From: Chloroflexota bacterium
Lineage (GTDB): Bacteria; Chloroflexota; Limnocylindria; Limnocylindrales; CSP1-4
Direction: 5' to 3'
NCBI GenBank assembly: GCA_025454515.1
Contig: JALOOH010000006.1
Location: forward strand, 1 to 39,523
DNA: 39,523 bases
The notes beneath the pieces are model-generated. The model was not told the origin of the DNA, did not search any database, and saw nothing but the letters and a program-made list of their open reading frames with translations. Both the position numbers and the translations under genes were made by a program. Below are positions 1 to 39,523 of this stretch, in pieces; the stretch's first letter is position 1, and every line of letters starts with the position of its first letter.

Positions 1-3
1 TCG

Positions 4-708
4 GTGAGCCACAACGTGAAGGCGATCTACCAGCGCTACATGGGCTGGTACGACGGCAACCCCGCCCACCTCTGGGGCCACCCGCCGGTGGAGGTCGGGC
101 GAAGGTACGTCGCCGCGATGGGTGGCGCGGATGCCGTGATCGCCAGCGCCCGTGAGGCGTTCGACGCCGGCGACTTCCGCTGGGTCGCCGAGCTCGTGAA
201 CCATCTCGTGTTCGCGGAGCCGGACAACGCCTCTGCCCGGGCGGTGCAGGCCGATGCGCTCGAGCAGCTCGGCTTCGGCTCGGAGAACGGGACCTGGCGC
301 TCGGCCTTCCTCGCAGGCGCGACGGAGCTGCGCCACGGCTCGTTCGGGACCCCGGTCTCGACCGGCTCCGCAGATGTGCTCGGCGCGCTCACGCCCGAGC
401 AGGTGTTCGATGCGATCGCGATCCGGGTGGACGGGCCGCGGGCGTGGGACGAGAGCCTGTCGGTCGGCGTGGACCTGACCGATGTCGGCGAGGCGTACCG
501 GCTGGAGCTCCGCAACGGCGTGCTCGTGCACCGGGCCGCCGCGGTCGACGGGGCCGACCTCGTGCTGCGGATGACCCGCGCGGCACTGCCGGGGCTGCTC
601 CTTGGCCGGACGGACGGGGTGACGCTCGACGGCGATCCCGCCGTCCTCGGCCGTCTCATGGCCGTGCTCGACGCGCCCGACCCGGACTTCGCGATCGTCA
701 CGCCCTGA
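4..708 (+). CDS. Alkyl/aryl-sulfatase (BDS1/SdsA1-like), C-terminal part (dimerisation plus SCP2-like domain); 5' end lies outside the window
   Basis: Translation ...HNVKAIYQRYMGWYDGNPAHLWGHPPVEVGRRYVAAMGGADAVIASAREAFDAGDFRWVAELVNHLVFAEPDNASARAVQADALEQLGFGSENGTWRSAFLAGATELRHG matches the C-terminal signature of alkyl sulfatases; the N-terminal MBL domain is missing. Confidence 0.85.
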   Translation: MSHNVKAIYQRYMGWYDGNPAHLWGHPPVEVGRRYVAAMGGADAVIASAREAFDAGDFRWVAELVNHLVFAEPDNASARAVQADALEQLGFGSENGTWRSAFLAGATELRHGSFGTPVSTGSADVLGALTPEQVFDAIAIRVDGPRAWDESLSVGVDLTDVGEAYRLELRNGVLVHRAAAVDGADLVLRMTRAALPGLLLGRTDGVTLDGDPAVLGRLMAVLDAPDPDFAIVTP

Positions 709-778
709 CCGTGGCGGCCGGGGGGCCGCCACGTCGCGGACGTCCCGCGTCCGCCACGCGTCCGGCCGCGCCGCCGCG

Positions 779-1552
779 TCAGAGGATCGGCAGCAGCCTC
801 CGGACCAGGGCGGCGGCGGTCCGCGCCGCGTCCTCGAGGAAGATCGTGAAGTCGATCGTCCCGTCCCGGCCGGCGAGGTCGCTCACGGCCCGGACGACCA
901 GCCATCCGATGCCGTACCGCTCGGCGACCTGGGTCATCGCCCCGCTCTCCATGTCGGCTGCCAGAGCGCCGAACCGGGAGGACAGGTCGGCCCGCATCCG
1001 TTCCGACGCGACGAAGACGTCGCCCGTGGCGATCGGGCCGAAGTGGACCGTGGGGACGTGCGGCGCGTCGCCCACCCGCGCCCGGATGCCGGGGAGCGGC
1101 TCGCCTTCGAGCGCGCCGTGGACGCGCGCGAGGAGGTCGGCGCGCACGGCCCAGCCGACCCGGTCGCTCGAGCCGGGGAACGGCATCCCGCCGGGCTGGT
1201 AGGCGACGGGACCTTCGTCGGTGACGCGACCGTAGTCGTACTGGAGGACGCGCGTCGCGACGACCACGTCACCGATCGACAGGGCCGGATCGAGCGCGCC
1301 GGCGACGCCGGACAGGAGCAGGCGGTCGCAGCCGCAGCGCTCGACGAGGACCGTCGCGGCGGACGCGGCGTTGACCTTGCCGATGCCGGACTCGACGAGC
1401 ACGACGTGGCGGCCGCCGATCGACCCGCGCGCGACCTCCATCCCCCCGTGGGTCGTGGTCGACGGCCGGTCGATCTCCTCGCGGTAGAGCCGCAGCTCCT
1501 CGGGCAGGGCGCAGAGGATGCCGACGGGGGCCGAGCCGTCGTGGGTGCTCAT
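779..1552 (-). CDS. mtnN: 5'-methylthioadenosine/S-adenosylhomocysteine nucleosidase-like protein
   Basis: MSTHDGSAPVGILCALPEELRLYREEI...ESGIGKVNAASAATVLVERCGCDRLLLSGVAGALDPALSIGDVVVAT...AADMESGAMTQVAERYGIGWLVVRAVSDLAG; typical MTAN/PNP-UDP family motifs. Start refined from the longer ORF 779..2140. Confidence 0.85.
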   Translation of the reverse strand: MSTHDGSAPVGILCALPEELRLYREEIDRPSTTTHGGMEVARGSIGGRHVVLVESGIGKVNAASAATVLVERCGCDRLLLSGVAGALDPALSIGDVVVATRVLQYDYGRVTDEGPVAYQPGGMPFPGSSDRVGWAVRADLLARVHGALEGEPLPGIRARVGDAPHVPTVHFGPIATGDVFVASERMRADLSSRFGALAADMESGAMTQVAERYGIGWLVVRAVSDLAGRDGTIDFTIFLEDAARTAAALVRRLLPIL

Positions 1553-1605
1553 GGCGCGGAATGGTAGCGGCAGCCGGGCGGACGGGGCGTCGGGCTGTCC
1601 GGGGC

Positions 1606-3216
1606 CTACCCGGCCACCACGTCCACGCGGTGCCAGCCGGTCGCGCCGTCGGGGAGCGGCGGCGTCGGCTCCTCCACCTGCAGGGCTCCCGTCCCGTCCG
1701 TCGCCCGCACGAGGAGCGACGCCCGCCCCGGCCGCGCGGCCGTGACCTCCGCCCGGAAGCGGACCCACGTGAGCGGGCCGAGGGGCGTCGTCGTCGCGTC
1801 CTCCAGCCGCGCCTCGGTCCACGTCTCGCCGCCGTCGGCGCTCACCTCCACCCGTGAGAGGCCGCGGTCGCCGGCGAAGGCGATTCCCGTCACCGGGAAG
1901 GGTGTGCCGGCCGGCACGGCGTCCCCCGCCTGCGGCAGGTCGATCCGCGACATGATCTTCTCGAACGCCTCGGCGTCCCAGCCGCGCTCCACCCAGTAGC
2001 CGGGCTCGTTCGTCTCGCCCAGGACGATGCCGGTCAGCCACTTGGGCCCCTTCATCCCGAACCGGTCGGGGATGAGGACCCGCGCGGGGAAGCCGTGGTC
2101 GGCGTCGAGCGGGCGGCCGTCCATCTCGAAGACGATCCACGTCCCCGGGTCGCGCGCGACGTCGATCGGCAGCGATTCCGCGTAGTCGTCCGCCGAGCGC
2201 CAGACGACGAACCGCGCCTCAGGGCGGACGCCGGCGCGGTCGAGCAGGTCCGCGACCGGGAAGCCGCGCCATCGCTGGTTCCCGATGTACCGGTCGCCCG
2301 CGAGGAGGTCGTAGCTGATGCACATGAGCGTGCGGTGGTCCTCGGCCGACGGCATCGCGCGCAGGTCGTCGAGGCCCAGGGCGAACGGTCGATCGACCAG
2401 GCCCTCGACGGACAGCCGCCATGTCGCGCCGTCCACGGACGGAGAGCCCAGGTTCTTGCTGACCGTGTAGAAGGTCCCGACGGGGGTGAGGGCGGGCGTG
2501 GGCCCGAACGGATCGGACGGAGGGGTGGTGGGCGCCGGGGCGGCGGCGGAGGACCTGGCGGCGGACGCGGCGCGCCAGCCGACGATCCCGAAGGCGCCCG
2601 CAAGGGAGATCCCGCCGACGGCGAGCGCGGTGCGGCGGAGGAGGGTCCGGCGCGACGGGTCCGGGGCGTCGGAGGGCGGTACGGCGGCCGGGGCCGGTGC
2701 GCCGGGCGGGGCCGCTGCGGCCACCGGGGTCGGTGTCCCAGCCGGCCACGTCGCCGCGATCCCCGCGAGCGTCAGCCCGTACGCGAGCGCGGCGACCACC
2801 AGCGGGACCTGGAGGGCGAGCGGGTCGGCGACCTGCGTCCCGAGGAGGCCCGCGCCCGCGATCGGGAGCACCACCAGCTCCACGAGCGCCAGTGCGAACC
2901 CCGCGGCGAGGAGCCCGGTACGGGCCGGCGGCCGGTCTCCCGCGACCCGGAGCGCGATCGGGCCCAGTGCCGCGCCGGCCCCGACCGCGCCGACCGCCAC
3001 GCCGACCGCCAGGCCGCCCTTGGCGCCGGACCCGAACGCCGCGATCGCCGCGTCGAAGGCCGGGAGCGGGACGAACCGGAGCGTTCCGTCGGCCACGACC
3101 TCGAGGGCGCCGGGGACGCCGAAGACGAGCCGGGCGATGACGAGGACGAGCAGCGCCGGTCCCGTCGCGACGGCGCCGGCGAAGAGCGCGGCGGGGACCG
3201 TGAGGCGGGGACGCAT
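1606..3216 (-). CDS. Membrane-anchored molybdopterin-dependent oxidoreductase (sulfite oxidase/YedY-like Moco domain plus C-terminal Mo-co dimerisation domain)
   Basis: N-terminal TM segments, then GTFYTVSKNLGSPSVDGATWRLSVEGLVDRPFALGLDDLRAMPSAEDHRTLMCISYDLLAGDRYIGNQRWRGFPVADLLDRAGV...DADHGFPARVLIPDRFGMKGPKWLTGI and a C-terminal Ig-like domain VEVSADGGETWTEARLED. Confidence 0.85.
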   Translation of the reverse strand: MRPRLTVPAALFAGAVATGPALLVLVIARLVFGVPGALEVVADGTLRFVPLPAFDAAIAAFGSGAKGGLAVGVAVGAVGAGAALGPIALRVAGDRPPARTGLLAAGFALALVELVVLPIAGAGLLGTQVADPLALQVPLVVAALAYGLTLAGIAATWPAGTPTPVAAAAPPGAPAPAAVPPSDAPDPSRRTLLRRTALAVGGISLAGAFGIVGWRAASAARSSAAAPAPTTPPSDPFGPTPALTPVGTFYTVSKNLGSPSVDGATWRLSVEGLVDRPFALGLDDLRAMPSAEDHRTLMCISYDLLAGDRYIGNQRWRGFPVADLLDRAGVRPEARFVVWRSADDYAESLPIDVARDPGTWIVFEMDGRPLDADHGFPARVLIPDRFGMKGPKWLTGIVLGETNEPGYWVERGWDAEAFEKIMSRIDLPQAGDAVPAGTPFPVTGIAFAGDRGLSRVEVSADGGETWTEARLEDATTTPLGPLTWVRFRAEVTAARPGRASLLVRATDGTGALQVEEPTPPLPDGATGWHRVDVVAG

Positions 3217-3227
3217 GGCGTGTGGCG

Positions 3228-3947
3228 TCAGGCGCCCTTCTCGGCCGCCCGGGCGAGCGCGACCGCCTCGGACGGCGTCCCCACGAACGGCTCGCCGTGG
3301 CCGGGCAGCACCACGCGCGCCGGGAGCCCGTCGAGGCGCGCGAGGGACGCGACGGCCATGGAGCGGTCCGACCAGAAGGGGCTGATCCGCGGGCCGGTCC
3401 GGCCACGCACGACGTCGAGCGTGTTGAGCGTGTCGCCGGTCATGAGCGCGCCGCGTTCCTCGAAGAGCAGCGCGCACGCCCCCGGCGTGTGGCCGGGTGC
3501 GTGGACGACACGGGGAGACCCGGGGAGGTCCAGGACGTCGTCGTGGGCGAACGTCGCGGCCTCGGTCACCGGTGCCATCCTCGTGCCCCCCTTGCGCAGG
3601 CCGTACAGGCCCATGCGGAGCATCCCCAGACTGAACCCGCGGTCGATCCCGCCCGCCGGCCGCTTCCCCGCGAGGAGGTACTCGAGATCGGCCTCGTGGA
3701 TCCGGGCGTCGCAGGGCGCGGCCGTGCGGATGCGCTCCGCGATCCCGACGTGGTCGGCGTGTGCGTGCGTCAGGAGGACCGTCTCCACGTCCGCGAGCGT
3801 GCGCCCGATCCGCGCCAGGCCGTCCACGAGGAGGTTCCAGTTGCCCGGCATCCCCGCGTCGACGACGGTCACCCGGCCCGCCTCCTCGACGAGGTAGAAG
3901 TTGACGATGCTCTCGTTGACGCGTTCGATCCGATCGGCGACCTGCAT
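3228..3947 (-). CDS. MBL-fold metallo-hydrolase
   Basis: MQVADRIERVNESIVNFYLVEEAGRVTVVDAGMPG...VLLTHAHADHVG...HAPGHTPGACALLFEERGALMTGDTL; HxHxDH motif. Start refined by homology. Confidence 0.88.
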   Translation of the reverse strand: MQVADRIERVNESIVNFYLVEEAGRVTVVDAGMPGNWNLLVDGLARIGRTLADVETVLLTHAHADHVGIAERIRTAAPCDARIHEADLEYLLAGKRPAGGIDRGFSLGMLRMGLYGLRKGGTRMAPVTEAATFAHDDVLDLPGSPRVVHAPGHTPGACALLFEERGALMTGDTLNTLDVVRGRTGPRISPFWSDRSMAVASLARLDGLPARVVLPGHGEPFVGTPSEAVALARAAEKGA

Positions 3948-4027
3948 GACGGAAGGATAGGGCGGGTGCCGCGATCGGGCCCGTGGCCGCCATCGGCGGT
4001 CCGGGCGCGCCCAGCCGCACGGCTCGG

Positions 4028-4645
4028 TCAGCCGCCGCGGTAGCGCCAGCAGCCGGGGAGGTGGTCGTCCACGATCCCCACGGACTCCATGAACGCGTAG
4101 ACGATCGTCGAGCCTACGAACCGGAAGCCGCGCCGCTTGAGGTCCTTCGAGAGCGCATCGGACTCGGGAGTCGTCGGCGTCAGCTGCGCGAACGTGGTGC
4201 CCGGCGGGAGGACCCGCGGCACGCCGGGGTCCCGTCCGAGGACGTTCCCGAGGTACACGGCGAACGAGCCGTGCTCGGCCACGACCGCCAGGAGCGCGGC
4301 GGCATTCCCGATCGTCGCGTCCACCTTGGCGCGGTTGCGGACGATGCCCGCGTCCGCGAGGAGTCGGGCGCGGTCGCCGTCGTCGAACGCGGCCACCGCG
4401 GCGGGCTCGAAGCCCGCGAACGCATGCCGGAAGCCGTCGCGCTTGTTCAGGATCGTGGACCACGACAGCCCCGCCTGGAATCCTTCGAGCGAGAGCCGCT
4501 CGAACAGCTCCACGTCCCCGGAGATCGGCACGCCCCACTCGGTGTCGTGGTACGCGACCATCCGGGCGTCCCGCTCTCCCGGGTCGCCCGCCCACCAGCA
4601 GCGCGCCAGGCCGTCACCCTCGTGCGTCAGCAGGTCGGTCGTCAT
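4028..4645 (-). CDS. tag: DNA-3-methyladenine glycosylase I
   Basis: RCWWAGDPGERDARMVAYHDTEWGVPISGDVELFERLSLEGFQAGLSWSTILNKRDGFRHAFAGFEP...RGFRFVGSTIVYAFMESVGIVDDH; characteristic Tag family; RBS GGGAGGGAG upstream. Confidence 0.93.
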   Translation of the reverse strand: MTTDLLTHEGDGLARCWWAGDPGERDARMVAYHDTEWGVPISGDVELFERLSLEGFQAGLSWSTILNKRDGFRHAFAGFEPAAVAAFDDGDRARLLADAGIVRNRAKVDATIGNAAALLAVVAEHGSFAVYLGNVLGRDPGVPRVLPPGTTFAQLTPTTPESDALSKDLKRRGFRFVGSTIVYAFMESVGIVDDHLPGCWRYRGG

Positions 4646-4701
4646 CGTCTCCCTCCCGTCATCCCGCGCGCGGGACCTCGCTCACCTCGGCCACCCGGCC
4701 G

Positions 4702-7414
<2,713 letters not shown>

Positions 7415-7624
7415 TCAGGTCGCGCGGCGCCTCAGGCCCCTTCCTCCACGCGGCGGGGCCGCCGGCGCATGCGCATGTCCCAGGAGACGCAGGTGTGTGT
7501 CATGGGAGGCGGAGTGTGAGGGATGCGGCCGCATCGCGCAAGTCGCGCCGCCGCGGGCGACGTCCTGCCGCGCCGGCGGCGGGTCCTCGTTCGGGGCGGC
7601 GATCGGCGGCCGATCCCGACCGGA

Positions 7625-8995
7625 TCACGCTGCGTCGACCGCGGGCAGGCCGCGCGTCGCGCGCCCGAGAGCGACGAGCGCGCCCGCGCACGCGAGGAAG
7701 ACCGCCGCCGTTCCGATCCACAGGGGCGCGCCCGGCGCCGCGTCGAGCACCCACCCGCCGATCGGCGGCCCCAGCGCCGTGCCGACCCCCGCCGCCCCCA
7801 GCAGGAACCCCTGGTATCGGCCGCGCCGGTCGACCGGCGAGACGTCCGACACGAACGCAGCCTCCATCGGGTAGAACAGCATCTCGCCGCACGTGATGAT
7901 CGTGACGGCCGCGGCGAGAGCGGCGACCGCCCACGCCGGGTCCTGCGCGACCGCCACGATCCCCATCGCCGCGGCGTACAGGAGCAGCCCGCCTGCCATG
8001 ACGAATGCCTTGGGCCGGCGCTCGACGGCGGTCGAGATCCGCAGCTGGAACAGCACGATGAGGATCCCGTTCAGGCTGAACAGGATCCCCCACATCCCCG
8101 TCGTCATCCCGAGGTCGGTCGCCGCGTGGATCGGGAGGACGCTCACCCAGAGGAAGATGCAGCCCTGGGCGACGAGGGCGATCGCGAGGAACGCGGCGAA
8201 CGCGCGTGCCCGGAGGCGCGCGAGTCGCGACCCGTCGGTCGCGGTGGCGCGCGGCCCCGGCTCCCTTGCGCCGGCGTCTCGCTCCGCGCCCGGCACGAGC
8301 GGCGGCTCCAGGCCGACGACGACCGGCACCTCCATGACCGCGCCCTGATCGTCCACTGCCGGGGCCCCCGACGCCGGCGTCGCCCGCCCCAGCGTCTCCG
8401 GCAGCCACGCCCAGGCGATGATCGCGAACGCGCCGACGAGGATCCCGGAGATGAGGAAGAGGACGTCGTAGCCGAGGCTCGCGAGGCCGGCGCCGATCGC
8501 CGGGCCGGCGATCCAGCCGACGGCGTTCGCGACGCTCAGGAGCCCGTACGCGCGGGGCCGCCGGTCCTCCGGGACGACGTCCGCCACGGCCGCCCGCGCG
8601 GCCGGCACGAACGCCGGGTCCACGAGCCCGAGCACCATGGTGAGCGCCGCGATCTGCCCAAGGTCGCCGGCCCGACCCATCAGCGCGATCACGATGCCGG
8701 ACAGGCCGACGGAGACGATCATCACGCGCCGTCGGCCCACCCGGTCGGCGAGCCAGCCGCCGGCGGCGCCCGAGACGATCGAGCACACGCTGTACAGGGC
8801 CGTGACGAGGCCGGCCTCGGCGGCCGTCGCGCCGAGGCTCTCCACGAGGTAGATCGTCAGGAAGGGGAAGACGAGCGCGAAGCCGAAGTTGGCGACGAGG
8901 TCGCCGGCCGCGAGGACCAGGACCGTGCGGTCGAAGTCCCGACGAAGCTCGCGGAAGGCTCTGACCGGCGGGATCCGGTCGATGAGAGGGCCCAC
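7625..8995 (-). CDS. MFS transporter (GTG start)
   Basis: ELRRDFDRTVLVLAAGDLVANFGFALVFPFLTIYLVESLGATAAEAGLVTALYSVCSIVSGAAGGWLADRVGRRRVMIVSVGLSG; 12-TM pattern with the DRVGRRR signature. Confidence 0.9.
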   Translation of the reverse strand: MGPLIDRIPPVRAFRELRRDFDRTVLVLAAGDLVANFGFALVFPFLTIYLVESLGATAAEAGLVTALYSVCSIVSGAAGGWLADRVGRRRVMIVSVGLSGIVIALMGRAGDLGQIAALTMVLGLVDPAFVPAARAAVADVVPEDRRPRAYGLLSVANAVGWIAGPAIGAGLASLGYDVLFLISGILVGAFAIIAWAWLPETLGRATPASGAPAVDDQGAVMEVPVVVGLEPPLVPGAERDAGAREPGPRATATDGSRLARLRARAFAAFLAIALVAQGCIFLWVSVLPIHAATDLGMTTGMWGILFSLNGILIVLFQLRISTAVERRPKAFVMAGGLLLYAAAMGIVAVAQDPAWAVAALAAAVTIITCGEMLFYPMEAAFVSDVSPVDRRGRYQGFLLGAAGVGTALGPPIGGWVLDAAPGAPLWIGTAAVFLACAGALVALGRATRGLPAVDAA

Positions 8996-9048
8996 GAGGC
9001 CAGTATGGTCGCCGCCACTCCCTTCCGGGCGCGCGTACGATGCCGTGC

Positions 9049-12000
9049 ATGCCGACCCGACTCGTCAGCGAGCAGATGGTGGGGCGCGAGCGTGAGCTCG
9101 CCGCGCTCGCGGACGCGCTGCAGGCCGCCTCGCGCAGCGAGCCGACGACGGTCCTGGTGTCCGGCACCTCCGGCATCGGCAAGACGCGCCTGCTCGAGGA
9201 GGCCGCCCGCCGCCTCGCGGGGATCCCCGGCGGATGCACCGTCCTCCGCGGGACGGCGCATCCCACGCGGCGCGGCCTGCCGTTCGCCCCCATCGCCGAG
9301 GCGCTCGCCCGACACCTCCTCGGGCTCGCGGACGACGACCTGCGACCGCTCGTGCATCCGGCCGCCGTGGAGCTCGCGCGCGTCGTCCCCGGTCTGCACG
9401 CACGGCTCGCGGCGCTCGGCCTCCTGCCGGAGCAGCCGCCGATCGTGACGCGGATCGGGCGCGAGGCGCGGATGCTCGAGGCCATCCTCGGGACCGTCTC
9501 GCGGATCGCCGAGGCGCGCCCGACGATCCTGGTCCTGGAGGACCTTCACGATGCGGACGCGGGCACGCGGTCCGCCGCGTCCTTCCTCTCCCGCGCCATC
9601 CGGGACCGACCCCTGCTGCTCGCCCTCACGTACGAGCCGGACCGCATGACCCGGTCGCACCCGCTCGTCCGCACGCTGCGATCGTTCGACGACGCGGCCC
9701 GCCCGGCCGGGCGCATCGAGATCGGTCCGCTCGGCAGGGACGGGATCGCCGACCTCGTCGCCGCGATCGAGGGCGAGCGCCCATCCGCGACCGCGCTGCT
9801 CCAGGTGGCGCAGCGGTCCGACGGCAACCCGCTGGTGATCGAGGAGCTCCTGGCGGCCCGTCGCGAGCTCCCCGGGGCACGGATCGGCTCATCGCTCGAG
9901 CAGCTCTCGCTCGCCCGGCTCGCGCTGCGGTCGCACGAGTGCCGCCGCGTCCTCCGCGCGCTCGCCCTCGCCGGGGCGCCGATCCGCCCGTCCCGCCTCT
10001 CCGCCGCGCTCGCCGCCTTCGAGACGGCCGCGGCCGCGGACGGGCGCAGGCCGTCGGCGGCCGCCGGTCCCGGCGCCGCGGCCGCGCGCCGCCAGCCCGC
10101 GGCCCGCGTCGCGGCCCGCCCAGGGGAGGGGAGCGTCGCTGGGATCCCGCGCGTCCCCGACCCGGGCGTCGCGGACGGGCTCGCGGAGGCGATCGCCGAC
10201 GGCTCGGTCGTCGTCCTCGACGCGCCCGCCGAGGGCAGCCGGCCGGCCGGCCCCGGGGACGATCCCGTCGGGTTCCGGCATGCGCGGATCGGCGAGGCGG
10301 TCGCCGCGGACCTCCTCCCGACGCTTCGCAGGCGATACCACGCCGCGCTCGCCCTCGCCTTCACCGACCAGCCCGCCGAGGCTGCCGCCCATTGGCTGGC
10401 GGCCCACGCGGACGTCCGCGCACGCGAGGCGGCGCTCGCCGCCGCGACCGTCGCCGAGGAGCGCGACTCCGCGGCCGATGCCCTTGCCTCCCTCGAGCTC
10501 GCGCTCGAGCTCGAGGAGGCGGGCGGCGACGGGTCGGGTGCACCGCCGTCCGCGCGCCCGGCGCCATCGACCGTCGCGGCCGACCCGGTCGCGAGCCGGG
10601 CCCGCGCCGCGGACGCCGCGTATGCGGCTGGCCTCCCGATCCGGGCGGCGGCCTACGTCGGCTCCGCCATCGCCCTTGCCGATCCGAAGCTCGACCCCGA
10701 GCGCGTCGCGCTCCTGTACGACGCGCTCGGCCGCTACCGCCGTGCAGCCGGGGACATCGACGGGAGCCGGGCGGCGCATCGAGAGGCCGTCCGTCTCGCG
10801 CCGGCCGCTGCCGCCCGGGTCCGCGCCGCGGTCCTGGGATCGCTCGCCCAGGTGCGGATGTTCGAGGGGTACTTCTCCGACGCGCTCGTGGCCGCGACGG
10901 AGGCGATCGATGCGGCCCGGGCGGCCGGGGAGCCCGCGCGCGTCGAGCTCGTCCAGGCCACGATCACGCTCGGTGTCTGCCGGGCGTGGATGGACGACCC
11001 CGAGGGCGGCGTGACGATCCTCCGCGAATCGCGCGCGGCGGCCGACAGGCTCGGGCTGCTCGACGAGCGGTTCCGTGCGGACGCGAACCTGACGACGGTG
11101 CTCGACCTCCTCGGGCGACGCGAGGAGGCGCTCGCGGTCGCGTTCGAGGGGATCGAGGCTGCCGAGCGCGCCGGCCTCGCGGAGATCTACGGCAACTTCC
11201 TGCGGGGGAACGCGGCCGAGACCCTCTTCACGCTGGGCCGCTGGGAGGGATCGCGGGCGCTCAGCCAGGATGCCCTCGCGCTCGCCGGTGCGCGGATCCC
11301 ATCTGCCGGCCTGACCGCGGCCCTCGCGGCGTTCGAGTACGCCCTGCTCAACCTCGCGATCGTCGAGATCGAATCGAGCGCCGCCGAGCCGGCGGCACGC
11401 CTCCTCGGCCAGCTCCTCATCGACCTCGAGCCGAGCCCCGACCTGGAGAGCTCGGTCCCGACCTACCTCGCGGCGGCGTCGCTCGCGCGCTGGCGGGGCG
11501 ACCTCGACGACGCCCGTCGCGCGATCGCCGCCGGCTGGGAGCGCGTCGCGGGGACCGAGGACTGGGCGCTGCTCGCCCGCGTCGCGGCGGACGGGATCGA
11601 GGTCGAGGCCGATGCCGCCGCGGGCGCCCGGGCCCGGCGCGACCTCCCGCTCGTCGCGTCGGCGCGCGAGCGCGCGTCGGCGATGCTGGCGCGCACCGAG
11701 GAAGCCGTGGCCGCGGCGGCGTCCGGCCCGGCGCCCGGGTCGCGGCGCGAGGGCGAGGCGCTGCTCCGCGCCGCGCGCATGCACCGCGATCGGATCGACC
11801 ATGCGGACCGTCCCGACGACTGGGCCGCGCTCGCGCGGACATGGGACGACCTGGGCGTGCCCTACCGGGCCGCGAGGGCGCGATTCCACGAGGCCGCTGC
11901 ACGGCTCCGCGGAGAAGGTCGCGCGACCGCGACGCGGGCCGACGCGCGCGGCCCGCTCCTCGCGGCGTACGAGGCGGCCCTCGCTCTCGGCGCGGCGCCG

Positions 12001-12441
12001 TTCGCGGCGCAGATCCGCGACCTCGCCGACCGCGCCCTCATCACGCTGCCGCCCCCGCGACCTGCGGCCCGCCCGAGCGGTGGGCCCGTCGGGCCCGGAC
12101 GCCCGGAAGCGCGGGCGCGCGGCTCCGCGAGCGCCGCGGCCGAGCTGGCGCGGGCGCTCGTCGGGGCCCCGGCGGCGCCCCGACGCGACGCGTTCGGGCT
12201 CAGCCGACGGGAGCACGAGGTCCTGGGGCTCATCGCGGAGGGCCGCACGAACCGCGAGATCGCCGAGCGGCTGTTCATCAGCGAGCGGACCGTCCACGTC
12301 CACGTGAGCCGCGTGCTCGCGAAGCTCGGCGTCTCCGGCCGCGTGGAGGCGGCCGCCGTCGCGATCCGGCTGGGTCTCACCGAGCCCGGCGCGCCCGAGA
12401 CGCCGCCGACGACCCGTCGACCCGGCGGCCGACCCACCTGA
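9049..12441 (+). CDS. Large ATP-binding LuxR-family (LAL/MalT-like) transcriptional regulator with AAA-type NTPase, TPR-like middle and C-terminal GerE/LuxR HTH
   Basis: N-term MVGRERELAALADALQ...VSGTSGIGKTRLLEEA (Walker A); C-term FGLSRREHEVLGLIAEGRTNREIAERLFISERTVHVHVSRVLAKLGVSGRVEAAAVAIRLGL; an alternative ATG lies at 9040. Confidence 0.92.
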   Translation: MPTRLVSEQMVGRERELAALADALQAASRSEPTTVLVSGTSGIGKTRLLEEAARRLAGIPGGCTVLRGTAHPTRRGLPFAPIAEALARHLLGLADDDLRPLVHPAAVELARVVPGLHARLAALGLLPEQPPIVTRIGREARMLEAILGTVSRIAEARPTILVLEDLHDADAGTRSAASFLSRAIRDRPLLLALTYEPDRMTRSHPLVRTLRSFDDAARPAGRIEIGPLGRDGIADLVAAIEGERPSATALLQVAQRSDGNPLVIEELLAARRELPGARIGSSLEQLSLARLALRSHECRRVLRALALAGAPIRPSRLSAALAAFETAAAADGRRPSAAAGPGAAAARRQPAARVAARPGEGSVAGIPRVPDPGVADGLAEAIADGSVVVLDAPAEGSRPAGPGDDPVGFRHARIGEAVAADLLPTLRRRYHAALALAFTDQPAEAAAHWLAAHADVRAREAALAAATVAEERDSAADALASLELALELEEAGGDGSGAPPSARPAPSTVAADPVASRARAADAAYAAGLPIRAAAYVGSAIALADPKLDPERVALLYDALGRYRRAAGDIDGSRAAHREAVRLAPAAAARVRAAVLGSLAQVRMFEGYFSDALVAATEAIDAARAAGEPARVELVQATITLGVCRAWMDDPEGGVTILRESRAAADRLGLLDERFRADANLTTVLDLLGRREEALAVAFEGIEAAERAGLAEIYGNFLRGNAAETLFTLGRWEGSRALSQDALALAGARIPSAGLTAALAAFEYALLNLAIVEIESSAAEPAARLLGQLLIDLEPSPDLESSVPTYLAAASLARWRGDLDDARRAIAAGWERVAGTEDWALLARVAADGIEVEADAAAGARARRDLPLVASARERASAMLARTEEAVAAAASGPAPGSRREGEALLRAARMHRDRIDHADRPDDWAALARTWDDLGVPYRAARARFHEAAARLRGEGRATATRADARGPLLAAYEAALALGAAPFAAQIRDLADRALITLPPPRPAARPSGGPVGPGRPEARARGSASAAAELARALVGAPAAPRRDAFGLSRREHEVLGLIAEGRTNREIAERLFISERTVHVHVSRVLAKLGVSGRVEAAAVAIRLGLTEPGAPETPPTTRRPGGRPT

Positions 12442-12485
12442 CGCCGGTCGGACGCGGGTCCCGGCGGCCGACGACGTGCGGGGAA

Positions 12486-12522
12486 CGCCAAGACCCGGGT
12501 CCCCGAGACCCGGGTCTTGGCG
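12486..12522. terminator. Strong hairpin (15-bp perfect stem, 7-nt loop) downstream of the LuxR regulator
   Basis: cgccaagacccgggt-ccccgag-acccgggtcttggcg; about 45 bp after the stop at 12441; no obvious T-tract. Confidence 0.65.
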
Positions 12523-12626
12523 TAGCCGATCCCGACGTGGGCGACGAACGGGCGATCGCCTGCTCCGGCGAGCGGGATCGGGTCGAGATGCGAGGCCGGT
12601 GCTGCGAGCCGGCCCCGGTCAGGAGG

Positions 12627-12725
12627 TCACCAGCGGCGGCCGGCCTCCGCGACGAGGGCGAGTGCCGAGAGAGACCCGAGCGCGATCGCGATGCGCCACG
12701 CTCGCCACGTCATCTTCTGCTTCAT
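12627..12725 (-). CDS. Candidate small single-TM peptide (32 aa), below the ORF-track size cutoff
   Basis: MKQKMTWRAWRIAIALGSLSALALVAEAGRRW; purine-rich GGGAGGGA upstream of the ATG; hydrophobic core IAIALGSLSALALVA. Confidence 0.35.
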   Translation of the reverse strand: MKQKMTWRAWRIAIALGSLSALALVAEAGRRW

Positions 12726-13071
12726 GCCGACCGTTCCCTCCCCTGCGCCTCAGGGGCGCTGCGGATGCGGCCCTCACACGCCACTCGATGGGCCGCGTTG
12801 TGGCGTTCGGACAGCGAACGTACCTGCGCGGCGGGTCCTTCATCCATGGCCCCTTGGTACTGCCGGGGACCGGTACCTTCGCGTGCGGGTGCGCACCCAC
12901 GGTGGCGCACCCGCGCCGGCGCGGGCGCCGGCGCCCGGGCACCCGGGCCCGCCCGCGCGCGCCTCTGCGCGTGCGCCGGCACCGGAGGCGGACCGTGCGT
13001 GGGCGCGGTAGACTCCATCGCCCGGGATGCGCCCCGCCCGCCCCGCCATCTCACCGAGGATCACGATCACG

Positions 13072-13563
13072 ATGCGGACCCTGCGGACCCTCGCTGCCGC
13101 CGCTGCGCTCGCACTGGGCGTCGCCGCGTGCGCGAGCTCGTCGTCGCCCGGCTGGACCTTCAGCCCCACCGAGCCGGCCACGCCTGCTCCCTCGCAGCCG
13201 TCCGGCGCTCCGCCCACGGTGGTCCCCGGCCCCACGAACCCGACGACCGGCGGGAGCCAGGGGGATGTCACGACGGGCACGACGTTCAACATCGCCGCCC
13301 TGAACATCGCGTTCGACGTGACCGAGATCACGGTCCCGGCGAACACGACGTTCACGATCAACTTCGACAACCAGGACGCGGGCATCCCGCACAACGTCGC
13401 GATCCACAAGGACTCGCCCACGGGCGAGGCGGTCTTCACGGGCGAGATCATCACGGGCCCCGCGCAGACCACGTACACGATCGGCGGGCTGAACGCCGGA
13501 ACGTACGCTTTCATCTGCACCGTCCACCCGAACATGGTCGGGACGCTGACCGTCACACCCTGA
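13072..13563 (+). CDS. Cupredoxin-domain lipoprotein (plastocyanin/COX2-like copper-binding)
   Basis: Lipobox LALGVAAC; Pro/Thr-rich linker; FNIAALNIAFDVTEITVPANTTFTINFDNQDAGIPHNVAIH...AGTYAFICTVHPNMVGTLTV (H...C..H..M copper ligands). Confidence 0.88.
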   Translation: MRTLRTLAAAAALALGVAACASSSSPGWTFSPTEPATPAPSQPSGAPPTVVPGPTNPTTGGSQGDVTTGTTFNIAALNIAFDVTEITVPANTTFTINFDNQDAGIPHNVAIHKDSPTGEAVFTGEIITGPAQTTYTIGGLNAGTYAFICTVHPNMVGTLTVTP

Positions 13564-13631
13564 CGGACGACCGTGATGCGACGCCATACGGGAGCTCGCG
13601 CGCCGCGGGATGGTGGGCCGAGGCCCTCCGC

Positions 13632-14381
13632 GTGAGCGAGAACATCTGCTACACGGACAGCTACCTGCGCACGGTCGCCGCGTCGGTCCGCGAGGTCCAG
13701 CCCGCCGAGGAGGGGAAGGGCGCGCTCGTCGTCCTCGACCGGACCGTCTTCTACCCCGGCGGGGGCGGCCAGCCGGCGGACCGGGGCGTCATCCGTGGGA
13801 CCGACGGCCGGTCCTGGGTCGTCGTCGCCGCGCGCAAGGCCGGCGACGACATCGTCCACGAGCTCGAGGCCGGCGCGGAGCCGCCTGAGGTCGGCGCGGC
13901 GGGCGTCTACCAGGTGGACCTCGACTGGGAGCGCCGGTACCGCCTCATGCGCACGCACACCGCGCTCCATGCGCTCTGCGGCGTGGTCTGGCGCGACCAC
14001 GGCGCCCTCGTGACCGGCGGGAACATGGAGCCGGGCTCCGGCAGGATGGACTTCGAGTTCGAGACGATGAGCGGCGACCTCGTCGCCGCGATCGAGGCGC
14101 AGGTGAACGCCGAGCTCGCGAGCGCCCGCCCGGTCAAGGTGGACTTCCTCCCACGGGACGAGGCCTTCGCCATCCCCGACCTGATCCGGACGAAGGTGAA
14201 CCTCCTGCCGCCCGGCATCGACGTCATCCGGACGATCGAGATCGAGGGGCTCGACCTGCAGGCGGACGGGGGGACGCACGTCGCGAGCACGGCAGAGGTG
14301 GGCTCGATCCGCGTGACCGGCTACGAGTCGAAGGGCCGGATCAACAAGCGCATCCGCATCGAGCTCGCCGACCCCGCCTGA
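13632..14381 (+). CDS. Alanyl-tRNA editing protein (AlaX-like, stand-alone trans-editing domain)
   Basis: DRTVFYPGGGGQPADRGVI...RLMRTHTALHALCGVVW...HTALHAL (HxxxH) and GGTHVASTAEVGSIRVTGYESKGRINKRIRIEL; GTG start. Confidence 0.9.
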   Translation: MSENICYTDSYLRTVAASVREVQPAEEGKGALVVLDRTVFYPGGGGQPADRGVIRGTDGRSWVVVAARKAGDDIVHELEAGAEPPEVGAAGVYQVDLDWERRYRLMRTHTALHALCGVVWRDHGALVTGGNMEPGSGRMDFEFETMSGDLVAAIEAQVNAELASARPVKVDFLPRDEAFAIPDLIRTKVNLLPPGIDVIRTIEIEGLDLQADGGTHVASTAEVGSIRVTGYESKGRINKRIRIELADPA

Positions 14382-14408
14382 ACGGGCCGGGGCGCGGCGC
14401 CGGGGCGA

Positions 14409-14702
14409 TCAGAGGTCCACGACCTCGACCGGCTCGACGATCCGGGAGCTGGGCACGCCGGCCAGCGCGGCGCGCGCCGCCGGGCTCGCCCAGAGCCTGG
14501 TGAGCGACTCGCGGAAGGCGATCGCCGTGTCCGCGTCGTCGAACTCGAGGTCGATGGCGACGTACGACGGGTCGTCGACGGGGCGCACGATCCGGTAGCG
14601 CCGCACCCCGCCACCGGCGCGGTCGACCGGATCCAGGTCGAAGGCCTCCTTCCACGCGTCGTAGTCGTGCACGGCATGCTCGATCTGCACGAGGACGGTC
14701 AT
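14409..14702 (-). CDS. Small ferredoxin-fold (dimeric alpha-beta barrel-like) hypothetical protein, divergent from TetR
   Basis: MTVLVQIEHAVHDYDAWKEAFDLDPVDRAGGGVRRYRIVRPVDDPSYVAIDLEFDDADTAIAFRESLTRLWASPAARAAL. Confidence 0.7.
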   Translation of the reverse strand: MTVLVQIEHAVHDYDAWKEAFDLDPVDRAGGGVRRYRIVRPVDDPSYVAIDLEFDDADTAIAFRESLTRLWASPAARAALAGVPSSRIVEPVEVVDL

Positions 14703-14735
14703 CACGTTCCTCCGGGACGCTGGCATCACTTGGAC

Positions 14736-14748
14736 ACAGTGACACTGT
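14736..14748. promoter_or_regulatory. Candidate TetR operator palindrome ACAGTG-A-CACTGT in the divergent intergenic region
   Basis: Perfect 6-bp arms with a 1-nt centre between divergent genes starting at 14702 (-) and 14776 (+); locally AT-rich. Confidence 0.55.
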
Positions 14749-14775
14749 AGTGAATATACCTGTACTGTATTCGCC

Positions 14776-15420
14776 GTGTCAAACCGCCCGGAGCCTCGCC
14801 GCCGCTACGAGTCGCCACGCCGCCGCGAGCAGGCTGCCGCCACGCGCGGCGCGATCCTTGACGCGGCACGGCGCGTCTTCGTCGAGCGCGGGTACGTCCA
14901 GACGACCATCCGGTCGGTCGCGGCCGCCGCCGGGGTCTCACCCGAGACCGTCTTCGCGACGTTCGGCGACAAGCGGACCTTGCTCGCCTCGGTCATGGAC
15001 GTCGCCATCGCCGGTGACGACGCCCTGGAGCCGATCCTCGACCGCGACTGGGTGCGGGCCCTGCGCGAGGAGCCCGACCGCGGGCAGCGCGTGTCGACGC
15101 TGGCGCGGCGCGGGAGGGGGATCCTGGAACGTCGCAGCACGCTCGACGAGGTCGTGCGCCAGGCCGCGGCCATGGATCCGTCACTCGCCGACCTGGAGTC
15201 GCGGGGCAAGGCCGAACGGCTGGCCGGCCAGCGACGACTGCTCGCCATCGTCGCCGGCCCCGACGGGTTCCGGCCCGGGCTCGATCTCGACGTCGCCGCG
15301 GACATCCTCTTCGCGCTGGGCAGCCCCGACGTGTGGCGGCTGCTCGTCGTGGACCGAGGCTGGTCGCCCGCGCGCTTCGAAGCGTGGTACGCGCAGGCGA
15401 TCGCGTCGCTGCTCGCCTGA
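14776..15420 (+). CDS. TetR/AcrR family transcriptional regulator
   Basis: RREQAAATRGAILDAARRVFVERGYVQTTIRSVAAAAGVSPETVFATFGDKRTLLASVMDVA; canonical TetR HTH; GTG start. Confidence 0.93.
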   Translation: MSNRPEPRRRYESPRRREQAAATRGAILDAARRVFVERGYVQTTIRSVAAAAGVSPETVFATFGDKRTLLASVMDVAIAGDDALEPILDRDWVRALREEPDRGQRVSTLARRGRGILERRSTLDEVVRQAAAMDPSLADLESRGKAERLAGQRRLLAIVAGPDGFRPGLDLDVAADILFALGSPDVWRLLVVDRGWSPARFEAWYAQAIASLLA

Positions 15421-15436
15421 GGGACGCCCGATGCTG

Positions 15437-16840
15437 CTACCGCAGGCCCGAAGTCACCGTCTTCGCCGCGACCCAGTAGCGATCGTGTGACGGCGTCTCG
15501 ATCCAGACCCAGTCTCCGCGACGCTCGAGCACCCGGACCGGACCATCGATCGGGTCCGGGTGCGGACGGGCATCCGGACCGGGCGAGGGCTCCCCCCACC
15601 CCTCCGCCCCCGTGACTCTTGCCGTCGCCGGGAATGGTGCTGGCGGCGGTGGCTGGGGTGGCAGCGGCCCGAGCTTGTCGGTGGGGATCCAGGCCGACCC
15701 TCCGGACCACTCGATCCTCGCCCAGCCGCCTCGTTGCTCGAGGACGATGACGGGCCCTTCGACACCTTCGGAGTACGGCAGGTCGTCCGGCCCGGGATCC
15801 GGGCGGTCCCACATCTCCGTGGAGGCCGCCTGGTGCGTCCAGCGTGGCGGCGGAGGGGGCTCGCCGCGCATGATCCTCTCCATCATCCTCTCGTAGTCGA
15901 CGGGCGGCACCGGCTTGTCCGGCTCGGGGAGCCGCGTGAACCACTTCCGCCGCTCGTCCCGCGACCGGAGGAACAGCACCGTCAGGACGGTCGCCAGGCT
16001 CACCCCGAAGGCGATCGCAAGGAGGATGACGAGGCCCAGGACGACGTCCAGGTCCCGCGTCCCGGATGCCTCCTCCTCGTCCGGGAGGACAGCGGACGTC
16101 TCGGTCCCCTCGATCTCGTCGGCGCTGGCGGGCGCCACCGGGGACGCCTCCCCGACGGGCCCCGCCTCCGTCGTCTCCTCGGTCGTCTCCGCCCCTTGTG
16201 CGATCGTCGGGGGGAGGACCACTCGCCCCAGCTCGGTCGCGAGCTCGTTCGCCGGCCGGTCCGCGCCCGCGATCACCACGCCGCCCAGGACGGTCGAGGA
16301 CGACGGAGACGACTCGCCCGCCTCGTACACCGCGACCGTGGCCGTCACCTCGACCGGTTCACCCTGCGGGTGCGCGACCTCCTGGGGGAAGAGCTCGTCG
16401 CCCGACGGCGCCGGCTGGCCCGGGCGGAAGCAGTAGTTCAGCCAGCGGGCCACCACGACGTACTCGCCCGGTGCACCGCCTCGCGACTCCCACAGGACGT
16501 AGTTCGCGCCCGGGTCGTCCGGGTACCTGCCGGTGCCGGGGCCGGACGTCACGGCGGAGTCCCCCGAGACGGTGTCGTCGTACAGGTACGACGGGACCGG
16601 CGGGACCATGCACGATGGTCCGCCGGTCACCTCGCCGACCCCGTACGGCGCTCCGTCGGCGGGGAGGATCGCGTACGCGAGCGCCACGTTGTCGTAGTCC
16701 CAGCTCGGCTGCACGACGATCACGGAGGCGGTGAACGGCGGCGACGGCGGCGCATCGGCACGGACGACAGGCACAGCCGTCAGCCACACGCAGGCAAGGG
16801 ACGACCCGACGATGGCCCCGACGAACCGCGTCGTGCGCAT
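15437..16840 (-). CDS. Signal-peptide / ectodomain / single-TM / cytoplasmic tail protein with two SH3-like repeats
   Basis: Signal MRTTRFVGAIVGSSLACVWLTAVPVVRA; TM LDVVLGLVILLAIAFGVSLATVLTVLFL followed by RSRDERRK; repeats GPVIVLEQRGGWARIEWSGGSAWIPTDKL and GPVRVLERRGDWVWIETPSHDRYWVAAKTV. Confidence 0.75.
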   Translation of the reverse strand: MRTTRFVGAIVGSSLACVWLTAVPVVRADAPPSPPFTASVIVVQPSWDYDNVALAYAILPADGAPYGVGEVTGGPSCMVPPVPSYLYDDTVSGDSAVTSGPGTGRYPDDPGANYVLWESRGGAPGEYVVVARWLNYCFRPGQPAPSGDELFPQEVAHPQGEPVEVTATVAVYEAGESSPSSSTVLGGVVIAGADRPANELATELGRVVLPPTIAQGAETTEETTEAGPVGEASPVAPASADEIEGTETSAVLPDEEEASGTRDLDVVLGLVILLAIAFGVSLATVLTVLFLRSRDERRKWFTRLPEPDKPVPPVDYERMMERIMRGEPPPPPRWTHQAASTEMWDRPDPGPDDLPYSEGVEGPVIVLEQRGGWARIEWSGGSAWIPTDKLGPLPPQPPPPAPFPATARVTGAEGWGEPSPGPDARPHPDPIDGPVRVLERRGDWVWIETPSHDRYWVAAKTVTSGLR

Positions 16841-17051
16841 CACGCAGCGCTCCTCCGCTCCCGGCGGGCGGACGGGACCTGGGGCGGGACGGCGGGGACG
16901 CGACCCGCGCCGCGTGCCGGACCGCGTCGATGGTGGTCCCGCGCGGCTCCGCCCGCCAGTGCCGGTCGTCGCCTCAGGGGCTTGGCGATGCGCCCTGCGG
17001 CGCCTACGATGCCGGCACCCTCGCCCGGGGGTTCAACGAGAGGTCGCCGCC

Positions 17052-17696
17052 ATGTCGTCCCAGCGGTCGTTCTTCCTCGTCCCTGTCCTCGTCGCCCTCG
17101 TCGCCGCGTGCGGCTCCTCGGGAGGAGGTGGTGGCTCCGGCGACCCCGGCAGCGCCGCGGGAACCACGCAGCCCGCCTCCGCCGACGGGGTCGAGCCCAC
17201 CGCCGAAGCCGCCGTCCCGACGGCCGCCGCCGCCGAGCCGACGTCGAACGGGGGCCAGGCCGCCCCGACCGAGCAGGCCGTTCCCCAGGGCGGCGGAGAC
17301 ATCCCGGCCATCGCCGACGGCCCATGGGGAGCAGGGACGGCCACGGCCGAGATGAGCGGCGGCGTCTCGATGACCATGAAGGCCGCGATGCCGGCCGACC
17401 TCGGCTACACGATGGAGGGCCTCACGGTCTTCGTCTTCACGAACGACGATCCGGGGAGTGTCATCAACATCACCCTGTCGCAGTCCGAGCAGTCGGGGTT
17501 CGGCGTCAGCAGCGCACCCGCGAACGTGTCGACCGCCGGAGGCTGGGGCGTCGACGGCTGCGTGATCGATGTCACGAGGAACGACGAGTCGGGGATCGCC
17601 GCGACGTTCGCCTGCGACGACATCCCGGCCATCGGCATGACGGAGGCGAAGGCCTACACGGTGGACCTCGAGGGCAGCTTCGAGGTCGCCCGCTGA
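17052..17696 (+). CDS. Hypothetical secreted lipoprotein
   Basis: MSSQRSFFLVPVLVALVAACGSSGGGGGSGD (lipobox LVAAC), low-complexity Ala/Pro/Thr linker, globular C-terminal domain. Confidence 0.8.
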   Translation: MSSQRSFFLVPVLVALVAACGSSGGGGGSGDPGSAAGTTQPASADGVEPTAEAAVPTAAAAEPTSNGGQAAPTEQAVPQGGGDIPAIADGPWGAGTATAEMSGGVSMTMKAAMPADLGYTMEGLTVFVFTNDDPGSVINITLSQSEQSGFGVSSAPANVSTAGGWGVDGCVIDVTRNDESGIAATFACDDIPAIGMTEAKAYTVDLEGSFEVAR

Positions 17697-17727
17697 GCGC
17701 CGGAGATACGGGCCGCGGCCGTGGCCC

Positions 17728-17753
17728 GGCGGCGCGGCCCCGGCCGCGCCGCC
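17728..17753. terminator. GC-rich hairpin immediately after the lipoprotein gene (12-bp stem, 2-nt centre)
   Basis: ggcggcgcggcc-cc-ggccgcgccgcc about 30 bp downstream of the stop at 17696. Confidence 0.5.
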
Positions 17754-17840
17754 ACTCCCCCCGGCCGCCGCGCCGCGCCGCCGGCCGCCGCTCCTGCGAC
17801 CCGGGCCGCCGGCCGCGGCCGGGGGCCCGGGTCCTGCAGC

Positions 17841-18090
17841 GGATCTTCATCACGCGAAGATCGGCGGCCCGCGTCTTCACCCGGTGAAAGCAACCGGCTC
17901 TCCTGCGCCCGCGCATGCTCCGTCCGCGACCGCCCGGAGCCCCCGGGACCCATCGACGCGACGCTGACCCCGGGCCTCGCCGGGGTGCGACCCGGCCGCG
18001 TGCCGGATCCGTGCACCCGGTGAAGAGGATCGGCACGGCCCGGGCGGATGGAGCGGGCGCGCACGCGGTTCCTTTCACCAGGTGAAGACG
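17841..18090. repeat. Dispersed intergenic repeat element, copy A (partner 28280-28529)
   Basis: Ungapped hand alignment to copy B at a constant offset of 10439; 30 mismatches in 250 nt. Palindromes at 17876-17888 (TTCACCCGGTGAA), 18012-18024 (TGCACCCGGTGAA) and 18074-18086 (TTCACCAGGTGAA), plus inverted repeat 17842-17862. Confidence 0.9.
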
Positions 18091-18274
18091 CGCAGGCGGC
18101 CGCGGCGACCGCGGCGACCGCGGCAGCCCAGGGAGCCCCCGCGCGCCGGTCGGCACCCGCGGGCCGCCGCTCCTGCCCCGGCCGCGGCAGCGACCGTGGC
18201 CTCCGGCACGGCGGCCCCCGGCCCGCCCCCCGGCCACGGCCCGGGACCCGCGGCTGGTCTCCCGGCCGAGCCCC

Positions 18275-18676
18275 CTACCGCCCGAAGGCCGTCCGGACCC
18301 CCTTCGTGAGGAAGTAGCCAAGGACGACGAGGCTGAAGGCGAGCGACGTGAAGGCTGCCGTGTCCACGCTCGTCACCTCGGTGAACGCCATCGCGGCCAC
18401 AGCCTGAAGCACGCTGATGCCCTGGAGAATGATCGTCAGCCACCAGGCCCAGCGCTTCAGGCTCCAGAGCGCCCACGCGACGAACACCTGGGCGACCCCG
18501 ATGACGAGGTACGTGGCCCCGATGACCGCGACCCCGCTGGCGGACTCGGCGTCGATCCCCGGGTCCGTCCCGCCGAGAGCGTAGGCAGCGAGCGCCAAGG
18601 CGCCGAACACGACCGCGAGCGTCCCGAGAAGCCCGAGCAGCAGGGCGACGATCGCGATCCCGCGCGGTCTCCTCAT
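18275..18676 (-). CDS. Hypothetical 4-TM membrane protein
   Basis: MRRPRGIAIVALLLGLLGTLAVVFGALALAAYALGG...VIGATYLVIGVAQVFVAWALWSLKRWAWWLTIILQGISVLQAVAAMAF...FSLVVLGYFLTKGVRTAFGR. Confidence 0.75.
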   Translation of the reverse strand: MRRPRGIAIVALLLGLLGTLAVVFGALALAAYALGGTDPGIDAESASGVAVIGATYLVIGVAQVFVAWALWSLKRWAWWLTIILQGISVLQAVAAMAFTEVTSVDTAAFTSLAFSLVVLGYFLTKGVRTAFGR

Positions 18677-18679
18677 CGC

Positions 18680-20119
18680 CTAGAGCGCCTTCACCGCCGC
18701 GGTCAGCTGCGCGAGGCCGTCCTTCGCGTCGGCGTAGAGCATCCCCGTCTTGGGGTTCGTGTACAGCTCGTTGTCGATGCCGGCGTAGCCGCGGCCGGCG
18801 CCGCGCTTGATGACGACGATCGACCGTGCGTGGTCCACGTCGAGGATCGGCATCCCGGAGACCGGGTTGCCCGGCCGCCGCGCCGCCGGGTTCGTCACGT
18901 CGTTCGCCCCGACCACGAGGACCACGTCCGCCCGGTCGAACTCCGGGTTGATCTCGTCCATCTCCCGCAGGAGCGGGTACGGGACGTTCGCCTCCGCGAG
19001 GAGGACGTTCATGTGGCCCGGCATCCGCCCCGCGACCGGGTGGATCGCGTACTTCACGTCCACGCCGCGCTCCTCCAGGAGCTCGCCGAGCTCCCGGCAC
19101 GCGTGCTGGGCCTGGGCGACCGCGAGCCCGTAGCCAGGGACGATGATCACCCGCTCGGCGTACGCGAGCTGGATCGCCGCGTCGTCGGCGCCGATCTGGC
19201 GGACCGTGCCGCCCGTGCCACCCGTCGCCCCGCCGGCCGCATGGTCCCCGCCCCCGAAGCCGCCGACCATGATGTTGAGGATCGACCGGTTCATCGCGTC
19301 GGCCATGAGCTTCGTGAGGATGCCGCCCGACGCGCCGACGAGGGCGCCCGCGATGATGAGGACCGGGTTGTCGATGACGAAGCCCGCCATCGCCGCGGCC
19401 GTGCCCGTGAATGCGTTGAGGAGCGAGATGACGACGGGCATGTCGGCGCCGCCGATGGGCAGGACCATCGTGATGCCGAAGACGAGCGCCGCACCGATGA
19501 TCGCGACCAGCACGAGGTCGGCGACCATCGGGTCGAGCTTCACCGTGCCGGTCGCGCTGAAGACGAGCCCCAGCGTCCCGAACAGCGCGATGAGGCCGAG
19601 CGCGACCGTGAGCAGCCGTGACCCGGGGAACAGGATCGGCTTGCCGCTGATGATGCCCTGGAGCTTGCCGGACGCCACGAGCGAGCCGCTGAACGTCACC
19701 GAGCCGATGACGACGCCGAGGACGACGAAGAGGGTCGTGGAGACGCTCGCGCCGCCCGCCTCTCCGTGCGTGATGAAGTCGTCGATGGCCACGAGGGCCG
19801 CCGCGCCGCCGCCGACGGCGTTGAAGACGGAGACGAGCTGGGGCATCGCCGTCATCGGCACGGTGCGCGCGGTGACGAGGCCGGCGGCGCCACCGATGAG
19901 GAACCCGACGACGATGATCGCCCACGCGAGCGCCGGCGCGCCCTGGGCGAGCAGGAGCACGCCGGTCGCGACCACGGCGACCGCCATCCCCGCCGCGGAG
20001 AGCCGGTTGCCGTTCCGCGCGGTGGCGGGGCTGTTCATGAAGTGGAGGCCCAGGATGAAGCAGGCCGCCCCGGCGAGCCAGGCGAGCCAGACGAACGGGT
20101 AGACGTTCTCGTAGGTCAT
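18680..20119 (-). CDS. pntB: NAD(P)(+) transhydrogenase subunit beta
   Basis: Long multi-TM domain, then VIIVPGYGLAVAQAQHACRELGELLEERGVDVKYAIHPVAGRMPGHMNVLLAEANVPY...DEINPEFDRADVVLVVGANDVTNPAA. Confidence 0.96.
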   Translation of the reverse strand: MTYENVYPFVWLAWLAGAACFILGLHFMNSPATARNGNRLSAAGMAVAVVATGVLLLAQGAPALAWAIIVVGFLIGGAAGLVTARTVPMTAMPQLVSVFNAVGGGAAALVAIDDFITHGEAGGASVSTTLFVVLGVVIGSVTFSGSLVASGKLQGIISGKPILFPGSRLLTVALGLIALFGTLGLVFSATGTVKLDPMVADLVLVAIIGAALVFGITMVLPIGGADMPVVISLLNAFTGTAAAMAGFVIDNPVLIIAGALVGASGGILTKLMADAMNRSILNIMVGGFGGGDHAAGGATGGTGGTVRQIGADDAAIQLAYAERVIIVPGYGLAVAQAQHACRELGELLEERGVDVKYAIHPVAGRMPGHMNVLLAEANVPYPLLREMDEINPEFDRADVVLVVGANDVTNPAARRPGNPVSGMPILDVDHARSIVVIKRGAGRGYAGIDNELYTNPKTGMLYADAKDGLAQLTAAVKAL

Positions 20120-20125
20120 CGCCGG

Positions 20126-20470
20126 CTACCCCTGTGCCTGCCCGGCGCCGGGCGCGCCGTCCGCCCCGGCCTTCGCCGCGACGGGCTTCCGGCGGAACAT
20201 CTGGAGCATCCGGTCGGTGACGACGTAGCCGCCGACGACGTTCGCCGCCCCGAAGACGATCGCGACGAACGACAGGAGGTACAGGAGCGGGCTGTCGGCG
20301 GTGGCGGCGATGAACATCCCGCCGACGAGGACGATCCCGTGGATCGAGTTCGCCCCCGACATGAGCGGGGTGTGCAGCGTGGCGGGGACCTTGCTGATGA
20401 CCTCGAACCCGATGAGGACCGCGAGGACGAAGACCGTGATCGGGTAGAGGAGCGACGTGAGCTCCGTCAT
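20126..20470 (-). CDS. pntAB: NAD(P)(+) transhydrogenase subunit alpha part 2 (membrane domain)
   Basis: MTELTSLLYPITVFVLAVLIGFEVISKVPATLHTPLMSGANSIHGIVLVGGMFIAA; overlaps the pntAA stop by 4 bp. Confidence 0.93.
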   Translation of the reverse strand: MTELTSLLYPITVFVLAVLIGFEVISKVPATLHTPLMSGANSIHGIVLVGGMFIAATADSPLLYLLSFVAIVFGAANVVGGYVVTDRMLQMFRRKPVAAKAGADGAPGAGQAQG

Positions 20471-21624
20471 GCGGCACCTCCGGCCGGCTGGGCCTCGAGG
20501 AGCTTCGCCGTCGCGGGCTGCACCACCTGGCCGCCATACGTGATGACGACCCCGGCGGTGATCTCCTCCGTCAGCTCGATGTCGAGCGCCCCGTCCTTCA
20601 GGAGGTGGAGGAGGAGCGCGGAGACGTTGCGGGAGTAGAACTGGCTGGCGCTGATCGGCACCGTCGCGGGCAGGTTCTCGGGGGCCATGATCGTCACGCC
20701 CCCGTCCGTCACGACGCGCTTCCCCACCTCGGACAGCTCGCAGTTGCCGCCGAGCGCGCTCGCCGCCATGTCCACGATGACGGAGCCGGGCTTCATCCCG
20801 CGCACCGCGGCCGCCGTCACGAGGACCGGGGGCTTGCGTCCGGGGACCTGGGCGGTCGTGATGACGACGTCCTGTGCCCCGATGACGGCGTTGAGCTCGG
20901 ACTGCTGGGCGGCCTGCTCCTCCGGCGTGAGGGCGCGGGCGTAGCCGCCCGCCCCGGTCGCGTCGATCGCGGACTTCAGCACGACGAACTGGGCCCCGAG
21001 CGACTCGGCCTGCTCGCGCGTCTCCGGGCGGACGTCGTATGCCTTCACGACCGCGCCGAGCCGGCGCGCCGTGCCGATCGCCTGGAGCCCGGCGACGCCG
21101 ATGCCCAGGATGAGGACGTTCGCCGGCTTCGCGGTCCCGGCCGCCGTCGTGAGCAGCGGGAAGTACCGCCCGAACTCCTCTGCGGCGACGAGCACCGCCT
21201 TGTAGCCGGCGATGTTCGCCTGGGACGAGAGCACGTCCATGGTCTGCGCGCGCGAGAGCGTTCGCGGGATCGCGTCCAGGCTGATCGCCGTCACGCCCTT
21301 CTCCGCGAGCGTCCTCATCAGGCGCGGCTCGAGGAGCGGGGACAGCAGGCCGATGAGCGTCTGCCCTGGGCGGAGCATCGCGACCTCGCCGTCGCTGGGC
21401 TTGTGCACCTTCAGCAGCACGTCGCAGTGCGCGTAGAGGTCGGCCGTGGACGCGATCGCGGCGCCGGCGTCGACGTACATCTGATCGGGAGCCGCCGATC
21501 CCAGGCCCGCGCCGGACTCGACGACGACGTCGACCCCCGCGGCCTTCAGCTTCCCGACGACGTCGGGAACGAGCGCGACGCGTCGCTCGCCCGGCATCGT
21601 CTCCTTGAGGACACCGACCTTCAT
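20467..21624 (-). CDS. pntAA: NAD(P)(+) transhydrogenase subunit alpha part 1 (NAD-binding)
   Basis: MKVGVLKETMPGERRVALVPDVVGKLKAAGVDVVVESGAG...NVLILGIGVAGLQAIGTARRLGAVVKAYDVRPETREQAESLGAQFV. Confidence 0.95.
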   Translation of the reverse strand: MKVGVLKETMPGERRVALVPDVVGKLKAAGVDVVVESGAGLGSAAPDQMYVDAGAAIASTADLYAHCDVLLKVHKPSDGEVAMLRPGQTLIGLLSPLLEPRLMRTLAEKGVTAISLDAIPRTLSRAQTMDVLSSQANIAGYKAVLVAAEEFGRYFPLLTTAAGTAKPANVLILGIGVAGLQAIGTARRLGAVVKAYDVRPETREQAESLGAQFVVLKSAIDATGAGGYARALTPEEQAAQQSELNAVIGAQDVVITTAQVPGRKPPVLVTAAAVRGMKPGSVIVDMAASALGGNCELSEVGKRVVTDGGVTIMAPENLPATVPISASQFYSRNVSALLLHLLKDGALDIELTEEITAGVVITYGGQVVQPATAKLLEAQPAGGAA

Positions 21625-21841
21625 GCCATCTCCGACGTGGACGTGGTGAGGGGCGCGCCGAAGCCGTGGGCCGGGAACGCGCGCGACGTAAGGATAGCGG
21701 GCGCGCGCGGAAAGGTCGAAAAGGACCGTACCAAGTGATCCATGTGGCACGCACACCGGGACACCCGCGTCGGCGGGGACGACCTGTCGGCAGCGTCGGG
21801 CGGACGGGACGCGATGGCGTGCGCCCGTGGGCGCGGAAAGG

Positions 21842-22087
21842 TCAGGCGCTGGCGGCCCCTGCCCGCACCGGCTCGGGCGCGTCGTGCGCGTCCGCGGCCG
21901 TCCTGCGGAGCTCCTCGATGTCCCGGTACAGCGACTCGACGGCCGCGACGACGGCGCTCGCGCCGGGGCCGACGCGGAAGATCCGCGCCCGCTCCGCGAT
22001 CGGCGTCGCCGAGTAGGCCTGGAAGGCGCGCCGCTCGGGGCGGCGGTCCGTCCGCGCGTCGGGGATGTACTGGAACCCGTATGCCAC
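21842..22087 (-). CDS. Small hypothetical protein (about 81 aa, GTG start)
   Basis: VAYGFQYIPDARTDRRPERRAFQAYSATPIAERARIFRVGPGASAVVAAVESLYRDIEELRR; AGGAGGCGAC upstream of the GTG. Confidence 0.55.
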   Translation of the reverse strand: MAYGFQYIPDARTDRRPERRAFQAYSATPIAERARIFRVGPGASAVVAAVESLYRDIEELRRTAADAHDAPEPVRAGAASA

Positions 22088-22375
22088 CGTCGCCTCCTTC
22101 AGTGCGTCCGCCGAAGCGGGTCGCAGCACCCGCTTGCCGGCGGCTCGCCGGCCGATCCGCGCGACGCCGCGCGGTGGACGGCCAGGCACGGCTCCGTGCG
22201 CAGCGTGCAGGACGAAGGGGCGCAGGGACGCCCCCGAAGGTCCCGTCCGGACCGGGACCTTCGGACGGTCGTGCATACGTCGGGCAGAGGAGGATGGCGG
22301 GCTCCGGATGCTCCGCGCCCGCCGGACGAGCCGCCGGCCCGCCCCGGGGGCCGTGGCTCGATGCGCCCGGACCGT

Positions 22376-22861
22376 TCAGGCCCGGTCGGCGACGCCCCAG
22401 GCGTCCTCGTCGTGCGTGTCGATCGAGACGCCCCCGAAGACGCAGACGGCCTCGATCGTCAGGAGCGGGCCCTCGCCATCCGGGCCGGACGAGCTGTCCT
22501 GGACCCCGCCGAACACGGGGATGGACCGGACCTGGACCCGCCACGTCTCGGGCACGAGCACCTGCAGCCCGCCGAAGATGCAGCGGGCCCGGAGCGCGGC
22601 TCCGTCGGGCGCGAGCGTCGCCCCGCGAAGGTCGAGCTGCTGGGCGCCGTACCAGCAGACCGTCGTGCCTCCGCGGAACTCCGGCGAGCGGTTCTCCACC
22701 TCGACGCCCTCGAAGATCGTCGACAGGGCGATCTCGGGCGCCTCGGGGTCGTCGATGATGACGGCACGCTGCTTCGCGATCGCGGCCGCGACGGTCGGGA
22801 CCACCACGCCCGCGACCGCCATCGCCCCGAGCAGGCTTGCCACCTTGATCGATCGGCGCAT
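22376..22861 (-). CDS. LiaF-like (YvqF C-terminal/cell-wall-active-antibiotics-response type) beta-helical domain protein with N-terminal signal/TM
   Basis: IFEGVEVENRSPEFRGGTTVCWYGAQQLDLRGATLAPDGAALRARCIFGGLQVLVPETWRVQVRSIPVFGGVQDSS; RBS GGGAGGTGTCC upstream of the ATG. Confidence 0.75.
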   Translation of the reverse strand: MRRSIKVASLLGAMAVAGVVVPTVAAAIAKQRAVIIDDPEAPEIALSTIFEGVEVENRSPEFRGGTTVCWYGAQQLDLRGATLAPDGAALRARCIFGGLQVLVPETWRVQVRSIPVFGGVQDSSSGPDGEGPLLTIEAVCVFGGVSIDTHDEDAWGVADRA

Positions 22862-22997
22862 GGACACCTCCCTCTGACGCGTCCGCTGAGCGTCCACCAG
22901 TCCGGCCGGATCGGGAACGGGCCGTTGGTCACTTGCCGTCACCCCGCCCGGCTCCGCATCGTCGGTCTGTCCGATCGTCGCACCGGGAGGTGTCGTC

Positions 22998-24434
22998 GTG
23001 CGCGACGCGCGCGTGGGAGGCTCGCCGTTCGCCCGGCTGTCGCCGGAGCAGTGCGCGCGCGTCCACGAGGCCGCCGTGGGGATCCTCGAGCGGACGGGCG
23101 CCCGCCTGATGGAGCCGCGCGCGGTCGAGATCCTCCGCCACGCCGGCGCACGGACGGACGGCGACCACGTGTGGATCCCGCGCGAGCTGGTGGACCGTGC
23201 GCTGGCGACCGCCCCGCGCTCGATCACCCTCCACGATCGCACCGGCGCGCCGGCGATGGAGCTCGCCGGGCGGACGTTCTGGGCCGGCCCCGGGTCGGAC
23301 TGCCTCCACGTCCTCGACCATCGGACGGGCGTCCGGCGCACGCCCACGCTCGACGACCTCCGCGAGGGGATCGCACTCGTGGACGCCCTGCCCGAGCTCG
23401 ACTTCATCATGTCGCTCTTCATCCCCGGCGAGGTGGACGGCCGGCTGGCAGACCGCTGGCAGATGGAGGCGATGCTCAACGGGACGACGAAGCCCGTCGT
23501 CATGGTCAGCTACGAGCCGTCCGGGATGGAGGACGCGATCGCGATGGCGGAGGTCGTCGCGGGCGGACCGGAGGCATTCGGCGCGCGGCCCTTCGTGGCG
23601 ACGTACATCAACGTGACCCGCGCGCTCCTCCAGGGACGGAGCGAGCTCCAGAAGCTGCTCTGGCTCGCGGAGCGTGGCTACCCGTTCCTCTGGATCCCCG
23701 TGACGTCGGGCGGGACCACCGGCCCCGTCACCGTCGGCGGGACGCTGGCGCTCAACCAGGCCGGCGTCCTCATCGGGATCGTCCTGAGCCAGCTCGTCCG
23801 CGAGGGCGCGCCGATCGTCGTGCCGGGCTTCGGGGGCGACGGGCTGGACCTGCGGACGATGGTCGATCCGTACGCCGCGCCGGACGCGCGCGGCCCGGCC
23901 GGCGCCCTCGCGCACTGGTACGGGCTGCCGATGTTCAGCCTGGCCGGGGGAAGCGACGGGAAGGTCGTGGACGAGCAGTCGGCCGCGGAGGCGGCGCTCA
24001 CGCTCCTCGTCGACGCGGCCTCCGGGGGCCAGCTCACGCACGACTGCGGCTACCTGGAGTCGGGACTCACCGGGTCGCTCGCGCAGATGGCCATCTGCGA
24101 CGAGATCGTCTCGTGGATCCGCGCCGCGACCCGCCCGATCGACGTCTCCGACGAAGCGCTCGCCCTCGCCGACGTGGATGCCCTCGGGATCGAGGGGTCG
24201 TTCCTGGAGACCGACCACACCCTGGACCGCTACATGGAGCGCTGGTACCCGGCGCTGTTCGATCGCGGGTCGTTCGAGAGCTGGCAGGGGCACGGCGCGA
24301 CGACGCTCGCGCAGCGCGCAGGCGAGCGCGTGGACGCGCTGCTCGCCGCGCACGAGCCGATGCCGCTGCAGCCGGACGTCGCCGCGGCGGTGCACGAGAT
24401 CGTGGAGCGGGCGGCCGAGGCCGCCGGCCTGTGA
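22998..24434 (+). CDS. MttB-family (COG5598) methyltransferase paralog 1, non-pyrrolysine (glycine betaine/quaternary-amine:corrinoid methyltransferase-like); GTG start
   Basis: RLSPEQCARVHEAAVGILERTGARLMEPRAVEILRHAGARTDGDHVWIPRELVDRALATAPRSITLHDR...FLETDHTLDRYMERWYPALFDRGSFESWQGHGATTLAQRAGERVDALLAAHEP; ggaggtg RBS; no internal amber codon. Confidence 0.9.
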   Translation: MRDARVGGSPFARLSPEQCARVHEAAVGILERTGARLMEPRAVEILRHAGARTDGDHVWIPRELVDRALATAPRSITLHDRTGAPAMELAGRTFWAGPGSDCLHVLDHRTGVRRTPTLDDLREGIALVDALPELDFIMSLFIPGEVDGRLADRWQMEAMLNGTTKPVVMVSYEPSGMEDAIAMAEVVAGGPEAFGARPFVATYINVTRALLQGRSELQKLLWLAERGYPFLWIPVTSGGTTGPVTVGGTLALNQAGVLIGIVLSQLVREGAPIVVPGFGGDGLDLRTMVDPYAAPDARGPAGALAHWYGLPMFSLAGGSDGKVVDEQSAAEAALTLLVDAASGGQLTHDCGYLESGLTGSLAQMAICDEIVSWIRAATRPIDVSDEALALADVDALGIEGSFLETDHTLDRYMERWYPALFDRGSFESWQGHGATTLAQRAGERVDALLAAHEPMPLQPDVAAAVHEIVERAAEAAGL

Positions 24435-24526
24435 CGGGTCGCCAAGCACGGTGACCCTCGGGCGCACGGAGGCGCGCCCGGACCCGTCCCGCCGAGAACG
24501 GCGGGCCACTCTCCCGGAGGCGGACG

Positions 24527-25195
24527 ATGCACGAAGATCTTCTCGCGGCGATGCGCCAGAGCATCGCGGACGGCGATCAGGACGCGGCGACGGCGACCGC
24601 GAACCAGGCGATCGAGGTGGGGCTGGACCCGCTCGTCGCGATCGACGAGGGCTATGTCCCCGGCCTCAGCTACGTGGGGTCGTGCTTCTCGTCGGGCGAG
24701 ATGTTCCTGCCCGACATGATGCTGGCGGCCCGCGCCATGAACGCGGCGATGGCCGTGCTCAAGCCCGAGCTCGCGAAGCGCTCCCAGCAGCGGAGCGTGC
24801 GCGGCCGCGTCGTCATCGGCACGGTGAAGGGCGACATCCACGAGATCGGGAAGAACCTGGTCGGGACGATGCTCTCGGCGAGCGGCTTCGAGGTCGTGGA
24901 CCTGGGCGTGGACGTGGCGCCCGAGCGGTTCGTCGACGCGGCCCGCGAGAACAACGCGGACATCGTCGGCGTCTCCGCGCTCCTCACGACGACGATGACC
25001 GGGCAGCGGACGGTCGTCGAGAGCCTCGCGGCCGCGGGCCTGCGCCCCGGCGTGAAGGTCATCGTCGGCGGCGCGCCGGTCACCAGGGCCTGGGCGGCCG
25101 AGATCGGCGCCGACGGCTACAGCGAGGACGCGGTCGGCGCGGTGGCGCTCGCCACGAAGCTCATGGAAGGCGCCGCCGGCGCCGCCCAGGGCTGA
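24527..25195 (+). CDS. Methyltransferase cognate corrinoid protein (MttC/MtbC/MtgC-like, B12-binding)
   Basis: VVIGTVKGDIHEIGKNLVGTMLSASGFEVVDLGVDVAPERFVDAARENNADIVGVSALLTTTM (DxHxxG) with N-terminal helical cap; ggaggcgg RBS. Confidence 0.94.
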   Translation: MHEDLLAAMRQSIADGDQDAATATANQAIEVGLDPLVAIDEGYVPGLSYVGSCFSSGEMFLPDMMLAARAMNAAMAVLKPELAKRSQQRSVRGRVVIGTVKGDIHEIGKNLVGTMLSASGFEVVDLGVDVAPERFVDAARENNADIVGVSALLTTTMTGQRTVVESLAAAGLRPGVKVIVGGAPVTRAWAAEIGADGYSEDAVGAVALATKLMEGAAGAAQG

Positions 25196-25205
25196 GGCGC
25201 GACCG

Positions 25206-26696
25206 ATGGCGACCCGCATCGACCCCATCGTGAGCCCGAGGCTCACGCTCGAGGTCCTCTCGCCCGACCAGGTCGGGCGGATCCACGAGGCGACGCTCGA
25301 GGTCATCGAGACCGTGGGCGTCCGCTTCCCCACCCCCAAGGCGCTCGACATCTGGGAGGCCCACGGCGCCACCGTGGACCGCGGGCGGCAGGTCGCGAAG
25401 GTGCCGCGGAAGGTCATCGAGGACGCGCTCGCGCTCGCGCCGGCGGCCTACGTCCTCGGTGCCCGCGACCCGTCGCAGGACTGCCCGCTCGACGGCGAGC
25501 ACGTCTTCGCCGCGACCGACGGCTGCGGCATCGAGGTCATCGACATCGAGACGGGCGAGCTCCGTCGCTCCCGGCTGCGGGACGTCGAGGAGATCGCCAG
25601 GGTCGCCGACGCGTGCGACGAGATCGGCTTCCACTGGGTGCCGGTCTCGGCGCAGGACACGCCGGCGGAGAGCCGCGCGCTCCACGAGCTCGCGGCGATC
25701 TGGCGCAACAGCACGAAGCATGCCCAGACGGAGAGCATCGTCACCGAGCACGAGGCCCGGGCCGCGATCGAGATGGCGGCCGCGATCATGGGCGGACACG
25801 ACGCCCTGCGCGAGCGGCCCGTGCTCTCGATGATGCAGTGCACCACCAGCCCGCTCGGGCAGGACGGCGGCAGCATCGAGGCTGCCCTCGTGGCCGCGGA
25901 GCACGGCATCCCCGTCGGGTTCATGACGATGGCCTCGTCGGCCTTCAGCGGGCCGGCGACGCTCGCCGGGACGCTCGTCGTGGGGAATGCCGAGGTCGTG
26001 AGCGCGATGGCGCTCATGGAGCTCGCGTACCCGGGCTGCCCCGTCTACTACGCGGCGGCCCAGACCGCGATGGACCTCCGGAGCGGCGCGTACACCGGCG
26101 GCGGCCCGGAGGACTTCCTCTTCGGCGCCGCGACCAACGCCCTCGCCGACTTCTACCACGTCCCGCTCTCGATGGGCGCGTTCGCGACCGGCGCGAAGGA
26201 GCCCGACTGGCAGGCCGGCGTGGAGAACGCCATGTCCTGCTTCATGGCGTCGGTCGTCACGAGCGACATGCTCCTCGGCGTCGGCCTCCTCAACGGGAGC
26301 CGCATCTTCAGCTACGAGCAGATGCTGTTCGACTGCGAGATCTACTCGATCGTCCGGGCGATGCTCAAGGGCATCGACACGTCCGACGAGGGGCTCGCGC
26401 TCGACGCGATCCGCGAGGTGGGGACCACCCCGGCCGACTACCTCGCGACGAAGCACACGCGCGCGCACATGCGCGAGCTGTGGACCCCGCGATTCATGGA
26501 GCGCCGCCCGTACGGCATCTGGTCGGAAGCCCCCGACCGCAACCGCGACTGGGCGCTCGAGAAGGCGCGGACGATCCTGCGCACCCACCAGCCCGACCCG
26601 CTGGACCCGGCGGTCTCCACCGAGCTCGACCGGATCATCCGGGGCGTCGAGGACGACGTCGCGAGCGGCAGGCTCGTCGTCGCGGCGCACGGGTAG
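25206..26696 (+). CDS. MttB-family (COG5598) methyltransferase paralog 2, non-pyrrolysine
   Basis: LSPDQVGRIHEATLEVIETVGVRFPTPKALDIWEAHGATVDRGRQVAKVPRKVIEDALALAP...SMMQCTTSPLGQDGGSIEAALVAAEHGIPVGFMTMASSAFSGPATLAGTLVVGNAEVVSAM...DYLATKHTRAHMRELWTPRFMER. Confidence 0.92.
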   Translation: MATRIDPIVSPRLTLEVLSPDQVGRIHEATLEVIETVGVRFPTPKALDIWEAHGATVDRGRQVAKVPRKVIEDALALAPAAYVLGARDPSQDCPLDGEHVFAATDGCGIEVIDIETGELRRSRLRDVEEIARVADACDEIGFHWVPVSAQDTPAESRALHELAAIWRNSTKHAQTESIVTEHEARAAIEMAAAIMGGHDALRERPVLSMMQCTTSPLGQDGGSIEAALVAAEHGIPVGFMTMASSAFSGPATLAGTLVVGNAEVVSAMALMELAYPGCPVYYAAAQTAMDLRSGAYTGGGPEDFLFGAATNALADFYHVPLSMGAFATGAKEPDWQAGVENAMSCFMASVVTSDMLLGVGLLNGSRIFSYEQMLFDCEIYSIVRAMLKGIDTSDEGLALDAIREVGTTPADYLATKHTRAHMRELWTPRFMERRPYGIWSEAPDRNRDWALEKARTILRTHQPDPLDPAVSTELDRIIRGVEDDVASGRLVVAAHG

Positions 26697-26700
26697 CCCG

Positions 26701-28173
26701 ATGCGCCCCACGCTCACCCTCCTGGACCCGGGCCTGGAGGCCCGGGTCCTCGACGAGGCGCTCGCGCTCCTCCTGGAGCCGGGCGTCAAGGTCCACGAGC
26801 CGGAGGCGGCCGCACTGCTCGCCGCCGCGGGTGCCGACGTGCGCGACGGCGTCGCCCGGATCCCCGAGCGGGTCGTCCGGGAGGCGCTCGCGACCGTCCC
26901 GCGCTCGTTCGCCCTGTACGACCGCGCCGGCCGCCCGGCCGTCCGCTACGGCGACGGCCTCGTCCAGTTCGACCCCGGGTCGTGCGGCGTCGCCGTCCTC
27001 GACCCGGACACCCTCGAGCATCGGCCGTCCCTGTCGGCCGACCTCGTCCGCCTCGTCCGCGTCGCGGAGGGGCTCGACGCCTATGCCGCTCAATCCACCG
27101 CCGTCGTCTGCGGGGACGTCCCGCCGCCGATCGGCGACCTCTGGCGGCTCCTCCTCGTCCTCCTCAACTCGGACAAGCCCGTCGTGACGGGGGGGTTCGG
27201 GATCCGGACGACGCGGGTGATGCTCGACATGCTCGCGATCGATGCGGGCGGCCCGGAGGCGCTCGCCGCACGTCCGCGCGCCGTCTTCGACGTCTGCCCG
27301 AGCCCGCCCCTCTCGTGGTCCGAGCTCGGCTGCCGGGCCCTCATCGATCTCGCCCGCGCCGGCGTCCCGGCGCAGATGGTCGCCATGCCGCTCGCCGGCG
27401 GGGCCGCGCCCGTGACGCTCATCGGGAGCGTCGTCCAGCACGCGGCCGAGTGCCTCTCGGGGATCGCGATCCACCAGCTCGCGAAGCCCGGGGCGCCGAT
27501 CGTCTGGGGCGGGGCGCCCGCCATCCTCGACATGCGCAGCGGCACCACGCCGATGGGCGCGGTGGAGACCGCGATGATCGACGCCGCGTACGCTCAAGTC
27601 GGAAGGGGGCTGGGGCTCCCCACCCACACGTACCTCGTTGGCAGCGACGCGAAGCTCGTGGACGCGCAGGCCGGGATGGAGAGCGCATGGGGCGCGGTCA
27701 TCGCAGCGCTCGGCGGCGTCGACCTCGTGTCCGGCGCCGGCATGCTCGACACCCTGCTCTGCCAGAGCGCCGAGAAGCTCGTCGTGGACGCGGAGGCGAT
27801 CGCATCGGCGCTGCGGCTCGTCCGCGGGATCGAGACGCCGACCGAGACGCTCGCCACGGCGTCGTTCGCCGCGGCGGGGCCGGAAGGCCGGTTCCTGGAG
27901 CTGCCCGAGACCCGGAAGCTGTTCCGGACCGAGCAGCATCTCCCGTCCGCCGTGGTCGAGCGGCGGTCGTACCGGGCCTGGGCCGATGCCGGCGGCATGG
28001 ACGCGTTCGCACACGCGCGCCAGCGCGCCGACGCGCTCGTCGCCGCGTGGCAGCCGCCGGCGATCGATCCCACCGCCGCCGCGGCGATCGTCGAGATCGC
28101 CCGGCGCGAGGCCGAGGGCGTCGGGCTCGTCGGGATGCCGGGGCTGGATGGGGAGGCGATCGCCGCGGGCTGA
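26701..28173 (+). CDS. MttB-family (COG5598) methyltransferase paralog 3, non-pyrrolysine
   Basis: LDEALALLLEPGVKVHEPEAAALLAAAGADVRDGVARIPERVVREALATVPRSFALYDRAGRPAV...CPSPPLSWSELGCRALIDLARAGVPAQMVAMPLAGGAAPVTLIGSVVQHAAECLSGIAIHQLAKPGAPIVWGGAPAILDMRSG...RFLELPETRKLFRTEQHLPSAVVERRSY. Confidence 0.92.
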   Translation: MRPTLTLLDPGLEARVLDEALALLLEPGVKVHEPEAAALLAAAGADVRDGVARIPERVVREALATVPRSFALYDRAGRPAVRYGDGLVQFDPGSCGVAVLDPDTLEHRPSLSADLVRLVRVAEGLDAYAAQSTAVVCGDVPPPIGDLWRLLLVLLNSDKPVVTGGFGIRTTRVMLDMLAIDAGGPEALAARPRAVFDVCPSPPLSWSELGCRALIDLARAGVPAQMVAMPLAGGAAPVTLIGSVVQHAAECLSGIAIHQLAKPGAPIVWGGAPAILDMRSGTTPMGAVETAMIDAAYAQVGRGLGLPTHTYLVGSDAKLVDAQAGMESAWGAVIAALGGVDLVSGAGMLDTLLCQSAEKLVVDAEAIASALRLVRGIETPTETLATASFAAAGPEGRFLELPETRKLFRTEQHLPSAVVERRSYRAWADAGGMDAFAHARQRADALVAAWQPPAIDPTAAAAIVEIARREAEGVGLVGMPGLDGEAIAAG

Positions 28174-28279
28174 CGACGCGCATGGGCTGACGCCGGGGGC
28201 GAGTGGCCGGGGGCGCTGGCGAGTGCAGCTGCTCCCGGCCGCAGCGTCCCGGGCGCCCGGGGCCCCCGGGCCCTGCAGC

Positions 28280-28529
28280 GGATCTTCACCACGCGAAGAT
28301 CGGCGGCCCGCGTCTTCACCTGGTGGAAGCAACGCGCGCGTCGGCGCCCGCGCACGCCCCGTCCGCGGCCGCCCGGAGCCCCCGGGACCCGTCGACGCGG
28401 TCGGGACCCCGGGCCTCGCCGGCGCATGACCCGGCCGCGTGCAGGGCTCGTTCACCCGGTGAAGAGGATCTGCACGGCCCAGGCGGATGGATCGGGCGCG
28501 CACGCGGTTCCTTTCACCAGGTGAAGACG
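28280..28529. repeat. Dispersed intergenic repeat element, copy B (partner 17841-18090)
   Basis: Same ordered palindromes: inverted repeat 28281-28301, TTCACCTGGTGGA 28315-28327, TTCACCCGGTGAA 28451-28463, TTCACCAGGTGAA 28513-28525. Confidence 0.9.
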
Positions 28530-28787
28530 TGCCCCGTCCCGCCGGACCCCCGCCCCGCCCCGGCCCGTGAATGGTTCGGACCATACCCCCGCCCGGCACG
28601 GGGGTCCCCGGTCGGTTCGGACCTCCGGCCCGGGCCGCTTCGGCACTCCCGTCCTCCCGGGCCCCCGCGTACGCTCGCGGCAGCGGAGTCGTCCCTCGCG
28701 ACCTCCGCTGCGACGGCCCCGGCGCCGACCGGAGGACCGGGCACACGACGGCGACCGCCACGGCGAGAGCGAGAGAGGGGAGCGGCG

Positions 28788-29195
28788 ATGAGTCGGCAGT
28801 TCGTCATCGAGCTCGACAACAGGCCCGGCGAGCTCGCGCACATCGCGCGGGCGCTGGCCGCGCGCGGCGTCGAGATCCGCCACATCTCCACGGCCGGCGC
28901 AGGCGACTGCGCCTGCGCGTTCGTGAACACGACCGACCCCGCCGGGATGCGGATCGTCCTCGACGGGCTCGGCCACAAGTACATCGAGGGATCGCCCGTC
29001 CTCGTGGAGCTCGACGACGTCCCCGGCGCGTTCGCCGGCGTCGCCGCGCGGCTCGACGAGGCCGGCGTGAAGATCTACGGGTCTCTCATCGTCGGGCACA
29101 AGCCCGGCAAGGTCGAGATCGCGTTCTCCGTCGACGACGAGGCGAAGGCGCGCGCGATCCTCGGGATCACCGATCAGGTCGGCGTGAACGACTGA
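28788..29195 (+). CDS. Tandem ACT-domain protein
   Basis: MSRQFVIELDNRPGELAHIARALAARGVEIRHISTAGAGDCACAFVNT...SPVLVELDDVPGAFAGVAARLDEAGVKIYGSLIVGHKPGKVEIAFSVDDEAKARAILG; two ACT motifs; ggggagcggcg upstream of the ATG. Confidence 0.88.
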   Translation: MSRQFVIELDNRPGELAHIARALAARGVEIRHISTAGAGDCACAFVNTTDPAGMRIVLDGLGHKYIEGSPVLVELDDVPGAFAGVAARLDEAGVKIYGSLIVGHKPGKVEIAFSVDDEAKARAILGITDQVGVND

Positions 29196-29300
29196 CGCAT
29201 CGCGGCCGCAGGCTCGCGCCCTCCGCTCGGTCACGTCCCCACCCCGCGCCCGACGCGCCGCGGCCGCACAGCGGCCGAAGTGCCGCAGGGAGCGTGTTCG

Positions 29301-29906
29301 ATGCCGGGATCCGGCCAGGCGGACCCGCCCTCCGTCCGGGAGGGCGACTTCCTCCGCGAGGTCATCGCGGCCACGGCGGGCGACTCGCGTCTGGGGTGCT
29401 GCATCCAGTGCGGCACCTGCGGGGGCTCGTGCCCGTCGGCGGCGGACATGGACCACACCCCGCGGATGCTCTTCGCGATGATCCGGGCGGGCCTCCGCGG
29501 CGAGGTCCTCCGCAGCACGACGCCGTGGATGTGCGTGTCCTGCTACTTCTGCGCGGTCCGTTGCCCGCAGGAGGTCCACATCCCGGACGTCATGTACGCG
29601 GTGAAGGCCATCGCGACCCGCGAAGGCGTCATGCCCGACTCCACCGCTCCCGACTTCAGCCGGACGTTCGTGTCGAACATCCACCGGTACGGCCGCAGCT
29701 ACGAGGTCGGGCTCGCGGCGAAGCACTACATCCGCCACTACCCGCTGCGCCTCCCCGGCATGGCGCCGATGGGCATCGCGATGGTCACGAAGGGCCGCAT
29801 GGGATTCGCCCCCCACCGGATCCGCGGGGTCGCAGGGCTCCGCGCGATCCTCGCCCGAGCGGAGGAGCTCGAGCGCGACGGTGCGACCCGGGAGGTCCCG
29901 GCATGA
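29301..29906 (+). CDS. hdrC: Heterodisulfide reductase subunit C-like 2x[4Fe-4S] protein (alternative GTG start at 29280)
   Basis: LGCCIQCGTCGGSCPSAADMDHTPRMLFAMIRAGLRGEVLRSTTPWMCVSCYFCAVRCPQEVHIPDVMYAVK; two CxxCxxCxxxCP motifs. Confidence 0.9.
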   Translation: MPGSGQADPPSVREGDFLREVIAATAGDSRLGCCIQCGTCGGSCPSAADMDHTPRMLFAMIRAGLRGEVLRSTTPWMCVSCYFCAVRCPQEVHIPDVMYAVKAIATREGVMPDSTAPDFSRTFVSNIHRYGRSYEVGLAAKHYIRHYPLRLPGMAPMGIAMVTKGRMGFAPHRIRGVAGLRAILARAEELERDGATREVPA

Positions 29907-30919
29907 GCGCGACGTTCCTCTACTACCCCGGCTGCTCGATGGACGGCAGCGCCAGGGCGTACGCGTCCTCGCTCGAGGTCGTCTGTCGCGTCCTCGGCAT
30001 CGACCTCCACGAGATCGACGACTGGAACTGCTGCGGCGCGAGCGAGTACGTGTCGCTCTCGCAGGCGAAGGCGCACGCGCTCGTCGGGCGCAACCTCGCG
30101 CTGGCGGAGCAGCAGCGCAACGGCTCGTCGACGCTCGTCGCGCCGTGCAGCCTCTGTTACGTGAACCTCGCGAAGACCGACCACTACATGCGGAAGGACC
30201 GGGGCCTCGCCGCGTCGGTGAACGCCGCGCTCGAGGCGGGCGGGCTGGCGTACACGCCCGGCGCCGTGAAGGTGCGGCACCTCTTCGAGGTCATCGTGGA
30301 GGAGATCGGCCTCGACGCCGTCCACGCGGCCGTGACGCGGCCGCTCGCCGGCCTGACGGTCGCGCCGTACCTCGGGTGCCTCGTGACCCGCCCCGACTAC
30401 GACGGCCGCTGGGCGAGCAAGGAGCATCCGGTGGCCTTCGACCGCCTCCTCGCGTCGCTCGGGGCGGAGGTCGTGGACTTCCCGCTGCGGACCGACTGCT
30501 GCGGCGGCCACATGACGCAGATCAGCCCCGACACGGGGTTCGAGCTCATCCGGCGGCTCGTGGACGCCGCCGACCGGCTCGGCGCCGACATGCTCGTCAC
30601 GCTCTGCCCGATGTGCCAGATGAACGTGGACGCGTACCAGGGCGAGATGAACCGCCACTTCCACACGCACCACCACATGCCGATCCTCTTCTTCACGCAG
30701 CTCATGGGGCTCGCCTTCGGGGCGACGGCGAGCGAGCTGGGGTTCGGGTCGGAGGTCGTCTCCGCGCGGCACGCGCTCGGACGGATCGGGATCGAGGTCC
30801 CGGTCGCGGAGCCGCCGCCGGACGCGACGGACGGACCCCCCGTCCGCCCGAGGCGCGAGAAGAAGCCGCAGGGCCTGCCCATGCCGGTCATGCCGGACGA
30901 GACGGAGGCCGTCCGATGA
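29903..30919 (+). CDS. hdrB: Heterodisulfide reductase subunit B-like protein (two CCG domains)
   Basis: FLYYPGCSMDGSARAYASSLEVVCRVLGIDLHEIDDWNCCGASEYV...VAPCSLCY and YLGCLVTRPDY...RTDCCGGHMTQISPDTG...VTLCPMCQMNVDAYQ. Confidence 0.93.
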   Translation: MSATFLYYPGCSMDGSARAYASSLEVVCRVLGIDLHEIDDWNCCGASEYVSLSQAKAHALVGRNLALAEQQRNGSSTLVAPCSLCYVNLAKTDHYMRKDRGLAASVNAALEAGGLAYTPGAVKVRHLFEVIVEEIGLDAVHAAVTRPLAGLTVAPYLGCLVTRPDYDGRWASKEHPVAFDRLLASLGAEVVDFPLRTDCCGGHMTQISPDTGFELIRRLVDAADRLGADMLVTLCPMCQMNVDAYQGEMNRHFHTHHHMPILFFTQLMGLAFGATASELGFGSEVVSARHALGRIGIEVPVAEPPPDATDGPPVRPRREKKPQGLPMPVMPDETEAVR

Positions 30920-32991
30920 GCGCGTCGAACCTCCCGGCCCAGCCCGACGGCGCACGCGAGCGCATCGGCGTCTACGTCTGCCACTGCGGCAGCAACATCG
31001 CCGCCACCGTGGACGTGGAGGCGGTCCGCGACTGGTCCGCCGAGCACCTCGGCGACCGCGGCGTGGTGGTCGCGCGCGACTACAAGTTCATGTGCGCGAG
31101 CACCGGGCAGGAGCTCATCGAGCAGGACATCAAGGAGCTCGGGCTCACGCGCGTCGTCGTGGCGGCGTGCTCGCCGCACATGCACGAGAAGACGTTCCGG
31201 GGCGCCTGTCGGCGCGCGGGGCTCAACCCGTACCTGTGCGAGCTCGTCTCGATCCGCGAGCAGGACAGCTGGGTCCACACGGACCGGACCGCGGCCACCG
31301 CGAAGGCCGAGGCGATCGTCGCCGGCGGCGTCTATCGCGTCGCCCATTCCGAGGCGCTCGAGCCCTTCCGGGTCCCGATCGACCCCGCGACGCTCGTCGT
31401 CGGAGGCGGCATCGCCGGGATCTCCGCCGCACTGGAGATCGCCGACGCCGGGTTCCCCGTCCACCTCGTCGAGCGGGAGCCGTCGATCGGCGGTCACATG
31501 GCCCAGTTCGACAAGACATTCCCGACCCTCGACTGCGCCGCGTGCATCCTCACGCCGCGGATGGTGACGGCCGGGATGCACCAGAACATCACGCTCCACA
31601 CGTGGAGCGAGGTCACGGACGTCGCCGGCTACGTCGGCAACTTCACCGTGACGATCAAGCACCGCGCCCGCTACGTGGACACGGCGCTCTGCACCGGCTG
31701 CGGGATCTGCCAGGAGAAGTGCCCGTCCAAGGTCGTCGATACCCGGTACGAGGCCGGCCTCGGCTACCGCAAGGGCGTCTACACGCCGTTCCCCCAGGCC
31801 GTGCCCAAGTACCCGGTCATCGACGTCGAGAACTGCATCTACTTCGAGAAGGGCACGTGCGGGGCGTGCAAGAAGCTCTGCCCGACCGGTGCGATCGACT
31901 TCGACCAGAAGGACGAGGAGGTCACCGTCAAGGTCGGCAACATCATCATCGCGACCGGCTTCGAGCTCTTCGACGCCCGGCGTGTCGAGCAGTACGGCTA
32001 CGGCCGGATGCCCAACGTCTTCACGAGCCTCGAGTTCGAGCGGATGAGCAATGCGGCCGGGCCCACCGCGGGGCGCATCGTCCTCCGCGACGGCGTGACC
32101 GAGCCGAAGGCGGTCGGGATCGTCCACTGCGTCGGCAGCCGCGATCGCAACTACAACAACTACTGCTCCGCGATCTGCTGCATGCAGAGCCTGAAGTTCG
32201 CGCACCTCGTGCGGGAGCACACGGACGCGACGGTCTACGAGTTCTACATCGACATCCGGGCGCCGGGGAAGGCGTTCGACGAGTTCTACCAGCGCGTCAT
32301 GGAGGAGGGATCGGTCTTCGTGCGCGGCCGCGTCGCCGCGATCTCCGACACCGTCCGGCTCCCGGACGAGGAGGCCCACCAGGGCCGCCTCATCGTGAGC
32401 GTCGAGGACACGCTCGCAGGGGTGCAGCGGCGCATCCCGGTGGACATGGTGATCCTCTCCTCCGGCCTCGAGCCGGCGACGGACGCCCAGGAGGTCGCCC
32501 GGCGGTTCGGGATCACGTGCAGCGCGGATGGCTGGGTCATCGAACGGCACCCGAAGCTTGATCCCGTCGCCACGATGACGGAGGGCGTGTTCGCGGCCGG
32601 CTGCGCGCTCGGCCCTCGCGACATCCCCGCCAGCGTCGCGAACGGCGCGGCCGCCGCGGCCCGGGTGCTGGCGCGCATCCAGGAAGGCGAGCTGGCGCTC
32701 GAGCCCATTCGGGCGACGGTCGACCAGGAGCGCTGCTCCGGCTGCCGCATCTGCAACGACCTGTGCCCGTACAGCGCGATCGTCTACCACGGCTGGGAGC
32801 AGGTGTCGGAGGTGAACCCCGCGCTCTGCCAGGGGTGCGGCGTGTGCATCGCGGCATGCCCGGCCGGCGCGATCAGCGGCTCGGGCTTCTCCGACGTCCA
32901 GATCCTCAGCCAGATCGACGGCCTCCTCACCGCGCTGGGCGGGGCGCCGCCCGGCCCAGCGGTCGAGGAGCGGGAGGCGGTGCCGGCATGA
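30916..32991 (+). CDS. hdrA: Heterodisulfide reductase subunit A-like FAD/Fe-S protein (not fused to MvhD)
   Basis: RIGVYVCHCGSNIAATVDVEAV...VVAACSPHMHEKTFRGACRRAGLNPYLCELVSIREQDSWVH...LVVGGGIAGISAALEIADAGFPVHLVEREPSIGGHMAQFDKTFPTLDCAACILTPRMV; ferredoxin motifs CTGCGICQEKCP, CSGCRICNDLCP, CQGCGVCIAACP. Confidence 0.95.
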   Translation: MSASNLPAQPDGARERIGVYVCHCGSNIAATVDVEAVRDWSAEHLGDRGVVVARDYKFMCASTGQELIEQDIKELGLTRVVVAACSPHMHEKTFRGACRRAGLNPYLCELVSIREQDSWVHTDRTAATAKAEAIVAGGVYRVAHSEALEPFRVPIDPATLVVGGGIAGISAALEIADAGFPVHLVEREPSIGGHMAQFDKTFPTLDCAACILTPRMVTAGMHQNITLHTWSEVTDVAGYVGNFTVTIKHRARYVDTALCTGCGICQEKCPSKVVDTRYEAGLGYRKGVYTPFPQAVPKYPVIDVENCIYFEKGTCGACKKLCPTGAIDFDQKDEEVTVKVGNIIIATGFELFDARRVEQYGYGRMPNVFTSLEFERMSNAAGPTAGRIVLRDGVTEPKAVGIVHCVGSRDRNYNNYCSAICCMQSLKFAHLVREHTDATVYEFYIDIRAPGKAFDEFYQRVMEEGSVFVRGRVAAISDTVRLPDEEAHQGRLIVSVEDTLAGVQRRIPVDMVILSSGLEPATDAQEVARRFGITCSADGWVIERHPKLDPVATMTEGVFAAGCALGPRDIPASVANGAAAAARVLARIQEGELALEPIRATVDQERCSGCRICNDLCPYSAIVYHGWEQVSEVNPALCQGCGVCIAACPAGAISGSGFSDVQILSQIDGLLTALGGAPPGPAVEEREAVPA

Positions 32992-33566
32992 GCGCGACCA
33001 CGGCCCATGCGGGCGCGGCGCCCGCGGCGAAGGACGGCCGCTTCGAGCCGGTCATCCTCGCCTTCACGTGCAACTGGTGCAGCTACCGTGCGGCCGATCT
33101 TGCGGGCACGGCGCGGATGAAGTACCCGCCCAACGTCCGCCTCGTGCGGCTCATGTGCTCCGGCCGGGTGGACCCCGCCTTCGTCATGCGGGCGTTCGCC
33201 GACGCCGACGCGGTGATCCTGACCGGCTGCTGGCCGGCGGACTGTCACTACCGGATCCAGAACGTCAAGGCCCTCCGCCGTTTCATCCTGCTCCGGCGGG
33301 TCCTCGAGTCGATGGGGATCGAGCCGCAACGCTTCCAGCGCTTCTACGCGAGCGCCGCGGAGGGCCAGCAGCTCGCCGCGGAGTTCGACCGGATCGTGGA
33401 GGAGGTGCGAGCCCTCGGCCCGCTCGACTGGGCAGGCCGCCACGCCGCGTTCGTCCCGTCGGCCACGCCGCCGGGCGCGGGGGTCGGCGAGGCCCGCGCA
33501 GCCGCCGAGGCCCGCGCGGCCGCTCCGCCCCCTGCCGAACGCGAGCTCGCGGAGGTGACCGCATGA
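32988..33566 (+). CDS. mvhD: Methyl-viologen-reducing hydrogenase delta subunit-like [2Fe-2S] protein
   Basis: VILAFTCNWCSYRAADLAGTARMKYPPNVRLVRLMCSGRVDPAFVMRAFADADAVILTGCWPADCHYRIQNVKALRRFILLRRVLESMGIEPQRFQ. Confidence 0.93.
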   Translation: MSATTAHAGAAPAAKDGRFEPVILAFTCNWCSYRAADLAGTARMKYPPNVRLVRLMCSGRVDPAFVMRAFADADAVILTGCWPADCHYRIQNVKALRRFILLRRVLESMGIEPQRFQRFYASAAEGQQLAAEFDRIVEEVRALGPLDWAGRHAAFVPSATPPGAGVGEARAAAEARAAAPPPAERELAEVTA

Positions 33567-34741
33567 GCGCCAAGCCGCGCCTCGCGATGTACTGGGCCGC
33601 CGCGTGCGGCGGCTGCGACATCGCCGTCCTCAACCTCGGCGAGGCGCTCGTCGAGGTCGGGAGCCGCTTCGACGTGGTGTTCTGGCCGGCCGTGATGGAC
33701 GCGAAGTACGCGGACGTCGAGGCGATGCCGGACGCGTCGATCGACATCACGCTCTTCTGCGGCGGCATCCGCAACGACGAGAACGAGCACCTCGCGCACC
33801 TCCTGCGCGCGAAGTCGAAGATCCTCGTCGCGTTCGGGTCGTGCGCGAGCGAGGGGTGCATCCCCGGGCTCGCCAACCTCTCCACCCTCGACGAGATCCT
33901 GGACGCGTCGTACGCGAACGAGACGACCGACAACCCGGACGGCGTCCGGCCCGTGCCGGCATGGCGCGAGAACGGCGTCACGCTCCGCATCCCCACGCTC
34001 GCCCCGCTCCTGCGCACCCTCGACCAGGTCGTGCCGGTGGACTACACCGTCCCGGGCTGTCCGCCCGAGACGAAGCGCATCGAGGACGTGGTCGAGCTCG
34101 TCGGGAAGGCGCTCGACGGGACGGCCGTCCTCCCGCCCCGCGGGTCGGTCCTCGGCGCCGGGCACTCCACGGTCTGCGACGAGTGCGCCCGCGAGCGCAA
34201 CGTGAAGAAGATCGGGGCCTTCCGCCGCGTCACGGAGATCGCGACGATCGACCCGACCCTGTGCCTCCTGGAGCAGGGGATCCCCTGCAACGGCCCGGCG
34301 ACCCGCGACGGCTGCGGGGCGCTCTGCCCGGCCGCCGCCGCGCCGTGCATCGGCTGCTACGGCCCGGCCGACGGGGTCCTCGACTACGGCGCCCGCCTCA
34401 TGTCCGCCTTCGCCTCCGTGGTGGACGCGGACGAGCCCGAGCGGATCGAGGTGATCCTCGACGGGATCGCCGACCCGGTCGGCCAGTTCTACCGGTTCAG
34501 CCTGGCGTCGTCGCTCCTCCGCGGCGGGCGGGAGGCGATGGACCAGGCCCACCGGGGGCGGGCCTCCGCGCCGGTGGGCTCGCCGGCCGCGAACCATCCC
34601 GCACCCCGTCTCGGCCGGACGCCGCCCTCCGCGCCGATGCTCGACGTCCTCGGTCCGCAGGACCACGTGCCGCAGCGAGCCCCGACCGGCCCCGAGCCGC
34701 CGGCGCCGACCCTCGAGCCGGTGGGAGGACCCGCCCGATGA
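33563..34741 (+). CDS. mvhG: [NiFe] hydrogenase small subunit, MvhG/F420-non-reducing (group 3c)-like
   Basis: KPRLAMYWAAACGGCDIAVLNLGEALVEV...ILVAFGSCASEGCIPGLANL...DYTVPGCPPETKRIEDVVELV...GIPCNGPATRDGCGALCPAAAAPCIGCYGPADGV. Confidence 0.92.
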   Translation: MSAKPRLAMYWAAACGGCDIAVLNLGEALVEVGSRFDVVFWPAVMDAKYADVEAMPDASIDITLFCGGIRNDENEHLAHLLRAKSKILVAFGSCASEGCIPGLANLSTLDEILDASYANETTDNPDGVRPVPAWRENGVTLRIPTLAPLLRTLDQVVPVDYTVPGCPPETKRIEDVVELVGKALDGTAVLPPRGSVLGAGHSTVCDECARERNVKKIGAFRRVTEIATIDPTLCLLEQGIPCNGPATRDGCGALCPAAAAPCIGCYGPADGVLDYGARLMSAFASVVDADEPERIEVILDGIADPVGQFYRFSLASSLLRGGREAMDQAHRGRASAPVGSPAANHPAPRLGRTPPSAPMLDVLGPQDHVPQRAPTGPEPPAPTLEPVGGPAR

Positions 34742-36228
34742 CCGCACAGCTCACGATCGATCCCATCACCCGCCTCGAGGGTCACGGCAAGATCGAGATC
34801 TTCCTCGACGATTCGGGGGAGGTGGCTCGCACGGCGTTCCAGGTCCCGGAGCTGCGCGGCTTCGAGCGCTTCTGCGTCGGGCGGCCGGTCGAGGAGATGC
34901 CCACCCTCACCGCCCGGATCTGCGGCGTCTGCCCAGAGGCCCACCACATGGCGGCGGCGAAGGCCGCCGACGCCGTCTACGGCATGGATCCGCCGCGGAC
35001 GGCGAAGCTCCTCCGGGAGCTCCTCTACTCGGCCTTCTACGTGGCCGACCACACGACCCACTTCTACGCCCTCTCGGGCCCCGACTTCCTCGTCGGTCCC
35101 GACGCCCCGGTGGAGGACCGCAACCTCCTCGGGGTCATCCGCAAGGTCGGGATGGACGTCGGCGGGAAGGTCATCGAGGCCCGCCGCCGCGGCCACGCGA
35201 TCATCGAGACGATCGGAGGGCGGAAGGTCCACCCGTGCACGTCGGTCCCCGGCGGCATGACGAAGGGGATCACCGAGGCGGAGCGCGGCGCGATCGAGAC
35301 CTCCGGGCGCTGGATGGTGGACTTCGCCGCCTTCAGCCTGGACCTCTGGGACGCCGCGATCATGGCGAACCCCGAATACGTGGAGATGATCCGCGGCGAC
35401 GCGTACGCCCACGAGACCTACTACATGGGGATGGTGGACGAGAGCGGGAAGGTCGCCTTCTACGACGGTCGGGTCCGGGTCGTCGCGCCCGACGGAGAGA
35501 TGCTCGGCGAGTACGCGCCGGCCGAGTACGGCGAGTGGATCGCCGAGCGCGTGGAGCCCTGGACCTACCTCAAGTTCCCGTACCTGAAGAAGGTCGGCTG
35601 GAAGGGCTTCGTCGACGGCAAGGACAGCGGCGTCTACGTCGCGATGCCGCTCGCGCGCCTGAACGTCGCCGACGGGATGGCCACGCCGCGGGCGCAGGAG
35701 GCGTACGAGCGCTTCTACGCGACCCTGGCGCCGGCCGGACCGGACGGCCGCAAGCGGCTGGTCCATCAGCGCCTGGCCGCGCACTGGGCGCGGCTCGTCG
35801 AGCTCATGCAGGCGGCCGAGAAGGTCGTGGAGCTCGCGACCGACCCGGAGATCACCTCGCCCGACATCCGGGCCCTGCCGACGCAGGTGCCGTCGGAGGG
35901 CGTGGGGACGGTGGAGGCCCCGCGCGGCACCCTCACCCACCACTACCGGACCGACGAGCGGGGGATCCTCACGTCGGTGAACCTCATCGTCGGCACCACG
36001 AACAATCACGCGCCGATCGCGATGTCCATCGAGCGGGCCGCACGGAGCGTCATCCACGGCGGCGAGGTCGTGGGCCAGGGACTCCTCAACCGCGTGGAGA
36101 TGGCGTTCCGGGCGTACGACCCGTGCTTCGGGTGCGCGACGCATGCGCTCCCGGGGCAGATGCCGCTGGAGGTCGTGATCCGCGATTCCGACGGGAACGT
36201 CGTCGATGACCTCCGGCAGCACTGCTAG
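34738..36228 (+). CDS. mvhA: [NiFe] hydrogenase large subunit, MvhA (group 3c)-like
   Basis: LTIDPITRLEGHGKIEIFLD; L1 motif RICGVCPEAHHMAAAKAADAVYG; L2 motif AYDPCFGCATH followed by the C-terminal extension ALPGQMPLEVVIRDSDGNVVDDLRQHC. Confidence 0.95.
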   Translation: MTAQLTIDPITRLEGHGKIEIFLDDSGEVARTAFQVPELRGFERFCVGRPVEEMPTLTARICGVCPEAHHMAAAKAADAVYGMDPPRTAKLLRELLYSAFYVADHTTHFYALSGPDFLVGPDAPVEDRNLLGVIRKVGMDVGGKVIEARRRGHAIIETIGGRKVHPCTSVPGGMTKGITEAERGAIETSGRWMVDFAAFSLDLWDAAIMANPEYVEMIRGDAYAHETYYMGMVDESGKVAFYDGRVRVVAPDGEMLGEYAPAEYGEWIAERVEPWTYLKFPYLKKVGWKGFVDGKDSGVYVAMPLARLNVADGMATPRAQEAYERFYATLAPAGPDGRKRLVHQRLAAHWARLVELMQAAEKVVELATDPEITSPDIRALPTQVPSEGVGTVEAPRGTLTHHYRTDERGILTSVNLIVGTTNNHAPIAMSIERAARSVIHGGEVVGQGLLNRVEMAFRAYDPCFGCATHALPGQMPLEVVIRDSDGNVVDDLRQHC

Positions 36229-36766
36229 GAACGGCTCGGTCGGGGCCGACGCTCCTCGGCGACGCCCCGACCGAAGGCCGGTCCTCGTCCTCGGCCTGGG
36301 GAATCCGCTCCTCGGCGACGACGCCGTCGGGTGGCGGGTCGTGGAGGAGCTGGAGCGGCAGCTCGCGTCGCCCGGCGCGCCGCCGGAGGCCGACGGCACG
36401 GCGGTCGAGACCGACATGCTCGCCGTCGGTGGGATCGGCCTCATGGAGCGCCTCGCGGGCGCCCCGCGGGCGATCCTCGTGGACGCCATCGAGACGGGCG
36501 ACGACCCGCCGGGGACCGTCGGCTGCCGCCGGCTGTCGGAGATCCCGATCCGTGCCGCGACGCACCTCGACGGCACCCACGACATGCCGCTGCCGGTCGC
36601 GCTCGCCGCCGGGCGCGCGCTCGGCGCGGAGATCCCCGCGGAGATCCTCGTCGTCTCCATCGAGGCGCGCCGCACGGACGTCTTCTCCACCGATCTCACG
36701 CCCGATGTGGCCGCGGCGGTCCCGCGCGCCGTGCAGGCCATCCTGACCGCCATCGCGGCCGGATGA
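36206..36766 (+). CDS. [NiFe] hydrogenase maturation protease (HyaD/HycI/FrxA type)
   Basis: VLVLGLGNPLLGDDAVGWRVVEELE...DMLAVGGIGLMERLAGAPRAILVDAIETGDDPPGTVGCRRL...HDMPLPVALAAG; start overlaps the mvhA 3' end by 23 bp. Confidence 0.92.
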   Translation: MTSGSTARNGSVGADAPRRRPDRRPVLVLGLGNPLLGDDAVGWRVVEELERQLASPGAPPEADGTAVETDMLAVGGIGLMERLAGAPRAILVDAIETGDDPPGTVGCRRLSEIPIRAATHLDGTHDMPLPVALAAGRALGAEIPAEILVVSIEARRTDVFSTDLTPDVAAAVPRAVQAILTAIAAG

Positions 36767-36778
36767 CCCCCCACGCGG

Positions 36779-36813
36779 GGGCCGGTCGGGGCTTCCGCGC
36801 GGGCCGGTCGGGG
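36779..36813. promoter_or_regulatory. Pair of 13-bp direct repeats GGGCCGGTCGGGG (offset 22 bp) upstream of a TACGCT -10-like box (36839-36844)
   Basis: 36779-36791 and 36801-36813 identical; positioned in the promoter region of the dehydrogenase gene. Confidence 0.5.
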
Positions 36814-36941
36814 TCTGGTCGCGTTCCGGACGCTGGGGTACGCTCGTCGCAACGGCGCGTCCCGCGGGCCGCTCGTCGCGCTCGCTCCCGCGTCACGTCA
36901 CAGGCGTGCGAACCGATCGCCCCCACCCCCAGGAGGTGCCC

Positions 36942-38471
36942 GTGTCCATCGAGGTCCCGGCCGCGCAGGGCGCGGTCCTGCCCATCCTCTCCCACTACAT
37001 CGGCGGCACCGCGGTCGAGGTCCTTCCGGAGAAGACCGGGCCCGTCTACAACCCGGCGACGGGCCAGGTAATCGCCCGCGTCCCGCGCGGCGGCAAGTCC
37101 GAGGTCGACGCCGCGGTCGAGGCCGCGAGCGCCGCGTACCCGGCGTGGCGGGACATGCCGCTCATCGCGCGGAGCAACATCTTCTTCGCCTTCCGCAACC
37201 TGATGTACGAGCACCGCGAGGAGCTCGCCCGCCTCGTCACGCGCGACCACGGCAAGACGTTCCCGGACGCCCTCGCCGAGGTCCTGCGCGGCATCGAGAC
37301 GATCGACTTCGCGTGCGGGTTGCCGGTCCACCTGGCCGGCATGATGACCCCCAACGTGTCGAACAAGGTGGACGCGTTCACGCTGCGTGCCCCGCTCGGC
37401 GTCGTCGCCGCGATCACCCCGTTCAACTTCCCGGTGATGGTCCCGACCTGGATCTACCCGATCGCCCTCATGTGCGGCAACACGGTGATCCTCAAGCCGT
37501 CGAGCCACACGCCGGGCGCGACGCAGCTGCAGGCCGAGCTCTGGACGCAGGCGGGCGGCCCCGACGGCACGTTCAACATCGTGTACGGCGGCCGCGAGGC
37601 GGTCTCTGCGATCGTCGAGCACCCGGGCATCAAGGCGATCCAGTTCGTCGGCTCCACCGCGGTGGGCCGCTACGTCTACGAGGAGGGCACCAAGCGCGGC
37701 AAGCGCGTGGGCGCGTACACCTCCGCGAAGAACGCGATGCTCGTCCTGCCGGACGCGGACCTCGACCTGGTCGCGGACGCGGCGGTCGCTTCGGGCTACG
37801 GCTCCGCGGGCGAGCGCTGCATGGCCCAGACGCTCATGATCGCGGTCGGCGACACCGGGGAGCGCCTCAAGCCCAAGATCCTCGATCGGATCGCCAGGCT
37901 CAAGATCAGCGACGGCATGGAGCCGGGCGCCGACATGGGCCCGATGTACTCCACGGAGCACCGCGCGTCGGTCATCGAGTGGATCGGCGTGGGCGAGGCC
38001 GAGGGCGCCGAGCTGCTCGTCGACGGTCGGACCTTCCAGGGCCCCAATCCGGACGGCTTCTTCCTGGGCGTGACGCTCTTCGACCACGTGACGCCGGAGA
38101 TGAAGATCTACCAGGAGGAGATCTTCGGGCCGGTCTTCGGCATCGTGTACGCCGACACGTTCGAGGAGGGCCTCAAGCTCATCAACGACCACAAGTACGC
38201 CAACGGCACCGCGGTCTTCACGACCGACGGCGGCGCCGCCCGGCGGTTCAAGCTCGAGGTCGAGGTCCCGATGATCGGCGTCAACGTGCCGATCCCGGTC
38301 CCCGCCGGCTACATGAGCTTCTCCGGGTCCAAGGAGTCCGCGATCGGCGACCTCGCGATGCGTGGCGAGGACGGCGTCCGCTTCTTCACCCAGCAGAAGA
38401 TGGTCACCGAGCGCTGGCCCGAGCCCGGCAAGCAGGGCCCGCTCTCGCTGGTCTTCCCCGGCAACAGCTGA
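36942..38471 (+). CDS. mmsA: CoA-acylating methylmalonate-semialdehyde dehydrogenase (MmsA/IolA-like); GTG start after an AGGAGGTG RBS
   Basis: HYIGGTAVEVLPEKTGPVYNPATGQVIARVPRGGKSEVDAAVEAASAAYPAWRDMPLIARSNIFFAFRNLMYEHREELARLVTRDHGKT...GSAGERCMAQT...GVNVPIPVPAGYMSFSGSKESAIGD. Confidence 0.94.
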   Translation: MSIEVPAAQGAVLPILSHYIGGTAVEVLPEKTGPVYNPATGQVIARVPRGGKSEVDAAVEAASAAYPAWRDMPLIARSNIFFAFRNLMYEHREELARLVTRDHGKTFPDALAEVLRGIETIDFACGLPVHLAGMMTPNVSNKVDAFTLRAPLGVVAAITPFNFPVMVPTWIYPIALMCGNTVILKPSSHTPGATQLQAELWTQAGGPDGTFNIVYGGREAVSAIVEHPGIKAIQFVGSTAVGRYVYEEGTKRGKRVGAYTSAKNAMLVLPDADLDLVADAAVASGYGSAGERCMAQTLMIAVGDTGERLKPKILDRIARLKISDGMEPGADMGPMYSTEHRASVIEWIGVGEAEGAELLVDGRTFQGPNPDGFFLGVTLFDHVTPEMKIYQEEIFGPVFGIVYADTFEEGLKLINDHKYANGTAVFTTDGGAARRFKLEVEVPMIGVNVPIPVPAGYMSFSGSKESAIGDLAMRGEDGVRFFTQQKMVTERWPEPGKQGPLSLVFPGNS

Positions 38472-38499
38472 GCGCCGGGGCTCGGCCCCGGACACGATC

Positions 38500-38530
38500 G
38501 ACGGCCGCGCCGGTCCCCGGCGCGGCCGTC
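38500..38530. terminator. Perfect 14-bp stem hairpin after mmsA
   Basis: gacggccgcgccgg-tcc-ccggcgcggccgtc, about 30 bp after the stop at 38471 and immediately before the next promoter. Confidence 0.7.
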
Positions 38531-38563
38531 ACGCATCTCCGGCACGGCGCTACCATCGGCGGC

Positions 38564-39403
38564 ATGAGCATGGCCGACGTCCGCACGCTCCGGACCCGTG
38601 TCGCCCGGGAGGGCCGCGCGGTCGTGCGGGAGCGTGACCAGTTCGGCTACGTCCTCATCCTGATCGTCGGCACGATCATCCTGCGGGCCTGGGCCGGTGA
38701 CACGTCGATCGGGATCTTCCTCAGCGTGGTCCTCGGCGGGCTGACGCTCGCCTTCATCCTCCACACGTGCGGCGTCCATCGCCGCCTGCTCATCGCCGTG
38801 GAGACCTTCATCGTCTTCGCGATCATCGTCAGCGGCCTGGGGCTCGTGCTCGGCTCCGCGAACGACGGCCACCAGCTCGCCGGGCTCTTCGGCATCGCCA
38901 TCGCCTTCGGCGCGCCCGTCGCGATCGTCCGTCGCATCGGCACGGCGCCGGTCATCACGTTCCGCGTCGTGCTCGGCGCCCTCGCGATCTACCTGCTGTT
39001 CGGGCTCGCGTACTCCTACCTCTACGCGTTCATCCCGTGGCTGCAGGGGGAGCCGTTCTTCACCCAGACGGACGCGCCGACCTCCACCATCTACCTGTAC
39101 TTCAGCTACATCACGATGGCCACGGTCGGATACGGCGACTACACGCCGGCCACCGACCTTGGGAAGATGCTCGCGGTGTCCCAGGCGCTGCTCGGCCAGC
39201 TCTACCTCGTGTCGGTGGTCGCGGTGATCGTCGGGAACATCGGTCAGGTCCGCCGGTCGCTGCGGGCGATCGCGCCCAGCCTCGCGACGGAGGCCGGGAC
39301 CGACGAGCCGGATGCCGGCGGGATGGCCGCCGAGCAGAACGGGGATCGCCCGGATCCCGGCAACGGCCCGGCGCCCGACAGCGGGGATCGCCCCGCGCCC
39401 TGA
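38564..39403 (+). CDS. Voltage-gated-like 6TM potassium channel-family protein
   Basis: Six hydrophobic segments; pore motif YLYFSYITMATVGYGDYTPATDLGKMLAVSQALLGQLYLVSVVAVIVGN; selectivity filter TVGYGD. Confidence 0.88.
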   Translation: MSMADVRTLRTRVAREGRAVVRERDQFGYVLILIVGTIILRAWAGDTSIGIFLSVVLGGLTLAFILHTCGVHRRLLIAVETFIVFAIIVSGLGLVLGSANDGHQLAGLFGIAIAFGAPVAIVRRIGTAPVITFRVVLGALAIYLLFGLAYSYLYAFIPWLQGEPFFTQTDAPTSTIYLYFSYITMATVGYGDYTPATDLGKMLAVSQALLGQLYLVSVVAVIVGNIGQVRRSLRAIAPSLATEAGTDEPDAGGMAAEQNGDRPDPGNGPAPDSGDRPAP

Positions 39404-39416
39404 GGAGGTCTCCCGG

Positions 39417-39523
39417 ATGGACGACGCCCTCCCGCGGCTTGACGCCGCGCTGCCCGACGGCCTCGAGCTGCGTCGGGCCACCCGGGAGACGGTACGGGAG
39501 GCCCTCTCGCCGCTCTTCACCGC
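39417..39523 (+). CDS. Truncated ORF at the window edge (start MDDALPRLDAALPDGLELRRATRETVREALSPLFT...), function not assignable
   Basis: ATG preceded by tgaggaggtctcccgg (RBS); runs off the window. Confidence 0.5.
   Translation, partial: MDDALPRLDAALPDGLELRRATRETVREALSPLFT

Follow-up and report, generated by a model that had tools for sequence, protein, structure and literature searches.

Dispersed repeats of bacteria are mostly known as hairpin-forming REPs or as MITEs bounded by terminal inverted repeats (TIRs). Loop-forming repressors show, as their classic sign, a dependence on whole helical turns over distances of 57-155 bp (PMC1762422), and the KorB protein of IncP plasmids acts cooperatively over long range, in a co-operation that was reported to be insensitive to phase (PMC2680271). 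Prokaryotic MITEs, among them the Correia elements with their IHF site, have been reviewed (PMC10969869). The palindromes of REPs retain their complementarity through paired mutations (PMC2817692). The element described here occurs twice in the window, i.e. the whole stretch of 39,523 nucleotides of a Chloroflexota genome that was analysed. It is best explained, at a probability of about 0.62, as a scattered repeat, non-autonomous and probably mobile, with a helically phased array of operator-type sites, which would be bound cooperatively, loop included, by one putative dimeric protein.

The two copies in the window, A (17841-18090) and B (28280-28529), form a gap-free alignment at an offset of 10,439 and differ at exactly 30 of 250 bp (88.0% identity; BLAST E = 1.3e-90), the same number as was counted by hand in a preliminary description of this locus. 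Their homology starts about 12 bp further to the left than first stated, at ~17829, and ends at 18090; outside, the flanks drop to random identity. The whole homologous unit, also common to a third near-complete copy on another contig (G000:C168:4097-4354, 94% identity to A), therefore covers 17829-18090 in copy A and 28268-28529 in copy B, both on the plus strand. Gene calls and Pfam assignments of the neighbors place both copies between genes, as had been described: A lies between a gene without Pfam match (17052-17696, plus strand) and a DUF7144/DUF2127-like membrane gene (18275-18676, minus strand), B between an MttB paralogue (26701-28173, plus strand, PF06253) and an ACT-domain gene (28788-29195, plus strand). 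No coding gene spans the element, a case that the preliminary description had held out against its own reading. A coding reading was rejected, since most of the length changes within the family (1, 10, 22, ~31 and ~62 bp) are not divisible by three and no common frame is left. The window harbors three MttB-family (PF06253) trimethylamine methyltransferase paralogues between 22998 and 28173 (22998-24434, 25206-26696 and 26701-28173), and long, nearly G/C-only low-complexity stretches surround the element at 17700-17830 and in other intergenic flanks.

Each copy consists of four to five dyads with the core TTCACC-N-GGTGAA (6-1-6, with a free centre base). With the copies normalised by placing the 62-bp pair at the right, all of them show the same order of sites: a TGCA motif, P1, 30 bp, P2, in the five-site form another 30 bp and P3, then a linker, P4, 62/63 bp and P5. 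In copy A, the TGCA motif outside P1, which is kept in most copies, lies at 17835-17838, followed by P1 (CTTCATCACGCGAAG) at 17845-17859, P2 (CTTCACCCGGTGAAA) at 17875-17889, P4 (GTGCACCCGGTGAAG, inside a larger GATCC...GGATC dyad) at 18011-18025 and, 62 bp from P4, P5 (TTTCACCAGGTGAAG) at 18073-18087, all on the plus strand. The linker (17890-18010, no strand) lacks the dyad P3, expected near 17905. Copy B, which has lost P3 as well, carries P1 at 28284-28298, P2 at 28314-28328, P4 at 28450-28464 and P5 at 28512-28526 (plus strand). P2 (CGTCTTCACCnGGTGAAAGSAAC) and P5 are reverse complements of each other over ~23 bp, a relation that in copy A includes the flanks of P2. The symmetric dyad of P4 (GATCCTCTTCACCnGGTGAAGAGGATC) is larger and, in some copies, a nearly perfect 27-bp palindrome. 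Over 97 sites, the half-site reads T[T/G]CAC[C/G], with an invariant C at the third base (194/194) and a random centre base, a pattern that has the look of a dimer-binding site. The final ~30 bp are the same in A and B, as previously noted. The clustering of mismatches between the palindromes, also proposed earlier, stands as a tendency, with 8/103 positions of the 27-bp sites mismatched against 22/147 of the linkers, but does not reach significance for the A/B pair alone (p = 0.11).

The genome of the window (G000) was compared with its closest congener, a sister species (G001), and with two other congeners (G002 and G003). The family comprises ~30 dispersed copies and is lineage-specific, with 17 in G000 and ~12 in G001, and includes sets of recent, near-identical copies (A, B and C168; C266, C280 and C101). 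A and B lie in one contig and are 88% identical, as would be expected from a simple duplication of an intergenic segment; this reading is refuted by the copy number, with many more copies in unrelated surroundings, and G001 has the same array with unrelated linkers. The absence of further copies genome-wide, against which the preliminary description had weighed its proposal, is thus not what was found. At up to two mismatches, the dyad TTCACCNGGTGAA occurs seven times in the window (0.41 expected), each time within A or B. At up to one mismatch, 47 occurrences were counted in G000 (1 for a reversed-pattern control), 39 in G001, 0-2 in G002 and G003, and a background level in 57 other relatives; ordered arrays hold nearly all occurrences in G000 and G001. 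Of 107 genomes of the taxonomic family, a sequence model of P4-P5 picked out two, G000 and G001; from 400 sampled genomes of the phylum, a sample whose listing did not contain G001, a model of P1-P2 picked out a single one, that of the window itself. The phage, plasmid and viral collections searched gave no match, and a literature search with the exact motif strings yielded no relevant paper. All these genomes are fragmented MAGs with copies at several contig ends (the assembly of G000 is ~85% complete), and as the repeat fragments the assembly, the true copy number may be higher than counted. Several contigs terminate within the element with an identical 72-76 bp (the ends of L061 and L064 and the start of L074).

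Two exact dyads were encountered elsewhere in 14 genome and 2 viral stretches, none with the architecture of the element; those inspected (2 viral, 1 Chloroflexi) are repeats inside replication-type coding genes, and the remaining matches, including tandem arrays of Streptomyces, were compared by spacing only. Arrays of the same dyad in Bacillus have a 25/50-bp period and are located between other genes. In Bacillus haikouensis, such unrelated intergenic TTCACC(A/T)GGTGAA arrays with a 25/50-bp period are located near contig ends (L120, 183-446; L122, 4913-5213), one of them upstream of a sigma-54 activator gene.

Palindromes of this kind could form hairpins, in particular the nearly perfect 27-bp palindromes of some P4 copies, and a structured non-coding RNA was among the options first offered for the locus, together with a covariance analysis as a check. 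No covariation was found: on the P4-P5 alignment, 498 of 500 shuffles scored as high or higher. In the search for compensatory changes between dyad halves, none of the five cores reached the permutation mean in within-dyad complementarity (p = 1.0), which means that each half mutates alone. The consensus fold amounts to -0.45 kcal/mol (alifold), Rfam contains no match for the element, and long-range pairing of P2 with P5 is not significant (p = 0.03-0.045 among ~45 tests). Loss of both halves of one site is rare (p = 0.003), a value to which the 4-mismatch detection threshold may add a little. Since the halves do not change together, a reading as RNA or single-strand hairpin is argued against; with the random orientation relative to genes and the whole-turn changes in linker length (see below), a structured RNA or riboregulator is very improbable. 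The same holds for REP/BIME-type palindromic repeats moved by a REP-associated tyrosine transposase (RAYT). That class likewise has palindromes between genes, combined into composite arrays of alternating orientation, but the dyads here lack the paired mutations of REP palindromes and a GTAG head, the copies number 12-17 per genome, and a Y1_Tnp (PF01797) gene was found in 0/4 congeners (G000-G003) by a search that was positive in E. coli and others. This explanation is largely refuted.

The distance between P2 and P4 spans 122 to ~207 bp, and its values cluster at whole turns of B-DNA (10.4-10.6 bp). Phasing reaches R = 0.78 for 23 elements; when the linkers are reduced to 10 distinct length classes, a period of 10.5 bp gives R = 0.80 (p ~0.002), a test that comprises ~10 independent linker lengths classed by the analyst; at periods of 8-9.5 and 11.5-31 bp, the signal is absent. 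Two elements fit the phase more poorly (C19, 153 bp; g1C235, 168 bp). The fixed spacings of 30, 62 and 94 bp are near 3, 6 and 9 turns. Two orthologous pairs of copies differ in their spacings, namely C19 and g1C149 (P3-P4, 113 vs 135 bp; P2-P3, 40 vs 30 bp) and C141 and g1C94b (P2-P5, 196 vs 218 bp). These changes (10, 22 and 22 bp) are whole turns, and the linkers at these sites are unalignable, i.e. the array, as read from sequence, persists while its linkers diverge. Several like dyads at whole-turn spacings, as in a multi-operator looping array, are present. Together with the repeated 6-1-6 dyads and the missing hairpin covariation, this spacing makes a multi-site protein-binding array the best supported among the options initially listed.

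Flank searches located both sides in G001 for eight copies of G000. Six of these sites are vacant in G001 (B, C67, C206, C115, C168 and C199), and two are occupied (C19 and C141). Outgroups are vacant as well at three of them (C115 and C168 in G002, C67 in G003), which indicates that copies were gained; insertion in the lineage of G000 is the simplest reading of the vacant sites. The element is also absent at the positions of G001 and G002 that correspond to copy A, where the upstream gene differs. The checks of copy number and empty sites that had been suggested for the locus thus returned many copies and vacant orthologous sites. Because the flanks consist of fast-evolving G/C-only sequence that is unalignable to the base, the boundaries are not set to the base, and neither an insertion boundary nor a target-site duplication (TSD) is discernible at vacant and occupied sites. 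Very recent copies share ~100 bp of G/C-only flank past P5. An element adjoins the same Fe-S biosynthesis gene in G000 (L064, G000:C131 6380-6617) and in G001 (L079, G001:C121 2640-2960), in opposite orientations, which would reflect either independent insertion at one place or an inversion.

Short, non-coding and dispersed in several copies, with near-identical recent members and vacant sites in relatives, the element resembles MITEs in these traits. If it were a classical MITE, derived by deletion from an IS or transposon, the dyads would represent multiple transposase-binding sites at its two ends and the transposase of the parent would move it in trans, and the left (P1-P3) and right (P4-P5) groups of sites indeed resemble the ends of complex transposons. 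However, the sequences TCTTCACC and GGTGAAGA, initially likened to a short terminal inverted repeat, turned out to be one half of the dyad that is present four to five times per copy. The outer ends, P1 and P5, are inverted only over the core common to all dyads, whereas P5 has its mirror image in the inner P2, and no element-specific TIR is seen. No TSD is resolvable within the G/C-only flanks, and no transposase or IS with these sites was seen in the flanks or in a genome-wide motif search, which also returned no isolated end pairs of a parent transposon or IS in the ~85% complete assembly. Moreover, fused ends would not be expected to produce linker phasing across the middle. An origin as a classical MITE is unlikely. 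From the mobile-element option of the preliminary description, mobility finds support in the number of copies and in the vacant sites at orthologous places; membership in MITEs or REPs is not, given the lack of an element-specific TIR, a demonstrable TSD, compensatory palindrome changes and a RAYT.

Copies are intergenic without exception and, according to a simple gene caller, located between convergent (~6), tandem (10) or divergent (3-4) genes in both orientations. The neighbors are unrelated genes of housekeeping type (M16 peptidase, SRAP, transporter, thiolase, NuoE-like protein, subtilase and others), and this diversity of contexts speaks against an operator for adjacent genes. A family of host regulatory or nucleoid-organising sites (cf. 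RIP/BIME sites and plasmid KorB operators), subject to rapid turnover instead of selfish mobility, would account for the two copies at orthologous places, where conserved sites and whole-turn indels imply selection in place. Such a family is quite doubtful, as two of the four congeners and all other relatives searched lack the element, its copies have neither a gene context nor a promoter position in common, and most of them sit at places that are not shared. No transposase or recombinase gene was seen among the genes adjoining the copies examined. Candidate binders were rejected: two ParB_N genes, considered for a ParB/KorB-type binder, occur in all four congeners irrespective of the presence of the element, a third one, confined to G000, is not near any array, and the HTH gene beside C156 of G001 has its closest homologue in G002, which is without the element.

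In the preferred reading of a mobile repeat with an operator-type array, the four to five dyads (TTCACC-N-GGTGAA) would serve as sites for one putative dimeric protein of the helix-turn-helix type. Whole-turn spacings would keep all dyads facing the same side of the double helix, binding to the left (P1, P2, sometimes P3) and right (P4, P5) groups would be cooperative, and looping of the linker would join both groups in one nucleoprotein complex. This complex may function in the in-trans copying of the element and/or in a chromosome-level role, rather than in the control of adjacent genes. If so, a phased-dyad repeat that occupies different places in sister species yet keeps its whole-turn spacing where it is retained would naturally document selection for a looped nucleoprotein complex. 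It is a more speculative, rather unlikely proposal that the element is a selfish or semi-selfish mobile operator array, copied in trans via the looped complex of one recombinase-like DNA-binding protein, with neither TIRs nor an RNA or ssDNA hairpin step; if true, this would constitute a new kind of bacterial element. Used as bait, the dyad would offer a direct way to the element's binding protein, which perhaps also moves it.

Among the known systems, REP/BIME sequences resemble the element as species-specific intergenic palindromes in composite arrays (PMC2817692), whereas the latter shows no compensatory changes, no RAYT gene, a low copy number and a fixed whole-turn geometry. MITEs are likewise short, non-coding, dispersed, intergenic, gained or lost between relatives, and may carry a protein-binding site (PMC10969869); unlike them, the element has no element-specific TIR, demonstrated TSD or parent IS, and displays an ordered, helically phased array of four to five dyads. 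The KorB operators of IncP plasmids (TTTAGC-C/G-GCTAAA) are also 13-bp 6-1-6 dyads with an odd centre and many sites per replicon (PMC2680271), and cooperative long-range action, predicted from sequence for the element, would be a further likeness. They differ in their sequence, and the element keeps whole-turn spacing and forms clustered arrays instead of single sites. With lac-type repression loops, the element has in common paired dyads and helical phasing as known at 57-155 bp (PMC1762422), and it may share their loop function; in contrast to these loops, it is attached to no promoter or operon, combines four to five sites and changes its locations.
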